Source: an uncultured Mycoplasmatota bacterium
GTDB lineage: Bacteria; Bacillota_I; Bacilli_A; Izemoplasmatales; Izemoplasmataceae
NCBI GenBank assembly: GCA_913062645.1
Contig: CAJXVW010000002.1
Coordinates: 427,433 to 491,432, forward strand
Direction: 5' to 3'
Length of the DNA: 64,000 bases
This document shows, piece by piece, positions 1-64,000 of the stretch; position 1 is the stretch's first letter; every line of letters starts with the position of its first letter. The position numbers and the translations under genes were made by a program. The notes under the pieces were generated by a model. It worked only from the letters and a program-made list of their open reading frames with translations. It had not been told where the DNA came from and did no database searches.

Positions 1-851
1 CGATGTTTTCATCTTCCGCAGCAGGTTGGACGAGTTATCTCGAACAACACGGTTCTCATCAACTCGATAACATCGCGCGTGCCAAATCGCCGCAACAGAT
101 GGCCGGCACCCTGATCAAACATCACTACGCCGACAAACTCGGCTTACGCAAAGAAGATGTCGTGGTCGTCGCGATCGCTCCCGGCATCGACCGCAAGGAA
201 GAAGCCGCCCGGAGCGCCAATGTCTATCAAGGGATTCCTGATGTCGACTACGTGCTTACCACTCGCGAATACGCCCGCTTGCTGAAACGCAAAGGTATCC
301 ATTTCATGCGCCTCGCCGATGGCGAACCCTTCGGTCAGTTGGCGGAATACACAGCTCCGACACGAGGCTTCGCAGCTGGTGTCACCGAAGCGCTCCTGCA
401 CACCGTCAGTGACCTTCTGGAAGAGCCGAAACAAGCGCTCGAGTTCAAAAGTGCGCGTGGCCAGAAAGGTGTTCAGGAAGCCACTTACAAAGCGGCCGGT
501 GTCGACCTCAGCGTCGCCATCGTGGCCGATGACATCTCCATTCAGGAGTTTTTCGACCGCATGGGTCGCACCAAAAAACAGTACCACTTTGTTGAATTCC
601 TGCCCGGCGGTGGAACCGCATTCGAAGCAGGAGGTCTACCGATCCACGAAGCCCGCATCCAGGACAACGTGGCCGTCGGCAAACTTCGTCAGGATGCGCT
701 TCAAGCGTTGTACGAGACAACTGAGGACACAACCTCGGCACTGAATGTGGCGATCAAGGATCTCTATGCCACGGTGCTCGACGCTCCCAATTCGAAACTC
801 GCACAAGGCATGTTGCACACCAGTTACGAAGTGCGATCGTTCTACAAATAA
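1..851 (+). CDS. [FeFe]-hydrogenase-like protein lacking all H-cluster cysteines (5' truncated by window)
   Basis: This is the C-terminal part of an [FeFe]-hydrogenase large-subunit homologue. The ATG at 3 matches the internal Met before the L1 motif of the intact hydrogenase at 7669-9405, so the gene starts upstream of the window. It aligns almost without gaps to that protein, sharing KSPQ, the DYVLTTRE block, and an HTxYE-like tail. However, L1 TSCCPAW reads SSSAAGW, L2 MPCVAKK reads APGIDRK, and the two L3 cysteines read Gly and Ala. The visible 282 residues contain no cysteine at all, so neither the [4Fe-4S] subcluster nor the diiron site can be bound in the usual way. The reading frame is intact with no stop codons, which argues for a maintained non-catalytic subunit or sensor rather than a decaying gene. 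Its partner genes would lie to the left of the window. Confidence 0.85.
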   Translation, partial: MFSSSAAGWTSYLEQHGSHQLDNIARAKSPQQMAGTLIKHHYADKLGLRKEDVVVVAIAPGIDRKEEAARSANVYQGIPDVDYVLTTREYARLLKRKGIHFMRLADGEPFGQLAEYTAPTRGFAAGVTEALLHTVSDLLEEPKQALEFKSARGQKGVQEATYKAAGVDLSVAIVADDISIQEFFDRMGRTKKQYHFVEFLPGGGTAFEAGGLPIHEARIQDNVAVGKLRQDALQALYETTEDTTSALNVAIKDLYATVLDAPNSKLAQGMLHTSYEVRSFYK

Positions 852-854
852 CAC

Positions 855-880
855 AAAACCCAGTCAGCCGACTGGGTTTT
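855..880. terminator. Bidirectional rho-independent terminator
   Basis: An 11-bp perfect stem (AAAACCCAGTC / GACTGGGTTTT) with a 4-nt loop is flanked by A and T runs. It serves the hydrogenase-like gene on + and the convergent XRE gene on -, whose stop codon lies inside the stem. Confidence 0.85.
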
Positions 881-1085
881 CTTCTGTTTCATATTCGAGC
901 AAGTCACCGGGTTGACACTCCAGCACCTCACATATCTTCTCCAGGGTGGAAAAGCGAATCGCACGCACCTTGCCCGTTTTCAGATTGGACAGATTGGCGA
1001 TCGAGATGCCGACGGCATCGGCAAGTTCCTGAAGCTGCATTTTGCGATCGGCGAGAACACGATCAAGACGAGTGATGATCGGCAT
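864..1085 (-). CDS. XRE-family HTH regulator, YozG-like
   Basis: A 73-residue protein that is essentially one helix-turn-helix domain of the Cro/CI (XRE) type: the LADAVGIS..NLSNLKTGK segment (about residues 20-39) is the recognition unit, followed by the FSTLEKICEVLECQPGDLL signature. Family members of this size are DNA-binding repressors. It lies 3 bp downstream of the DUF2975 membrane protein gene, the usual partner of this small regulator in Bacillota. The pair is probably one transcript from the promoter at 1716-1744 and may be self-regulated. The target is unknown. Confidence 0.85.
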   Translation of the reverse strand: MPIITRLDRVLADRKMQLQELADAVGISIANLSNLKTGKVRAIRFSTLEKICEVLECQPGDLLEYETEENPVG

Positions 1086-1088
1086 CGA

Positions 1089-1691
1089 TCACACCGTCAT
1101 GTCATGGTCTTCCTGCAGGTACGCCCCATAATCGAAGACATAGGCGAGAATCAGGATGATCAGACCCATGAAGACCGACTGGAAGCGAATCATGAAGTTC
1201 GCATTGGCTTCAAACAGATCAAGCAGATTGATCAAATGCAGTAAGAACATCGAGTTGGCGAAGGGCAGCACCACGGCCGCCACGAGATAGGCGATACCGA
1301 TCCATTTGAGACGTCTGATGTTGGCTTCGGAGAACGGCTGTTTGGCTTCGACATCGCGAACGACGTTGCGCAGCAATGTCAATATGTATTGAAGGAACCC
1401 AATATTGACAAGACCGACGAGACTGCCGATCACGAGCAACCATTTGACATTGACGACGCCACTGAAGATGGACTCGTCGATTTCATAGATGACGTTGGAG
1501 AACTGGATGTTGATGTTTTCGAGGTTGGATAGGTCGAAATCCAGCAGACCTTTGGGCAGCACGAGGAACACGATCAATGCGATGCCAAGGAGGCCAATCA
1601 GGATGTACAGACCGAGGGTGAACCAGCTGAGAAACAGATGCGTTCCCTGAATCAGGGATTTGAAACGGTTTTGATTGAAAGATCGACTCAT
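1089..1691 (-). CDS. DUF2975-family membrane protein
   Basis: A 200-residue integral membrane protein with four predicted membrane segments (roughly residues 18-46, 80-105, 130-150 and 165-190) in the arrangement of DUF2975. I chose the ATG at 1691 because it has a clear GGAGGG ribosome site 6-7 nt upstream; an upstream in-frame start at 1730 lacks one and would overlap the -10 element. The family has no established biochemical function, but its members are regularly encoded next to YozG-like XRE regulators, as here. Confidence 0.75.
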   Translation of the reverse strand: MSRSFNQNRFKSLIQGTHLFLSWFTLGLYILIGLLGIALIVFLVLPKGLLDFDLSNLENINIQFSNVIYEIDESIFSGVVNVKWLLVIGSLVGLVNIGFLQYILTLLRNVVRDVEAKQPFSEANIRRLKWIGIAYLVAAVVLPFANSMFLLHLINLLDLFEANANFMIRFQSVFMGLIILILAYVFDYGAYLQEDHDMTV

Positions 1692-1715
1692 GACGATCCC
1701 TCCTTTCACACCTAC

Positions 1716-1744
1716 ATCATATCGCATCATTTTATGTTTGTCAA
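1716..1744 (-). promoter_or_regulatory. Sigma-A promoter of the DUF2975-XRE pair
   Basis: Read on the minus strand: TTGACA, 17-nt spacer, TATGAT, then a leader of about 20 nt to the ribosome site. This is a near-consensus vegetative promoter. A palindromic AT-rich stretch centred on TATCGATA lies just upstream (about 1757-1764) and could be an operator for the XRE protein; that last point is inference. Confidence 0.8.
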
Positions 1745-1805
1745 CAGTTATTTATTGTTTATCGATAATTTTTTATTGTTATACATCACAGTGAGTGAAA
1801 TAAAA

Positions 1806-1822
1806 AAGCCGCTGGGCGGCTT
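1806..1822 (-). terminator. Terminator of rpmE
   Basis: A 7-bp stem AAGCCGC/GCGGCTT with a 3-nt loop, followed on the minus strand by a T run (1801-1807). Confidence 0.8.
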
Positions 1823-1824
1823 GA

Positions 1825-2040
1825 TTATTCTTCTTCGTTCTTACGACCGTAACGTTTGTTGAATCGTTCAACGCGACCGGCAGCTTTACCGAATTTCTGT
1901 TGTCCGGTGTAGAAGGGATGACAGTTGGAACAAGTGTCCACGCGAATCTCCTCTTTCACACTTCCGGCTGTGAACGTGTTGCCACACGTCGTACAGGTAA
2001 TGGTAGCTTGCTTGTAGTCGGGATGAATGCCTTTTTTCAT
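1825..2040 (-). CDS. rpmE: 50S ribosomal protein L31
   Basis: A 71-residue L31 that starts MKKGIHPDY and carries the zinc-binding cysteine set (CTTCG at about residues 16-20 and [10 protein letters not shown] at about 37-46), so it is the zinc-containing C+ form. The ribosome site GAAGGAG lies 10 nt upstream. It is monocistronic, with its own promoter (2098-2126) and terminator. A hairpin in its 5' leader (2061-2077) sits just upstream of the ribosome site and could be involved in autoregulation, which is only a suggestion. Confidence 0.97.
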
Positions 2041-2060
2041 CGTCGTTTACTCCTTCCGCC

Positions 2061-2077
2061 ATGGCGTGGGTTGCCAT
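2061..2077 (-). promoter_or_regulatory. Small hairpin in the rpmE leader
   Basis: A 5-bp inverted repeat ATGGC/GCCAT with a 7-nt loop lies immediately upstream of the rpmE ribosome site. It may be coincidental. Confidence 0.35.
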
Positions 2078-2097
2078 AGTAAGTTGAATGCTAGTAA

Positions 2098-2126
2098 ATT
2101 ATAACAAAAGCATTCTGGGAAATCAA
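2098..2126 (-). promoter_or_regulatory. Sigma-A promoter of rpmE
   Basis: On the minus strand: TTGATT, 17-nt spacer, TATAAT. Confidence 0.8.
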
Positions 2127-2191
2127 GAAAAACATTGGTTTTTTTCACGGCCTAAAATTATCGAAATCCTGCCGTGTCAAGCAATATAATA

Positions 2192-2200
2192 TGATATACT
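2192..2200 (+). promoter_or_regulatory. Extended -10 promoter of the fumarase-malic enzyme operon
   Basis: TGATATACT (TG-N-TATACT) lies 26 nt upstream of the fumA start. There is no good -35 hexamer at 17 nt, which is compatible with an extended -10 promoter. Confidence 0.5.
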
Positions 2201-2226
2201 AATAGTGTCAACGAGAGGGTGAAATC

Positions 2227-3066
2227 ATGCGTACCATCGCCATGCATCAGATTACCGAACACGTCAAGCAATCCGTCATCGACATCAACTACCACTTGGA
2301 CGAATCGCTGGTGAACCTGTTTCGCAAAGCGAAGGCCAAAGAGACGAACAAGACAGCAAGTGCGATCCTCGATGATTTGATTGTCAATCAGGACATCGCC
2401 GCCAAGGGCGATGTGCCTCTTTGTCAGGATACCGGTTTGGTTGTAGTCTATGTTGAGATCGGTCGCGATGTTCATCTCGATGGCGACCTCTATCAGGCCA
2501 TCAACGATGGTGTCCGCGCGGGATACGACGAAGGGTATCTCCGCAAAAGTGTCGTCAATCACCCGTTCCAACGCACGAATACCGGCGACAACACGCCAGC
2601 CGTGATCCATGTCAGACTGGTTGAGGGCGATCAACTGAAAATGAAGATTGCCGCCAAAGGTGGCGGTAGTGAAAACATGAGTCTCGTCAAGATGCTGACA
2701 CCGGCCGATGGCATCAACGGTGTCAAGAAGCTGGTACTCGACACCATCTTTCACGCCGGTGGAAAGCCCTGCCCGCCGATCATCGTCGGCATCGGCATCG
2801 GTGGCAATCTGGAAAAGAGTGCATTGCTCGCCAAAGAGGCCATCCTGCGTCCGCTGGAAGATCATGCGGAGGATGCGATCATCCGGCAACTAGAAGATGA
2901 ACTCTATGAAGAAATCAATCAACTCGGAGTCGGCGCGATGGGAGTCGGCGGCGATACCACCTGTCTGGCCGTCAAGATCAATCATTATCCGATGCACATC
3001 GCCAGTCTGCCCGTTGCCATCAACATTCAGTGCCACTCAGCCCGCCATACGGAGGTGGTGTTATGA
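2227..3066 (+). CDS. fumA: Class I fumarate hydratase, alpha subunit
   Basis: A 279-residue protein matching the N-terminal (alpha) half of the iron-sulfur, oxygen-sensitive class I fumarase, which interconverts fumarate and malate. The three cysteines expected to hold the [4Fe-4S] cluster are visible in CQDTG (about residue 61), GGKPCPP (about 180) and GGDTTC (about 248). The start has the ribosome site GAGAGGGTG. The stop overlaps the start of the beta subunit (ATGA at 3063), implying translational coupling. Two-subunit class I fumarases are typical of anaerobic bacteria and archaea. A related tartrate dehydratase has similar subunits, but the malic enzyme downstream favours fumarase. Confidence 0.9.
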   Translation: MRTIAMHQITEHVKQSVIDINYHLDESLVNLFRKAKAKETNKTASAILDDLIVNQDIAAKGDVPLCQDTGLVVVYVEIGRDVHLDGDLYQAINDGVRAGYDEGYLRKSVVNHPFQRTNTGDNTPAVIHVRLVEGDQLKMKIAAKGGGSENMSLVKMLTPADGINGVKKLVLDTIFHAGGKPCPPIIVGIGIGGNLEKSALLAKEAILRPLEDHAEDAIIRQLEDELYEEINQLGVGAMGVGGDTTCLAVKINHYPMHIASLPVAINIQCHSARHTEVVL

Positions 3067-3575
3067 TTCGTCTCAGCGCACCGGTTACCCGCGCTGATCT
3101 AAAATCGCTCAAAGCCGGTGATCAAGTCCTTATCAGTGGAATCGTCTACACCGCCCGTGACCAAGCCCACATCCGCCTTGTCAACGACAAACATCCCGCG
3201 TTCGAGTTGGAAGGTTCGATTCTCTTTTACGTCGGTCCAACGCCGGCGCGCGACGGCGTCATCATTGGCGCCAGTGGTCCGACATCCAGTTATCGAATGG
3301 ACCCGATGTCGCCTGCATTGATGGAACGCGGCGTCAAAGTGATGATCGGCAAAGGGGATCGCAGCGAAGCATTCCGCGCAGCGATGATGCATCATGGATC
3401 CGTCTATTTGATCGCTACTGGTGGCGCCGGAGCACTGCTTTCCAGTCGCATCAAGTCCAGCGAAGTGATCATGTATGAGGATCTTGGAACCGAAGCGATT
3501 CGCAAACTCGAGGTTGAGGACTTTCCTTGTTTCGTCGCTTACGATTTGCATGGCAACAGCCTGTTTCAACGGTGA
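3063..3575 (+). CDS. fumB: Class I fumarate hydratase, beta subunit
   Basis: A 170-residue protein matching the C-terminal (beta) half of class I fumarase, with the family blocks GPTPARDG, GASGPTSSYRMDP and MIGKGDRS. I chose the ATG at 3063: GGAGGTGG lies just upstream and it overlaps the alpha-subunit stop by 3 nt. It pairs with the preceding subunit to form the active hydro-lyase. Gly/Pro residues around KGD and the TGGAGALL block are those seen in other beta subunits. The malic enzyme gene begins 5 nt downstream, so malate made here can go straight to pyruvate. Confidence 0.9.
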   Translation: MIRLSAPVTRADLKSLKAGDQVLISGIVYTARDQAHIRLVNDKHPAFELEGSILFYVGPTPARDGVIIGASGPTSSYRMDPMSPALMERGVKVMIGKGDRSEAFRAAMMHHGSVYLIATGGAGALLSSRIKSSEVIMYEDLGTEAIRKLEVEDFPCFVAYDLHGNSLFQR

Positions 3576-3580
3576 ACAGC

Positions 3581-4765
3581 ATGAAAGATCTCAAAGAGCG
3601 TAGTCTCCAACTGCATATGAAGCACAAAGGCAAACTCGCCGTTGTATCGAAAATTCCCATTCGCACGACGGACGATCTCAGTCTTGCCTATTCCCCGGGG
3701 GTTGCCGAACCATGTAGAATCATTGCCGACAACCCCGACGCCATCTACGAATACACCGCCAAAGGCAATACCGTTGCCGTCGTCAGTGATGGCAGCGCCG
3801 TGTTGGGACTTGGCAACATCGGACCCTATGCCGGTCTTCCCGTTATGGAAGGCAAAGCCATTCTGTTCAAGGAGTTTGCCGATGTCGACGCATTTCCGAT
3901 CATGCTCAACACACAGGATCCCGATGAAATCATCGCCATCGTCAAGCACATCTGTCCCGGCTTTGGCGGCATCAATCTGGAGGACATCAAAGCTCCCAAA
4001 TGTGTCTATATCGAACGTCGTCTGAAGGAAGAACTGGACATCCCGGTGTTCCATGATGATCAGCACGGTACGGCCATCGTGACCTTGGCGGCGCTCATCA
4101 ACGCGTGTCGTCTAACCGGTCGCGAACTGACCGAACTGAAGGTCGTGATCAGCGGCACCGGAGCGGCTGGCAGCAGCATCGCCCGCCTTCTGCATACCAT
4201 CGGAATCCGCGACATCTACGGATACAACAAACAAGGTGTCGTGATTGATGACAAATACAACGATTACTCCTTCTTGGAACAAGAACTGCTTGATCAGGAG
4301 ATTCTTCGTTCACCAAAGCACATCAAGGATGACTCGCTGGCTTCGTTGCTGGTGGGCAAAGATGTCTTCATTGGCGTGTCCGCCAAGGACATTGTCGACA
4401 TGGACATGGTCCGCCACATGAACCCCGAACCATTCATCTTCGCAATGGCCAATCCCGATCCGGAAATCGCCTATGAACGAGCCAAACAAGCTGGCGCTCT
4501 GATCGTCGGAACCGGTCGCAGCGATTACCCGAATCAAATCAATAACGTACTGGCCTTTCCCGGTTTGTTCCGTGGCGCCCTCGACGCGCGTGCGAAGAAC
4601 ATCACCGAACAGATGAAGATTGCCAGTGCCAAGGCGATCGCAAGCATCATCAAGGACGACGAGCTGACGTTCGATTACATCATCCCCTCCGCGTTTGACA
4701 AGCGTGTTGTGGCGGAAGTCAGCAAAGCCGTCCGTGACGAAGCTCTCAAACAGCACACCAAATAA
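3581..4765 (+). CDS. NAD(P)-dependent malic enzyme
   Basis: A 394-residue decarboxylating malate dehydrogenase of the short bacterial type (malate to pyruvate + CO2 + NAD(P)H). Visible family blocks are LAYSPGVAEPC (about 30-40), TAKGNTVAVVSDGSAVLGLGNIGP (catalytic region), LEDIKAPKC, FHDDQHGTA (metal and substrate site) and the Rossmann motif SGTGAAGSS (about 190-198). The ATG at 3581 follows the fumB stop by 5 nt and matches the usual N-terminus. It is the last gene of the operon, with a terminator directly after it. The cofactor preference cannot be judged from sequence alone. Confidence 0.92.
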   Translation: MKDLKERSLQLHMKHKGKLAVVSKIPIRTTDDLSLAYSPGVAEPCRIIADNPDAIYEYTAKGNTVAVVSDGSAVLGLGNIGPYAGLPVMEGKAILFKEFADVDAFPIMLNTQDPDEIIAIVKHICPGFGGINLEDIKAPKCVYIERRLKEELDIPVFHDDQHGTAIVTLAALINACRLTGRELTELKVVISGTGAAGSSIARLLHTIGIRDIYGYNKQGVVIDDKYNDYSFLEQELLDQEILRSPKHIKDDSLASLLVGKDVFIGVSAKDIVDMDMVRHMNPEPFIFAMANPDPEIAYERAKQAGALIVGTGRSDYPNQINNVLAFPGLFRGALDARAKNITEQMKIASAKAIASIIKDDELTFDYIIPSAFDKRVVAEVSKAVRDEALKQHTK

Positions 4766-4789
4766 ACAGACCGCCCGGTCTGTTTTTTT
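4766..4789 (+). terminator. Terminator of the fumarase-malic enzyme operon
   Basis: A stem ACAGACC/GGTCTGT with a 4-nt loop is followed by seven T residues. Confidence 0.85.
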
Positions 4790-4921
4790 CTATTCATAAA
4801 TCATTTAAATACCATAAGAGTGTGTTTTCGATACCGTGCAAAAGTGCTATACTGAATTTGAAGAACCAATTTGATTTTTAAACTTTCTTAATTTGGAAAC
4901 CATTGCAATCAAACACATTAT

Positions 4922-4950
4922 TTGATAGACTATCACACTGGTTTGATATA
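4922..4950 (+). promoter_or_regulatory. Candidate promoter of the hydrogenase operon
   Basis: TTGATA, 17-nt spacer and GATATA lie about 40 nt before hndA in an otherwise AT-rich 200-nt gap. TTTGAT recurs at 4871, 4921 and 4942. An alternative -10 (TATACT) is present near 4849. I saw no match to a Rex-type palindrome. Confidence 0.4.
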
Positions 4951-4956
4951 TACTCG

Positions 4957-4976
4957 CCATCGATCCCAATCGATGG
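4957..4976 (+). promoter_or_regulatory. Perfect inverted repeat next to the hndA ribosome site
   Basis: CCATCGAT, 4-nt spacer, ATCGATGG: a perfect 8-bp dyad that ends 2-3 nt before the AAAGGAG ribosome site. It could be an operator or, in RNA, a hairpin that affects ribosome access. Confidence 0.55.
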
Positions 4977-4991
4977 AAAGGAGACAATGAC

Positions 4992-5501
4992 ATGGATAAG
5001 GAACATCTCAACATGCGTAGTCTCGACGTCGGCAAACTGGCGGCGTTGAACAACTACATTTCCGATTTGAGCGATCCGGAAGGAAGTTTGATCAACATCC
5101 TTCACCGGGCGCAGGATCTGTTCGGCTACATTCCGATCAACCTGCAACTGCACATCGCACGGAAACTGAAGATCGGCGCAGCCAAAGTCAACGGCGTCGT
5201 CAGTTTCTACTCATACTTTACCCAGGAAAAGACCGGGCGACATGTCGTCAGCGTCTGCATGGGTACGGCCTGTTACGTCAAAGGAGCGGAGAAGGTTCTT
5301 CATGCAATGCTGGATGAACTTGGCGCAACCAAAGGTAAAGCGACCGATGACGGTCAGTTCACGATCCGTGACGTCCGCTGCGTCGGCGCATGTGGACTGG
5401 CACCGGTGGTGACCGTGGGCGAGAAAGTCTACGACAATGTCACCGTCGATGACGTCAAACGCATACTCGATGAATATCGAGGTGAGAAACGTGGCCATTA
5501 A
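4992..5501 (+). CDS. hndA: NuoE-like [2Fe-2S] subunit of NAD(P)-linked [FeFe] hydrogenase
   Basis: A 169-residue thioredoxin-fold [2Fe-2S] protein of the NuoE/HydC/HndA family. The four cluster cysteines are visible as CMGTAC (about 88-93) and CVGAC (about 129-133), in the C-x4-C...C-x3-C spacing. The N-terminal helical part (residues 20-80) with the Pro-rich FGYIPINLQ block is the normal helper domain. It passes electrons between the flavin subunit and the hydrogenase subunit. The ATG at 4992 has the ribosome site AAAGGAG. It is the first of four overlapping or closely spaced genes, the same order as hndABCD in Desulfovibrio-type NADP-reducing hydrogenases. Confidence 0.88.
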   Translation: MDKEHLNMRSLDVGKLAALNNYISDLSDPEGSLINILHRAQDLFGYIPINLQLHIARKLKIGAAKVNGVVSFYSYFTQEKTGRHVVSVCMGTACYVKGAEKVLHAMLDELGATKGKATDDGQFTIRDVRCVGACGLAPVVTVGEKVYDNVTVDDVKRILDEYRGEKRGH

Positions 5502-5889
5502 ATCACTGGAAGAACTCCGCGAGCTGCGGAAATCCTTGCAGAACACGCTCAAACAACGCGAAAGCGCCGTAGGTCAGAACGATCAGATTGAACTGCTTGT
5601 CGGCATGGGAACGTGTGGGATCGCCGCTGGCGCAAGGGACACCTATCAGGCATTGATGGACGTCACACACCAGCGCGGACTCGACAACGTTCGAATCATC
5701 AGCGTCGGCTGCATCGGCTCATGTACGATGGAACCGACGGTGGAGATTCACATGCCCGGTCGCGAAGCACTGATTTACGGTAAAATAACCAAAAAGCGAG
5801 TCGCTCAGCTCGTCGACGACGTGCTGATCAACAACGGATATCTCGATGACAATCTGTTGATCAAATCCTTTCAGAAAGCGGTGACCTAG
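5491..5889 (+). CDS. hndB: HndB-like [2Fe-2S] thioredoxin-fold subunit
   Basis: A 132-residue protein with a helical N-terminus and a thioredoxin-like ferredoxin domain. The cysteines are in GMGTCGIAAGA (about residue 36) and VGCIGSC (about 71-75). Family members with this layout sit between the NuoE-like and NuoF-like subunits of tetrameric [FeFe] hydrogenases. I chose the GTG at 5491, which follows a GAGGTGAG ribosome site by 6 nt and overlaps hndA by 11 nt; an ATG at 5470 is possible. Only three obvious cluster cysteines are visible rather than four, so the cluster may be incomplete or use another ligand. Confidence 0.78.
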   Translation: MAIKSLEELRELRKSLQNTLKQRESAVGQNDQIELLVGMGTCGIAAGARDTYQALMDVTHQRGLDNVRIISVGCIGSCTMEPTVEIHMPGREALIYGKITKKRVAQLVDDVLINNGYLDDNLLIKSFQKAVT

Positions 5890-5890
5890 C

Positions 5891-7657
5891 ATGACTGAAC
5901 GAATGACAATCCTAGTTTGCGGCGGAACCGGTTGTATAGCCCTCGAGAGCAATGAAATCATCGCGGCATTGAAGGAGAAACTGGCCGATGTCGGTCTTAC
6001 CGAAGAAATCCGGATCATTCGAACCGGATGTTTTGGATTTTGTGGGCAAGGACCAATCATCAAATTGCAACCCGACAACATCACTTACGTTCAAGTAGGT
6101 GTTGAAGATGTGAACGAGATTGTCGACGAACACATCGTCAAAGGACGCATTGTCGAACGTCTTCTGTATGTCAATCCACGCACGGAAGAACTCGTCAAAA
6201 CATCCGAGGAGATGGATTTCTACAAGAAAGAATATCGCATCGCCCTGCGCAATCTCGGTTTGATCAATCCCGAAGACATTCTCGAATACATCGCCATGAA
6301 AGGATACGAAGCCTTGGCCGTGTGCCTGAACGAGCGTACCCCCGAAGACGTCGTCCAACTCATCAAGGATTCCAAACTCCGTGGTCGTGGTGGCGGTGGG
6401 TTCTCAACTGGTCTCAAATGGGAGTTGACAGCGCGCGAAGAAAGCGATGAAAAATACATCATCTGCAACGCCGACGAAGGCGATCCGGGAGCATTCATGG
6501 ATCGGAGCATTCTCGAAGGCGATCCGCATAGCGTACTCGAAGCGATGGCCATCGGTGGTTATGCGACCGGCGCAAACATTGGCATCGTCTACATCCGCGC
6601 GGAATACCCGCTGGCATACAAACGGCTGCAGATCGCCCTTTCTCAAGCTCGTGAGTATGGATTCCTCGGCAAGAACATTTTCGACAGCGGCTTCGACTTT
6701 GATGTCGAAATCCGTCTTGGCGCCGGAGCGTTCGTGTGCGGAGAAGAGACCGCCCTGATCAATTCGGTGATGGGTCGCCGCGGCGAACCCACCAAGAAAC
6801 CGCCCTATCCGAGCGTCTCCGGATTCCGTGGCAAACCGACTTCCGTCAACAACGTGGAAACACTCGCCAACATCGTACCGATTCTGCTCAATGGTCCCGA
6901 ATGGTTCAGTTCCATCGGAACCGACACATCCAAAGGAACCAAAGTATTCGCGTTAGCTGGCAAAATCAACAATGTCGGCCTGGTCGAAGTACCGATGGGA
7001 ACGACACTGCGCGAGATCATCTTCGACATCGGCGGCGGCATCATCGGCGGCAAAGAGTTCAAAGCCGTCCAAACCGGTGGTCCGTCGGGTGGTGTCATCA
7101 CCAAAGAGGATCTCGATACCCCGATCGACTACGAATCACTCAAGGCCATCGGCAGCATGATGGGCAGCGGCGGAATGATCGTTCTCGATGAGGACGACGA
7201 CATGGTCGAATTGGCGAAATTCTATCTCGATTTCACCCAAGACGAGTCGTGCGGCAAATGCACGCCGTGCCGCGTCGGCACCAAACGTCTCCATGAAATT
7301 CTCGATCGTCTGACCCGCATGGAAGGTTCCCCCGAGGATCTCGACCTGTTGGAAGATCTGTCCTACAACATCAAATACTCAGCACTCTGCGGACTTGGCC
7401 AAACGGCGCCGAATCCCGTGCTCAGCACAATGAAATATTTCCGTTCGGAGTACGACGCCTATGCGTACCGGACAAAACGCATCGCATTCAAAATCATCGA
7501 AGACAAATGCATTGGTTGTACCAAATGTGCCCGGGTCTGCCCGGTCGCCTGCATCGAGGGTTCACCGAAACGCCCGCATGTCATCGACGAAGCCGACTGC
7601 ATCGCCTGTGGCGCCTGTTATGACGCTTGTCCCGTCGATGCCATCGAACGGCCTTAG
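5891..7657 (+). CDS. hndC: NuoF-like flavin subunit of NAD(P)-linked [FeFe] hydrogenase
   Basis: A 588-residue diaphorase subunit. In order it has: an N-terminal thioredoxin-fold [2Fe-2S] domain (CGGTGC at 10-15, CFGFC about 47-51); a NADH- and FMN-binding core (GRGGGGFSTG about 158-168, the DEGDPGAF block, and GGPSGGV); the SLBB region; a [4Fe-4S] site (ESCGKCTPC about 453-461); and a C-terminal two-cluster ferredoxin domain (CIGCTKCARVCP and CIACGACYDACP). This full-length form with extra ferredoxin clusters is the HydB/HndC type found in electron-bifurcating hydrogenases. It starts 1 nt after the hndB stop. Whether it uses NADH or NADPH cannot be read here. Confidence 0.92.
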   Translation: MTERMTILVCGGTGCIALESNEIIAALKEKLADVGLTEEIRIIRTGCFGFCGQGPIIKLQPDNITYVQVGVEDVNEIVDEHIVKGRIVERLLYVNPRTEELVKTSEEMDFYKKEYRIALRNLGLINPEDILEYIAMKGYEALAVCLNERTPEDVVQLIKDSKLRGRGGGGFSTGLKWELTAREESDEKYIICNADEGDPGAFMDRSILEGDPHSVLEAMAIGGYATGANIGIVYIRAEYPLAYKRLQIALSQAREYGFLGKNIFDSGFDFDVEIRLGAGAFVCGEETALINSVMGRRGEPTKKPPYPSVSGFRGKPTSVNNVETLANIVPILLNGPEWFSSIGTDTSKGTKVFALAGKINNVGLVEVPMGTTLREIIFDIGGGIIGGKEFKAVQTGGPSGGVITKEDLDTPIDYESLKAIGSMMGSGGMIVLDEDDDMVELAKFYLDFTQDESCGKCTPCRVGTKRLHEILDRLTRMEGSPEDLDLLEDLSYNIKYSALCGLGQTAPNPVLSTMKYFRSEYDAYAYRTKRIAFKIIEDKCIGCTKCARVCPVACIEGSPKRPHVIDEADCIACGACYDACPVDAIERP

Positions 7658-7668
7658 GAGGGATTATC

Positions 7669-9405
7669 ATGGTACATATCACAATCAACGACATTCCGCT
7701 TGAAGTCCCGAAAGGAACCACCATTCTCGAAGCGGCGGACAAAATCGGGGTTCACATCCCGACGCTGTGCCACCTCGACCTGCACGATTTCGGCGTCGTC
7801 AACAAAGTCGCCAGTTGTCGTGTCTGCGTTGTCGAGGACAAGGCACGGCAAAACCTCGTTCCCGCTTGTGCTGAACAAGTATACGACGGCATGACCGTCG
7901 TCACCGACAGCGTCAAAGCGCTCAACGCCCGTCGTGGTAATGTGGAGTTGTTGCTGTCGAATCACCCATTCGAATGCCTCACCTGTCGTAAGAATCTGCG
8001 TTGCGAACTGCAGACGATCGCACAGGAACTCAACATCCGCGAAGTCAGTGTCGAGGGCGAACGCAAGAGTTATCCCCTTGATTTGTCCTCGGCAGCCATC
8101 GTCAACGACCCGGAAAAATGCATCATGTGTCGTCGTTGTGAAACGATGTGCAACGAAGTCCAGACCGTTGGCGTGTTGTCGGCGATCAATCGCGGATTCG
8201 GCGTTAGTGTCGCCCCAGCCTTCAATCTCGACATGGTGGATACCTCCTGCACGTACTGCGGCCAGTGCGTCGCCGTCTGTCCGACGGCCGCATTGACGGA
8301 GATGAGTTATCTGCACAAAACCTGGCGAGCGCTGGCCAATCCGAACCGCCACGTTGTCGCCCAGGTTGCTCCGGCCGTTCGCGTCGCCATTGGCGAGATG
8401 TTCGGCATGGAACCCGGTACCATCTCGACCGGCAAAATCGTCACCGCGCTCAAACGACTTGGTTTTGACGCGGTCTTCGACACCAACTTCGCCGCCGACC
8501 TCACCATCATCGAGGAAGCCACCGAACTGGTTCATCGCATCCAACACGGCGGACGCCTGCCGATGTTGACATCCTGTTGTCCCGCTTGGGTCAAGTTCAT
8601 TGAAGATCAGTTCCCCGATTTACTGGATATTCCGTCCTCGTGCAAGTCGCCGCAAGTCATGCTGGGAGCGATAGCCAAATCCTACTATCTTGACACGTTG
8701 GACATCTTACCCCGTCGCCTAAAAGTCGTTTCGATCATGCCCTGCGTGGCCAAGAAAGCCGAAGCCGCGCGTCCGGAACTGTCGAAAGAGAGTCTGCTCA
8801 ACGTCGACTACGTTCTCACGACTCGTGAACTCGGCGACATGCTCCGCGAAGCCGGTATCGACCTGTCGAAACTGGAAGACACCGAGTTTGATTCGATTCT
8901 CGGTGAATCCACGGGTGCCGCTGCCATCTTCGGAACCACCGGCGGCGTCATCGAAGCAGCAGCCCGTACTGCATATGAAATGCTCACAGGAAAAGAACTC
9001 GAACGCATCGAATTCGAACAGCTCCGCGGTTTGGAAGGCATTCGTGAAGCCGTCGTACCGATTGGCGATCTCGACTTGAAGATCGGTATCGCGCACGGTC
9101 TTGGCAACGCCCGGAAACTGCTCGAGCAGATTCAACGTGGCGAATCCGATTACCACGCCATCGAGATCATGGCCTGTCCTGGCGGTTGTATCGGCGGTGG
9201 CGGACAACCGTTCCACCACGGTGATGAGTCGATCATCCTCAAACGGCAACAAGCCATTTATGAAATCGACCGCAACATGCCGCGCCGCAAGTCACATGAA
9301 AATGAAATGGTGATGAAACTCTACAACGATTTCCTGGGCGAACCGTATGGCGAAAAAGCCCACGAATTTCTCCACACCGTCTACACCAAAGGCGAACGCA
9401 TCTGA
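7669..9405 (+). CDS. hndD: [FeFe] hydrogenase catalytic subunit
   Basis: A 578-residue catalytic subunit of the modular M3 type. It has a [2Fe-2S] ferredoxin domain (C34, C50, C53 and a fourth near 66), a His/Cys [4Fe-4S] region (HPFECLTC...C), two [4Fe-4S] ferredoxin motifs (CIMCRRCETMC and CTYCGQCVAVCP), then the H-cluster domain. All H-cluster ligands are intact: TSCCP at about 301-305, MPC at 357-359, and C503 and C507 in MACPGGC. It ends with the small-subunit-like tail. The ATG at 7669 has the ribosome site GGAGGG. Together with hndABC it should couple NAD(P)H, and probably reduced ferredoxin, to H2. The maturation genes hydEFG are not in the window. Confidence 0.95.
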   Translation: MVHITINDIPLEVPKGTTILEAADKIGVHIPTLCHLDLHDFGVVNKVASCRVCVVEDKARQNLVPACAEQVYDGMTVVTDSVKALNARRGNVELLLSNHPFECLTCRKNLRCELQTIAQELNIREVSVEGERKSYPLDLSSAAIVNDPEKCIMCRRCETMCNEVQTVGVLSAINRGFGVSVAPAFNLDMVDTSCTYCGQCVAVCPTAALTEMSYLHKTWRALANPNRHVVAQVAPAVRVAIGEMFGMEPGTISTGKIVTALKRLGFDAVFDTNFAADLTIIEEATELVHRIQHGGRLPMLTSCCPAWVKFIEDQFPDLLDIPSSCKSPQVMLGAIAKSYYLDTLDILPRRLKVVSIMPCVAKKAEAARPELSKESLLNVDYVLTTRELGDMLREAGIDLSKLEDTEFDSILGESTGAAAIFGTTGGVIEAAARTAYEMLTGKELERIEFEQLRGLEGIREAVVPIGDLDLKIGIAHGLGNARKLLEQIQRGESDYHAIEIMACPGGCIGGGGQPFHHGDESIILKRQQAIYEIDRNMPRRKSHENEMVMKLYNDFLGEPYGEKAHEFLHTVYTKGERI

Positions 9406-9411
9406 CATCAA

Positions 9412-9437
9412 AAAAGGACACTCGAGAGTGTCCTTTT
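9412..9437. terminator. Bidirectional terminator after hndD
   Basis: An 11-bp perfect stem AAAAGGACACT/AGTGTCCTTTT with loop CGAG. It separates the hydrogenase operon from the convergent beta-propeller gene. Confidence 0.85.
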
Positions 9438-9445
9438 GTTTGTAA

Positions 9446-11539
9446 TCAGTCGATTTGAGTGTCGTAGACATCCTCGTATCCGGGCAACGCGACTTCGTTG
9501 ACAATCGTTTCCGGATCGCTGATCAGGGACGCTTTGATGTACTTGTTGCTGACGGTGTAGAAATACTGATCGATGAATTTGATTTTGTAGACGTAGACAT
9601 CTTCTTCGGCTGCCTGTTCGTGGGTGATGAATCCCTCTTGCGTCAGGCCGGTGATCTCATTGAAATCGTAAACGAGAATGCCGCTGGTATACCGGTATCC
9701 GGTCGTACTCGACCAGATTGATGTCTGGAACGGAAGAGCGATGATGCCTTTGCCGAGGTCGACAAGAATGTCCTTGTGATTGTAGGTTGCGCTGCTCCAG
9801 CCCCAACCGAATTCACTGTAGTCGAAGATGTCTTCCGCGAACACCACAGGGTTGGTCTTGTCGGAGATGTCGTAGATGGAAATCTTCAATCCATCGGTGC
9901 CACCTTGACTGTCACCGAAGCCGATGCCGAGCATGTAGTCGGCGCCGAGCGGTTGAAGGTAGGTGCTGAATCCGGGAATCTCGAGTTCGCCTTCGGTGAA
10001 GGGATTTTCGGGATCGCTGAGATTGATGACGTAGAACGGATCGGTCTGTTCGAAGGTCACGACGTAGCCGTAATCGCCGACGAAGCGGACGCTGCGGATC
10101 GTTTCACCGGGCTTGCCGAGTCCTTCGATGCGAGCGACTTCTTCGAGATCCTCGTCGAGGATGAAGACACGGTTGTTGATGTCGTCACCCCACCAGCCGG
10201 TGGTGGTGGCGATGCGTAGATAGCCGTCGTGTTCGTCCATCGAGAATTGATTGAGGGTGTAGCCAAGGACGGTTCCGGTCGTGACGTATTCAACGTCGTT
10301 GCCGTCGATCGACACTTTCTGAATCGCCGTTTTCGTTTCGGCGACGGGTTCCTCGAAATCGAGGACGTCCGCCATCGGGACGAAATAGTAGATGTTGCCG
10401 ACAAGATAGATGTTGTCGTGCGAGACATACAGGTTGTAGCCGTTGTCGCCAAGCAATACTTCCATGTCGACATCTTCGGTTGCCAGATCGATGCCGTAGA
10501 AGGTCGTGAACGAGTTGGGCGAGGTGCCGTCGACGTAGATGATGTCCTGATAATCCACGGTGGTTGTGTCGCCTTGGATCGTGAAGTTTGGGAGATACTC
10601 GTCCACATCGATGTCGTCTTCGGACAGTGGCAGATATTCGCTGGTGATGACGTAGAGATCGTCACCAATCTTGCGGGTGCCGATCAGATCGCCGGTGAGT
10701 TCATACTCACTGACGAGAGCGAAGTCATCGTTCTTGTCGTAAACGAAGATCTGAACGTTGTTGTTGTAACCATACCAGTAGTAATAGAAGTCTTCTTCAT
10801 AAGCTGGTTCGGGACCACCGGATCCTTCACAGTAGTATTCGTATTGCGACCCGATGACAACGAGATGATCGTCGTCGGCGTACAGGCCGGTCACGTAGAA
10901 TCCGGTCGGGCATTCGGTTGTGTCATCGACGTATTCAATCGTCTTGTAGTTGTCAAGCACGTCCACGCCGCCGCCCTGGGTGTAGGCGAGCGTGATCAGA
11001 ACGGCATTGTACTGAATCGAGTAGATGTACTTGCCGTCGGTGATGACATTGTCCATTTCATCGACGCCTTCGACCTGGGTGTTGGTCTCGCTGTAGTCGT
11101 CGCTGCCTTCGTCGCCGCCCGAGTAATCGTCGTCGGCTCCTTCAGGAGCACCATCGGTCACTTCATCGACGCTGTTGCGCCAGAAACCGGTGAACACCTG
11201 ATAGCTGGACATCTTGTCTTGAAAATCGTTGTAGATGGCGATGATGTCGTCACCATCGTTGACGGCGTGCAACTGTCCGCTTGGTTGCAAGGTCGTGGCA
11301 CTGCTCAAAGTCAGTGCGACCACGACAACAAGCGCCGGTGCCAAAGCGGCGCCGGCAAGGGCGCCGATGCGCTTGAACATGCCGGTCGGGGGCGTTGCGA
11401 TGCGCATCGCACTCTGTTTGTTGCGAAGCAGACGATTGAGATCATACTCCTTGTAGATCTTGACGATCATCACGACCATGAAGCCGATGACCACCAGCGA
11501 TACGATCAGAAGTGTGGGATTGTTGATGAGAAAGAGCAT
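9446..11539 (-). CDS. Membrane-anchored secreted beta-propeller protein
   Basis: A 697-residue protein with two hydrophobic segments near the N-terminus (about 8-28 and 57-80), an acidic linker (about 120-145) and a long extracytoplasmic region rich in Asp, Tyr and Gly. The block TNTQVEGVDEMDNVITDGKYIYSI is split here as QVEGVDEMDN and TDGKYIYSI; it marks the family of secreted proteins with a C-terminal beta-propeller distantly related to WD-40 repeats. Function in the family is not established; calcium or peptidase-inhibitor roles have been suggested only by fold. The ribosome site is GGAGG. It follows the LytTR regulator gene by 13 bp and is probably co-transcribed with it. Confidence 0.8.
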   Translation of the reverse strand: MLFLINNPTLLIVSLVVIGFMVVMIVKIYKEYDLNRLLRNKQSAMRIATPPTGMFKRIGALAGAALAPALVVVVALTLSSATTLQPSGQLHAVNDGDDIIAIYNDFQDKMSSYQVFTGFWRNSVDEVTDGAPEGADDDYSGGDEGSDDYSETNTQVEGVDEMDNVITDGKYIYSIQYNAVLITLAYTQGGGVDVLDNYKTIEYVDDTTECPTGFYVTGLYADDDHLVVIGSQYEYYCEGSGGPEPAYEEDFYYYWYGYNNNVQIFVYDKNDDFALVSEYELTGDLIGTRKIGDDLYVITSEYLPLSEDDIDVDEYLPNFTIQGDTTTVDYQDIIYVDGTSPNSFTTFYGIDLATEDVDMEVLLGDNGYNLYVSHDNIYLVGNIYYFVPMADVLDFEEPVAETKTAIQKVSIDGNDVEYVTTGTVLGYTLNQFSMDEHDGYLRIATTTGWWGDDINNRVFILDEDLEEVARIEGLGKPGETIRSVRFVGDYGYVVTFEQTDPFYVINLSDPENPFTEGELEIPGFSTYLQPLGADYMLGIGFGDSQGGTDGLKISIYDISDKTNPVVFAEDIFDYSEFGWGWSSATYNHKDILVDLGKGIIALPFQTSIWSSTTGYRYTSGILVYDFNEITGLTQEGFITHEQAAEEDVYVYKIKFIDQYFYTVSNKYIKASLISDPETIVNEVALPGYEDVYDTQID

Positions 11540-11552
11540 GGGGGATACCTCC

Positions 11553-12074
11553 TTAGAGCATCAAAGCGGTTTTGAAATCCTTGAGATAACTGCGGTTGAC
11601 TTCACAATGATCCCCGTTTTTCATGAGCAAATCGAGTTTGGAGTTAAGGGCGGAGCGAATGTAGTCGATCTTGCCGATGTTGACGATGCAGTACTTGCTG
11701 ACGCGGATGAAGTCTTTGTCCTGAAGGAGTTCCTCGACTTCATAGAGCTTCATCCGAATGATCAGCCTTGTGTCATGAAGTACACCGACAAGGTCGTCGC
11801 CATCCACGATGAAGTATTGGAAATTGCGACTTTCAACGCTTTTCTGACCGAACTCGTTGTATCCCGTGATGTAGAGTTCTTCTCCTTTGACGATGAGATC
11901 GAGCAAGGATGAGATCTTGGGAATGTCGGCGTGATTGAAGACGATGTTGATCTTGTCCTCTTCCACTTGCGTCTTGTCATCGGTGATGACGTATTTGTAC
12001 TTCGGCGTTTCGACGATCGCCAGTCGTTCTTTCAAAATTTTATGTTCAGTCTTGTCAACTTTCAACTTAAACAT
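11553..12074 (-). CDS. LytTR-family DNA-binding protein
   Basis: A 173-residue protein whose C-terminal half (about 75-173) is a LytTR DNA-binding domain: RMKLYEVEELL, FIRVSKYCIVNI and the closing EVNRSYLKDFK are the standard family blocks. The N-terminal part (1-75) is not a receiver domain (no Asp phosphorylation site pattern) and I do not recognise it. Non-response-regulator LytTR proteins often control one adjacent membrane or secreted protein operon. Here the next gene is the beta-propeller protein 13 bp downstream. The ribosome site is AAGGGGGG. No clear promoter was seen in the 125-bp upstream gap, although a TACAAT-like -10 is present on the minus strand near 12155. Confidence 0.85.
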   Translation of the reverse strand: MFKLKVDKTEHKILKERLAIVETPKYKYVITDDKTQVEEDKINIVFNHADIPKISSLLDLIVKGEELYITGYNEFGQKSVESRNFQYFIVDGDDLVGVLHDTRLIIRMKLYEVEELLQDKDFIRVSKYCIVNIGKIDYIRSALNSKLDLLMKNGDHCEVNRSYLKDFKTALML

Positions 12075-12193
12075 AAAATGCCCCCCTTTGAATTCAAGTC
12101 CATTCTAACACGCGCGCAAGGCACATGGAATGGCTCCAAGGTATCCTACATATATTGTACACCAAATTGCAGGCAAATACATCAGATACAAAA

Positions 12194-12215
12194 AAGAGGC
12201 TATTGCAAGCCTCTT
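12194..12215 (-). terminator. Terminator of the MFS-maf operon
   Basis: An 8-bp stem AAGAGGCT/AGCCTCTT with a 6-nt loop and a T run on the minus strand; it includes the maf stop codon. Confidence 0.8.
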
Positions 12216-12763
12216 ATATGTTGGTAGAGTTTGGACAGCGGGACACCCATGACACTGTAGTAGTCGCCGTCGACTTTCTTGACGTAGCGACCGCCGTAGC
12301 CTTGGATGCCGTAGGCACCGGCTTTGTCAAAGGGTTCTCCGGTGTCGAGATAATCGTTGATTTCCGCATCGGTCATCGGATGGAAGGTGACATCGGCGAA
12401 GTCGTAAAAGGTCTCGATTTCATCGCAACACACCATGGCGCATCCCGTCAGGACGCGGTGCGTGTCGTTCGACAGACGGCGGAGCATTTGAAACGCATCG
12501 GCGCGGTCACGCGGTTTCCCAAGGGCTTCGTGATTGTGGATGACGAGTGTGTCGAACCCCAGAACGATGCGATCGGGATGATCGTACGCAATGTGCGCCG
12601 CTTTCTGTTTCGCCAGATCCATCACGACTTGTTCGAAGGGAACGCCCGGTTCGACGATTTCCTCGACATCACTTGGTTTGACGACAAACTCGATGTCAAG
12701 CAGTCGCAACAGTTCGCGACGTCGCGGTGACTGGCTGGCGAGAATGAAACTATGCTTCTTCAA
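12200..12763 (-). CDS. maf: Maf-like nucleotide pyrophosphatase
   Basis: A 187-residue Maf/YhdE-type nucleoside triphosphate pyrophosphatase, which hydrolyses non-canonical or surplus (d)NTPs, commonly dTTP/UTP. Visible motifs are LASQSPRRREL (residues 7-17, phosphate-binding), GFDTLV with the catalytic Asp (about 70), LGKPRD and the KAGAYGIQG block. There is no ATG near the conserved N-terminus. The TTG at 12763 gives MKKHSFILASQSPRR, which fits the family precisely, so I take it as the start. The first 14 nt overlap the end of the MFS gene. Confidence 0.88.
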   Translation of the reverse strand: MKKHSFILASQSPRRRELLRLLDIEFVVKPSDVEEIVEPGVPFEQVVMDLAKQKAAHIAYDHPDRIVLGFDTLVIHNHEALGKPRDRADAFQMLRRLSNDTHRVLTGCAMVCCDEIETFYDFADVTFHPMTDAEINDYLDTGEPFDKAGAYGIQGYGGRYVKKVDGDYYSVMGVPLSKLYQHIRGLQ

Positions 12764-14015
12764 CGGTTCGATTCGCAGGTTGACGTACCAGGGCCAATAC
12801 CAATGCGCCGATGGCGAGTGGGCCGAGCAGTACGAGAACGGAAATGTTGGCGGGCACGACACTGATCAACACACCGAGCAGGAATGGTGAGAAGATGCCG
12901 CTGAATTTGCCGAAGACACTGAAGAAGCCGAAGAACTCATTGGCTTTTTCAAGCGGTAGCATGCGGGCGAAGAACGACCGGCTGACGGACTGGATGCCGC
13001 CCTGGGCGGACCCGACGAGCACGGCGACGACGAACATCAGCCACTCACGGCCTTCGACGATCTGTGTCACGACGAGAATCGTCAATGCATACATGCCGAT
13101 GCCGAAGTACAGCATCCGCTTGCCGCCATACTTGTTGGCGAGACGACCATAGATCATCGCGCACGGGAAGGCGATGAACTGGACGATGATGACAACGGCG
13201 AGCAGAATCGTATCGGAAACTTCCAGACCGCGTCCGATCGTGGTCGCCAGACGGATGACCGTATTGACAACGTCGATGTAGAGCAGATAGGCGATCATGA
13301 AGATGAAGATGTTGCGATATTTGCGGATTTCGGTAAACGTGTGATATAGTCGTTTGAGCGACTTGCGAACCGGTTGCTTTTCTTTGGGAATTTCATAGGT
13401 TTGTTCGACGGTCCGAATGATCGGCAAACTATACAGCAACCACCAGATGAAGACCACGATGAAGGCGAAGGTCATCGTCAGACCGTAGTAGTCCTCCGAC
13501 AATATGCCGAAGTTGACGAGAGCGAACGGGATGATCGCAATGAAGAACGGAACCATGCTGCCAATGTAGCCCCATGCAAATCCCTGGGCGCTGATTTCAT
13601 CGTACCGGTCCTCAGTCGTCACGTCGACGAGGAATGCATCGTACAGAACGTTGGTGAGATTGTACCCGACGCTGGCAATGAAGAAAATGACGATCAATAC
13701 CAGCCAGCTGAGACCGGGAATGGCGATACCGAGGCCCCCAACCAAACCGGTTGTAAGGAAAATGACGAAGAACTTCTTCTTGTTGCCCTGATAGTTGGCA
13801 AGTGCGCCGATGACCGGCGAGAGAATCGCCGTAACGAGCGCGATGCCGGCGGTGACAAACGCGAAGATGCCGAGGACATTGTCCGGAGCATCCGGCAAAA
13901 CAGTGTGATAGAGCGGGAACAGTACCGTGATGACGGTCAGGACGAAGGCGCTGTTGGCGACGTCATACAGGACCCAGGCACGTTCTTTCTGAGACAAATG
14001 CTTCAATTTGAACAT
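12750..14015 (-). CDS. UMF1-type MFS transporter
   Basis: A 421-residue membrane protein with about 12 transmembrane segments. The N-terminal ERAWVLYDVANSAF block is diagnostic of the UMF1/Atg22-like branch of the major facilitator superfamily. Its substrate in bacteria is not established; amino-acid or other small-molecule efflux is the usual guess. I chose the ATG at 14015, which has GGAG 8 nt upstream and matches the conserved start; the longer open frame runs into the divergent promoter region. It shares a transcript with maf, which it overlaps by 14 nt. Confidence 0.85.
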   Translation of the reverse strand: MFKLKHLSQKERAWVLYDVANSAFVLTVITVLFPLYHTVLPDAPDNVLGIFAFVTAGIALVTAILSPVIGALANYQGNKKKFFVIFLTTGLVGGLGIAIPGLSWLVLIVIFFIASVGYNLTNVLYDAFLVDVTTEDRYDEISAQGFAWGYIGSMVPFFIAIIPFALVNFGILSEDYYGLTMTFAFIVVFIWWLLYSLPIIRTVEQTYEIPKEKQPVRKSLKRLYHTFTEIRKYRNIFIFMIAYLLYIDVVNTVIRLATTIGRGLEVSDTILLAVVIIVQFIAFPCAMIYGRLANKYGGKRMLYFGIGMYALTILVVTQIVEGREWLMFVVAVLVGSAQGGIQSVSRSFFARMLPLEKANEFFGFFSVFGKFSGIFSPFLLGVLISVVPANISVLVLLGPLAIGALVLALVRQPANRTVEEA

Positions 14016-14160
14016 TGTGTTTTCTCCATTCTGTTTGTTTGTAATCTTAATTATCATTATATCACAATTGCGTCGAATTGCTGTATATATTTTGTTGTTC
14101 AAAGTAAAACTCTTGTCAAGTTCTGGTGTTGTTTCTGACATCCTGTCAGATGGGAGCGTT

Positions 14161-14209
14161 CACCGAGCGAAGGGCAAGCCTTTTGTATTGGTTTGCCGCT
14201 CATTCGGTG
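14161..14209. promoter_or_regulatory. Imperfect dyad covering the tilS promoter
   Basis: Arms at 14161-14177 and 14193-14209 match in 13 of 17 positions (CACCGA...GGCAA against TTGCC...TCGGTG). The right arm lies in the spacer between -35 and -10. A second small perfect dyad CTGACA/TGTCAG lies at 14135-14149. Either could be an operator in this divergent region. Confidence 0.4.
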
Positions 14210-14216
14210 GTATAAT
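14188..14216 (+). promoter_or_regulatory. Sigma-A promoter of tilS-hpt-ftsH
   Basis: TTGGTT, 17-nt spacer, TATAAT. Transcription should begin near 14223, so an in-frame ATG at 14219 cannot be the tilS start. Confidence 0.8.
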
Positions 14217-14233
14217 GAATGTGGGTGATGCAC

Positions 14234-15541
14234 ATGGCCAACGACTTGGTACAAGACATTCGACAACGAAATCTGTTCACGGCTGACGAATCCATCGTCG
14301 TCGCACTCAGCGGCGGGGTTGATTCGATGGTTCTCTTTGACGTACTGCATCGGATCAACACCAATCTGATCATCGCCCATGTCAATCACAACAAGCGCGA
14401 AGCATCCATCGCGGAGTACGAGTTCATCAAGGAGATGGCCAAACAACGGGGTGTTCGGTTTGAAGGCTACACGGTGAAAGAGAACGAAACAGCCAATTTT
14501 CAACACGACGCCAGACTCCAACGATACCGCTTCTTCCGTGCCGTTGCACAGAAGTACAATGCACGCAAGATCGCCGTCGCCCATCATCTCGACGACCAGG
14601 TGGAAACGGTATTGATGCGGATTGTTCGAGGAACCAGCTTCAGCGGTTACACCGGCATCAAGGAAATCCGCATCGATCGCAATGTGTCAATCGTGCGTCC
14701 CTTGATGCATGTGAAAAAGGACGCGATTCTCGCCTATGCAAACGAACATGACATCCCCTATTTCGAAGACGAGAGCAATCGTGAGGACATCTACACCCGC
14801 AATCGCTTCCGCAATCACATCATCCCCTTGCTACGCGAAGAAAACCCCAATCTTGACAACAAAATCATTCAACTGGCCGAGTACATCGACTCCGCCGATG
14901 AACTCATCGAAGAACAGAAAAACGCCTTCTTGAAGGAGTATTCGATGTACAGCCATGTCAGCCTGCACGACTTCAACAAACTCAACCGCGTCGTCAAGAT
15001 CAAGGTCATCCAGCACCTTGTCAACGTCACCACCGACGACAATGTCGAAGTATCGTACGAACAGTACAAGCAAATCATCGACATGTGTTTAAGCGACGAT
15101 CCCAATCAACGGATCTCGCTATCGGGAGATTACGACTTCGTCAAGGAATACGATGTGATCTATGTGACAAAACTGGAGGACATTGTCCCCATCAACATCA
15201 AGGTTGAAAAGCCCGGTGAATACTTCGTTTCGGACAATAAGAGCTATCTCTTCACAAACGAAAGATTAGTACAAAATAATAGTAATTATTTTGAATTATG
15301 TTATAATAAGTTAGTATTTCCACTCTACATTCGACAGCGCCAGGATGGCGACAAGATGAGCCTCAAGGTCGGTACCAAGAAAGTCAAGGACATACTCATC
15401 GACCAGAAGGTTCCGCAGTCGCAACGCGACCGGCTGTTGGTGATCGCCACCGACGACCGCGTGTTGTGGATCCCCGGCATCAAGAAATCCCATGTCGATC
15501 GCGAGTGCAACGACAAACTATACATATATGAGGTGGAATGA
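14234..15541 (+). CDS. tilS: tRNA(Ile) lysidine synthetase
   Basis: A 435-residue PP-loop ATPase that modifies C34 of the CAU-anticodon tRNA-Ile to lysidine, allowing AUA decoding. The ATP pyrophosphatase loop SGGVDSM is at about residues 26-32. [10 protein letters not shown] and RPL follow, and a C-terminal substrate-binding domain ends with the TilS block [18 protein letters not shown] chose the ATG at 14234 because it follows GGGTGA by a normal spacing and lies downstream of the likely transcription start; 14228 is an alternative. The stop overlaps the hpt start by 1 nt. The order tilS-hpt-ftsH is the classical Bacillota arrangement. Confidence 0.95.
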
Positions 15542-16086
15542 TGTTGGACAAAGACATTGCCAAAGTACTGGTAAGCGAAGAAGAAATCGATGCGATAGCC
15601 AAACGGCTCGGTAAGGAACTAACCGCGGAATACAAGGACAAGTTCCCGATCGTCGTCGGCCTGCTAAAGGGCTGCGTCCCGTTCATGGGCAAACTGATCA
15701 CCGAGATGGACATGCATCTCGAGCTCGGCTTCATGGACGTTTCAAGCTACCACGGCGGCATCGAGTCAAGTGGCGACATCAAAATCACCAAGGACCTCGA
15801 TATCCCCGTCCAGGGACGTCACGTGATCATCGCCGAAGACATTGTCGATACCGGCCGCACGATCCGCGTCGTCATGGATTTGATGTTATACCGCGGCGCC
15901 GCAAGCGTCAGCGTCGTCACGTTGCTGGACAAACCGGCCGGACGTGTCGTATCGCTGGATCCCGAATACATCGGCGTCACGATTCCCAAAGAATTTGTCG
16001 TAGGCTATGGATTGGACTACGAAGAGAAATACCGCAACCTCCCCTATGTGGGTGTCCTCAAACCGGAGGTATACGGTAGCAAATAA
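15541..16086 (+). CDS. hpt: Hypoxanthine phosphoribosyltransferase
   Basis: A 181-residue purine salvage enzyme that makes IMP and GMP from hypoxanthine or guanine and PRPP. The PRPP-binding motif [12 protein letters not shown] is at about residues 98-109, with the [11 protein letters not shown] loop near 39-49 and DKPAGR and the FVVGYGLDY block near the C-terminus. The second of two tandem ATGs (15541) is preferred because it lies 6 nt from GAGGTGG. It is translationally coupled to tilS and followed 11 nt later by ftsH. Confidence 0.95.
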
Positions 16087-16097
16087 GGAGTGATTTG

Positions 16098-18059
16098 ATG
16101 GCTGACAACAAACAGATGCGACCATCGCAAAGCAGATTCGGCAACTTGATCGTCATTTCGATCATCTTGCTGTTCGTGTTCGGCGCTTACTACGTGTTCG
16201 CCAACACCGAAGACAAACCGATTGAATACAATTACAGCACATTCGTCGACAAACTGAACGACGGTGATGTTTCAAGCATGTCCTCGACGCCGCTCTCAGG
16301 CGACGTCAACAGTGGCGGATACTACATTTCCGGCCAACTCGACAACGGAGCCGACTATTTCCTTGAAATTCCCAATCAGACCCAGCTTGACAACCTGATT
16401 ACGATTGCGCTCGCCAACAGCGTCGACTACAATCACATCAGCGCCCAGACGTATACGTTCTGGAGTGTCATTTCGATTGTCGGTCCACTGATTCTCCTGG
16501 TCGTCATCGTCGCGTTGTTCCTCCGTTCCAACGGCGGCAACAACCGTGCGTTCGACTTCGGCAAAACCCGCGCCAAGCTCCAAAAAGGCAAAACCACGAC
16601 CTTCAAAAACGTCGCCGGCGTAGACGAAGAAAAAGAAGAACTGGCGGAAATCATCGATTTCCTGAAAGACCCCAAGAAATACATGTCACTGGGTGCCCGC
16701 ATCCCGACCGGCGTATTGCTTGTCGGTCCTCCAGGAACCGGTAAAACACTGCTCGCCCGCGCCGTAGCCGGCGAAGCCAGCGTGCCGTTCTACTCCATCA
16801 GCGGTTCCGATTTCGTCGAAATGTTCGTCGGTGTCGGTGCCAGCCGTGTCCGCGACATGTTCAAAAACGCCAAACAAAATGCCCCGTGCATTGTCTTCAT
16901 CGATGAAATCGACGCCGTCGGACGCCAACGTGGCGCCGGACTTGGCGGCGGTCACGACGAACGCGAACAGACACTCAACCAGCTGCTCGTTGAAATGGAC
17001 GGCTTCGGAACCAACTCGGGCATCATCGTGATGGCCGCAACCAACCGTCCCGACGTCCTCGACCCGGCGTTGCTGCGCCCCGGACGATTCGATCGTCAAA
17101 TCACCATCGGTCGTCCCGACATCAAAGGTCGTCAGGCGATTCTGGAAGTGCACGCGCGCAACAAGAAACTCGACCCCAAGGTCACGTTCGAAGAAATCGC
17201 CAAACGCACCCCCGGATTCACCGGTGCGGATTTGGAGAACCTGCTCAACGAAGCGGCGCTTCTCGCTGCTCGTGAGAACAAGAAATTCATCAAACTGTAC
17301 CACATCGATGAAGCGGTCGACCGTGTCATGATGGGCCCCGCCAAGAAGTCACGGGTGTTCACCAAGCGCGAACGTAACTTCATCGCACATCACGAAGCCG
17401 GACATGCCGTTCTCGGCATCAAGCTCGACAACGCCAACATCGTTCACAAGGTCACGATCATCCCTCGTGGCCAGGCCGGTGGATACGCCCTGATGCTTCC
17501 CGAAGAGGAAGAATCGTTCCTCGCAACTCGCAAGAGCCTGATCGACCGCATTACCGGACTACTCGGAGGTCGTGTCGCGGAAGAAATCATCTTCAACGAA
17601 GTTTCGACCGGCGCCCACAATGACTTCCAGAAAGCCACCGAAATCGCCCGTAGCATGGTTACCGAATACGGCATGAGTTCGCTCGGACCGATTCAGTACG
17701 AAAAACGCAACGGCAGCGTCTTCCTCGGCCGCGACTACAACATCGACAAGACGTTCAGCGACCAAGTCGCCCTGGAAATCGACAACGAAGTACGCACGAT
17801 CATCAACGAGAGCTACGACCGTGCCAAAACGGTTCTCACCGAGAACATCGACTTGCTGAAGTTGATTGCAGCCCATTTGCTCGAAGTGGAAACACTGACG
17901 AAAGAAGACATCTACGAAATCGTCGAAACCGGCAAACTAGGCTGGTGGGAGAAGAAAAAAGCCAAACAGGCGAAAGACTCCGACGACAACGACAACAAAA
18001 GCGAATCAACGGAAAGCGACGATGTGAAAACGTCAAATAAAACCGTAGCCGCATCGTAA
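16098..18059 (+). CDS. ftsH: ATP-dependent zinc metalloprotease FtsH
   Basis: A 653-residue membrane-anchored AAA+ protease. It has two membrane segments (about 16-36 and 115-137) enclosing a short extracytoplasmic domain, Walker A GPPGTGKT (about 210), Walker [12 protein letters not shown], the SRH region with [17 protein letters not shown], the zinc site HEAGH (about 433) and a C-terminal charged tail rich in Lys, Asp and Ser. It degrades membrane and short-lived regulatory proteins. The ATG at 16098 has AAGGAG upstream; a TTG one codon earlier is less likely. It is the last gene of the tilS-hpt-ftsH group and is followed by a terminator. Confidence 0.97.
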
Positions 18060-18071
18060 CAAACCAACCCC

Positions 18072-18103
18072 CAAGAAGGATGCGCGAGTATCCTTCTTGT
18101 TTT
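18072..18103 (+). terminator. Terminator of the tilS-hpt-ftsH operon
   Basis: A 10-bp stem CAAGAAGGAT/ATCCTTCTTG with an 8-nt loop, followed by TTTT. The rqcP ribosome site begins shortly after it, so read-through may also supply rqcP. Confidence 0.75.
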
Positions 18104-18119
18104 CCACAGGAGGGATATC

Positions 18120-18374
18120 ATGCGCCTGGACAAGTTTCTGAAAGTATCACGCATCATCAAACGACGTACCTTGGCCAAAGAAGTGGCCGACAATGGTCGC
18201 ATCGAAGTCAACGGCCGCGTCGCCAAATCTTCAACGGCGATCGAGGTAGACGATCTCATCACAATCTCGTTCGGCAACAAGATCGTCACTGTCAAGGTGC
18301 TCCAGTTGCTGGACTCCACCAAAAAGGACGATGCTGGCAACATGTTCGAGATCGTCGACGAAAAAAGGCTGTAA
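18120..18374 (+). CDS. rqcP: S4-domain RNA-binding protein, RqcP-like
   Basis: An 84-residue protein made of one S4 RNA-binding domain ([16 protein letters not shown] at the start, [12 protein letters not shown] near 25-37). This is the RqcP/YabO size and pattern. RqcP works with RqcH in ribosome-associated quality control, stabilising the P-site tRNA on stalled 50S subunits during alanine tailing. In Bacillus this gene lies close to tilS-ftsH, consistent with the location here. The ribosome site is AGGAGGG. An Hsp15-type S4 protein is the other possible name. Confidence 0.85.
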
Positions 18375-18434
18375 TGGTTTGCAATTTCAACCGTTATGAT
18401 TTATAATTTATTCAAAAGAAAACAGGTGATTTCA

Positions 18435-19404
18435 ATGAAAAAACTTCTTATCCTAATAGTTTCTCTTGTCGCCGTGGTTACGCTCTCCGCATGCAACGGC
18501 AACGGAGACGAAGACGGCAATGTCGTCTTCGTGACCGTCTACCCGATGCAGTATTTGGTGGAACAGATTGCCGGCGACACCGTGGAGGTCAAGCGTGTTC
18601 CCGGCGCCGCCTCACACAGCGATTCGATCGACTGGAGCGCCAAGGAGATCATCGACATGCTCGATGCCGACTTGCTGTTCTACATCCACGCCGGAGTCGA
18701 TGACTACATTCCCAACAACGAAGCCAACATCTTCGCCGACGGCGATGTTCAACTCTTCGACATGTCCCAACACATCCAGTACAACCTGGTTTGTTTCAGT
18801 CATGAGCATCATGACGAAGAGGACGAAGAGCACACCGAAGACACCATGGACGAATGCGACGCCAACGCGCTCAGCGAGGATCCGCACTTCTGGTTGGATC
18901 CGGTTCGCATGCTGGAAGCTGCGGAGTTTGTTCGTGACAAACTGCTGGTAACCTATCCCGACAATACCGAACTCTACAACAACAACTACACCGTTCTCCG
19001 CAACGCGCTCGAAAAACTCGATCTCGACTACCAGACAATGGCCGATCAAGCCACGAAACCGATCATCACGACCGTCATGCTGTTTGAGTACTGGCACGAT
19101 CGCTATGAACTGGAAATCATGCCGATCACCAATGACGCTCATTCGACCGAGACCAATCCGGGCGACATCATCGATCTCATCAACGACGCGATCGAACACG
19201 ATATCCAATATGTCCTGTTCGAGAAGAATTCCAACTCGCCCGCCGGCCAGCAGGTGCTGGAAGACCTGCAGGTCTACACGCCGACTGCCAGCGCCGCCTA
19301 CCTTCATGGTCTTGGCAATCTGACGCAGGCGGAAATCGACGCCGGCAGCAGCTATCTCTCGATCATGTATGACAATCTCGACGTACTAAACGACGCAACC
19401 AAAT

Positions 19405-19406
<2 letters not shown>
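18435..19406 (+). CDS. ZnuA/AdcA-like metal-binding lipoprotein
   Basis: A 323-residue substrate-binding lipoprotein of the cluster A-I (zinc/manganese) family. The signal peptide ends in LSAC (lipid Cys20). Likely metal ligands are the His in AASHSDSID (about 64), DPHFWLDP (about 150) and NDAHSTETNPG (about 235). A His/Asp/Glu-rich loop (SHEHHDEEDEEH, about 128-140) is typical of zinc-specific members. The ATG at 18435 was chosen for its ribosome site AGGTGA and signal peptide. No permease or ATPase gene adjoins it: neighbours are rqcP and lysS, so it must share a transporter encoded elsewhere. Confidence 0.88.
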
Positions 19407-20988
<1,582 letters not shown>

Positions 20989-21000
20989 TTTCGCATATCA

Positions 21001-21030
21001 TTGGTTTCCACATCCAATCAATACTATAAT
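21001..21030 (+). promoter_or_regulatory. Promoter of cysK
   Basis: TTGGTT, 18-nt spacer, TATAAT, 18 nt upstream of the cysK start. The leader is very short, leaving no room for an S-box or T-box riboswitch. Confidence 0.75.
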
Positions 21031-21047
21031 GATAGCGAGGTGATACG

Positions 21048-21965
21048 ATGATTTATGAACGAATCCACGATTTGATCGGCAACACACCGATCATTCGTCT
21101 GGCCGGACTCACCAACGAAGGTGCGGCTGACGTTTATCTCAAACTCGAATGGTTCAATCCTGGTGGCAGCGTCAAGGACCGCATCGCCATCAACATGATC
21201 GAGGCCGCTGAACAGGAAGGTCTGATCCATCCCGGTGACACGATCATTGAACCGACCAGCGGCAACACCGGTATCGGCATCGCGATGGTCGGCGCAGCAA
21301 AAGGATACAAGACGATCCTGACGATGCCCGACAGTTTGTCGATCGAACGACGCAAGATCCTGCGCGGCTATGGCGCGACCTTGATCCTGACACCAGCTGA
21401 ACAAGGGATGAAAGAATCGATCCGCGTCGCCAGTGAGCTAGCCAAAGAACACGGCTACTTCATGCCGATGCAGTTCGAAAACATCAACAACCCCAAAGCG
21501 CACATGAAACACACCGCTTTGGAGATCATCCGCGACTTGCCCAATCTGGATTATTTCATCACCGCCGTGGGTACCGGTGGTACGATCACCGGGGTCGGCA
21601 CCATTCTCAAAGAGCACAATCCGCGCATCTCGATCAAAGCCGTGGAGCCCAAAAACAGCCCGGTGCTGTCCGGTGGCGAACCCGGTAAACACACCATTCA
21701 AGGCATCGGTGCCGGCTTTGTTCCACCGATCCTCGATACGACCGTTTACGACGAAGTACTGCTGGTGGAAGACGAAGACGCGTTTGAAATGGCGCGCTAT
21801 CTGGCAAAACAGTACGGTCTGTTCGTCGGTATCTCGACCGGAGCAAACGTCGTTGCGGCGAAGGAACTCGCCGAACGAGTCGGCTCTGGCAAACAGGTCC
21901 TGACGATCTCCCCCAGCAACGCCGAACGATACTTGTCCACCAAACTGTTCGAACAAGACGAGTAA
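21048..21965 (+). CDS. cysK: Cysteine synthase (O-acetylserine sulfhydrylase)
   Basis: A 305-residue PLP enzyme that makes cysteine from O-acetylserine and sulfide. The PLP lysine lies in NPGGSVKDRIA (about residue 41), with PTSGNTGIG (about 66-74) as the substrate loop and TAVGTGGTITG (about 174-184) as the phosphate-binding loop. Near the C-terminus, the ISTGANV block is present. The ribosome site is GAGGTGAT. The partner serine acetyltransferase is encoded nearby on the opposite strand (23310-23867), separated by a cyclic-di-GMP-type signalling gene. Confidence 0.95.
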   Translation: MIYERIHDLIGNTPIIRLAGLTNEGAADVYLKLEWFNPGGSVKDRIAINMIEAAEQEGLIHPGDTIIEPTSGNTGIGIAMVGAAKGYKTILTMPDSLSIERRKILRGYGATLILTPAEQGMKESIRVASELAKEHGYFMPMQFENINNPKAHMKHTALEIIRDLPNLDYFITAVGTGGTITGVGTILKEHNPRISIKAVEPKNSPVLSGGEPGKHTIQGIGAGFVPPILDTTVYDEVLLVEDEDAFEMARYLAKQYGLFVGISTGANVVAAKELAERVGSGKQVLTISPSNAERYLSTKLFEQDE

Positions 21966-21969
21966 ATAA

Positions 21970-21998
21970 AAAAATCATCCTTCGAAGGGATGATTTTT
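21970..21998. terminator. Bidirectional terminator between cysK and the GGDEF/HD-GYP gene
   Basis: An 11-bp stem AAAAATCATCC/GGATGATTTTT with a 7-nt loop; it overlaps the end of the convergent minus-strand gene. Confidence 0.85.
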
Positions 21999-23234
21999 TA
22001 ATTCCTCGATGAGAGTGTTGACAACTTCGGGATCAAACTGCTTCCCGGCATATTTTTTGAGTTCTTCCAAGGCTTCGGTGTGACTCATCGCATTGCGGTA
22101 TACGCGGTCGTTGGTCATTGCATCATAGGCGTCGGCAACCGCCAGAATGCGCGATGCGAGCGGAATCTGCGTCCCCTGAAGTCCCTTGGGGTATCCGCTG
22201 CCGTCCCAGTGTTCGTGATGGGTGAGGATGTAATAGGCAATGCCTTCGAGCGGGAGAATGCTGGAGGCCATCTTGTAGCCGATTAGTGGATGTTGTTTCA
22301 TCTTGTTGTACTCGTGCGGAGTGAGTTTGCCAGGCTTTTTCAAGATCGCGTCACTGATTCCGATCTTGCCGATGTCATGGAGAATCGCGAACAACTTCAA
22401 GTCGCTGATGTCGCCGGCAGACAGGTTCAGCCGTTTTCCGACCAGTTCACAGATGTACTCGATGCGGGACGCGTGCTGTTCGGTTTCATCGGATCGTTCG
22501 TAGAGCGTCGATTGCAAGGAGGCGATCAACGAGTTGCTGGCACTTTTGGTGATCAGCAGTTTATTCTTGTACATGCGGTCCTCGGCAACCGAAATCGTCT
22601 CGTAGATGCCGACATTTTCTTCGCAGGTTGAAGCGCTGCCGATGGTGACGGTGTATTCCATGGATGTAGCGGGATCGTTGGCAATGCGGTCGTTCAGTTC
22701 ACCGACAAGTTGTTCCACCATGTTGACATCGCAATGGTCGAGCAGGACGCAGAACTCGTCGCCGCCGATGCGTGCGATGAACGCACTCGCCGGCATGATT
22801 TCCTGTAGTAGCTTCGCATAACGTTGAAGTAACCGATCGCCTTCTCCGGAAGTATATACTTCGTTGAGCAGTTTGAGGCCGTTGATGTCACTGATGATCA
22901 CCGAAGCTCCCATGTCGCGATTGGCGCGGCGGGCCAGTTCTTCGGAATAGCTCTTGCGGTTGTGCAATCCGGTCAGACTGTCGAAGCGTTCCAAGCGTTT
23001 GATCGAACTTGTGACGATGTTCAATCGGTGCAGTTCACGGCGCACCAAATAATAAATGATCAGTGCGGACACAACAATGAAGAACAATCCTTTGACGGTG
23101 CTGAGGTAGCGGTACGATTCTAGATCGTCAAAAAACAGCAGCAGCACGTAATCGGACAAGAATATCCAGGCTGCGCTGAAGAGGAAGTAAACCAGCGATA
23201 CGCGGATCGCCGATGCGTATTTGAATTGGTTCAC
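21975..23234 (-). CDS. Membrane GGDEF and HD-GYP domain protein
   Basis: A 419-residue signalling protein. Two membrane segments (about 7-30 and 43-61) are followed by a GGDEF domain with an intact RIGGDEF active site (about 160-166) and then a complete HD-GYP domain: LHDIGKIGI (about 290), HPLIGYK, HHEHWDGSGYPKG (about 340) and DAYDAMTNDRVYR. It could both make and degrade cyclic di-nucleotides. The GTG at 23234 is chosen because GAGGTGG precedes it by 5 nt; the upstream ATG lies inside that ribosome site. No PilZ or other c-di-GMP receptor was seen in the window. Confidence 0.9.
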   Translation of the reverse strand: MNQFKYASAIRVSLVYFLFSAAWIFLSDYVLLLFFDDLESYRYLSTVKGLFFIVVSALIIYYLVRRELHRLNIVTSSIKRLERFDSLTGLHNRKSYSEELARRANRDMGASVIISDINGLKLLNEVYTSGEGDRLLQRYAKLLQEIMPASAFIARIGGDEFCVLLDHCDVNMVEQLVGELNDRIANDPATSMEYTVTIGSASTCEENVGIYETISVAEDRMYKNKLLITKSASNSLIASLQSTLYERSDETEQHASRIEYICELVGKRLNLSAGDISDLKLFAILHDIGKIGISDAILKKPGKLTPHEYNKMKQHPLIGYKMASSILPLEGIAYYILTHHEHWDGSGYPKGLQGTQIPLASRILAVADAYDAMTNDRVYRNAMSHTEALEELKKYAGKQFDPEVVNTLIEELKNHPFEG

Positions 23235-23283
23235 GGAACCACCTCGCATTCATCATTATACCACTCAAAACGATAAAAAAGAA

Positions 23284-23311
23284 AACCAAATGCGTGAAAG
23301 CGCATTCGGTT
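23284..23311 (-). terminator. Terminator of cysE
   Basis: An 11-bp stem with one G-U pair on the minus strand (AACCGAATGCG / CGCATTTGGTT), followed by a T-rich run; it includes the cysE stop codon. Confidence 0.75.
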
Positions 23312-23867
23312 ATTTGTTGACGAGACTACAGTCCTCTTCGGTGAGCGATTCGGCCACCTCGCGTTCGATGATCCGGGCCGGCATGCCGACGGCGGTGGCG
23401 TAGGGCGGAACGTTCTTGAGGACGACGGCATTGGCTCCGACTTTGGCGCCTTTGCCGATTTGAATGTTGCCGAGAATCTTTGCTCCAGCGGCAATCATCA
23501 CGTCGTCGCAAAGCGACGGATGACGTTTGTGATCGGCATCGTTGCCGGTGCCACCGAGGGTGACGCCATGATACAAGAGAACGTTCTGTCCGATCACGGC
23601 GGTTTCACCGATTACGACGCCGACGCCGTGATCAATGATGAAGTTCTTGCCGATCACAGCACCGGGATGAATGTCCGCACCGGTGATGAATCGGCCGATG
23701 TTGCTGATGAGACGAGCAATCAGTTTCAACTTCATGCGCCAAAGCAGGCGGGAAACACGATAAAACCACACGGCGTGCAGTCCGTTGTGGGTTAAAATGA
23801 TGTCCAGCCAGTGGCGCGCGGCCGGATCTTTTTGCTTGAGTGTTTTGATGTCGCTGATCATGCCCAT
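23310..23867 (-). CDS. cysE: Serine O-acetyltransferase
   Basis: A 185-residue left-handed beta-helix acetyltransferase that makes O-acetylserine, the substrate of cysK. Hexapeptide repeats run through ADIHPGAVIGKNFIID, with the catalytic region DHGVGVVIGETAVIG (about 85-99), HGVTLGGTG and HPSLCDDVMIAAGAKILG. I chose the ATG at 23867, which lies 6 nt after GAGGTG. The C-terminus lacks the classical terminal Ile that inserts into CysK in the cysteine synthase complex: it ends in SLVNK, so complex formation may differ. Confidence 0.93.
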   Translation of the reverse strand: MGMISDIKTLKQKDPAARHWLDIILTHNGLHAVWFYRVSRLLWRMKLKLIARLISNIGRFITGADIHPGAVIGKNFIIDHGVGVVIGETAVIGQNVLLYHGVTLGGTGNDADHKRHPSLCDDVMIAAGAKILGNIQIGKGAKVGANAVVLKNVPPYATAVGMPARIIEREVAESLTEEDCSLVNK

Positions 23868-23953
23868 CTGTCTCACCTCACTTGCAGGGATATTATATAA
23901 TAATCCAACCCAAACACTAAATGATATACACCTGAAAGAGTTTGCACCAAAAA

Positions 23954-23973
23954 AGCACAGGTCGCCCTGTGCT
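23954..23973 (-). terminator. Terminator of the fba-ZIP-hypothetical operon
   Basis: An 8-bp stem AGCACAGG/CCTGTGCT with loop TCGC and a T run on the minus strand. Confidence 0.8.
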
Positions 23974-24518
23974 CAAATGTCGCTTCCAATCACGAGATCT
24001 TCGCCGTCTTCGTAGATGAAGATGTCGAGATGCTCGGCGATTTCCACATAAATGTCGATGATGCTGACGTATTCGTAATCAATCTTGTCGAAGACGTCCC
24101 GGAGTGTTTCGTTCATCAGATTTCGTACGTAGTCGAAATCCTCGCGTCGCTCCATGATCATGTTTTCAATGAATGTCTCGGTGTGATTGAGCGATTCGAT
24201 GTCGGAGTCGTAATCGTGATTCTCAAGATCGGTCCGAATATCGAAGATGTACATCAGAAACAGCATCATTTCCTGGTATTCCTCGAAGTCTTCACAATTG
24301 GACTGGAAGAGACTTTCGAAGTAGATCTTGATCATGCTGAACTGCGAATGCAAGTACTCGAAGCCGATGCGGAAAATGTTGTCGAGCTCGGCGTCCATCT
24401 CCTTGTGTTCACAGGCGTTGCTGTAAATGTATTCGAGAACCAGATAGACCGGTTCCAAGCGTTCGTAGATCATATTGTGGTTGTTTGCAAAGGTGTCGAT
24501 GATGACATGGTTTTCCAT
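23973..24518 (-). CDS. Acidic helical protein of unknown function
   Basis: A soluble protein of about 181 residues, very rich in Asp and Glu, apparently all helical, with no signal peptide, membrane segment or cofactor motif. I do not recognise a family. It is the third gene of the fba-ZIP operon, starting about 30 nt after the ZIP stop. The start is uncertain: the ATG at 24518 is taken as the most likely, but the frame is open to an ATG at 24566 inside the ZIP gene. Clustered Glu, Asp, His and Tyr residues could bind metal, which would fit its place behind a metal transporter, but that is speculation. Confidence 0.6.
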   Translation of the reverse strand: MENHVIIDTFANNHNMIYERLEPVYLVLEYIYSNACEHKEMDAELDNIFRIGFEYLHSQFSMIKIYFESLFQSNCEDFEEYQEMMLFLMYIFDIRTDLENHDYDSDIESLNHTETFIENMIMERREDFDYVRNLMNETLRDVFDKIDYEYVSIIDIYVEIAEHLDIFIYEDGEDLVIGSDI

Positions 24519-24549
24519 TTTCCAGGACGCGTAGTCCTTCAGTACAAAT

Positions 24550-25368
24550 TCATCCAAGGGCAACATCCAATGACATCATCACCACGAAGCCGAGCATGGC
24601 TCCGATCGTGGCGATTTTGGTATTTTCCATCATCTGTGACTCTGGAATCAGTTCTTCGACAACCACGTAGATCATTGCGCCGGCCGCAAAACTGAGCGAA
24701 AACGGCAGGATGCTGCGCATCGACACCGCCAGCAGTGCACCAAGCACCCCGGCGATCGGTTCGACCATTCCGCTGAACTGGCCGATCATGAACGCTTTCC
24801 CTTTTGACATCCCTTCCCGTCGCAATGGAACGCTTACTGCGGTTCCTTCGGGGAAGTTTTGAATCCCAATCCCCAGGGCGAGTGCAACCGCCCCACCAAT
24901 GGCCGCTGCCGCCGCGGTGCTTCCACCAGCAACGGTTGCAGCATATCCGAATGCCACGCCGACAGCGAGACCCTCGGGAAAATTATGTAAAGTAATCGCC
25001 AACACCAACAACACACTGCGATGCCACGATGATTTGACGCCTTCTTCATGTTTGGTCATGATGTGCATGTGCGGCAGATAGCGATCGATCAACAGAATGA
25101 ACAATCCTCCGCTCAAGAAGCCAAGTACGGCTTGCACAACCGGATTCATGCCTTGTTCCTCAGCCAGTCCGATGGCTGGATTGAGCAAACTCCAGAACGA
25201 TGCCGCAATCATGACTCCTGCACTGAAGCCAAGCATTCCGTTGAACAGTTTCTTGGATACGTTGGCGAAAGGAAACACCAATGCCGCTCCGGCAGCTGTC
25301 AGGCCCCAGGTGAACAAGGTCCCCAGCAATGCGGCGAGAACAGGATTGGCGTAAATCCAAGCTTGCAT
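24550..25368 (-). CDS. ZIP-family metal transporter
   Basis: A 272-residue membrane protein with eight predicted membrane segments, of the GufA/ZupT branch of the ZIP family, importing zinc or other divalent metals. The two metal-binding motifs are HNFPEG (about residue 128, segment 4) and QNFPEG (about 170, segment 5). The short His-containing cytoplasmic loop HMHIMTKHEEG lies between segments 3 and 4. The ribosome site TAGGTGAT overlaps the fba stop codon 8 nt upstream, so it is co-expressed with fba, whose class II product needs a divalent metal (zinc in most members). Confidence 0.9.
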   Translation of the reverse strand: MQAWIYANPVLAALLGTLFTWGLTAAGAALVFPFANVSKKLFNGMLGFSAGVMIAASFWSLLNPAIGLAEEQGMNPVVQAVLGFLSGGLFILLIDRYLPHMHIMTKHEEGVKSSWHRSVLLVLAITLHNFPEGLAVGVAFGYAATVAGGSTAAAAAIGGAVALALGIGIQNFPEGTAVSVPLRREGMSKGKAFMIGQFSGMVEPIAGVLGALLAVSMRSILPFSLSFAAGAMIYVVVEELIPESQMMENTKIATIGAMLGFVVMMSLDVALG

Positions 25369-25376
25369 GAAATCAC

Positions 25377-26243
25377 CTAAGCCTTATTGACGGATCCGAA
25401 CAGCTCCATTTTTTCTTTGACGGTCTGTACGATGGCTTTGGCGCCCGGAGCAAGAAGTTTGCGCGGATCGAATCCTTTGCCGACAAGGTCCTTGCCTTCT
25501 TCAACATATTGGCGTGTTGCAGCCGCGAAGACGAGCTGACATTCGGTGTTGACGTTGATCTTCGAAACGCCGAGTCCGATCGCTTCTTGAATCATGTCGC
25601 CCGGAATACCGGTTCCGCCGTGAAGCACGAGCGGCATACCGCCAGTGACATCCTGGACTTCCTTGAGTACGTCGAAACGCAATCCAGGCCAGTTGTCCGG
25701 ATATTTCCCGTGAATGTTGCCGATGCCCGCGGCAAGAATGTCGACACCGAGATCAGCAATGCGCTTACATTCCTGCGGATCGGCAACTTCGCCACTGCCG
25801 ACGACACCGTCTTCTTCGCCGCCGATGGCGCCGACTTCCGCTTCCACGCTGATGCCGCGTGAATGAGCGTATTCGACGATTTCGGTGGTTTTTTCGACGT
25901 TTTCATCGATCGGGTAGTGCGATCCGTCGAACATGACGCTGCTGAATCCGGCTTCGATGGCGGCTTTTGCGCCTTCGAACGATCCGTGATCGAGATGGAT
26001 CGCGACCGGTACGGTGATGTTCAAATTCTTCAGCATGCCGTTTACCATGCCGACAACGGTGTCGAAGCCGGTCATGTAACGGGCGGCGCCTTCGCTGACG
26101 CCGAGAATGACGGGTGATTTAGCTTCCTCGGCGGCGGTTAGAATGGCTTTCGTCCACTCGAGGTTGTTGATGTTGAATTGTCCTACTGCATAGCCTTCTT
26201 TACGTGCTTTGAGCAGCATTTCTCTTGCTGAGACAAGTCCCAT
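25377..26243 (-). CDS. fba: Class II fructose-bisphosphate aldolase
   Basis: A 288-residue metal-dependent aldolase that cleaves fructose 1,6-bisphosphate in glycolysis. Metal ligands are visible in AIHLDHG (about residues 81-87), GNIHGKY (about 180) and LVLHGGTG (about 208-215), with the phosphate-binding INVNTE block. A class II tagatose or ketose-bisphosphate aldolase would look similar, but the size and NIHGKYP block fit Fba. The ribosome site is AGGAGG. It is the first gene of an operon with the ZIP transporter. Confidence 0.93.
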   Translation of the reverse strand: MGLVSAREMLLKARKEGYAVGQFNINNLEWTKAILTAAEEAKSPVILGVSEGAARYMTGFDTVVGMVNGMLKNLNITVPVAIHLDHGSFEGAKAAIEAGFSSVMFDGSHYPIDENVEKTTEIVEYAHSRGISVEAEVGAIGGEEDGVVGSGEVADPQECKRIADLGVDILAAGIGNIHGKYPDNWPGLRFDVLKEVQDVTGGMPLVLHGGTGIPGDMIQEAIGLGVSKINVNTECQLVFAAATRQYVEEGKDLVGKGFDPRKLLAPGAKAIVQTVKEKMELFGSVNKA

Positions 26244-26284
26244 GGTTGTTTCCTCCTAATGTTGTTATGAAAATGGTCAAATTC

Positions 26285-26313
26285 ATTATACAATAATTAA
26301 TTCTATAAGTAAA
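26285..26313 (-). promoter_or_regulatory. Sigma-A promoter of the fba operon
   Basis: On the minus strand: TTTACT, 17-nt spacer, TATAAT. Confidence 0.7.
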
Positions 26314-26336
26314 CCAATGAGGTTCGGGACGCGAAA

Positions 26337-26360
26337 AAAACACTGCCGGAGCAGTGTTTT
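26337..26360 (-). terminator. Terminator of tldD-tldE
   Basis: A 10-bp stem AAAACACTGC/GCAGTGTTTT with loop CGGA and a T run on the minus strand. Confidence 0.85.
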
Positions 26361-26365
26361 TGGGT

Positions 26366-27679
26366 TTAGATACCGGATACTTGCAAGGATTTGATCAGCA
26401 ACGAAGGGCTGCCGACGAATGAGTAGTTGAACTTGAGATCATCGCAAACCGCGGTGACGTCCTTGAGCAGGGTCAAGTAGTTGCCGGCGACGGTGATCAG
26501 TGCAACCGGCTTGACGATTTCCCCGTTTTCCACGAGGAATCCGGATGCCTGCAGGCTGAAGTCGCCACTGATGGCGCTGGTGCCGGCATGGGTACCGTCG
26601 AGGGACGTGATGATGAGTCCCTTCTTCATTGATTTGACAGCATCTTCGTAGGCCGTGTCACCGTTTTCGAAGTACAAGTTGGTTGGAGTAATGCCCCGAT
26701 TGAAGCCGTTACCAGTCGATTTTACATTGTCCTTCTTGGCCGTTTTCAAATTGTGCATGAACCCAGTCAGGGTTCCCGCCGAGATCAGTTCCTTGTGCTG
26801 CGTGGCGACTCCTTCGTCGTCGAACGCGCCGGAACGTTGTGATTTCGGCATGAACGGATCGTCCACCAGAGTTATTAGGTCGCTTCCGATGGTCTGGCCG
26901 ACTTTGCCTTTCAGCAACGAGACGTCTTTTTGAACGGATTCGGCACTGAACATCGAAATATGAGGAGCCAAAAGACTGCAACTTGCGTTATTTTTCAGTA
27001 AAATCTCGTATTTTCCGCTTTCCACGGGTTCGCTGCCGAGTTGGGAAAGTACGCGCTCCGCACCCTCTTTGGCCATTTGTTCCAAATCGAAGTCGTGATA
27101 GTCATTGGTGAGTTTGTACTCGTAGGTGGTACGCTGATCCTTGCCGTCGGAGGCGATGATGAAGGCACCAAGCATCGCGCCGTTCACTTCTTTGGCGAGA
27201 TCGAGACCTTTGCTGTTCTTGATGAGAACCTTGCTGGCGTTGTCGCCATAGAACGCTTGCACCATCGTGATGCGCTTGTCTTGAGCGAGAACCAACTCTT
27301 CCAGTTTATGAACGTCGGCGATTTTGTCGGCGGCGCTCACTTCATCCAGACTGTTGTTATGGAGATAATCCAACTTCTTGTATTCCTTGTCGCCTTCGTA
27401 AATGAACACTTCATCTTCACTATCGATGGCCTTGGCCGACTGAATAACGCTGTCGACAAGGAATTCGAAGACTTCTTCGTTGATGACTTCGGTCGAAACT
27501 TTGCCCATTTTTCCGTTGTAAATGCCCTTGACAGACAATCGCGCGGTATCGGCGATGGTATATTTTTCCAAGTTGCCTTTGAACACTTCGACGTCAAAGT
27601 CGGTACCGCTGGAGTAGTAGACCTGCAGATCTTCAATGCCCTTTTGCTTGGCAAGATCGAATAGTTTGTCGTAGTTCAT
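26366..27679 (-). CDS. pmbA: TldE/PmbA-type metalloprotease subunit
   Basis: A 437-residue protein of the TldD/PmbA family. It lacks the HExxxH metal motif and so is the non-catalytic TldE partner. Family blocks include RTTYEY, FNRGITPTNLYFENG and DFSLQASGFLVENGEI. TldD and TldE form a heterodimeric zinc protease that digests unfolded peptides and matures some ribosomally made peptides. The start shares 1 nt with the tldD stop (TAATG) and has GGAGGG upstream, so the two are co-translated. No peptide precursor gene is visible nearby, so a general peptide-degrading role is as likely. Confidence 0.88.
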   Translation of the reverse strand: MNYDKLFDLAKQKGIEDLQVYYSSGTDFDVEVFKGNLEKYTIADTARLSVKGIYNGKMGKVSTEVINEEVFEFLVDSVIQSAKAIDSEDEVFIYEGDKEYKKLDYLHNNSLDEVSAADKIADVHKLEELVLAQDKRITMVQAFYGDNASKVLIKNSKGLDLAKEVNGAMLGAFIIASDGKDQRTTYEYKLTNDYHDFDLEQMAKEGAERVLSQLGSEPVESGKYEILLKNNASCSLLAPHISMFSAESVQKDVSLLKGKVGQTIGSDLITLVDDPFMPKSQRSGAFDDEGVATQHKELISAGTLTGFMHNLKTAKKDNVKSTGNGFNRGITPTNLYFENGDTAYEDAVKSMKKGLIITSLDGTHAGTSAISGDFSLQASGFLVENGEIVKPVALITVAGNYLTLLKDVTAVCDDLKFNYSFVGSPSLLIKSLQVSGI

Positions 27680-29073
27680 TATTGTTTCCCTCCTCGTCCA
27701 CCAACGGTGATTTCGGATACGCGGATGGTCGGTTGTCCGACATCTGCGGGGATGCTACCGGAGACGCTGCCGCACATGCCTTGCTCACGAGCCAGGTTGT
27801 TGCCGACCATGTCGACTTTCAGCAATGCCTGACTGCCCGTGCCGACGAGCGAAGCGCCACGAACGGGTTCGGCGATCTTGCCGTCGCGGATCATGTAGCC
27901 TTCGTTGACGGAGAAGTTGAAGTCGCCGGTTGCCGGATTGACGCTGCCGCCACCCATTTTCTTGGCGTAAAGTCCATACTCGGTTGCGGCAATGATCTCT
28001 TCAAAAGTGGACTCGCCGTTTTCGATGAACGTGTTGGTCATGCGGGATGTCGGTGCATAGCGATAGGATTCACGGCGACCGCTGTTGGTGCAGGAGTCGT
28101 TCATCCGCTTGGCGTTCAGTTTGTCGATCATGTAGCTTGTCAAGACGCCATCCTTGATCAACTGGCGCTTGGCTTGCGGATTGCCCTCGTCGTCGAAGTT
28201 GGCACTTCCCCAAGCATGGGGAATGGTGCCGTCGTCCACGGCCGATACAAGCGGATTGGCAATGACTTCGCCTTTGCGGCCGGTGAAGACGCTGGCGCCA
28301 CGGGCGACACTCGTCGCTTCCAGTGAATGTCCAACGGCTTCATGGAAGATGACGCCGCCGAAGCCGTTGTCGATGACTACCGGCATTTTGCCGCTTGGGC
28401 ACTCATCGGCATAGAGCATCGTCTTGGCAATGCGGGCCGCTTCCTGAGCCGCCTCTTCCACGTTGATGATGTCACTGTAGAACTCAAATCCATACGCTCC
28501 GCCAGGACCGTAAAAGCCGGTCTGTTTCGTCTCTTCATTGGCGGCAACGGCGCCGATTGCAAGACGCGTTCTGGTGCGGGTGTCCTTGACGTAGGTGCCT
28601 TCACTGTTGGCAATCCACACGTGCTGTGTGTAGTCCTGATACCGGACATTCACCTGGTTGATTTCTTCGGTGTAGGCGCGTGCCGCCTTGTCGGCCCGAT
28701 ACAACAGGGCGACTTTGTCCTCGATGGGGACGGTGGCTGGATCAATCTTCGCCTGATGTTCGGTTCCGACGACGGGTTCACCGAGTTCGAACGCGATGCC
28801 GACGGGATCTCCCGGGAACGATGCGGACAGATCTTCGGCCAGCTGCAGCAACGACGCTTCATCGCTGCGGTTGGTGTAGCCGTACACACGATGGTATCCT
28901 TGTCCGATGCGGATGCCGACGCCGAACGTCTTGGTGTTGTTGACGGACTCGACTTTGCTGGAGAGCATCGCAGCGTCCGTCTGGAACTTATCTTCGATGA
29001 ACACCTCCGCGAAGTCACCGGCGGTTGCCAGTGCCTTGTCGAGAACCTTTTTGATGAGTTGTTTGTCTAACAT
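27679..29073 (-). CDS. tldD: TldD-type metalloprotease, catalytic subunit
   Basis: A 464-residue protein with the zinc motif HEAVGH (about residue 244, HExxxH) followed by SLEATSVARGASVF, the hallmark of catalytic TldD. Also present are the NGKMG-like surface, RESYRYAPTSRMTNTFIENG and a Gly-rich C-terminus ending ITVGGRGGKQ. It pairs with the pmbA gene, which overlaps its stop. The ribosome site is AGGAGG and a good promoter lies at 29116-29143. Confidence 0.92.
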   Translation of the reverse strand: MLDKQLIKKVLDKALATAGDFAEVFIEDKFQTDAAMLSSKVESVNNTKTFGVGIRIGQGYHRVYGYTNRSDEASLLQLAEDLSASFPGDPVGIAFELGEPVVGTEHQAKIDPATVPIEDKVALLYRADKAARAYTEEINQVNVRYQDYTQHVWIANSEGTYVKDTRTRTRLAIGAVAANEETKQTGFYGPGGAYGFEFYSDIINVEEAAQEAARIAKTMLYADECPSGKMPVVIDNGFGGVIFHEAVGHSLEATSVARGASVFTGRKGEVIANPLVSAVDDGTIPHAWGSANFDDEGNPQAKRQLIKDGVLTSYMIDKLNAKRMNDSCTNSGRRESYRYAPTSRMTNTFIENGESTFEEIIAATEYGLYAKKMGGGSVNPATGDFNFSVNEGYMIRDGKIAEPVRGASLVGTGSQALLKVDMVGNNLAREQGMCGSVSGSIPADVGQPTIRVSEITVGGRGGKQ

Positions 29074-29115
29074 GGTACTCCTCCTTGTACTCGATTACAA
29101 TTTATCTAAATAGAT

Positions 29116-29143
29116 TATATCACACGGACTCGGTTTCGCAAAG
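29116..29143 (-). promoter_or_regulatory. Sigma-A promoter of tldD-tldE
   Basis: On the minus strand: TTGCGA, 16-nt spacer, TATAAT. The remaining sequence of this 266-bp gap (29145-29275) shows nothing I can identify. Confidence 0.65.
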
Positions 29144-29277
29144 ACAAAAGCGCTGTGGTCCATAGTGCCGAAAAGGTTTATACTAGGCCGTTTGCGGGTT
29201 TGACCCCTCATATACAATTTCACTTTTATTGTCGCATTTTACAAGAAAGCCGACAATGTGTCACAATTTCCATCAAA

Positions 29278-29304
29278 AAACCGCAACCCGTCGGGTCGCG
29301 GTTT
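29278..29304 (-). terminator. Terminator of pyrG
   Basis: A long stem AAACCGC/GCGGTTT extended inward by ACCC/GGGT across one mismatch, with a T run on the minus strand. Confidence 0.8.
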
Positions 29305-29339
29305 ATGATCTTGTCTGACGTTCGTTGCGTTGTTTTTCT

Positions 29340-30998
<1,659 letters not shown>

Positions 30999-31008
30999 CT
31001 AGTGTGCC

Positions 31009-31044
31009 CTTTAAAATTATAACAAAACTGGATTTTGAAATCAA
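31009..31044 (-). promoter_or_regulatory. pyrG promoter with GGGC start site
   Basis: On the minus strand: TTGATT, 17-nt spacer, TATAAT, 6 nt, then GGGCAC starting at 31009. A GGGC initial transcript followed by an attenuator is the arrangement that allows CTP-dependent reiterative G addition in Bacillus pyrG. Confidence 0.8.
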
Positions 31045-31058
31045 TAGGGGAATTGAAA

Positions 31059-31649
31059 TTAGTCGTCGTACTGGTCTTCGTAGTTGTCCATGTACTCGTT
31101 GTATTTTTCTTCGTCGAAATCGTCGTATTCTTCGAAGACTTCTTCTTCGTATTCCTCTTCGGCTTCGTCGGCGTCGGTGGCAGCGACGATCTCCTCCACG
31201 GGTTCGATGACGGGTTCGACAACCGGAATCGGTTTGACTTCCTCTTCAACGGCAACTTCGGGTTCCACCACTTCTTCCACCACTTCAGGCTCCGGTTTGG
31301 CTTGTTTGACAGGGGCCGGTTTGGAAGGTTTTTTGGTCGATGCGAAGGGGTCTTCCTTGTATTCATCGGGTAGTTCGACAACGGTGTATTCTTTGTAGAA
31401 CGAGCCGTCTTTTTCCCATAGTTCGATCTTCTCGTTGGCTTTCAGGTTCCATTTGTTGTCGCCGACGTAAACAAACTTCGCCGACGTCGTGAGGTCGGTG
31501 TAGAATTTGGTGATCAGATCGGTTTTTTCGGCTTCATCGATATCCGCTTCCTTGGTGACCGCGTCAAACAAATCAAACAGTTCGTAGGGTTGTTTGTTCT
31601 GGGCCAATATCATTGCGGCGGTATCGATGAGAGAGAGTTCTCGTGCCAT
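31059..31649 (-). CDS. rpoE: DNA-directed RNA polymerase delta subunit
   Basis: A 196-residue protein with an N-terminal HARE-HTH domain (about 1-85: LSLIDTAAMIL, ELFDLFDAV and FVYVGDNKWNLK) and a strongly acidic, Pro/Glu/Val-rich disordered tail (about 105-196). This is the architecture of the Bacillota delta subunit, which improves RNA polymerase recycling and promoter selectivity. The ribosome site is AAGGAGG, 2 nt after the stop of the DUF1934 gene. Its presence is a strong marker for Bacillota and their relatives. Confidence 0.93.
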   Translation of the reverse strand: MARELSLIDTAAMILAQNKQPYELFDLFDAVTKEADIDEAEKTDLITKFYTDLTTSAKFVYVGDNKWNLKANEKIELWEKDGSFYKEYTVVELPDEYKEDPFASTKKPSKPAPVKQAKPEPEVVEEVVEPEVAVEEEVKPIPVVEPVIEPVEEIVAATDADEAEEEYEEEVFEEYDDFDEEKYNEYMDNYEDQYDD

Positions 31650-31651
31650 GG

Positions 31652-32029
31652 TTATTCCTCCTTCAAGAATTCGTAGTGCAGTTCCATCGTCGCTTCGTTG
31701 ACAAGCTCGTCGGCCTGCAACAACTTGTACTTGATCTTGACATCGTAGTCGTCGAGAATGATGATGTCGGTGACTACGGCGAATTCAAAATGATGTTGAT
31801 AGACGGTGTAAATGCCCTTGGTGATGCGTTTGGTGTCGAAATGGAAACGCAAATCGACACTGCCTTGCTTGACGTAATCAACGGTTTTGTCCTTGATGTG
31901 AACCTCATGACGGTCCCCATTCGACGGATCGAGGAAGCTCACGGTACCATACTGGTAGGTTCCGGTGGTCGTGAACTCCTGGGCGCTGTCAAGCGACTTG
32001 ATTTTGAAAGCAACGGATATTTGATTCAT
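31652..32029 (-). CDS. DUF1934 (YwiB-like) protein
   Basis: A 125-residue beta-rich protein of the DUF1934 family (calycin-like fold, YwiB in Bacillus, which is also near the rpoE-pyrG region). It has no signal peptide. The function is unknown. There is no clear ribosome site upstream of the ATG at 32029, and the extended -10 element at 32050-32058 places the transcript start only about 14 nt upstream. It is co-transcribed with rpoE. Confidence 0.78.
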   Translation of the reverse strand: MNQISVAFKIKSLDSAQEFTTTGTYQYGTVSFLDPSNGDRHEVHIKDKTVDYVKQGSVDLRFHFDTKRITKGIYTVYQHHFEFAVVTDIIILDDYDVKIKYKLLQADELVNEATMELHYEFLKEE

Positions 32030-32049
32030 GTCATATCACAGCCAATCCC

Positions 32050-32058
32050 ATTATAACA
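32050..32058 (-). promoter_or_regulatory. Extended -10 promoter of the DUF1934-rpoE operon
   Basis: TG-T-TATAAT on the minus strand, about 21 nt before the start; the -35 region is weak. Confidence 0.5.
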
Positions 32059-32129
32059 TATGCGAAGATGACGCTGTATGCTGTAACGCTACACTATTAT
32101 ATATCAAGTGCCAATTGTTTTCAAGTTAA

Positions 32130-32160
32130 AAAGATTGAAAGGACTGACCTTTCAATCTTT
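32130..32160 (-). terminator. Terminator after phoR
   Basis: A 13-bp perfect stem AAAGATTGAAAGG/CCTTTCAATCTTT with a 5-nt loop; it includes the phoR stop codon. Confidence 0.85.
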
Positions 32161-33381
32161 GAGCGGCAAGGTGATGGTGAAGGTGGTGCCTTCGCCGAGT
32201 TTCGATGCGACGTCGATGGACCCGCCGTGTTTGAGAATCGTGTTCTTGCTGATCGACAATCCGAGACCGCTGCCGCCGGTGTCGCGGGACCGGGCACGGT
32301 CGACGCGGTAGAACCGTTTGAAGATCTTTTTGTGGTCCTCCTCGGCAATGCCGATGCCCGTGTCGGCGATGGTCAGGACATAGCGTTTCTTGTCGCGTTG
32401 TCCGATGATTGTAATGGACCCTTCATCGGTATAGCTGATGGCGTTTTTTACCATGTTGATGAGCACTTGAAGAAATTTGTGCTTGTCCAGACTCAATGTT
32501 TCGCTAGCGACGTTGACGTCGATTGTCAGACCGCTGTCCTCAAGCGGTTTACGCAAGATTGACAGACACTCGCTGACAAGTTCCTCGATGTCGACGGAAG
32601 TTCGCTCCAGCTCGTAATCGAGTCGGTCCAGCTGGGCGATCTGCGACAAGTCCTTGAGAATCAATTCCATGCGGTTGGCTTCGTTTTGAATCAGCTCGAT
32701 GAACTCCTGACGCTCTTCGTCCTTCATGTTACCGTTGCGGGCGAGGATCTCGCTGAAGCCCTTGATGGACGACAACGGCGTGCGCAGCTCATGTGAGACA
32801 TCGGCGGTAAAGCGTTTCTGATACTCCTCTGCTGTTTTCAACAACGTGATGTCGTGGACGAGAATCAATGTGCCGCGAAACATATCGTCTTCAAACATCG
32901 GGGTGCTGATGAGATCGAAGTAGCGGGTTTCGTAATGGATTTGATGTCGCAGGATGGTCTCCAAAAGGTACGCTTGGTTGATGAATCCGTGGAGATCCTT
33001 GATTTCTGAGATCTCGTTGTAGTCCAACCCATTGAAATCGCGTCCGAAGTAGGCGTTGATGTCGGAGTTGGCGAACTGGATGATGCCGTCTTCGTCAACC
33101 ATCAACAGTCCACTGCCGAATGACTGGCTGAGAGACAGGAATCGTTCGTAGATTTCTTCTCTTTGTTTGGCGGTCTTTTCCAATCTGGTCTGAAGTTTGG
33201 AGAGACTTGACGTCTTGTCTTCGTGGTACTTCTGACGCAATTGGTTGTACAACATGATGTGAATGGCGGCGAGAACCAGCACGAGAATGACGTTGACAAT
33301 CGGATTGTTCACGAAGACGATATACAAAATGACGATCAGATATCCGATCGCAAACGATACGTAGTCTCGATTCCACTTCAT
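32152..33381 (-). CDS. phoR: Phosphate-sensing histidine kinase PhoR
   Basis: A 409-residue membrane kinase. It has two close N-terminal membrane segments (about 9-26 and 28-45) with almost no extracytoplasmic loop, a coiled stretch, a PAS domain (about 85-190), the HisKA motif VSHELRTPLSSIKGF with the phospho-His (about 207), and an ATPase domain with the N, G1 and G2 boxes (NMVKNAISYT, ADTGIGI and GGSGLGLSI). The lack of an outer sensing domain and its place behind phoU support sensing through the Pst-PhoU complex. A TATAAT element near the end of phoU (about 33409-33414) may add local transcription. Its partner phoP lies on the other side of the pst genes. Confidence 0.9.
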   Translation of the reverse strand: MKWNRDYVSFAIGYLIVILYIVFVNNPIVNVILVLVLAAIHIMLYNQLRQKYHEDKTSSLSKLQTRLEKTAKQREEIYERFLSLSQSFGSGLLMVDEDGIIQFANSDINAYFGRDFNGLDYNEISEIKDLHGFINQAYLLETILRHQIHYETRYFDLISTPMFEDDMFRGTLILVHDITLLKTAEEYQKRFTADVSHELRTPLSSIKGFSEILARNGNMKDEERQEFIELIQNEANRMELILKDLSQIAQLDRLDYELERTSVDIEELVSECLSILRKPLEDSGLTIDVNVASETLSLDKHKFLQVLINMVKNAISYTDEGSITIIGQRDKKRYVLTIADTGIGIAEEDHKKIFKRFYRVDRARSRDTGGSGLGLSISKNTILKHGGSIDVASKLGEGTTFTITLPLKD

Positions 33382-33417
33382 GACGTCACCGCCTTTCGTT
33401 CACAGTTCCATTATACC

Positions 33418-34074
33418 TCAATCGAGTTCGATGCGTTTCCCATTTACAAGATAAACGATATTTTCTGCGATATTGACGACGTGGTCGCCGGCGCGTTCGA
33501 TCTGTTTGACGATCAAGACGGCGCGCATCGCCTCTTCCACCGCTGCCTCGTCGGCGGTTTTGGCAAGTTTGATCCATTCGCGGATGTAGGAGCGGTACTT
33601 GTTGTCCATGACTTCGTCCGATTCACTGACGTCCAAAGCGAGTTGAACGTCTTCGTTGGCAAACGACGTCATGATCTTATCTAGCATGTCGAGCAACAAT
33701 GTCGCCAACTCGATGATGGCCTTGAGGAATGGCTCGTTGTTGTTTTTGGTTTTGATGATGTAACGGGCGACATTGACGGCGTAATCACCGATGCGCTCCA
33801 GTTCATTGGAAATCTTGAGCACCGATATGGTGCGGCGCAGGTCACTGGCGACGGGGCACTGACGGGCGATCAGGAGATAGGCGTCGACGTTGATGGAAAT
33901 TTCGAGTTCGTTGATCAGTTTGTCCTGTTCGACGATGGCTTGCGCCAGTTCGAGGCTCTGAGATTCACAGGCGACGATGAGTTTGCGGAAACTGTCGTGG
34001 ACCTGGCGGCCCATTTCGATGGCTTTGTGATTCAATTCGTTGAGTTCATCGATGAAGTGTTTGCGGTTGGTCAT
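33418..34074 (-). CDS. phoU: Phosphate transport regulator PhoU
   Basis: A 218-residue protein with two three-helix PhoU repeats. Both carry the metal-binding E-x-x-R/A-I-G/A-D pattern (ELERIGDYAVN about 90-100 and QIERAGDHVVNI about 192-203). It couples the Pst transporter to the PhoR kinase. It starts 11 nt after pstB in the same operon, with AGGAGG as ribosome site. Confidence 0.95.
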   Translation of the reverse strand: MTNRKHFIDELNELNHKAIEMGRQVHDSFRKLIVACESQSLELAQAIVEQDKLINELEISINVDAYLLIARQCPVASDLRRTISVLKISNELERIGDYAVNVARYIIKTKNNNEPFLKAIIELATLLLDMLDKIMTSFANEDVQLALDVSESDEVMDNKYRSYIREWIKLAKTADEAAVEEAMRAVLIVKQIERAGDHVVNIAENIVYLVNGKRIELD

Positions 34075-34085
34075 GAGGAACCTCC

Positions 34086-34844
34086 TTACCCGAAGCGACC
34101 GGTAATGTAATCTTCGGTCTGTTTGAATTTCGGTTGTGTAAATATTTTATCAGTCTGATCAAACTCAATCAAGTCTCCCATCAAGAAAAATGCGGTGTAA
34201 TCGGAAATGCGGGCGGCTTGTTGCATCGAGTGGGTGACGATGACGATCGTGTAGTTTTCTTTGAGATCGTTGATCAGTTCTTCGATCTTGAGCGTGGCGA
34301 TCGGGTCGAGCGCACTGGTGGGTTCGTCCATCAGGATGACTTCCGGCTCCATGGCGATCGCTCGGGCGATGCACAGCCGTTGTTGCTGACCGCCGGACAG
34401 ACCCATTGCGCTGTCTTTGAGGCGATCCTTGACTTCCTCCCAGAGCGCGGCGTTCTTGAGCGAGGTTTCAACGATTTCGTCGAGTTTGCTCTTGTCCTTG
34501 AGACCTTGACAGCGAGGACCATATGCGACGTTGTCATAAATCGTCATCGGAAACGGATTGGGTTTTTGGAAGACCATACCGACCTTGGTGCGCAAGTTGA
34601 TGACGTCATGTCCTTTTTCGTAAACATTGTCCCCATGATACTCGACTTCGCCGTCGATCTTGCAGATGTCGATCAGGTCGTTCATGCGGTTGAGACATCG
34701 CAAGAACGTCGATTTACCGCAGCCGGACGGACCGATCAGGGCCGTCACCTTGTTCTTTTCGATGGTGAGGTTGATGTCTTTCAAGGCTTGGAAACTACCG
34801 TAGAAGAGATCGAGGTTCTTGATGTTGAATACGTTATTCTTCAT
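34086..34844 (-). CDS. pstB: Phosphate ABC transporter ATP-binding protein
   Basis: A 252-residue ABC ATPase. It has Walker [10 protein letters not shown] (about 34-42), the Q-loop VFQKPNPFP typical of PstB, signature LSGGQQQR, Walker [13 protein letters not shown] and the H-loop VTHSMQQA. The second ATG (34844) is chosen because it lies 7 nt from AAAGGAG; the first ATG is only 1 nt away. It energises PstCA for phosphate import. Confidence 0.97.
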
Positions 34845-34856
34845 ATTCATACTCCT

Positions 34857-36059
34857 TTACTGAAATCGCTTCGTGAAGCGACGAGATATGAGTTTGACGG
34901 TGATGTTAAGAATCAACACGATGATCAGGATGATGATGGCGATGGTACTGGCGAGTTCGATGTTGGCCGGTTCATCGGTCATCAGACTCCAGATGTGGAC
35001 GGCCAGTGTCGTAGATTTGCCGAAGATGGAAATGTCATCCTTGACGGCCGTTCCGATGGCGAAAATCAGGGCTGCGCTTTCCCCAATGATGCGACCGATG
35101 GCGAGCAACGTGGCGGTGAGAATGCCGGGCAACGCGGATGGCAACACGACCTTGAATGTCGTCTGCGTCTTGTTTGCGCCGAGGGCAAGCGAAGCGAAGC
35201 GGAAGTCATCGGGTACGACTTTGAGCGATTCCTCGGTAGCGCGGATGACAACCGGAAGTAAGATGACGGCAAGCGTCAGACTACCTGAGACCAAGTTGGC
35301 GCTGTCGGCGCTGGTATATCGCACCGTCAAGGGCACGAACACGGCGAGACCCATCAGACCGAAGATGATCGACGGGACCCCGGTTAACACTTCAATCATG
35401 CTGCGCAGGGTGTTTGTGACCCGATTCACCTTGGCGAACTCATTGAGATAAATTGCGGTGAAGATTCCAATCGGAAGTGCGAACACAAGTGTCATGCCAA
35501 TGACATAGAGCGTTGTGACAATCGACCCGCGAATCCCGCCGCCGAGCGAAGAGAAGACAATCTCGCGGAACTCGTTTTCGGTGTCCAGCTCGTTGATCAT
35601 GTGCTCGGCGCCTTGAACGGCGAGTGCCGAGTTCTTGTCGTAGAACTTGATCGATTCCACGACATTCCCGCGGATGATGGCAAAGTCCTCGTTGACGTCA
35701 TTGTTCTTGTCGAACATGTCGTGTAGCGGGGAATCGGGCGCGACATAATCGACAACAATGATCGTTTTCCCCTCGCGGTCGATGTCTTCGCTGAAGGCGA
35801 CGCCCCAACGTTCGGAATAATAGGACTCGTCTCCCAACGATGCCGGACGATCGGTCGTGGAAAACTCCGTCACCGGATCAATGCCGCCGTTGTAGAACTG
35901 GGCGTGATAATCATTGACAACAAGACCCCAGTTCAGCAGTCCCGATCCGTTGCTGAAGACATAGATGAAAATCATCGACAAGACGATGACGGAGATCGAA
36001 GATGCAATGTAGGTGATTGCCTGGTAGATGAAATCGACTCGCTTGCGTTTATTTGACAT
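34857..36059 (-). CDS. pstA: Phosphate ABC permease PstA with large extracytoplasmic insert
   Basis: A 400-residue permease, about 100-120 residues longer than usual. Membrane segment 1 (about 12-38) is followed by an extra soluble region (about 42-165) and then by the regular PstA core with five more segments and the coupling-helix block LGANKTQTTFKVVLPSALPGI (EAA motif). The extra domain contains IIVVDYVAPDSPL...IIRGNVVESI, which resembles the ligand-groove and carboxylate-loop spacing of PDZ domains. It should lie outside the membrane, near the PstS docking surface. It overlaps pstC by 11 nt. The function of the insert is unknown. Confidence 0.92.
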   Translation of the reverse strand: MSNKRKRVDFIYQAITYIASSISVIVLSMIFIYVFSNGSGLLNWGLVVNDYHAQFYNGGIDPVTEFSTTDRPASLGDESYYSERWGVAFSEDIDREGKTIIVVDYVAPDSPLHDMFDKNNDVNEDFAIIRGNVVESIKFYDKNSALAVQGAEHMINELDTENEFREIVFSSLGGGIRGSIVTTLYVIGMTLVFALPIGIFTAIYLNEFAKVNRVTNTLRSMIEVLTGVPSIIFGLMGLAVFVPLTVRYTSADSANLVSGSLTLAVILLPVVIRATEESLKVVPDDFRFASLALGANKTQTTFKVVLPSALPGILTATLLAIGRIIGESAALIFAIGTAVKDDISIFGKSTTLAVHIWSLMTDEPANIELASTIAIIILIIVLILNITVKLISRRFTKRFQ

Positions 36060-37023
36060 CGACGTTCCCCACCTTTCTCTTGATGAAGTTCAGCGTCATG
36101 TTGGTAATGAGGATGACAATCATCAACACGATCCCGACCGAGAAGCGAATGTCATAGTCGATCCCGATGGTTTCTTTCAGTCCCTGCAACATCGTCGAGG
36201 TGAGGGTCGAAGTGGTCTGGAAAAAGCCGAGCGACGGTCCGCTGCGGGCATTTCCGGCGACCAGACTGACGGCGGTGGCCTCGCCGAGTGCCCGTCCTAC
36301 ACCGAGAATGGCGGCCGTGAAGATTCCGGATTTGGCGCTTGTCAAGACAACTTTGAAGTTGGTCTGAGTGCGCGTCGCACCAAGTGCCAAGGACCCATGT
36401 TCAATGTCTTTCCCGACACTGCGGATGGCGACCTCGCTCAATGCGGTGATGGTCGGTAGAATCATCAGCGACAATACAAGCACGGTGGCAAGCACCGAGT
36501 TCCCGCCTTTTGACTGAACGCCGAACAACTTTGCAAAATTGTAAACGAACACAATGATCAGACCGCTACCGAACAGACCATAGACGATCGACGGAATGGC
36601 GGCCAGCAGCTCGACGACGGTACGAAGCACTTCGGCGATGCGTTTGGGTGCGATTTTGGCGATGAATAGTGCCGTCAAGACACCAATCGGCATCGACAAG
36701 AGCAACGACAAAAACGCGATGTAAAGCGTATTGACGATGATGAATCCGACGGCGTAGAGGTTGGATTGGAAGGCGGTTCCTTCCAACCAAGTCGTTCCCG
36801 TCAGGAACCGGACAAGATCGACACGACCGAGCCCATCGTTGTCGGTGACAAACGGAATCATGCCTTCCAAAGCGATGAAGAAGACAATGACGATGATGAA
36901 CGACGCGGACAGGACGGTGGCGAGCAGGAAGAATCCGCGCACCACCGCGTCTGTCCGTTCTTTTTTGCTATTGAAGTGAAACGCGTCTTTCAGTTTGTCT
37001 TTCAGGTTTTTGATGTATTCCAT
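36049..37023 (-). CDS. pstC: Phosphate ABC permease PstC
   Basis: A 324-residue permease with six membrane segments. The N-terminal segment (about 30-52) and a periplasmic loop with FLTGTTW match PstC, and the cytoplasmic EAA coupling block LGATRTQTNFKVVLTSAKSGI is present (about 212-232). It forms the channel with PstA. The start at 37023 has GAGGACATCGC upstream. A hairpin between pstS and pstC (37051-37071) probably lowers its expression relative to pstS. Confidence 0.95.
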   Translation of the reverse strand: MEYIKNLKDKLKDAFHFNSKKERTDAVVRGFFLLATVLSASFIIVIVFFIALEGMIPFVTDNDGLGRVDLVRFLTGTTWLEGTAFQSNLYAVGFIIVNTLYIAFLSLLLSMPIGVLTALFIAKIAPKRIAEVLRTVVELLAAIPSIVYGLFGSGLIIVFVYNFAKLFGVQSKGGNSVLATVLVLSLMILPTITALSEVAIRSVGKDIEHGSLALGATRTQTNFKVVLTSAKSGIFTAAILGVGRALGEATAVSLVAGNARSGPSLGFFQTTSTLTSTMLQGLKETIGIDYDIRFSVGIVLMIVILITNMTLNFIKRKVGNVDVK

Positions 37024-37050
37024 GCGATGTCCTCCCTATGACGCAAGAAA

Positions 37051-37071
37051 AGCCCCCGTTAACGCAGGGCT
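37051..37071 (-). terminator. Partial terminator between pstS and pstC
   Basis: On the minus strand the stem AGCCC/GGGCT, with the inner palindrome CGTTAACG, is followed by TTTTCTT. It lies within the 80-nt gap after pstS and is placed to let only part of the transcripts continue into pstCAB. Confidence 0.7.
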
Positions 37072-37103
37072 AATCTCGGAGAAATGTTATGAAGAAGTTG
37101 CTA

Positions 37104-38030
37104 TCAGTCTAGCAGTTCGTCCCAAGTGGTGTACTCGCCGGAGTAGATTTTCTTGAGGTCTTCTGCGGTGACGTTCGATACTTCGTTGTCGAGGTGGACG
37201 ATGGCAACGATGGCGTCCCAAGCGAGTTGGCCCTGAGTGCCAGTCTCGCCAGCTTCCTCCGCTTTGAACGGGCGCGAAGCGAAGCCGATGTGCTTGTAGT
37301 TGTCGCCGTCTTTTTCCGAACCCTGGGTCCGTTTGAAGCCGTCGGAAGAACCGGTGTGGTCGTGCTCCGGCACGAAGTCGCCGCATTTGGGCGCGAATTC
37401 TTCGGTGAGGGCTTTGGCGATTTTTTCGATCGAGTCGGATCCGCCGAACTTGATCGTCACGGCACTGTTGTCCTGTTCACAGACGGGATAGTCGGCTTTG
37501 ATGTCATCCCAGGTTTCGGTACTTTCCAAGGGAACGGCGCCTTGGTTGGTGATGATGTCGGCGCCATCGGTCGTTGCCATGAAGGCGACGAAGGCCATGC
37601 TGATGTCTTTTTCGGTATCGTTCGCGTAGTCATCCATGGCGCGGGTGACATAGTTGAACGGGCGTTTCAGACCATAGGTGTCATTGATGACGTTGGCGAC
37701 GGTGGGTTCCACGCCATCGAAGAACAGTCCTTTGACGGTTTCATCCAGAGTGGCGAGGGAGATGTAGCCGATACCATATTCATCGGTCTTCATCGAGGTG
37801 AAGATACCGGTGTTGTCCTTGATGACAAATCCATCGACGAGCAGGCTGTCGTCTTCGGCGGCGTCATCGAAGTCGATGCCGCCCATGAATCCGGCGCGGG
37901 TTCCGCTCGATGTGTCGCGGGTGTATACGGTAATGGTGCTGGAAGCGTCCCAACCTTCTTCGGTTGATCCGCATGCTGACAGTCCAAATACTGCAAGTGC
38001 ACTGAGTGCAAGTAACGCTAATTTTTTCAT
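37104..38030 (-). CDS. pstS: Phosphate-binding lipoprotein, circularly permuted PstS
   Basis: A 308-residue lipoprotein (LSAC, lipid Cys20) at the head of pstCAB-phoU. The two halves of the PstS sequence are in swapped order. Residues 32-168 hold what is normally the second half: YTRDTSSGTRAGF (36-48, phosphate-binding), YGIGYISLATLD (85-96), DGVEPTVANV (105-114) and FVAFM...ITNQGAVPL. Residues 189-308 hold what is normally the first half: FGGSDSIEKIAKAL (195-208, normally the N-terminal phosphate loop), HIGFASRPF, DAIVAIVHLDNEVSN and EDLKKIYSGEYTTW at the very end. In ordinary PstS this last block directly precedes the SGTR block. Both phosphate-binding loops are kept, so binding should be preserved. 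The ribosome site is GGAGG. Confidence 0.88.
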   Translation of the reverse strand: MKKLALLALSALAVFGLSACGSTEEGWDASSTITVYTRDTSSGTRAGFMGGIDFDDAAEDDSLLVDGFVIKDNTGIFTSMKTDEYGIGYISLATLDETVKGLFFDGVEPTVANVINDTYGLKRPFNYVTRAMDDYANDTEKDISMAFVAFMATTDGADIITNQGAVPLESTETWDDIKADYPVCEQDNSAVTIKFGGSDSIEKIAKALTEEFAPKCGDFVPEHDHTGSSDGFKRTQGSEKDGDNYKHIGFASRPFKAEEAGETGTQGQLAWDAIVAIVHLDNEVSNVTAEDLKKIYSGEYTTWDELLD

Positions 38031-38067
38031 GTGTGTGATTATCCTCCTAGTTTTGAGATACGCACAC

Positions 38068-38121
38068 ATTATACGGTAGCAAGATTAATTTGCGATATGA
38101 TGGTTGTTAATGTTTTGTAAA
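38068..38121 (-). promoter_or_regulatory. pst promoter with Pho box
   Basis: On the minus strand: TTTACA, 5 nt, TTAACA, 5 nt, CATATC (38116-38121, 38105-38110, 38094-38099), an 11-nt periodic array like the PhoP-binding boxes of Bacillota, placed about 20 nt upstream of the -10 element TATAAT (38068-38073). There is no -35 hexamer, as expected for an activated promoter. Confidence 0.75.
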
Positions 38122-38149
38122 CATTATTTGTGGTTTGATTAAAAAGAAA

Positions 38150-38173
38150 AGACGAGTTCATAATGACTCGTCT
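38150..38173 (-). terminator. Terminator of phoP
   Basis: An 8-bp stem AGACGAGT/ACTCGTCT with an 8-nt loop and a T-rich run on the minus strand. Confidence 0.75.
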
Positions 38174-38837
38174 AGATGAGTTTGTAGCCAACGCCGCGAA
38201 CGGTCTTGATGTAGTCGTTTGCGGGATCGAGTTTTTCACGGAGTTTGAAGATGTGGACATCGACAACCCGCGAATCGCCGTCATAACTGAACCCCCAGAG
38301 ATTGGTAAGCAGCTGATCGCGACTGAGAGCCTTTCCTTTGTTGATGATTAGGTACACCAACAGTTCGAACTCCTTGAGCGTAAGTTCGATCTTCTCGGTG
38401 CCTTTCCATACTTCATACGAACTTTGCACAACGGTGAAGTCCTCGTAATGCAGCACATCGTCATCCTGATTGGCGCCTTGACGACGCAACCCGGCCTTGA
38501 TGCGAGCGGTGAGTTCACGCGGACTGAACGGTTTCGTGACGTAGTCGTCGGCACCCGCTTCGAATCCCTGGATGATATTGTATTCGTCGTCCACTGCAGT
38601 CAACATGATGATGTAGGCGTTGTTTCCTTCTTTGCGAAGTTTACGACAGATTTCCATACCGTTCATGTTGGGCAACATCAGGTCCAATAAGATCACATCG
38701 TAGATCGACGTTGAGGCCTTCTTGTATCCTTCGAACCCGTCCGCAGCGGACAGGACGTCATGTCCGAGTTGCTTGAGATCGTACTCGATCATCCGTTGAA
38801 TCGATTTTTCGTCTTCGATGATCAGAATTTTGGCCAT
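38172..38837 (-). CDS. phoP: Response regulator PhoP (OmpR family)
   Basis: A 221-residue OmpR/PhoB-type regulator. The receiver domain has the acidic pair EDE (about 8-10), the phospho-Asp in VILLDLMLP (about 52) and KPFSPREL with the conserved Lys. The winged-helix DNA-binding domain has LTLKEFELLVYL and RVVDVHIFKLREKL. The ATG at 38837 is chosen for GGAGGTGATC upstream. It should be phosphorylated by PhoR at low phosphate and bind the box upstream of pstS. Confidence 0.92.
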   Translation of the reverse strand: MAKILIIEDEKSIQRMIEYDLKQLGHDVLSAADGFEGYKKASTSIYDVILLDLMLPNMNGMEICRKLRKEGNNAYIIMLTAVDDEYNIIQGFEAGADDYVTKPFSPRELTARIKAGLRRQGANQDDDVLHYEDFTVVQSSYEVWKGTEKIELTLKEFELLVYLIINKGKALSRDQLLTNLWGFSYDGDSRVVDVHIFKLREKLDPANDYIKTVRGVGYKLI

Positions 38838-38921
38838 GGCGATCACCTCCAAATCCATCATATCACAAATGTAATTGCGTTGTTAACGTGAAATGAAAAC
38901 TTAACAGGATGTAATTGTTTC

Positions 38922-40628
38922 TTAATATTCGGTGAGATGTTCGTCCGAGTCGTACTCGAGTTCGTCGTTGTAGTAGTTGTCCTGAAGTACGTTGATGGCG
39001 ATGTTGGAACAATGGTCGCCGATGCGTTCGACGTTGGACAGAATGTCGACGTAAAGATGATCCTGCGTTTCCGTCGAGGCTTTGTTGTTGATGCGCATGA
39101 TGTGGCGTTTGCGATTCTTGATGACGAGACGGTCGATGATTTCCTCGCGATCAAGAACACGTCTGGCGAGGTCCTTGTCCCATTTCTGGAACGCTTCCAG
39201 GGCGTAGGCGAAGGTTTCGGTGACAACGTCATAGAGCTTCGTCAATTCTTTCTGAGCGTCTTCGCTGAAACAGATTTTGGTTTCATGACGTTCTTGGAAG
39301 AACTGGAACAAGTTGGTGCAGTGGTCGCCGATCCGCTCGAAATCGCGGATGGTATCGACGAACTTGGCTTGATCACTGGATGCGCGATGCGGCAAGTCGG
39401 ACTCAGAGATACGTACCAGATAGTCGTGTGCCTTCTTGTCGATGGTGTCGATCATCTCTTCCATCTGCATGCCGTTTTCGAAATGGCGCTTGTTGTCTTC
39501 AAACGAATATTGGACGGCCGTATCCCACATCTGTTTGGTGATGTGGCCCATGTTGATGAGCACATGTTTGGCGTTTTCCAGGGCGAGAACCGGTGCTTCG
39601 GTAATCAGTTTCTCTTCGAGCGCATCCATTTCGATTTCAATCAGACCATCGTCACCACGGACAATGAACTTCACCATCCACACCAGTTGTTTGATGAACC
39701 AGTAGAATATGAAGGTGTTGATGATGTTAAAGCCCATGTGTGCGAAGGATATCGTCATTTCCGGGTTGTTCTCATGCAGGACATTGAGTTCCAGATAGCG
39801 TATGATTGTATAATACGGACGGAGCAACAACATGAACAGCAGGCTGCCGATGACATTGAACAAAACATGAGCGGCAGCTGTCCGTTTGGCCGCAACGCTG
39901 CCGCCGATGGCGGCGAGCACGGCGGTGATCGTCGTTCCGATGTTGTTGCCGAACAAGATGGCGATGGCGCCGATCAGCGGAATCGCTCCCGTACTATACA
40001 GTTCCTGAAGAATCCCGATGGTAGCGGAACTGGATTGTACCAAAACGGTGGTTCCAGCTCCCACGAACATGCCGAGGATGGGGTGTTCCGCCACGTTTTC
40101 AAACGCCTGAACGACGATGTTCAGTTCGGCCAGTTCTTTCAACGCACTGCCCATTATGTCCAGGCCAAAGAACAACATGCCGAACCCTAGAAAAACGCCG
40201 CCCAGTTGTTTGTACTTCTTACGATGCATGAAGAACACCAAGAAGGCCCCGGCGGCGATGATGGGGAGTGCATATTCCTTGATCTTCAGACCGATTAGAA
40301 ACGATGTGATGGTGGTTCCGATGTTGGCGCCGAGAATGATCCCGATCGCCTGGGGCAAGGTCATCAGCCCGGCACGAACCAGTCCGACGGTGAGTGCCGT
40401 CGTTCCGGATGACGACTGAATCAGGCCGGTGATGATGATCCCGACAAAGATTCCTTTGATCGGTGTGTTCGTTGATTTCTCAATGACGAGTTTCAGCTTG
40501 TTGCCGGCCAACGCCTTGAGTGAATCTCCCATCAGATTGATGCCATAGAGGAATATCCCCAGACCGCCTACTACAGCGAATATCGTGACTTGCCAGTTGA
40601 TGTCCGCAACATCTGCGAGTAAGAACAT
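38922..40628 (-). CDS. Na+/phosphate cotransporter with C-terminal PhoU domain
   Basis: A 568-residue protein of the NptA/PNaS family. The membrane part (about 1-310) has two inverted repeats with the QSSSGTTALTVG (about 69-80) and QSSSATIGI (about 180) motifs that bind phosphate and Na+. The C-terminal cytoplasmic part (about 340-560) is a PhoU-like helical domain with FERIGDHCTN and VERIGDHCSN. It gives a low-affinity phosphate route beside Pst. The ribosome site is AGGAGGG. It is encoded just upstream of phoP. Confidence 0.93.
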   Translation of the reverse strand: MFLLADVADINWQVTIFAVVGGLGIFLYGINLMGDSLKALAGNKLKLVIEKSTNTPIKGIFVGIIITGLIQSSSGTTALTVGLVRAGLMTLPQAIGIILGANIGTTITSFLIGLKIKEYALPIIAAGAFLVFFMHRKKYKQLGGVFLGFGMLFFGLDIMGSALKELAELNIVVQAFENVAEHPILGMFVGAGTTVLVQSSSATIGILQELYSTGAIPLIGAIAILFGNNIGTTITAVLAAIGGSVAAKRTAAAHVLFNVIGSLLFMLLLRPYYTIIRYLELNVLHENNPEMTISFAHMGFNIINTFIFYWFIKQLVWMVKFIVRGDDGLIEIEMDALEEKLITEAPVLALENAKHVLINMGHITKQMWDTAVQYSFEDNKRHFENGMQMEEMIDTIDKKAHDYLVRISESDLPHRASSDQAKFVDTIRDFERIGDHCTNLFQFFQERHETKICFSEDAQKELTKLYDVVTETFAYALEAFQKWDKDLARRVLDREEIIDRLVIKNRKRHIMRINNKASTETQDHLYVDILSNVERIGDHCSNIAINVLQDNYYNDELEYDSDEHLTEY

Positions 40629-40718
40629 GTGAACCCTCCTAAATCGAAAATCATACCAACTGAACTATAACATAAATTTAATATTTATTAAATATAATAA
40701 CGATATCAAAACGCTTGC

Positions 40719-40735
40719 TTAACATTTTCTTAACA
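40719..40735 (+). promoter_or_regulatory. Pho-box-like direct repeat upstream of the Na/Pi cotransporter
   Basis: TTAACA, 5 nt, TTAACA on the plus strand, about 90 nt upstream of the cotransporter start. The spacing is identical to that of the pst box, but the orientation is opposite to the gene, so PhoP might act here as a repressor or from the other strand. The rest of this 128-bp gap is AT-rich without a clear promoter. Confidence 0.5.
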
Positions 40736-40748
40736 TTACAACCAAAGA

Positions 40749-40775
40749 AAAGAAGGATCACAACGATCCTTCTTT
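40749..40775 (-). terminator. Terminator of the DHH phosphoesterase pair
   Basis: An 11-bp stem AAAGAAGGATC/GATCCTTCTTT with a 5-nt loop. Confidence 0.75.
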
Positions 40776-41723
40776 GAATTGTTTGGCCAGTTCGTCGGCA
40801 TCCTCAATCAGTAGTTTGGTTCGTTTCCACGTTCCAAGGCTCGCTCCGCTGGCCATTTTATGGCCACCGCCGTCGTACTTGTTGGCAAGCAGATCGATGC
40901 GCGGTCCCTTCGACCGCATGCGACAGCGGACAATCCCTTCCTCGTACTCTGCGAACAGCAACCAGATCGGATATTCTTCGAAGACGCCCAGTTCGTTGAC
41001 AAGCGACGACGCTTCTTCGAGCGACACGCTGAACTTCTTAAGATGGCGAGGTTTGATCTTGAAATAGACGACACCGTTCTTGGTTTTCTTATAGTGTTGA
41101 AGAAGATACCCCTTGAAGCGCGTCAACTCCTCGGTTCGTTGATCGAGATGCGCATGGATCTCCTTTTTCTCCAGGCCGATGTCAAACAACGTCGCAACGC
41201 TGCGGAAGGTATCGCCGTCCACCCCGTCATACTTGAATCGTCCCGTATCGGTGAGAATTCCGAAATAGAGGGCCTTTGCTCCATCTTTTGACATCTTGAG
41301 TTTGTCCTGATTGACAAGAAAGAGATCGAGGATGATCAGGGCCGCCGCGGGGCGCCCGGTGTCGACATAAGCGATGTCGCCATATTGTTGGACATCGACA
41401 TGATGATCGATTTTGATCAGAAAATCAGCCTGGTCGAACCGCTGATCGGCAAGTCGGTCCTTGTTCGCGGTATCCACGGCGATGGCCAACGCGCCTTTGA
41501 AGGCATCGTCATCGAGTTCCTCGGGAATTCCGATGAACGATGTGAAATCACTGCTTTCACCGACGACATGAACGGTCTTGTTCGGCCAGGTAGTAACAAT
41601 GATGTCCTTGAGTCCGAACGAGGTGCCGATGGCGTCACCGTCAGGACGGCGGTGTGGAATGATGATGATCTTGTCGTACGATTCGATTTTGGTGTAGATC
41701 TGTTTCAATTTGGTCTTGTTCAT
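40758..41723 (-). CDS. DHH/DHHA1 phosphoesterase (NrnA-like), second copy
   Basis: A 321-residue phosphoesterase. The DHH domain has HRRPDGDAIG (about 23-32), the Asp in AVDTANKDR and IDHHVD (about 106-111); the DHHA1 domain ends in GGGHKMASG. Stand-alone DHH-DHHA1 proteins of this type (NrnA family) degrade very short oligonucleotides, and some hydrolyse pApA or pAp. The start overlaps the stop of the upstream paralogue by 4 nt (ATGA). All metal-ligand motifs look intact. Confidence 0.88.
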   Translation of the reverse strand: MNKTKLKQIYTKIESYDKIIIIPHRRPDGDAIGTSFGLKDIIVTTWPNKTVHVVGESSDFTSFIGIPEELDDDAFKGALAIAVDTANKDRLADQRFDQADFLIKIDHHVDVQQYGDIAYVDTGRPAAALIILDLFLVNQDKLKMSKDGAKALYFGILTDTGRFKYDGVDGDTFRSVATLFDIGLEKKEIHAHLDQRTEELTRFKGYLLQHYKKTKNGVVYFKIKPRHLKKFSVSLEEASSLVNELGVFEEYPIWLLFAEYEEGIVRCRMRSKGPRIDLLANKYDGGGHKMASGASLGTWKRTKLLIEDADELAKQFKEGSL

Positions 41724-42658
41724 GTGGTTGATCCTTTCGCAAAGTCATCCAGTTCCTGAAGCAACTGCTTGGCCTCATCAAAGCTGTACAGCGTACAACC
41801 GCAGGCGAGGGCGTGTCCGCCACCGCCGTATTTGCGCGCCAGGTGGACAATCGATTCCTTGGCACTGCGCAGTTCGACGAGGATTTCACCATTATCATCT
41901 TCGGTGAAATTGGCCCAGATGTGGATGTCACGCAGTCCGCTCATCTGATTCACCATCGCCCGCGACACGATGAAGGTAGTTACGTCGAAGGCTTCTTTGA
42001 CGTGTTTGTCGTTCATCATGTAGGCGACGTTGTGAGGTGTGACTTTGAAGTTGTTTATGAAGTAACCGCGGAGTTTCTTGAAGTTGAGGTCCTCGGTGTA
42101 TAGATTGTCATAAATCCACTGTAGGCGACCGCCTTGTTGAAGCAAGTATGCGGCAATTTCAAACGAACGCGAGGTGGTGAAGGGATACAGGAACCGGCCG
42201 CTATCAGTCACCAGACCGGTGAGAAACCGTGTCGCGGCAATCTCATCAAAGGCATAATTCTGTTCCATGAAAACACTGACGATCAGCTCCGCGCACGCGA
42301 TGTGGTTCGATTCAATGATTGCGATGCAGTCGAAATCGGGTTGATTGAGATGATGATCGATGACCAGGACTTGGTCGGCCCGGAGGTACCGGTCGTCGCT
42401 GATCAGTCGCGTTACACAGACATCGACGACAATCGCCAGGGCACCCTCATAATACGCGTCGGGAATGTCATCCATTTCACCCAAAAAACGGAAGTTGTTG
42501 ACGTCGCCAACAGCGTAGACTTCCTTGTCCGGGTGATTGAGTTCCAACAGCCGTTTGAGACCCAGTTGCGAGCCGTAAGCATCGCCGTCGGGATTGGTGT
42601 GACGGTGGATGATGATGCGATCGTATTGATCGATGAGCGGTTTGATCTGATCGAACAT
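41720..42658 (-). CDS. DHH/DHHA1 phosphoesterase (NrnA-like), first copy
   Basis: A 312-residue paralogue of the following gene with the same layout: HRHTNPDGDAYG (about 20-31), VDVCVTRLISDDR, IDHHLN (about 102-107) and a closing GGGGHALACG. It shares the length and all catalytic motifs, so it looks like an old tandem duplication that has diverged in the substrate-binding parts. The ATG at 42658 is chosen because GGGGG lies upstream; an earlier in-frame ATG has none. Confidence 0.88.
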   Translation of the reverse strand: MFDQIKPLIDQYDRIIIHRHTNPDGDAYGSQLGLKRLLELNHPDKEVYAVGDVNNFRFLGEMDDIPDAYYEGALAIVVDVCVTRLISDDRYLRADQVLVIDHHLNQPDFDCIAIIESNHIACAELIVSVFMEQNYAFDEIAATRFLTGLVTDSGRFLYPFTTSRSFEIAAYLLQQGGRLQWIYDNLYTEDLNFKKLRGYFINNFKVTPHNVAYMMNDKHVKEAFDVTTFIVSRAMVNQMSGLRDIHIWANFTEDDNGEILVELRSAKESIVHLARKYGGGGHALACGCTLYSFDEAKQLLQELDDFAKGSTT

Positions 42659-42683
42659 GAGAGACCCCCTGAAATAACAGTTC

Positions 42684-42692
42684 ATTATACCA
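42684..42692 (-). promoter_or_regulatory. Extended -10 promoter of the DHH pair
   Basis: TG-G-TATAAT on the minus strand about 25 nt before the start; no good -35. Confidence 0.5.
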
Positions 42693-42727
42693 CAAAGAGC
42701 GCTTAATAACTACCATATGAGAGAAAA

Positions 42728-42750
42728 AAACCGCCGGTTTCCGGCAGTTT
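42728..42750 (-). terminator. Terminator of the PASTA-nuclease lipoprotein gene
   Basis: A 10-bp stem with one G-U pair on the minus strand (AAACTGCCGG / CCGGCGGTTT), loop AAA, and a T run. Confidence 0.8.
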
Positions 42751-42753
42751 TTG

Positions 42754-43893
42754 TCAATTGGCGTACCAACGGTCGTAATACGGTTCGTCGGTTTCGTAGT
42801 TCCAGTAGTAATCGAGGAGATTTCCCCACTGGCCAAGTTCGTTGTCGATGGCATAATCTTCGGCGATGTGCATCCATTCGTTGTAGGTGTGTTCGCCGTA
42901 ACTCAAGTCCAAGCCGGCACCAAACTCGTACTTCACTTGGGCCAGACCCTGTTTGACAACCATGTAATTGAGCAGGAAGTACTCCTCTTCACCAGGCAGT
43001 TGTATCCAGATCCAGGCAAGCAGGCGTCCATAGGTGTCCAACAAGCCATCGCCGGGATCGGTCTGAAGCACGATCGATTCCGCTCCTTCGAGCAATGAGC
43101 ACGTGTAAATACTGCCCGGTTTGCCCCATTCTTCTTCGCCGCCATTGTAGGTTTCTTCGGTGTCCATGTTGAGGAATCGGGTGCTTTTGGCGCCGCTTTG
43201 GATCGCATCGAAAATGTCTTGTGGATAGCCAAAGCGAGCGGTATCCCCGTCGGTGCAGGACGACAGGGTCACTTCGAAGTACCCACCGCGCGGATCCATG
43301 TAGTCGATTACGGCGTAGGATTCATCGAGATATGGTCCGTCATACGGCATGTCGATGACTTGGAAGTACTCTTCGCCGATGACGACTTCATAACTGTAAA
43401 TGAGAACTCCGACGGCACTGGAGTTCAGAACTTCGTCGCCGGCCCTAAGATCATCCACATAGGAGATGAAGAAATCTTCAAGAAGAGGATCCTCGGTTTC
43501 TTCATAGGCAAAGTAAAAACTGATTTGAAGGGCGGCAAGCGACGCTGCGATATCGGCGCGCGTCAGCCCCGCCAAATCCGGAAGTTCGACATAATCGTAA
43601 GGAGAGTACTGAGGATAGATGTTGATCACGACAACTTCGGCGGCATCGACGATGTCACCCGCTTCGTGTCCTTCGTAGGAATCGAACAACAGGCTTTTTT
43701 CCGGATCTTCCTCCAGATAGACAAACGTATAGGGAATGTCCAGTGGTTCCAGTTGATCAATCACATCCGGACGCGTCAAACCTTTCAAATCCGGCAAAAC
43801 AACCCAGCGTGTGGATTCGTCTTCATCGGGTGTGCAGGCCACCAGCACGGTCGCCAGCAACAAGAGTGCAATGGTTGTCATCAATCGTTTCAT
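42754..43893 (-). CDS. Surface lipoprotein with PASTA-like repeats and a Staphylococcal-nuclease domain
   Basis: A 379-residue lipoprotein (LVAC, lipid Cys20). Two PASTA-like modules follow (about 30-90 and 98-165; each has V.LPDL.GLTR.D and ends in a strand ...VINIYP or VLIYSY), then a thermonuclease (SNase) domain from about 200: CTDGDTARF, STRFLNMDTEET and DTYGRLLAWIW. The positions equivalent to catalytic Arg35, Glu43 and Arg87 of S. aureus nuclease appear to be kept. It should cut extracellular DNA or RNA at the cell surface. The second ATG (43893) is preferred because of AGGAGAG spacing. It has its own promoter and terminator. Confidence 0.82.
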   Translation of the reverse strand: MKRLMTTIALLLLATVLVACTPDEDESTRWVVLPDLKGLTRPDVIDQLEPLDIPYTFVYLEEDPEKSLLFDSYEGHEAGDIVDAAEVVVINIYPQYSPYDYVELPDLAGLTRADIAASLAALQISFYFAYEETEDPLLEDFFISYVDDLRAGDEVLNSSAVGVLIYSYEVVIGEEYFQVIDMPYDGPYLDESYAVIDYMDPRGGYFEVTLSSCTDGDTARFGYPQDIFDAIQSGAKSTRFLNMDTEETYNGGEEEWGKPGSIYTCSLLEGAESIVLQTDPGDGLLDTYGRLLAWIWIQLPGEEEYFLLNYMVVKQGLAQVKYEFGAGLDLSYGEHTYNEWMHIAEDYAIDNELGQWGNLLDYYWNYETDEPYYDRWYAN

Positions 43894-43914
43894 GTTCATC
43901 TCTCCTAACAGTCA

Positions 43915-43942
43915 ATTGTACCACAAAACGATGATTTTGAAA
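43915..43942 (-). promoter_or_regulatory. Promoter of the PASTA-nuclease lipoprotein gene
   Basis: On the minus strand: TTTCAA, 16-nt spacer, TACAAT with a preceding TG (TGG-TACAAT). Confidence 0.6.
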
Positions 43943-43949
43943 CACAAAA

Positions 43950-43978
43950 AAACACCACCGGGAAACCCGATGGTGTTT
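43950..43978 (-). terminator. Terminator of the importer-nuclease-lipoprotein operon
   Basis: A 13-bp stem with one G-U pair (AAACACCATCGGG / CCCGGTGGTGTTT on the minus strand), loop TTT, and a T run. Confidence 0.8.
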
Positions 43979-43996
43979 GGTGATGCGTGGTGTATC

Positions 43997-45245
43997 TTAA
44001 GTGGCTGGCGTCGTAACCGTGATGTCGCCAATGTCGGTAATCGAGAATCTCCAGATTTTCGAGACATCGGTATACGTGCCATTGGTTCCATAGAACACGG
44101 CTGTGAAAGTCACGGTGTCGCCTGCGGTGAGACCAAGCGAAGTCAGATCGACGGATTCATTTACAACGATACCCATGCGGTTGTCGCCACCATTGGTGCC
44201 GTCGCTGCTATAGAAGTAGATGTAGTAGCTGCCGACTTCGATGATGGTCACATCGGTGAAGGTATAGGTTTTTCCGTAGTCTGTATCAACCGCTGCGGTG
44301 CGCAGAGTTGAGCCGTCGCCGGCATCAACCACAACACCCGAAAGCGCGTTGCCGCTGGAAATGACTTCGACGCGAGAGACGTTGTCAATGAGCGGTACGC
44401 CGTAGAATCCACGTTGGCCAGTGACGCGTACGAGATCGCCGACGGCGACAGATACGCTTGCCCAGTCCGCATAATCGGTGCTGTAATCGTCAACGTAGAT
44501 GGCCGTTCCGTCAGCATCTTCAATGATGAATGTGCCGTTGGATTGAACCCATTTGACGGTGCCTTCGATGAAGAGATTGTCATCGGACGCGGCAGCTTGT
44601 GCGGCTGCGACATTTGACGGTGCCGCTTCAACGGTGATGTCAGCGAGATCGGTAATGGCGAAACGCAGGATCTTCGTCTCATCGGTGTAGGTTCCGCTGG
44701 CGCTGTACAGAAGTGCGTCGAACGATACGATGTCGCCAGCTTCCAGAGCAAGCGATGTCAGATCGACGGAGTAGTCGACGACGATGCCCATGCGGTTGGT
44801 GCCACCAGTTGTACGGTCATCACTGTAGAAATAGATGTAATAGGATTGTACCGAGATGATTTCAACATTGTTGAAACTGTAGTAGACGCCGAATCCGGTG
44901 TCATCCAATTCGGTGCGCAACAGTGCGGGATCCGGAACTGGAATCAACGTAGCGGAGAGCGCGTTGCCGTTGGTGAGAACTTCGACTGCGCTGACGGTGT
45001 CAACGAGCGGGATGCGATAGAATCCTTTGGCGCCGGTGACTTTGACTTTGTCGCCTACGGCCAGGGTCAGGTCGCCCCAGGTAATGGTTGCCGAGTAATC
45101 ATCAACATAGACCGCGGTGCCATCGGCATCTTCCATGAAGAAGGTTCCATCGTCGAAGATGTAAGTAATGATACCTTCGGCCTCGACCGGATCATCCGTT
45201 GCGAGAGCAAGAACTTCTGCGACGGTTTGTGAACTGGAAGGTTCA
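43997..45245 (-). repeat. Two-copy tandem duplication inside the giant lipoprotein gene
   Basis: Two segments of about 620 bp each (43997-44620 and 44621-45245, boundaries approximate) encode the same pair of OB-like modules. Both contain the DNADGTAIYVDDYS-like, RGFYG/RIPL and SYYIYFYSxDxTxGGxNRMGIVV series. They are diverged at DNA level, so this is an older duplication. Confidence 0.7.
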
Positions 45246-48200
45246 GCAGGAACCGTTACGGTGAACGGTACGTCAACCGGGGTTTCAGTGCCGATTGTGA
45301 GCGTGGCGGTGAGTGTTACTTCCGCATCTGCTTCACCACTGGCAGGACGGGTGACGGTTCCATCGGTGCCGATGACAGTGGCATCACTGGTTGCCCAGGT
45401 GATTGCTACGCCATACATTTCGGTCGGCAGCGTGATGTTGTCGACATACGATGCTTCGAGAGACAGTTCGTCTTGTGCTACGAGCAGCGCTTGAGCGTCT
45501 GTCAACTCAGGAAGTTGGACGTTGTCGAGGCGGACATCATCGTAGTTGATGTCGAACACGGTGAACGTTAGGGTGATGGTGTCGCCCACATTGTAGAGTA
45601 CGTCTGCGTACGGGAAGTCGCCACCATAGATTTTGATCATTGTCGTTCCGTCGCCATCGAACAGAATATAGCCGAATCCATCGTCAAGCGCATTGAACGT
45701 CAAGGTCATTTCGAACGTTTGTGAACTATAGGTTCCGATCGTTGCCAGCACACCAAGGGTGGCGGCGTCGACATCGGTACGAACGAATACGTCATTGTCA
45801 CTCGAGGTGGTGCTGAGCACGACAACATCGTTGAGTTCACGTTGGTTGTTATTGTAGGACGTGTAGGTGTTGAGCGTGCCGACAACGACAATCAGGTCGC
45901 CGATTGCGACATCGTCTTCCAGATCTTCAGTATCAAGGAAGATCGCGGTGCCGTCGGCATTGTCTTGCAGGAATGCTTCGCCTTTGTAGTTGAAGCCTGC
46001 TACGACGCCGGTAACAACGACAACATCGCCGTCGGTTCCGGCAAGTGCATCAGCAACGCTGACCGGAGTCAGGGTCGAACCGTCGATGACATGAACGACA
46101 AAGTCTCTGGTTACGGTCGTGCCGTTGACATCAACGGTCGCCGTGAGCGTAGCCATGGTAGCTTGGGTATAGTCGATCGTGACGGTACCATCCGCCGCGA
46201 CGACTGCTGCATCGCTGGTTTCCCAGGTGATGGTTGCGGCCGGGTCGGTGAAGGTGGCCGGAAGTGTCAAGTCGCTTGCGACGTTTTCCAGCGTGCCAAG
46301 GTCGATGACATCCGCAACGGCTTGTGCTTTTTCAAGATCCGTGAATCCATCGGCGTCGGCCACGACTTCTGCTTCGGTTCCCCAATACAGGACGCGTCCG
46401 TTACCATACGGATATACGACGATGGTGACATCGGTATCTTCCGATGTGAAGAGAGCCTCGTCGTTGGAGCGATAATAGACTTCGACTTTGCCGCCGGCTG
46501 CACCGGTGATGAAGACGTTGTCATAACTTCCTTCACGGGTTACGTGTGCAGAAACGGTGACAGGTTGTCCGTCTTGATAGAGTCTGCTTTGCAAGCCTTC
46601 GACGGTACCATTGATGGCGGTCGGAAGCGCATTGCTGGCATCGGTGATGGTGTGCTCGATGATGTTCGCCTGCAACAGGCCGTTGTATTCGCCGAGCCAA
46701 CCGAGAATGTTGATGTCGTCGCCAGGTTCGAGATCGTCAAACAATCCGTCTTCATAAACGAAGATGTTGTCCGTGCCGTCCCAGATGAAGAAGCCATAAT
46801 AGCTTTCCAGGGTTACGGTACCGTTGATTTCGAAGTAACTGCCGGTGGGCAGGGCGAGAACTTCGCCAATGGTGCTGACAACCGGTACGACGACTTCGAT
46901 GGTCGCGGTATCGGTCAGGCTGCCTTTGGTAGCCGTGGCGGTGAAGGTAACCGTAACGGTTTCCGTACCACGAGCGACAAAGGTTCCATCATTATCGAAT
47001 ACTGCTGTGTTATCGCTGGCCCAGCTTGAATAGGTCGTTCCATTCGGGCCTTCGGTGGGAAGCGTGATTGTAGCGATTGCAACATCCGGAACATCGGCGC
47101 CGACAACTGCGAGGTCCGCAGCCAGTGCGTCTTCGTCCGACAGCGTTGCCACTTCGATGTCGTCTGCTCCGCCTTGGAAGGCAAGCATGACACCGTTGGT
47201 GCCGTGATCGGTGTAGTAGATGACGTCGATTGTGACGGTCAGGCCGATATTCGCTTCAAGCGCATCCAACGATGCTTCGAGCGAATAATAATAGATCAGG
47301 ACTGCGTCATCGCCGTCTACGAGATAGAGGTTGCTGAAGTCGCCGCGTACTTCGACGGTACCGGTGATGGTGTAAATCTTACCATGAATCAGCGGATCGC
47401 TCGAGTCAAGGGCAAGGATGTCGGCAACCGAACTTGCGATCGGAGTCAGCGGCTGCATGCCGTCACCGGTGGCGGTGATGGTTTCAGTCTGGACGCTGCC
47501 AATCTGGAAGAGCGTGTTGTACTTGGCGTATTCGCCTTTGACGTAGACGGTGTCGCCCAGGGCCGGAGTGATTTCCGAGCTCGGATTGTACACGCCGAGA
47601 ACGTTCGTTCCATCGGTCAGGAAGTAGCCGCCGTCGAACAGACCGGAGACTTCACCTTCGAATTCAACGATGTCGCCGAGGGTGCTGGCTTCGATGAGCG
47701 CGGCAACGGTGGCGAAAGTGTTCGAAGGATCTTCTTCTTTGACAATGATGTCAATGTCCTTCGTGCCGGTTTCGTCGTTGAGCGTGACCGTCGCCGTAAG
47801 GGTGACAGCAGCGTTGCCTTCGCCGTTTTCGGGACGCGTGACGGTTCCGTCGTTGGCGACCACGTCAGTGTTGCTGGACGACCAGGTGATGGCCGTGCCG
47901 TTGGCACCACTGCTGGGCAACGTGATGTTGCCGGTAACCAATCCGGTAACCGGAAGCACCAATGCGGCAACCGCTTGTGCAACGAGTTCGGCGTCGGTGT
48001 ACTCGGTTGCGGCGAGCACGGTGACGGTGAAGGATTTCGTCAACTGCTGTTCATCCAGCGACAGGGTCGCCGTCAGCGTGACGGTCTGATTGCCCTCGGT
48101 TTTGGTCGGAATGGTGACCGTTCCGTCGTTGGCGATGAAGTCGGTGTTACTGGATTCCCAGGTGACTTCGACGTCATGGACGGCGGTGTTGGGCAATGTC

Positions 48201-48358
48201 AGGTCGGTACTGGTTTCGCTTGGTACTTGGAGTTCGTCCATCGCTTCGGTGATCTGGTCCAAGATCTCCTCGACGGTCGGTCCGGTATCGGGATTACACG
48301 CAGTGAGCGTGAGTGCTCCGATGGCTACCAAGCCTAAAGCTAGTAGTTTCTTAAACAT
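43997..48358 (-). CDS. Giant surface lipoprotein of Ig-like and OB-fold repeats
   Basis: A 1453-residue lipoprotein (LTAC, lipid Cys21). About five atrophied-Ig-type domains (pattern ITW.SSN..V..NDGTVTRP, starting near residues 33, 116, 400, 690 and 960) alternate with about ten OB-fold-like modules (pattern V.VTG.V......FL.DG...I..Y......GD.V.V.G). The last four OB-like modules form a tandem duplication (DNA 43997-44620 and 44621-45245), both with EDADGTAVYVDDYS-type and SYYIYFYS blocks. No nuclease or other catalytic motif is visible. It lies directly downstream of a nuclease lipoprotein with the same Ig and OB types, so it is probably a nucleic-acid- or polymer-binding scaffold. The ribosome site is AAGGAGGAAA. 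Confidence 0.8.
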   Translation of the reverse strand: MFKKLLALGLVAIGALTLTACNPDTGPTVEEILDQITEAMDELQVPSETSTDLTLPNTAVHDVEVTWESSNTDFIANDGTVTIPTKTEGNQTVTLTATLSLDEQQLTKSFTVTVLAATEYTDAELVAQAVAALVLPVTGLVTGNITLPSSGANGTAITWSSSNTDVVANDGTVTRPENGEGNAAVTLTATVTLNDETGTKDIDIIVKEEDPSNTFATVAALIEASTLGDIVEFEGEVSGLFDGGYFLTDGTNVLGVYNPSSEITPALGDTVYVKGEYAKYNTLFQIGSVQTETITATGDGMQPLTPIASSVADILALDSSDPLIHGKIYTITGTVEVRGDFSNLYLVDGDDAVLIYYYSLEASLDALEANIGLTVTIDVIYYTDHGTNGVMLAFQGGADDIEVATLSDEDALAADLAVVGADVPDVAIATITLPTEGPNGTTYSSWASDNTAVFDNDGTFVARGTETVTVTFTATATKGSLTDTATIEVVVPVVSTIGEVLALPTGSYFEINGTVTLESYYGFFIWDGTDNIFVYEDGLFDDLEPGDDINILGWLGEYNGLLQANIIEHTITDASNALPTAINGTVEGLQSRLYQDGQPVTVSAHVTREGSYDNVFITGAAGGKVEVYYRSNDEALFTSEDTDVTIVVYPYGNGRVLYWGTEAEVVADADGFTDLEKAQAVADVIDLGTLENVASDLTLPATFTDPAATITWETSDAAVVAADGTVTIDYTQATMATLTATVDVNGTTVTRDFVVHVIDGSTLTPVSVADALAGTDGDVVVVTGVVAGFNYKGEAFLQDNADGTAIFLDTEDLEDDVAIGDLIVVVGTLNTYTSYNNNQRELNDVVVLSTTSSDNDVFVRTDVDAATLGVLATIGTYSSQTFEMTLTFNALDDGFGYILFDGDGTTMIKIYGGDFPYADVLYNVGDTITLTFTVFDINYDDVRLDNVQLPELTDAQALLVAQDELSLEASYVDNITLPTEMYGVAITWATSDATVIGTDGTVTRPASGEADAEVTLTATLTIGTETPVDVPFTVTVPAEPSSSQTVAEVLALATDDPVEAEGIITYIFDDGTFFMEDADGTAVYVDDYSATITWGDLTLAVGDKVKVTGAKGFYRIPLVDTVSAVEVLTNGNALSATLIPVPDPALLRTELDDTGFGVYYSFNNVEIISVQSYYIYFYSDDRTTGGTNRMGIVVDYSVDLTSLALEAGDIVSFDALLYSASGTYTDETKILRFAITDLADITVEAAPSNVAAAQAAASDDNLFIEGTVKWVQSNGTFIIEDADGTAIYVDDYSTDYADWASVSVAVGDLVRVTGQRGFYGVPLIDNVSRVEVISSGNALSGVVVDAGDGSTLRTAAVDTDYGKTYTFTDVTIIEVGSYYIYFYSSDGTNGGDNRMGIVVNESVDLTSLGLTAGDTVTFTAVFYGTNGTYTDVSKIWRFSITDIGDITVTTPAT

Positions 48359-48379
48359 CTTCTGTGTTTCCTCCTTTTC

Positions 48380-49834
48380 TTATTCCATTGTTATGTCGTC
48401 CATGGTGGACAACATTAATTGGTACGTGGAGCTGTAACGTGACAGTGGTGCGACGATGGTGAAGGTGGTTCCCTCGGGGAACATGTCGGCGGTGATGTCG
48501 GCGGTCACGGCCGCGTCCTTGCGGACGGTGATCGTGTTGCCGAACTCATCTTCCACCGTGAGCGTGAAGGCGTCTTCGTTTTCATAGACGCTCGTAACCG
48601 TCAGGTGTTCGACCCGGAGCAGGCTGCCGATGTGCAGACTGGTGATGTCCGGTATCGTGACGGTGGCGGGCTCGACCGTGTTGTCACGGCTGACAACCGC
48701 GCTGTATGGCTCCCTGGTTTGGTAGCCGGACACTTGAAGTGCGCCGGTTTCCTGATCGGGATAGTACGTCACGGTGAGACCCGACAGTTGAACTTCGTTG
48801 CCGATTGACAGATCCGGTGCCCATTGACGATTGTAGACATAGATGCCGTAATCGCCCTGTTGCACGAACACCGCGCCCCCGATCTTGCGGGTGACGATGC
48901 CCGTTATGGCAACCTTGAGTCCGACGTAATCGGCTTGGTTGGTAACCAATTCCTCGATGGTGAGCTGAATGCCTTCGAGCGAGTAGTCGTAATCCGGATC
49001 CACTTCGCCCCAGACCCGTCGTTCGGAAAACTGAACAAGCAGGTTGACCTGGAAAATCAAGTCGCCGTACAGCGTGTCGGTCGCACCAGACGCCTTGCTG
49101 TAGGCTTGTTCAACAAGTTCCAGGTTGAGCAGACGACCATCGTACCAGACCCAGGCCAGCCAGCGTTCGCCGTAGCTGTCGAGGCGTCCGGCGGCGGGAT
49201 CCGCCTGCAGGACGATCTGGGAGGCATTGGTTAATTTGTCGCAAGTGAAGGCACTTGCGGCGGTGCCCCACGGTTCGAATTTGGCGGTTGATTCCGGGGT
49301 GTTGACACCAAGAAAACGGACCGAGAAGCTGGCGCCGCCTTCGGTAAAGAAGGCCGTGTCGCCATCCACACAACGTACCAACGTGACTTCCCCTACGCCA
49401 TCGGCGATGAAGTCATACTGTTCGAAGTCAAAATCCAGGGGAAGGTTGTCGGTTTCGTCGGTGTTGAGTTCGATTACCTCCGGTTCATCCTCGGCGAGGA
49501 CCGTGAACTCGAACACCTTCGTCACGATCGCCTCGTTTTTTGTGAGCGAGACCGTGAGACTGACGCGCTGGTCGTTGAAGTAATACGGCGGGCGCGTAAC
49601 GGTTCCGTCCACATCGAGGTATGCGGGATTGCTGCTGACCCATTCAACCGTGACTCCCTCTTCGTCAATGACGGGGATCGTGATGTCTTCCGTCAGTTGC
49701 GTCGACGCGAACGTGATACCATCGCGGACACTACGGACGATGTCGCCGTCGGAGAGGGGTTCCTCGCCATCGCAAGCGGCGATGACGAGGGTGGCCAGAA
49801 GGGCCAGTAAAACCAAAGACAATCGTTTGAACAT
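48380..49834 (-). CDS. Nuclease lipoprotein: Ig-like, Staphylococcal-nuclease and OB-fold domains
   Basis: A 484-residue lipoprotein (IAAC, lipid Cys21). An atrophied Ig-like domain (about 30-115, ending in VTRPPYY) is followed by an SNase domain (about 145-290: CVDGDTAFF, SVRFLGVNTPES and DSYGERWLAWVW) and a C-terminal OB-like domain pair (about 295-484). One of the calcium-site Asp residues reads Asn (VNTPE instead of VDTPE), and one residue is inserted before the Arg equivalent to Arg87, so activity may be altered. It starts 26 nt after the solute-binding protein gene and ends 21 nt before the giant lipoprotein. The ATG at 49834 has only a weak ribosome site. Confidence 0.83.
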   Translation of the reverse strand: MFKRLSLVLLALLATLVIAACDGEEPLSDGDIVRSVRDGITFASTQLTEDITIPVIDEEGVTVEWVSSNPAYLDVDGTVTRPPYYFNDQRVSLTVSLTKNEAIVTKVFEFTVLAEDEPEVIELNTDETDNLPLDFDFEQYDFIADGVGEVTLVRCVDGDTAFFTEGGASFSVRFLGVNTPESTAKFEPWGTAASAFTCDKLTNASQIVLQADPAAGRLDSYGERWLAWVWYDGRLLNLELVEQAYSKASGATDTLYGDLIFQVNLLVQFSERRVWGEVDPDYDYSLEGIQLTIEELVTNQADYVGLKVAITGIVTRKIGGAVFVQQGDYGIYVYNRQWAPDLSIGNEVQLSGLTVTYYPDQETGALQVSGYQTREPYSAVVSRDNTVEPATVTIPDITSLHIGSLLRVEHLTVTSVYENEDAFTLTVEDEFGNTITVRKDAAVTADITADMFPEGTTFTIVAPLSRYSSTYQLMLSTMDDITME

Positions 49835-49860
49835 GTAAATCACACTTTCAGTAATGGTTG

Positions 49861-51300
49861 TTAGTTGACTCCGAGCTGACGCAGCATGTCGTCGATGACT
49901 TCCTGGGCGCTGTAACCGCCGAACAGGGCTTGCATCGCGACTTCGGCTTCGGCGCGGGCATCGGACGAGGTCACGGCGCCGGCGAAGGCCGGGTCATAGT
50001 CGAAGAATTCGGTTTGCAGGCGTGCTGCACGGGCAGCCGCTGCGGAGTAATACAGGGAGTTGTTGAGATCGGTAATTTCCAGGAACGTCTGGTAGGCGGC
50101 GCTTTCGAATCCACTGTAGCGAACCGGCAGATATCCCGTTTCCATCGCCCAGTCGGCGGTGTTGTCGGCCCGGGTCAGATGTTTGATCAGGAGCCAGCTG
50201 ACAAGACGCTGGGCATCGGTCGAGTTGCTCATGATGGCGATGTTCGGTCCTTGCTGGACAGCCGATTTGTTGTCCATGTCGTACTGCGGAATCGGGGCAA
50301 CACCGACTTCGAACGAGCCGTCCGAGGGGATGTTGTAGTTGATGCCGGCGGTGGAGCCGACGCTCATGCAGACGTCACCGGCGATGAAGTTGTTGCTGCC
50401 GTAGGATTCGTTCCATGCGACGGGCAGGGCGAAGGTTTTGTCTTCAAACCGCTCTTGGACATAGTCCAGCATGGCGATTGTGTTGGTGTTGTCGACGAGG
50501 ATGTCGCCTTCGCTGTTGGTGTATCCGCCTTGCCATTGACGGACGCTGTTGATGAAGAAGTTGGCGGGTGAATCGAAGTTGATCAGGTACTCACACTGAT
50601 TCGGCCCGGTACCGACCATGGTGTCCGCCCAAGTATCGAGGTCGGCCCAGGTGATGGTGCCGTCGAGCGGAACGGTGATGCCGTTTGCTTCGAACTTGTC
50701 TTTGTTGAAGACCATCATTTCGGTCGATTTCGAATACGGGAACGAGTACATGTACCCACCGGCATACTGCTGGTTTTCATCCAGATAGGACTGGATGAAG
50801 TCCGTCAGGTCGACGCCCCAGGTTTCATGCATGATGAAGTCGTTCAGCGGAATGACAGCATTCCCTTTCAGGTAGCCGGCCACATGGTCCGGATACCCGA
50901 CGACGATGGTCGGCGTGATGCCCGCCGTGATGGCGTTCAACGTGTTGTTGCGGATCGAGGTGTAATCGCCTTGCGATACCGCTTCGATGACGACGGTGAC
51001 GCCATAATCATCCAACATCATCTGGGTGAATTCGGCGATCTGTTCGTCGAGCAGGGCGCCTTTGCTTTCACCATAGACATGCCAGAACGTGATTTCGATG
51101 GGTTCGGCAGTCGGAATGTCGTCTAGAACTGGGATCAGACCGGGAGCCTCGTCATCGTTGGGATCGATGTCTTCGATGCACTCGGGATGTGTCGGATAGC
51201 GTTCACAGTCGACTTCGTACGGATCTTCGTCAATGGTGACGCATCCGGCGAGTCCGAGCGTGAACACGCCCAACATCATGAATGATAGAATCTTTTTCAA
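49861..51300 (-). CDS. UgpB-like extracellular solute-binding lipoprotein
   Basis: A 479-residue family 1 solute-binding protein (lipid Cys20 in LAGC). The start of the mature domain, ITFWHVYGESKGALLDEQIAEF split as ITFWHVYG and DEQIAEF, is the UgpB/MalE-type opening. An acidic linker with two Cys (about 30-62) precedes it. The family binds sugars, sugar phosphates or glycerophosphodiesters. The ribosome site is AGGAGGAG. It is the fourth gene of an ATPase-permease-permease-binding protein operon and is followed at 26 nt by the nuclease lipoprotein gene, which hints that its ligand derives from nucleic acid breakdown; that is inference. Confidence 0.88.
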   Translation of the reverse strand: MKKILSFMMLGVFTLGLAGCVTIDEDPYEVDCERYPTHPECIEDIDPNDDEAPGLIPVLDDIPTAEPIEITFWHVYGESKGALLDEQIAEFTQMMLDDYGVTVVIEAVSQGDYTSIRNNTLNAITAGITPTIVVGYPDHVAGYLKGNAVIPLNDFIMHETWGVDLTDFIQSYLDENQQYAGGYMYSFPYSKSTEMMVFNKDKFEANGITVPLDGTITWADLDTWADTMVGTGPNQCEYLINFDSPANFFINSVRQWQGGYTNSEGDILVDNTNTIAMLDYVQERFEDKTFALPVAWNESYGSNNFIAGDVCMSVGSTAGINYNIPSDGSFEVGVAPIPQYDMDNKSAVQQGPNIAIMSNSTDAQRLVSWLLIKHLTRADNTADWAMETGYLPVRYSGFESAAYQTFLEITDLNNSLYYSAAAARAARLQTEFFDYDPAFAGAVTSSDARAEAEVAMQALFGGYSAQEVIDDMLRQLGVN

Positions 51301-51334
51301 TTGTCTCTCCTCCTAAATATTTATATCTACGGGA

Positions 51335-52255
51335 TTACCCTTTGATACCACTACGTGATACACCGCGCATGATGTATTTGCGCAAGAACAGGAACGTGAT
51401 GAGAAGCGGGGTGGTGACGATGAGCGCGGCGGCCATCTGCTGGTTGTAGAGAACTTGTCCGACGAAGTCGCTGTAGGCTTCACGGAGACCGTTGGTGACG
51501 AGGCGGTACTCATCACGGGAGGTAACCAGTTTGGGCCAGATGTAGGCGCTCCAGGTACCCATGGCGTTGAGGATCGTGATGGTGATGATCGTCGGCGATG
51601 CAATGGGAACCATGATTTTCCACAAATATTTCCAGTCGGATGTTCCATCCACTTTCGCTGCCAGATACAGTTCATCGGGAATCTGCTTGAACGTCTGACG
51701 CAGGAAGAAGATGTAGAACACGCTGGTCATGAATGGCATCGTGAGTGCCAGCAACGCATCGAGAAGGCTCTGTTGCGAGGCGATCGGCGAGAACCAACCC
51801 AAGCGTGATACGGTGATGTAGTTGGTGATGACGAACATTTCACCAGGAATCATCATCGTCGTAATCAAGAGCAGGAACAGCAAATCGCGACCGCGGAAAT
51901 TCAGACGGGCAAACGCGAAGGATGCGAAAATCGTTGTGAAGACGGTGCCTGTCGTGGATATTGCCGCAACGGTAACGGTATTGAGCATGTAACGCCAATA
52001 CTGCGCAGCGTTCCATGCCGCAACATAGTTTGCCCAGAACCGGATTTGACTGAACCCGATGATCAGACTCGGTGGGCTTTTGCGGACTTCGTCAATTTCT
52101 TTGAGCGAGGTCAGTACCATCCAGTAAAATGGTACCAGAACAAAGATGGCAAAGAGCGTTAAAAACAGATAAATTAAAGTTTTGAAGATGATTTGTCGGA
52201 TTTGAATTTCCCTCTGATTGACATTCATCTGACTATTGTTCATTTTCAGTTCCAT
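51335..52255 (-). CDS. CUT1-type ABC permease, MalG/UgpE-like
   Basis: A 306-residue permease with six membrane segments, an N-terminal cytoplasmic leader of about 25 residues and the EAA coupling motif AAKVDGTSDWKYLWKIMVPIASP, split here as AAKVDGTSDW and IMVPIASP (about 205-228). The ribosome site AGGAGGTG overlaps the stop of the preceding permease gene. It pairs with the MalF-like subunit. Confidence 0.9.
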   Translation of the reverse strand: MELKMNNSQMNVNQREIQIRQIIFKTLIYLFLTLFAIFVLVPFYWMVLTSLKEIDEVRKSPPSLIIGFSQIRFWANYVAAWNAAQYWRYMLNTVTVAAISTTGTVFTTIFASFAFARLNFRGRDLLFLLLITTMMIPGEMFVITNYITVSRLGWFSPIASQQSLLDALLALTMPFMTSVFYIFFLRQTFKQIPDELYLAAKVDGTSDWKYLWKIMVPIASPTIITITILNAMGTWSAYIWPKLVTSRDEYRLVTNGLREAYSDFVGQVLYNQQMAAALIVTTPLLITFLFLRKYIMRGVSRSGIKG

Positions 52256-52265
52256 GCCGCACCTC

Positions 52266-53201
52266 CTAGAAGTGCACCCGGCGTTTGCTGACCTGCATTT
52301 GGATCAGCGTGAACGCGAGGATGATCAGAAATAGGATGATGGATGCGGCGGCAGCTTCACTGATGGCGCCGGTGGCGTCGGCATGGGCGAGGGAATCGTA
52401 CACCAGTCCGACAATGGTGATCAGGGAATCTTTCGATAATGCACCAGGTGGGCGCAGCGATTCACCGAACATCCCGATGATGGTGCGATAGGCCTTGAAC
52501 GCTCCGATGAATGATGTAATCGTGATGTAGGCAATCATCGGCGACAGCAAGGGCACGGTGATTTTGCTGAAGACGCGGCGTTTGGGCGTGGCGTCAATGC
52601 GCGCGGCGTCATAGTATTGTTTGTCAATCGACTGGAGTCCGCTCAGGAACACCATGATCTTGAAGGCGAGACCGCCCCAGATTGTATAGACCAGCAGGGC
52701 GAACATGGCTCGAATCCAAGACGTATCCGCGTTACCAGCCTGACGAAGATTGATCCAGTTGATGGGATCGATGCCGACCCAACCAAGCATCGTGTTAAGC
52801 AGGCCGTAATCACTGTGGAAAATGAAGGCGAAGGCCATGCCGATGGCGATGGCGTTGGTGACATAAGGCAGGAAGAACACGGTTTGCAGGAATCCTTGAA
52901 ATTTCTTGATCGAGTTGAGTGCGACCGAGATCATCAATGCGACAATGACGGCGATGGGAACACTGACAAAGGTGATGACGGCGGTGTTTTTCATCGCGAT
53001 GCCGAAGTCCGGCTTGTTGATGACGTTGATGAAATTACCAAGGAAGGTGAATCCCCTGGCGCTACCGAGCAGGAACTCATAGTCCCTCAGGAAGGCCAAA
53101 AAGAAGGCGTTGAATAAAGGATAGAAGGTAAAGACCGACAACAGGAGCATGGCTGGCGCGAGATAGAGCCAAGCCTTGACGTTGCTTTGTTTCTCTAGCA
53201 T
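52266..53201 (-). CDS. CUT1-type ABC permease, MalF/UgpA-like
   Basis: A 311-residue permease with six membrane segments, of the short UgpA-like type without the large MalF periplasmic loop. The EAA motif reads AARIDATPKRRVFSKITVPLLSP, split as AARIDATPKR and ITVPLLSP (about 200-222). The start codon directly follows the ATPase stop (TAA then ATG), so it must be translated by coupling. Confidence 0.9.
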   Translation of the reverse strand: MLEKQSNVKAWLYLAPAMLLLSVFTFYPLFNAFFLAFLRDYEFLLGSARGFTFLGNFINVINKPDFGIAMKNTAVITFVSVPIAVIVALMISVALNSIKKFQGFLQTVFFLPYVTNAIAIGMAFAFIFHSDYGLLNTMLGWVGIDPINWINLRQAGNADTSWIRAMFALLVYTIWGGLAFKIMVFLSGLQSIDKQYYDAARIDATPKRRVFSKITVPLLSPMIAYITITSFIGAFKAYRTIIGMFGESLRPPGALSKDSLITIVGLVYDSLAHADATGAISEAAAASIILFLIILAFTLIQMQVSKRRVHF

Positions 53202-54368
53202 TTAGAGAACATCTCCTGATGTCTTGTCGAAGACGAACATCTTGTCCGGCTTGAACGAGAATTTTACCTTGTCACCAGCTTTTACGCGGTAACTGGAGTC
53301 GATGATGATGCGGTACGATTTGTTGTCGTCAAAGGGATCCTTGACAACCAACGAAGTATCGCGGCCAATGGTCTCTACCATGAAGATTTCGAGTTCAAGT
53401 GGTCCTTTTTCATCCACAACGAACCCTTCGGGACGAATGCCGATGACGACATCTCCATCCGGTGCCTTCTTATCCATGATTTCCACATTGCATATGGGAA
53501 CTTTCACTTCGTGAGTCATGGCCCGAATGGCATCTTCGGTGAGATCCTCCTGATGTTCGGGCGCTTGAGTTTCGGTACGATATTTCTTGCCGTCGGCCAG
53601 CAACAGCTTGTTCTTGACGATTTCACCGGCGAACAGATTGATCGGCGGTGTACCGAGGAACTTGGCGACGAACAGATTGATTGGCTTGTCGTAGACGAAT
53701 TGCGGTTCGCCGACTTGTTGCTTGACACCGAAGTCCATGAGAACGATCTGATCGCTGATCGACATCGCTTCTTCCTGGTCATGGGTGACGAATACGGTGG
53801 TGATGCCGGTTTCGCGCTGAATGCGTTTGATTTCTTCACGCGTTTGCAGGCGAAGCCGGGCGTCGAGATTCGACAAAGGTTCGTCCAGCAGCAACACCCG
53901 CGGTTGTTTGACGAGTGCACGGGCAATGGCGACACGTTGTTGCTGCCCGCCGGAGAGTTGTTTCGGTTTGCGATCCATCAGTTCGCCGATACCGACCAAG
54001 TCGGCCATCTCCTGCGCCCGGCTCAAGGCTTCTTGCTTCGGAACCTTGATGTTTTCGAGCGGGAACATGATGTTCTGACGAACCGTCATGTGCGGATAAA
54101 GGGCGTAGTTCTGGAACACAAGTCCGATGCCGCGTTCTTCCGGTGGAAGATCGGTCACGTCCTCATCGCCGAAGAAAATACGTCCCTCGTTGGGTTCGAG
54201 AAGGCCGGCAATCATATATAACGTTGTCGATTTCCCGCACCCCGACGGGCCCAACAGGCCGATCAGCTTTCCGGAGGGAATGACAACGTCCAGCGCATTA
54301 ACTGCGACAGTTTCCGACTTATCTTTTGCTTGAAAAATTTTGGTGACTTTTTGAAGTTTGATATCCAT
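53202..54368 (-). CDS. CUT1-type ABC transporter ATP-binding protein (UgpC/MsmK-like)
   Basis: A 388-residue ATPase with Walker [11 protein letters not shown]-loop VFQNYALYPHMTV, signature LSGGQQQR, Walker B VLLLDEPLSNLD and H-loop VTHDQEEA, followed by the C-terminal OB-like regulatory domain of CUT1 ATPases (about 240-388). The ATG at 54368 is chosen for AGGAGC upstream. Leading with the ATPase gene is unusual in CUT1 operons, where it is often last or encoded elsewhere. It is first of the six-gene run 54368-43997. Confidence 0.92.
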   Translation of the reverse strand: MDIKLQKVTKIFQAKDKSETVAVNALDVVIPSGKLIGLLGPSGCGKSTTLYMIAGLLEPNEGRIFFGDEDVTDLPPEERGIGLVFQNYALYPHMTVRQNIMFPLENIKVPKQEALSRAQEMADLVGIGELMDRKPKQLSGGQQQRVAIARALVKQPRVLLLDEPLSNLDARLRLQTREEIKRIQRETGITTVFVTHDQEEAMSISDQIVLMDFGVKQQVGEPQFVYDKPINLFVAKFLGTPPINLFAGEIVKNKLLLADGKKYRTETQAPEHQEDLTEDAIRAMTHEVKVPICNVEIMDKKAPDGDVVIGIRPEGFVVDEKGPLELEIFMVETIGRDTSLVVKDPFDDNKSYRIIIDSSYRVKAGDKVKFSFKPDKMFVFDKTSGDVL

Positions 54369-54407
54369 CTGCACAGCTCCTATATGAGGTAGTCTTTTTA
54401 ACATCCC

Positions 54408-54436
54408 ATTATACTATATTTTTAGTATATTTTAAA
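54408..54436 (-). promoter_or_regulatory. Promoter of the importer-nuclease operon
   Basis: On the minus strand: TTTAAA, 17-nt spacer, TATAAT, with a leader of about 35 nt. Confidence 0.65.
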
Positions 54437-54509
54437 CAGTATTTTCGAAAATTAAGGAATGAAAATCTTACATTTCAAAGTAGTCAATTTTTTGTAAATA
54501 AAGCAGAAA

Positions 54510-54532
54510 AAAAGACGGCTGTGCCGTCTTTT
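54510..54532 (-). terminator. Terminator of the small membrane protein gene
   Basis: A 10-bp stem AAAAGACGGC/GCCGTCTTTT with a 3-nt loop and a T run on the minus strand. Confidence 0.85.
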
Positions 54533-54821
54533 AGCCTCCGATAATTCCTTCCAGAGCTCCATTGTCGTAAAGCAGGTACAACCCCACTAATATACCGACA
54601 ACAATAATGATTTTCGAAAGCTTCTTCAGCAGTTCGAAGACCCCCATCACGAAGATGATGGCGGCCACAACCACGCCGAGAACGAGCGTGACCGAATCGA
54701 GTTCGGTGACAAAGGTATACGCTTGTTGGATGTATCCGTCCAGATCAATCGTGGAACGGATGAAATTATCAATAAAGTCGTAACCAGGTAAATTTTCAAT
54801 GAAACTTACGAGTAATGCCAT
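54531..54821 (-). CDS. Small membrane protein of unknown function
   Basis: A 96-residue protein with two hydrophobic segments (about 45-65 and 70-87) separated by a short basic loop (KKLSK), and an amphipathic N-terminal half. I do not recognise a family. The ATG at 54821 follows GAGGTGG; the upstream GTG lies within that site. It is separated from recR by 76 nt and has its own terminator. Confidence 0.65.
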   Translation of the reverse strand: MALLVSFIENLPGYDFIDNFIRSTIDLDGYIQQAYTFVTELDSVTLVLGVVVAAIIFVMGVFELLKKLSKIIIVVGILVGLYLLYDNGALEGIIGG

Positions 54822-54897
54822 GTTATCCACCTCTTTTTGCGAATTCTATTTACATTATAACAAAAAACTTGTGTAAATCTTATGAATTTGACGTTTT

Positions 54898-55497
54898 TTA
54901 TAATTTTCGTCGTCCTTCGAGTGCTTTGGCAATGGTGATTTCATCGGCATACTCGAGGTTTCCGCCGGCCGGAATGCCGTGTGCGATGCGACTGACGGCA
55001 ATTTCTGTTCCCTCCAACAAGCGCCGGATGTAGGTTGCGGTGGTTTCTCCTTCGTTGTTGAGATTGGTCGCCAGAATGACTTCGTGAATGGCGTCGTTCT
55101 GAAGCCGTTCGAACAATCCTTTGAGATTGATGTCGTCTGGACCGATGCCGTTGCTTGGAGAAATGACGCCGTTGAGGACGTGGTAAATACCATGATAACG
55201 GTTCGTTTTCTCCATGGCGATGACGTCGCGCGCCTGTTCCACGACGATGATGGTATCGTGGGTCCGCGATTCATCGCGACAGATGTAACACGGATCGGTG
55301 TCGGTAATATTGCCGCAGACCGGGCACTGAAAAATGTCGGTTTTGATGTGTTGATATGCTTCGATGATCTGATCGATGTCCTCGTCGGCAAGTCGATTCA
55401 CGGTGTGAAGGGCGTACCGTTCGGCCGTTTTCTTGCCGACGCCAGGGTATTTGCGCAAAGATTCGATCAGTTGTTCGATGGCGTGGGGATACTTCAT
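54898..55497 (-). CDS. recR: Recombination protein RecR
   Basis: A 199-residue recombination mediator of the RecFOR pathway. It has the N-terminal helix-hairpin-helix (YPGVGKKTAERYA), a zinc-binding CPVCGNITDTDPCYIC motif (about 57-72), a Toprim domain with VVEQARDV, and a C-terminal Walker-B-like segment. The ribosome site AGGAGG sits in the 11-nt gap after ybaB. The order dnaX-ybaB-recR is conserved across bacteria. Confidence 0.97.
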   Translation of the reverse strand: MKYPHAIEQLIESLRKYPGVGKKTAERYALHTVNRLADEDIDQIIEAYQHIKTDIFQCPVCGNITDTDPCYICRDESRTHDTIIVVEQARDVIAMEKTNRYHGIYHVLNGVISPSNGIGPDDINLKGLFERLQNDAIHEVILATNLNNEGETTATYIRRLLEGTEIAVSRIAHGIPAGGNLEYADEITIAKALEGRRKL

Positions 55498-55508
55498 GAG
55501 ACGACCTC

Positions 55509-55814
55509 CTAGAACAGTCCGGGCATGCCTCCGCCGGTGAATTTGGACATGACACTTTCGGTCTCTTGTTCGATTTTGCGGATGCAGTCGTTGACGGCGG
55601 CCACAATGGTATCTTCAAGCAACTCGAGATCGTCCGGTGAAGCGATTGCTTCCGGATCTATGGTGAGTTTGCGCATGTGCTTGTCACCGGTGAACTCGAC
55701 GGTTACCATCTTGCCCCCGGCGGAACCATAAAAGGTTGATGCTTCGAGTTCCTTCTGGGCGTTTACCATCTCGCGTTGCATCTTTTGCAGTTTCTTGATC
55801 ATGGTGGGATTCAT
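55509..55814 (-). CDS. ybaB: YbaB/EbfC nucleoid-associated protein
   Basis: A 101-residue DNA-binding protein of the YbaB/EbfC family, starting MNPTMIKKLQKMQREM and ending in a Gly/Met/Pro-rich GGGMPGLF tail. The family forms dimers that bind DNA. The ribosome site AAGGAG lies in the end of dnaX, whose stop is 1 nt upstream. Confidence 0.95.
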   Translation of the reverse strand: MNPTMIKKLQKMQREMVNAQKELEASTFYGSAGGKMVTVEFTGDKHMRKLTIDPEAIASPDDLELLEDTIVAAVNDCIRKIEQETESVMSKFTGGGMPGLF

Positions 55815-55815
55815 G

Positions 55816-57798
55816 TCATTTGTCTCCTTTTTTGACGCGAACGGCGTCCGATCCGAACAGATTGATGGCGTCTTTCACGGAATCGGGCGTAAGCTCGTTG
55901 ACGTCCTTGTTGAATTTCGGGATTTCCTTCAAGGCCGGATGACGAATCTCCGACAGCTTGATGTAGGTGTCTTTGTTTTCTTTCCACTTTTTGATGAACT
56001 CCTGGCTTTTTTGCTCCCATACTTCAGTCGGTAGAGCGAGATAATCGAGTTCCTGGTCGTAAAAAGCGCTTAGAAGCTGGATGACATGTTCTTTCACATC
56101 CGGTTTCATCATGCGGTTGCACATTGATGCATTGGAATACTGGATGATCAGTATCTCGCCATTGGTTGCAACAACGCGGCCCGAGGTGATCCATTTGGCA
56201 TACTGCATCTGTTCCGCATTGGCAAATCGCTCGATGTCGTACCAGCGCTTGTTCATCTTGATTTTCGTTTCACGATCGCCGTTGTTCAGAACTTGTTCGA
56301 CATAGCGGATGTCATAGGTTTTATATGGGGTATCGTCTTTTGGTTCCGCTGGTTTGGCGACTTCCGAGGACTCCGGTTCAATGGTGAACAGATTGGTTTC
56401 ATCCGACTCTTCCTCATCCTCGTCTTCAGTCGGTTGCGTCTCTTGCTGTGACTCGTTGTTGTCCTGTTCCTCGGTGGTTTCCGTGTCCTGTCGCGGTACT
56501 TCCGCGGCTTCTTGGATGATGTCCTCGGCATCCGGTTGATCCGGTTGTGTGGTTTCCTCTTCGACCTCTTCAAAGGGATCAAAATCATCGGTGATTTCAT
56601 CATCGGTTTCATCCGTCTTTGCTGGCGCGACCGGACGGTTCGCCAAATCGGCGATCAGGCCCTTCATTTCGGCGCGGATGGTCTGTATTTCATCTTCGAA
56701 CACAATTTCCTGTTTTTCGACGCGGTCAACCATCTTGATGAGGGCCAATTCCATGTACAGTTTTGCGTTATTCGTCCATTTCATGTCGTTTTGCGTCTTA
56801 TTTAGAACATCTATGTAAAAGAAAATCATGTTGTTGGTGAGTCGTTCGGCAAGATCAAGGAAGGTCTGATTTCCATAGATGAGCTGATCGTCTTCCTCGA
56901 CATTGGTATTCTTGAAGACAAGCATGTCGCGATAGAACTTGATCAGGTTTTCCACCAGACGAGGGGCTTCTTTGCCCATTTGAATCAACTCGTCTAGGAG
57001 CTTGATGGCGGTGACGGAGTCGTTCGCAAAGATGGCTTGGGCGATGTCGATCAGTTTTTCATTGGACACCGTCCCCTTGATTGCGTGGACGTCGTCGACG
57101 ATGACCTTTTTATCGGTATACGATACTACCTGATCCAACAGGCTGATGGCGTCGCGCATGCCGCCTTCGGCACTTTCCGCAATGACCTTGATCGCCTCTT
57201 TGGAGATGTCGATCTGTTCCTCGTCGATGATGGTGTTCAAGCGATGAATCATTTCCGGCACGCTGACGCCCCGAAAATCAAACCGCTGACAGCGTGAATG
57301 AATCGTCGCTGGGATTTTGTGAGGTTCGGTGGTGGCAAGGATGAAAATGACGTGTTTGGGAGGTTCTTCCAGCGTCTTGAGAAGCGCGTTGAATGCGCCG
57401 GTCGAGAGCATGTGTACCTCGTCGATGATGTAAACTTTGTATTTGCTGATGCCGGGGAGATACTTGACTTTGTCGCGGATTTCACGGATTTCATCGACGC
57501 CGTTGTTGCTTGCGGCGTCAATTTCAATGACGTCACTGATCGTGTTGTTGTCAATGCCTCGGCAGATGTCGCATTCGTTGCAGGGATTGTCTATCGGAGC
57601 CTTCTCGCAGTTCACCGCTTTGGCGATGATCTTCGCGATCGAGGTTTTCCCGGTACCGCGGGGTCCACTAAAAAGATAGGCATGCGCTATCTTGTTGTTT
57701 TTTAGAGCATTCTTGAATGTTCTTGTGATGTGTTCCTGGCCGGCGATTTCTTCAAAATCAGCCGGACGATAGGTGCGGTACAGTGCTTTGTAAGCCAT
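55816..57798 (-). CDS. dnaX: DNA polymerase III subunit gamma/tau
   Basis: A 660-residue clamp-loader ATPase. It has Walker A GPRGTGKTSIAK (about 42-53), the zinc module CEKAPIDNPCNECDIC (about 61-76), Walker B IIDEVHML, and the SRC motif in HSRCQRFDF. The collar domain is followed by a long acidic low-complexity linker (about 385-505) and a C-terminal tau-like domain. I saw no slippery A run with a shortly following stop that would make a gamma form by frameshifting. The ATG at 57798 has GGAGTGAT upstream. Confidence 0.95.
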   Translation of the reverse strand: MAYKALYRTYRPADFEEIAGQEHITRTFKNALKNNKIAHAYLFSGPRGTGKTSIAKIIAKAVNCEKAPIDNPCNECDICRGIDNNTISDVIEIDAASNNGVDEIREIRDKVKYLPGISKYKVYIIDEVHMLSTGAFNALLKTLEEPPKHVIFILATTEPHKIPATIHSRCQRFDFRGVSVPEMIHRLNTIIDEEQIDISKEAIKVIAESAEGGMRDAISLLDQVVSYTDKKVIVDDVHAIKGTVSNEKLIDIAQAIFANDSVTAIKLLDELIQMGKEAPRLVENLIKFYRDMLVFKNTNVEEDDQLIYGNQTFLDLAERLTNNMIFFYIDVLNKTQNDMKWTNNAKLYMELALIKMVDRVEKQEIVFEDEIQTIRAEMKGLIADLANRPVAPAKTDETDDEITDDFDPFEEVEEETTQPDQPDAEDIIQEAAEVPRQDTETTEEQDNNESQQETQPTEDEDEEESDETNLFTIEPESSEVAKPAEPKDDTPYKTYDIRYVEQVLNNGDRETKIKMNKRWYDIERFANAEQMQYAKWITSGRVVATNGEILIIQYSNASMCNRMMKPDVKEHVIQLLSAFYDQELDYLALPTEVWEQKSQEFIKKWKENKDTYIKLSEIRHPALKEIPKFNKDVNELTPDSVKDAINLFGSDAVRVKKGDK

Positions 57799-57846
57799 GA
57801 TGATCACTCCGAAATCAGTGGTTGGGTTGCATTACCATTATAAAAC

Positions 57847-57872
57847 AAAAAGACTATATTTGGTAGTCTTTT
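57847..57872 (-). terminator. Terminator upstream of dnaX
   Basis: A 9-bp stem AAAAGACTA/TAGTCTTTT with an 8-nt loop ends the gene at 57880-58350. A TATAAT on the minus strand at about 57837-57842 then starts the dnaX leader. Confidence 0.7.
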
Positions 57873-57879
57873 CACCCAT

Positions 57880-58350
57880 TTAGATGGATTTTCCAAGCTG
57901 TTTTATGACAATCTCCAGCGCGATTGCCTCACGTGTATTTTTTTTGAATTTCTTTTCCAGAACGACCATGTTCAGTTCGTCGGTTTCACCCTCGGTTTTG
58001 ATGCGATAGGCTTGCTGGAGCGCCTTTTGGAAACGGCCATTCTGTCGCAACCGCCGAAAGTCTTCCAATGAGAAGTCGCATTGCTTCTGAATCTCCAACG
58101 TACAGCTCCGGGCAAAGGCGTCAAAATCGCTCTTCTTCTTGCGTTTGCCCCGCGAAAGGATGGTATCGAAGATGGTGTCAAAGACGAACATCAACCCGAC
58201 AAAAATAACAGGAAGATAGATCGTTCCGATCAACAAACCGGGATCGTAACCGTCGTTTTGTAGCGCCAGAACGCTGATGTAGATGAAGTAAAATATCAAT
58301 GCAAGGCCGTAAAATATGGCATAGTGTTTCCAGCCGCGTGTATTTTTCAT
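57880..58350 (-). CDS. Conserved membrane protein of unknown function
   Basis: A 156-residue protein with two membrane segments (about 9-28 and 40-63), followed by a basic cytoplasmic region (SRGKRKKKSDFD) and a helical tail of about 75 residues. I do not recognise a family. The ATG at 58350 has GGTGATA upstream; an earlier frame extension lacks a ribosome site. It is transcribed divergently from mnmE and convergent to nothing, and ends in its own terminator before dnaX. Confidence 0.65.
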   Translation of the reverse strand: MKNTRGWKHYAIFYGLALIFYFIYISVLALQNDGYDPGLLIGTIYLPVIFVGLMFVFDTIFDTILSRGKRKKKSDFDAFARSCTLEIQKQCDFSLEDFRRLRQNGRFQKALQQAYRIKTEGETDELNMVVLEKKFKKNTREAIALEIVIKQLGKSI

Positions 58351-58390
58351 GTTATCACCATGACACATTATACAACATCTCACTGAATTA

Positions 58391-58399
58391 TGGTATAAT
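58391..58399 (+). promoter_or_regulatory. Extended -10 promoter of mnmE
   Basis: TG-G-TATAAT 18 nt upstream of the start; no strong -35. Confidence 0.6.
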
Positions 58400-58416
58400 T
58401 ATTTGGGTGATTGCAT

Positions 58417-59766
58417 ATGACACAGGATACCATTGTTGCCATTTCCACTGCCTTGGGACAAGGCGCCATCAGCATCGTACGCCTGAGCGGTGACAACGCC
58501 ATTGACATTGTCAATCGGCAGTTCGACGGAACCGATTTGCACGATGTTGCCAGTCACACGATTCATTACGGTCATATTACTTCTCAAGGACAACACATTG
58601 ACGAGGTTCTCGTCAGTGTGTTTCGCGCACCACGCTCGTTCACGACCGAAGACATCGTGGAGATCCACTGTCACGGCGGCGTGTATGTCGCCAACAAGAT
58701 TCTTGAAACCATGTTGGTCTCCGGTGCCAGGTCCGCTCGTCCCGGTGAGTTCACGGAACGGGCGTTTCTCAATGGTCGCATCGATTTGACACAGGCCGAA
58801 GCGGTAATGGACGTCATCGAGGCAAAGTCCGATTTGAGCCTGACGTTGGCGAACAAAGGTCTTGACGGTGTCATCTATCAGTTGATCACCGACCTTCGAA
58901 CCGAGCTGTTGAACATCATTGCCAACATCGAAGTGAACATTGATTATCCGGAATACGATGACGTTGAACAACTGTCCAACGACGTCCTCAAACCGGCGAT
59001 TGTGGCATTGCAGGAACGTATTTCAACCATTTTGGAACGAGCCCATTATGGAAAAATCATCAAAGACGGCATTCAAACTGCCATCATCGGCCGCCCGAAC
59101 GTTGGCAAATCCAGCCTCTTGAACGCCTTGTTGAGGGAAGACAAAGCCATCGTGACGGAGATCCAAGGAACCACCAGGGACATCGTTGAAGGGAGCCTCA
59201 ATATTGGTGGCGTCATCCTCAATCTGATCGATACCGCCGGTATCCGGGAGTCGACCGACGTGGTTGAACGAATCGGCATCGACAAAGCCAAGGCTGTCAT
59301 CGCCGAAGCAGAATTGATCCTGTTTGTCTTGGAAAACAACCAACCTTTGACAGCCGATGACGAAGCGTTGCTGACGATGACGGAAGACAAAAATCGTATC
59401 ATCATCATCAACAAGACCGATTTGGATCGTGAGTTGCAGCACACGTTTACCGATGCTGTTGAGGTCAGCGCATTGCGCCATGAGGGCATCGATGAGTTGG
59501 AACAGGCCATCCGCAACATGTTTTTGCACGGAGACATCAATGTCACCGATCAAACCTACGTCTCAAATGCTCGGCACATCGCCAAGCTGGAGGAGACCAG
59601 ACAAGCCCTCACTGACAGCTTGTCGTCGATCGAGAATGCGATGCCGGTCGACATGGTAGAAATCGATTTAAAAAATGCGTGGTTGCTCCTCGGTGAAATT
59701 ATCGGCGATACGTCCACTACCAGTTTGCTTGATGAACTCTTCAGCAAGTTTTGCCTAGGCAAATAA
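58417..59766 (+). CDS. mnmE: tRNA modification GTPase MnmE
   Basis: A 449-residue GTPase that, with MnmG, installs the (carboxymethyl)aminomethyl group on U34 of certain tRNAs. It has an N-terminal tetrahydrofolate-binding domain, a helical domain, an inserted G domain with GRPNVGKSS (about 225-233), the TTRD switch, DTAGIR and NKTD, and the C-terminal CIGK-type motif as FCLGK. The ATG at 58417 has GGGTGA upstream. Confidence 0.97.
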   Translation: MTQDTIVAISTALGQGAISIVRLSGDNAIDIVNRQFDGTDLHDVASHTIHYGHITSQGQHIDEVLVSVFRAPRSFTTEDIVEIHCHGGVYVANKILETMLVSGARSARPGEFTERAFLNGRIDLTQAEAVMDVIEAKSDLSLTLANKGLDGVIYQLITDLRTELLNIIANIEVNIDYPEYDDVEQLSNDVLKPAIVALQERISTILERAHYGKIIKDGIQTAIIGRPNVGKSSLLNALLREDKAIVTEIQGTTRDIVEGSLNIGGVILNLIDTAGIRESTDVVERIGIDKAKAVIAEAELILFVLENNQPLTADDEALLTMTEDKNRIIIINKTDLDRELQHTFTDAVEVSALRHEGIDELEQAIRNMFLHGDINVTDQTYVSNARHIAKLEETRQALTDSLSSIENAMPVDMVEIDLKNAWLLLGEIIGDTSTTSLLDELFSKFCLGK

Positions 59767-59787
59767 AAAGCGCCAACTGGCGCTTTT
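59766..59787. terminator. Bidirectional terminator between mnmE and the TtcA-like gene
   Basis: A 10-bp stem AAAAGCGCCA/TGGCGCTTTT with a 2-nt tip, lying between convergent genes. Confidence 0.8.
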
Positions 59788-60595
59788 ACTCGTCTTGATA
59801 TCTGGATTTGCGTTCACCATTCCGGATCCATCCGATAATGCCATCCATGTCGACATTTTCCGTTGCCTTGTAGATGTTTTGTTCAATATCCGGGTAATCC
59901 TTGGCGAGGTCTTGAATCCACTTCTTGACAAGTTGTCGTTTTGAAGACGTTGAACAGACTTGTATTTCACATCCGCAATTCATGGTTTCAATTTGATTAT
60001 TTTTCATTATTTTAATTATTTCCGATTCCCGAACCATGCTCATGGGGCGAATCAATTCCATATTATCAAAATTCTCGCTCGGTAGTTTTGGAATCATCGT
60101 TCGCACCTGTCCTGAGAATAGAATGCTCATCATCGTTGTTTCGATGATGTCATCATAGTGATGCCCGAGCGCCAACTTGTTGCATCCCAGTTCCTGTGCA
60201 GCGCTGTACAAAAAGCCGCGACGCATGCGAGCACACATGTAACACGGATAGTCATTGGCAATCCGTTCAACCACATGAAAGATGTTTGACTCTCGGATCA
60301 CAAGGGGGATGTCCAATGCTTGTGCGTTCTCTTTCAACCGTGCCAGTGAGTGATCGCTGTATCCTGGATCCATGGCAATGTAGTGAACCTTGATCGGCAC
60401 GACGGGATGGCGTTCCAACTCGCGAAACAACGCAGCCATCAACAAGCTGTCCTTACCCCCGCTGACGGCGACGGCAACCGTATCTCCCGACTCCAGAAGG
60501 CGATACTCCTTGATCGCTTTGATGAATTTGCTCCAGATCGTCTTCCGATAGGTCTTGATCATATCCCGTTGAAACGCTTGTGCCAGTTGGTTCAT
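59786..60595 (-). CDS. TtcA-like tRNA thiolation PP-loop protein
   Basis: A 269-residue PP-loop ATPase of the TtcA group, which thiolates tRNA C32 using an iron-sulfur cluster. The PP-loop is AVSGGKDSL (about 43-51). CYMCARMRRG (about 117-126) gives the CxxC pair and a third cysteine is in the MNCGCEIQVC region (about 206-215), consistent with three-cysteine cluster binding. The LGHHYDDIIETTMMSILFSG block is standard. The ATG at 60595 follows GGAGG; the longer frame upstream (to 60721) contains the promoter region of the divergent gene and is not coding. Confidence 0.85.
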   Translation of the reverse strand: MNQLAQAFQRDMIKTYRKTIWSKFIKAIKEYRLLESGDTVAVAVSGGKDSLLMAALFRELERHPVVPIKVHYIAMDPGYSDHSLARLKENAQALDIPLVIRESNIFHVVERIANDYPCYMCARMRRGFLYSAAQELGCNKLALGHHYDDIIETTMMSILFSGQVRTMIPKLPSENFDNMELIRPMSMVRESEIIKIMKNNQIETMNCGCEIQVCSTSSKRQLVKKWIQDLAKDYPDIEQNIYKATENVDMDGIIGWIRNGERKSRYQDE

Positions 60596-60670
60596 ATGCG
60601 AATTACCTCCACTCTTGAAATCAGTATACCGCACCCCTGTTCTAATTAAAAATAATAAAAAATAATTTTC

Positions 60671-60699
60671 TTGCATTTTAATGAAATCACGGGTATAAT
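60671..60699 (+). promoter_or_regulatory. Sigma-A promoter of the hypothetical-nfeD-RDD-SPFH operon
   Basis: TTGCAT, 17-nt spacer, TATAAT. Confidence 0.8.
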
Positions 60700-60738
60700 A
60701 TGGGTGAGCAATAAAAATCAAGGTTTGGAGGTGAGATT

Positions 60739-61119
60739 ATGTCATTCATCTGGGCTTCCAAGAAACCCAAGGATGGAATAGCAACACTGTATGAATCCAA
60801 CATCACCTTGAACAAGGCTGCCAGCTCCCATTTCGAGAAAGCGTACAACGTCCTGCTCGGACTGGATCCCGACAAAAAACGGGTTGCCGTGAAGCCGATC
60901 ACCAAGGAAGAGTTCGACATCGGTGCTATCCCAGAAGAAAAAAGACATAAGATTACGGTAAAATCTAGCTATGCTAGAGTATGCAACAAAAAGTTTCTGA
61001 AAGAAGTAGCAGATTTGGCTCAAATTGAATTGAAAGACAATAACTCATTCAAATTCAAGGCAAACTGGAATGCCGAAGAACATGCGTTGGTTATTGACTT
61101 AACCCAACCGGAGGTGTAA
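60739..61119 (+). CDS. Conserved protein of unknown function
   Basis: A 126-residue soluble protein starting MSFIWASKKPKDG, with alternating basic and hydrophobic stretches (KKRVAVKPITKEEF, HKITVKSSYARVC) and no signal peptide or membrane segment. I do not recognise a named family. It has a strong ribosome site (GGAGGTGA) and a consensus promoter, and lies 4 nt upstream of nfeD, so it is well expressed and linked to the membrane-domain genes that follow. Confidence 0.7.
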   Translation: MSFIWASKKPKDGIATLYESNITLNKAASSHFEKAYNVLLGLDPDKKRVAVKPITKEEFDIGAIPEEKRHKITVKSSYARVCNKKFLKEVADLAQIELKDNNSFKFKANWNAEEHALVIDLTQPEV

Positions 61120-61123
61120 TCCC

Positions 61124-61561
61124 ATGGATCTCGACTTAATGATTATCATTTGGTTTGTCATCATCATCGTTGGCGCACTGATCGAAATGAATACGATGGA
61201 CCTCACCAGCATCTGGTTCAGCGTCGGGGCTTTGATTGCGTTTGTCCTCGCGCTCGTCCAGATTCCGCCCGTGTGGCAGGTCTTGGTCTTTATCATCGCG
61301 TCGGTCGGCCTGATTCTGGCCGTTCGTCCCGTCGCCAAGAATTACTTTAAAACGAATGCGATCAGTACCAATGCGGACCGCTTGATTGGTAAAGTTGCGG
61401 TCTGCACCAAGGAAATTCGCGTCGGCGATCGTGGCGAAGTGAAAATTGATGGCAAATACTGGCTCGCCGTCACCAATGGTGACAAGGACATCGACATCGA
61501 TGACCGCGTCGAGGTATTGGCAATCGAAGGCGTCAAACTGATCGTCGAACGAATTCAATGA
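61124..61561 (+). CDS. NfeD-like membrane protein (short form)
   Basis: A 145-residue protein with three or four membrane segments in the first half (to about residue 72) and an OB-fold domain at the C-terminus (about 80-145: RLIGKVAVCTKEI, GEVKIDGKYWLAV). This is the short NfeD type without the serine-protease domain. NfeD genes are usually next to SPFH/stomatin-like genes, whose products they are thought to assist. It overlaps the RDD gene by 4 nt (ATGA). The ribosome site is GGAGGTG. Confidence 0.88.
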   Translation: MDLDLMIIIWFVIIIVGALIEMNTMDLTSIWFSVGALIAFVLALVQIPPVWQVLVFIIASVGLILAVRPVAKNYFKTNAISTNADRLIGKVAVCTKEIRVGDRGEVKIDGKYWLAVTNGDKDIDIDDRVEVLAIEGVKLIVERIQ

Positions 61562-62160
61562 GAGTAGGCGCATTTCGTCGCATCTCGTCCTTTCTCTTCG
61601 ATCTGATTTTGATGTTCGGTGTGACATCGATTTTGTTCACCTTGTTTGTTGGTGAGTTGCTGAAACCAGACGGGTATGAACAAGCGAGCACCGAATATCG
61701 TGAAATCACGGAATACTACAGTGGTTTCTCCGAAGAAAACCAAGCGCGATACGACAATGGCGAGATCACTCAGGAAGAATATGAGGAGACCGCCGACAAT
61801 ATTTATCAATACTGGCTGCTCAACACTCGTGATCAAAACGCCATCATCTTCACGTACTACTTCAATGTAGTCATGTTCTTCGTATTCAGTGTCAACATCA
61901 TGAATTACGTTTACAACCTGATTCTCGGTGGACGCACCCTCGGTCGTCGCGTCTCCGGCATCGAACTGGGAGGCAAGATTACGCCCTGGCGTCTGTTCAT
62001 TCGTGAGTTTCTGCTCAAGGGACTCTTCTGGACGGTTACACTCGGCGGCGGCATCATGCTCGATTTCGCCTCCATTGCATTGTCCCGTACCAAACTTGCA
62101 CCCCGTGATACGATCAGCGGCATTTACGTGAAGTATCAGGGTGTGGATTACCCATTCTAA
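61558..62160 (+). CDS. RDD-family membrane protein
   Basis: A 200-residue RDD-domain protein. FRRISSFLFDLILMFG at the N-terminus holds the conserved Arg and Asp of segment 1. A soluble acidic stretch (about 38-82) precedes segment 2. The block GGRTLGRRVSGIEL and a C-terminal segment follow. The role of the RDD family is largely unknown; some members are Na+/Li+ antiporters. Its place between nfeD and the SPFH gene is the notable feature. The acidic loop, with Glu and Tyr repeats, is longer than in many RDD proteins. Confidence 0.85.
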   Translation: MRVGAFRRISSFLFDLILMFGVTSILFTLFVGELLKPDGYEQASTEYREITEYYSGFSEENQARYDNGEITQEEYEETADNIYQYWLLNTRDQNAIIFTYYFNVVMFFVFSVNIMNYVYNLILGGRTLGRRVSGIELGGKITPWRLFIREFLLKGLFWTVTLGGGIMLDFASIALSRTKLAPRDTISGIYVKYQGVDYPF

Positions 62161-62186
62161 TCAGATAATAAAGGAGGAATCAACTA

Positions 62187-63083
62187 ATGGGTCCAGTAGG
62201 AATTGGTGCTCTGATCGGATTATTCATCTTCATCATGATCTTGGCATCACAAGCAATCATCATCGTACAACAATCGAACCGCTATGTCATTGAACGTCTC
62301 GGCGTATACTCCAAATCGCTGGATGCGGGGATTTCCGTCGTATGGCCGTTCATCGACCGCATTCGCAAAAAAGTATCGCTCAAAGAGCAAGTCGTCGACT
62401 TCGCTCCGCAGCCGGTCATCACAAAAGACAACGTCACGATGCAAATCGATACCGTCGTCTTCTACATGGTAACCGATGCAAAATTGTTCACCTATGGTGT
62501 CAATCACCCGATCCGCGCGATCGAAAACCTGACCGCCACCACGCTCCGTAACATCATCGGGGATCTCGAGCTGGATGAATCGCTCACTTCTCGTGACCAG
62601 ATCAACAGCAAGATGCGCATCATCCTCGATGAAGCCACCGATCCGTGGGGCATCAAGATCATCCGCGTTGAAGTGAAAAACATCATCCCGCCCAAAGACA
62701 TCCGCGAAGCGATGGAAAAACAGATGCGCGCCGAACGCGAACGCCGTCAGGCGATCCTGCTTGCCGAAGGGGAAAAGAAATCTGCGATTCTTACCGCCGA
62801 AGGGGAAAAACAAGCGAAGATTCTGCGTGCCGAAGCCGACAAGGAAGCTCGCATCCGCGAAGCCGAAGGTCGCGCCCAAGCGATTCTGGAAGTCCAGAAT
62901 GCAACCGCCAAAGGTATCGACATGATCAAGAAGGCCGGTGCCGACGAAGCGTTCCTGCGCCTCGAAGCATACAAGGCCATGGTCGAAGTCGCCAACGGAC
63001 AGGCCACCAAACTGATCATCCCGTCCGAACTCCAAGGCATGGTTGGTGTCGCCAGCACCATCGGCGAAGCACTCAAGAAATAA
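62187..63083 (+). CDS. SPFH/stomatin-like protein (paraslipin, QmcA type)
   Basis: A 298-residue SPFH protein. An N-terminal membrane segment (about 5-28) is followed by the SPFH domain (VQQSNRYVIERLG about 29-41; RDQINSKMRIILDEATDPWGIKI, quoted as EATDPWGIKI) and a coiled coil rich in Ala, Glu, Lys and Arg (about 170-245). Members scaffold membrane microdomains and can control FtsH-type proteases. The ribosome site is AAAGGAGG. The NfeD partner is two genes upstream. Confidence 0.93.
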   Translation: MGPVGIGALIGLFIFIMILASQAIIIVQQSNRYVIERLGVYSKSLDAGISVVWPFIDRIRKKVSLKEQVVDFAPQPVITKDNVTMQIDTVVFYMVTDAKLFTYGVNHPIRAIENLTATTLRNIIGDLELDESLTSRDQINSKMRIILDEATDPWGIKIIRVEVKNIIPPKDIREAMEKQMRAERERRQAILLAEGEKKSAILTAEGEKQAKILRAEADKEARIREAEGRAQAILEVQNATAKGIDMIKKAGADEAFLRLEAYKAMVEVANGQATKLIIPSELQGMVGVASTIGEALKK

Positions 63084-63091
63084 CCCAAATC

Positions 63092-63119
63092 AAGGCAGGC
63101 CATTGTCCTGCCTTTTTTG
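63092..63119 (+). terminator. Terminator of the SPFH operon
   Basis: An 8-bp stem AAGGCAGG/CCTGCCTT with a 7-nt loop, followed by TTTTTTG. Confidence 0.85.
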
Positions 63120-63179
63120 TTTGCTGGATGCACTCTTTATTTATAATTAATACGTATAAATCATTTAATTTCGGCATGC

Positions 63180-63194
63180 GCACCGTTTCGGTGC
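63180..63194. other. Unassigned hairpin in the SPFH-asnS gap
   Basis: A perfect 6-bp stem GCACCG/CGGTGC with loop TTT, followed by TTGATATTTTT. It lies between two recognisable terminators and belongs to no visible gene. Confidence 0.4.
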
Positions 63195-63233
63195 TTGATA
63201 TTTTTATAAATAAGAGCGGTAATGACATAAAAA

Positions 63234-63252
63234 AACTCCCTTTTCGGGAGTT
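63234..63252 (-). terminator. Terminator of asnS
   Basis: A 7-bp stem AACTCCC/GGGAGTT with a 5-nt loop and a T run on the minus strand. Confidence 0.8.
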
Positions 63253-63255
63253 CTT

Positions 63256-64000
63256 TTAGAATTCACAATTGCGTGGTGTTCGTGGGAACGGGATCACGTC
63301 ACGAATGTTTTCAACACCGGTGACATACATCAACATGCGGTCGAATCCAAGTCCGAATCCGGCATGTTCGCATCCACCATACTTGCGCAGATCGAGGTAC
63401 CACCATAAGTCCTCTTTGGGGACCTTCATCTCTTCCATGCGACGAAGTAGATGATCCAGCCGTTCTTCGCGCTGCGAACCACCAATCAGCTCGCCGCTGC
63501 CAGGAACAAGAAGGTCCATGGCCGCCACGGTTTTCTGATCGTCGTTGAGACGCATGTAGAACGCTTTGATGTCTTTCGGCCAATCGATGATGAAGACCGG
63601 TCCGTCAAAATGTTTGACGAGGTACTTCTCATGTTCGGTTGCGAGATCAGCACCAAACTGTGGTTCGCGTTCGAATGTTTCACCGCTGGATCGCAGAATC
63701 TCGATCGCTTCCTTGTGCGGTATCCTGGCGAATGAAGAGTCCGCGACCTTGTTGAGTTTCGCAATCAAACCCTTTTGCACGAACTTGTCAAAGAAGGCCA
63801 TTTCTTCGGGACTGTGTTCCAGTACGTACCGAATCAGATACTTCACGAAGTCCTCGGCCAGATCCATGTCGTCATTCAGGTCGGCAAAAGCGATTTCCGG
63901 TTCAATCATCCAAAACTCGGACGCGTGCGTCGTGGTGTTGGAGTTTTCCGCACGGAACGTCGGTCCGAACGTATACACATCGCGAAACGCCAATGCGAAC
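63256..64000 (-). CDS. asnS: Asparaginyl-tRNA synthetase (N-terminal part beyond the window)
   Basis: The C-terminal 248 residues of a class II tRNA synthetase. [13 protein letters not shown] followed by [11 protein letters not shown] is the AsnRS motif 2 region, and [29 protein letters not shown] (quoted as [10 protein letters not shown] and IPFPRTP) is motif 3 and the terminal block. The Asn-type ending PRTPRNCEF separates it from AspRS and LysRS. The reading frame continues to the right edge; the apparent start near 63993 is an internal TTG codon, because the preceding residues (FALAF) already match the family. Confidence 0.93.

Follow-up and report, generated by a model that had tools for sequence, protein, structure and literature searches.

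The pstS gene of the window (the 64,000-nucleotide stretch of DNA analysed here) very probably encodes a naturally circularly permuted phosphate-binding lipoprotein that belongs to a PhoP/PnpR-controlled Pst importer. Profile and chain comparisons together with a structure model support the reading of its product as a circularly permuted, probably working PstS. The open reading frame, whose coordinates in Table 1 include the stop codon, yields 308 residues from the ATG at position 38030; an alternative in-frame ATG located upstream, at 38069, would give a protein of 321 residues.

Table 1. The permuted pstS gene, its segments and the neighbouring pst operon (positions in the window; residues numbered from the ATG at 38030)
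Feature	Position	Strand	Basis
Permuted PstS lipoprotein gene	37104-38030	-	Profile matches, half-profile order test, model, structure alignment
Signal peptide and lipobox, residues 1-20 (LSAC, Cys20)	37971-38030	-	Sequence; Cys20 conserved to ≥90% among 86 relatives
Residues 31-170, counterpart of the second half of ordinary PstS	37521-37940	-	phmmer to 4q8r 118-243 and 4gd5 151-275; half-profile order test
SGTR phosphate loop, residues 42-45	37896-37907	-	Among 86 permuted relatives, S42, G43, R45 invariant and T44 conserved to ≥90%
Linker from former C-terminus to former N-terminus, about residues 171-190	37461-37520	-	Half-profile order test; linker survey
Residues 191-306, counterpart of the first half of ordinary PstS	37113-37460	-	phmmer to 4q8r 5-113 and 4gd5 35-146; half-profile order test
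GGSDS phosphate loop, residues 196-200	37431-37445	-	Among 86 permuted relatives, G197, S198 invariant and S200 conserved to ≥90%
ASR motif, residues 251-253	37272-37280	-	Among 86 permuted relatives, S252 invariant and R253 conserved to ≥90%
pstC	36049-37023	-	TIGR02138, 3e-68, over cut-off
pstA, with extra segment of ~110 residues before the permease core	34857-36059	-	TIGR00974, 9.8e-71, over cut-off
pstB	34086-34850	-	TIGR00972, 1.1e-129
phoU	33418-34074	-	TIGR02135, 1.7e-58
PnpS/PhoR-like histidine kinase	32152-33381	-	NF046044 PnpS, 2.6e-93, below curated cut-off
PhoB/PnpR-like response regulator, upstream	38172-38861	-	TIGR02154 PhoB, 2e-63, below curated cut-off
Na/Pi symporter with PhoU domain, upstream of the regulator	38922-40628	-	
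PhoP/PnpR-type Pho box TTTACA-N5-TTAACA (TTTACAAAACATTAACA)	38105-38121	-	Pattern search, window and genome
Terminator-like hairpin between pstS and pstC	37054-37069	-	Possible attenuator; number found close to chance

Following the lipobox cysteine (Cys20), the N-terminal part of the protein contains, in this order, ITVYTRDTSSGTR (residues 33–45), GIGYISLATLD, DGVEPTVANV and GAVPL, and the part placed after the linker runs through FGGSDS (195–200), GFASR (249–253) and KKIYSGEYTTWDELLD to the stop. The profile PF12849 matches the protein in two stretches, the C-terminal one corresponding to the start of the profile (residues 189–305 to positions 7–125 of 267), and the same picture is seen with TIGR02136 (residues 183–306 to positions 31–155 of 295). 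The blocks are likewise exchanged in the phmmer alignments with two ordinary PstS chains: residues 192–306 align with positions 5–113 of 4q8r and residues 31–166 with 118–243, and in 4gd5 residues 189–306 align with 35–146 and residues 31–165 with 151–275. The i-Evalues of these blocks (1.6e-10 to 2.1e-10 for 4q8r, 1.7e-11 to 2.3e-11 for 4gd5) are far beyond chance, and the two blocks jointly span nearly the whole mature protein. The preliminary description had proposed that the second half precedes the first, and this is borne out by the exchanged matches to both profiles and to both chains; the order of halves that characterizes the ordinary family is not present. Membership of PF12849 is clear (E 1.5e-18, 68 bits against a cut-off of 27), but the score for TIGR02136 (E 1.8e-32, 112.7 bits) falls below the curated cut-off of 206.6. 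Both phosphate-binding loops, SGTR and GGSDS, have survived, as had also been claimed; these and the ASR motif are conserved in the 86 relatives, and of 128 permuted open reading frames 125 have SGTR and 127 have GSxS. A PF12849 search of the 1.99 Mb genome (99.68% complete) returned this gene as the sole match, and no second PstS of ordinary order.

The AlphaFold2 model, for which the 86 permuted relatives served as input alignment, consists of one compact two-lobed unit (pLDDT 94.1, pTM 0.84) and not of two separate domains. Such a prediction had been proposed as a check, and the model matches 4H1X from end to end: this entry is the top match in VIA-align (Z 30.0, rmsd 2.1 Å, 252 of 257 residues in order, 29% identity), Foldseek concurs (E 4.8e-24) and phmmer aligns both proteins in a single linear stretch (residues 28–306 to 6–264). 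The protein has thus the features of a permuted PstS of the 4H1X type, with the second half first in one polypeptide and one linear alignment to that chain. Ordinary PstS structures are matched by the model over only one block of ~132 residues (Z 10–11). Two other readings had been named beforehand. That the halves represent unrelated domains is ruled out by the single-unit model, its pLDDT of 94.1 and the 4H1X match; that a domain is duplicated is ruled out by the two-block exchanged match and the single-unit model, and a linear alignment in normal order with a duplicated domain does not exist. An in-order match of 222–223 residues was obtained with OpuAC (2b4l and 2b4m; VIA-align Z 9.1–9.7), and this match suggests that the permuted chain keeps the general topology of type II receptors with the lobe roles exchanged, the exchange having been read off secondary structure and alignments. 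A weak match was also seen with the Synechocystis structure 9l8j, whose title contains 'evolutionary hots...'; a literature search found no paper for this entry.

The gene is located at the head of a complete pst operon behind a Pho box, in agreement with the preliminary description: pstC, pstA, pstB and phoU, identified by their profiles, follow downstream, and in the permuted relatives pstC also lies directly 3' of the permuted pstS. The pattern TTWACA-N5-TTWACA occurs 2 times in the window (0.02 expected by chance), and these are the only 2 matches in the whole 1.99 Mb genome, in which a control pattern gave 0; one is placed at the pst operon and the other beside the Na/Pi symporter. This second box (TTAACATTTTCTTAACA, 40719–40735, plus strand) lies 91 bp upstream of the symporter-PhoU gene in opposite orientation. 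A Pho box that lies upstream of pst1-phoU1 in Streptococcus pneumoniae is bound by PnpR~P, and the operon has pnpRS as its neighbour (PMC4913102).

In PstA the extra segment comes after the first membrane segment and before the core of the permease. The core starts at residue 165–192 in 49 of 49 complete PstA proteins of the window's permuted clade, at ~45–82 (one at 113) in ordinary operons and at 47–77 in the Clostridia-type permuted ones, fused PstCA aside; the insert could face PstS. The window also contains a secreted lipoprotein-like open reading frame of 1453 aa with many repeated domains (43997–48358, minus strand) and two adjoining paralogous DHH/bifunctional-oligoribonuclease-like genes of 321 aa each (40758–42685, minus strand), their family being read from sequence.

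The chain of an ordinary PstS goes from the start of lobe 1 through lobe 2 to the end of lobe 1. In the permuted protein the linker bridges the old ends, and the opening that makes the new ends falls after the KIYSGxxTTW helix and before the ITVYTR strand, within a formerly continuous lobe. As a consequence the lobes would exchange roles, the one that held both ends becoming continuous and the lipid anchor shifting to the other. The Venus-flytrap fold with its two-lobed cleft is retained, as are all three phosphate motifs, and the protein should therefore close around phosphate and supply PstCA in the usual way. In this scenario phosphate would be caught between the lobes by SGTR, GGSDS and ASR and then handed to PstCA, and we infer that the window PstS binds phosphate and serves its transport. 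The linker between the profile ends measures 7–22 residues (median 15) in 129 permuted open reading frames, and the loop joining the two halves of ordinary PstS 4–7 residues.

A search for the same order in related genomes, also proposed in advance, was successful. Among 198 genomes surveyed in the class, 87 gave a match, and the orders tallied from the match rows were colinear, that is permuted, in 68, two-block (ordinary) in 16 and unclear in 3. The half-profile order test split the fetched open reading frames cleanly into CN (permuted) and NC (ordinary) chains. Permuted PstS was seen in Candidatus Izimaplasma (the closest named relative, 84% over 259 columns), Acholeplasma oculi, Paracholeplasma vituli, Fenollaria, Kallipyga and Helcococcus, in MAGs of Lachnospiraceae and Christensenellaceae, and the order occurs in Clostridia and Treponema. 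In Treponema saccharophilum and Monoglobus the operon is plasmid-borne and its PstS is annotated merely as 'substrate-binding domain-containing protein'. A contig search found no relative in viral contigs; near-full-length permuted matches do occur in four phage records (MT838145, MT837530, MT837962 and MT838544), short unannotated faecal 'Bacteriophage sp.' entries that are probably bacterial DNA filed as phage. Full-length PF12849 matches in ordinary order found in relatives were not taken for PstS, since they adjoin permeases that match only weakly (~1e-9 to 1e-13 to PstC), unlike pst operons; we infer these to be tungstate-type receptors.

Several proteins contain more than one unit. Two permuted units (CNCN) are joined in single open reading frames at L043, L044, L047/L150 and L059, three (CNCNCN) in the 905 aa of L170 (2999–5716, plus strand, followed by a PstC-like open reading frame and one of PstA size), and two ordinary units (NCNC) in the archaeal L109; L112 reads NCN and is cut by the contig end. 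In a Methanophagales locus (L139:3557–4714, plus strand) an ordinary PstS is followed at its end by a partial repeat of the first half, apparently a tandem duplicate cut short. The copies inside one tandem protein are mutual closest relatives, or nearly so, in FastTree, and the duplications are therefore taken as recent and repeated. The model of L044, based on an alignment of only five sequences, reached a pLDDT of 79.4; its first unit (29–306) matches 4H1X (Z 22.9), which indicates permuted units and no inner ordinary one, and the best NCBIfam stretch in this protein, an inner one of ordinary order, is misleading. A third topology is seen in L114 (3528–4397, plus strand), a single MAG sequence from Clostridia encoding 289 residues with a lipobox: the N-half from profile position 30 is followed by the C-half, a linker and, at the C-terminal end, N-half positions 3–26, so that the first beta-alpha unit of the N-half is placed at the C-terminus. 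No second example was found in the other sequences searched. The simplest route between the orders would be in-frame tandem duplication followed by trimming, from NC through NCNC to CN and back through CNCN. This route is plausible, with NCNC and CNCN fusions surviving, none of them demonstrably on a branch where the order switched.

The history of the order was followed in trees for which permuted chains had been put back into ordinary order before alignment; an unpruned FastTree served for orientation only, because long branches came together in it. PstS chain order appears, from these trees, to have changed more than once. Re-ordered PstS needs 3–4 changes, and a single clade of all permuted PstS is rejected each time: p was 1e-4 for the set of 31 rows, 0.0019 for that of 50 rows, 9e-5 for the N-half taken separately and 0.0175 for the C-half. 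PstC, itself not permuted, provides an independent marker: 4 changes are forced by its tree, which also rejects one permuted clade (p 1.8e-4, L114 being scored as ordinary). Two permuted clades appear in this tree, one that includes the window and another (100/96) that holds two exceptions, L073 and L114. L073 has an ordinary PstS, both halves of which find their best matches in the permuted L107, L108 and L110, and these four loci are the only ones with a fused PstC-PstA permease. The fused protein (590–600 aa; L073:2232–4001 and L107:4858–6660, both plus strand) matches TIGR02138 and TIGR00974 and is 48% identical between L073 and L107, the operons of which are orthologous.

A single ancient permutation, the scatter in the trees being due to long branches, to whole pst operons moving horizontally or to replacement of pstS, is an unlikely account of this distribution. 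The main permuted groups do share one break point (a W-xx-L end and an I-x-V-x-x-R start), and on PstS the window, f14 and Clostridia/Treponema clades held together as one are not rejected (p 0.17), which leaves the number of origins uncertain from PstS alone. Against it stand the rejections by re-ordered PstS, by each half and by PstC, the different break point of L114, and the ordinary L073, which groups with L107/L108 in both half-trees (100/99 and 99/97) and has the same rare fused permease as they do, so that at least one later switch of order is needed. On balance we consider it fairly probable that PstS went from ordinary to permuted order at least twice independently, returned at least once (L073) and in one case was permuted again at a new break point (L114), by way of in-frame tandem fusions that survive today (NCNC, CNCN, CNCNCN). 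These same half-trees also bear on the idea that no single gene was permuted and that the two halves, derived from separate PstS genes, were brought together by fusion or recombination. The raw material would be at hand, as tandem pstS genes are common (ordinary in L072 and L079, permuted in L068), but the N-half and C-half trees agree, the window clade being recovered in both (100/98 and 100/100) and L073 with L107 likewise, and such a hybrid origin is improbable.

It is more improbable still that the protein is a receptor of the same fold that no longer binds phosphate and acts as a sensor or takes another oxyanion. The NCBIfam score below the curated cut-off and the generic name that the records give to such proteins would fit this; a low profile score is, however, the expected effect of a changed chain order, the phosphate motifs are conserved or invariant, and this sole PstS of the genome heads a full pst operon behind a Pho box. 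The preferred reading remains that of a permuted phosphate receptor.

Permuted PstS is already known as a structure (4H1X) and is widespread, without a published description that we could find: neither the PDB title of 4H1X nor the literature found mentions permutation, and a literature search covering few subscription papers yielded none linking PstS or 4H1X with it. The earlier remark that no described permuted PstS was known stands insofar as no text was found that calls PstS permuted, but the rarity that it implied does not hold: the structure has existed since 2012 and the order is common. What is new is that the order seems, on comparison of sequences, to have changed repeatedly. Across much of the Bacilli/Mollicutes neighbourhood, and in some of the Clostridia, PstS is normally permuted, and Pst systems look incomplete there because profiles score the permuted protein below cut-off and records name it generically. 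If the repeated switching is true, PstS would be a natural test case for circular permutation of proteins, in which ordinary, permuted, tandem-fused and re-permuted forms coexist today, and also for the question whether an ABC importer is affected by which receptor lobe is tethered to the membrane.

The closest known system is 4H1X itself (S. pneumoniae SP_2084, 'phosphate-binding protein PstS 2', released 2012), which has the same chain order as the window PstS and is only ~29% identical to it. S. pneumoniae has a second PstS of ordinary order (4EXL/4LAT), whereas the window genome relies on the permuted one alone. SP_2084 directly follows pnpRS, and 4H1X would then presumably be the receptor of the pst1-phoU1 operon despite its PDB name. 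Ordinary PstS (PF12849, TIGR02136; 4GD5 and 4Q8R from Clostridium perfringens, 1TWY from Vibrio) is homologous in both halves and shares the phosphate motifs and the operon role, but its halves stand in the opposite order and its ends, hence the lipid anchor, are located elsewhere; bound phosphate is seen only in ordinary relatives such as 4gd5. Circular permutation of two-lobed receptors was detected by CPSARST among the type II proteins OpuAC (2B4L), ProX, molybdate-binding proteins and CysB (PMC2395249); that set has different ligands and less than 24% identity, while in PstS both orders fall within one family whose homology can still be read from the sequences. TpMglB-2 (Tp0684) of Treponema pallidum, a circularly permuted 'Type Ic' binding lipoprotein that binds its ligand and changes conformation (PMC4990184), is like the window PstS a natural permuted lipoprotein of an ABC importer, and differs in its type I fold, its sugar ligand and its break point, the strand order of the N-lobe alone being affected.
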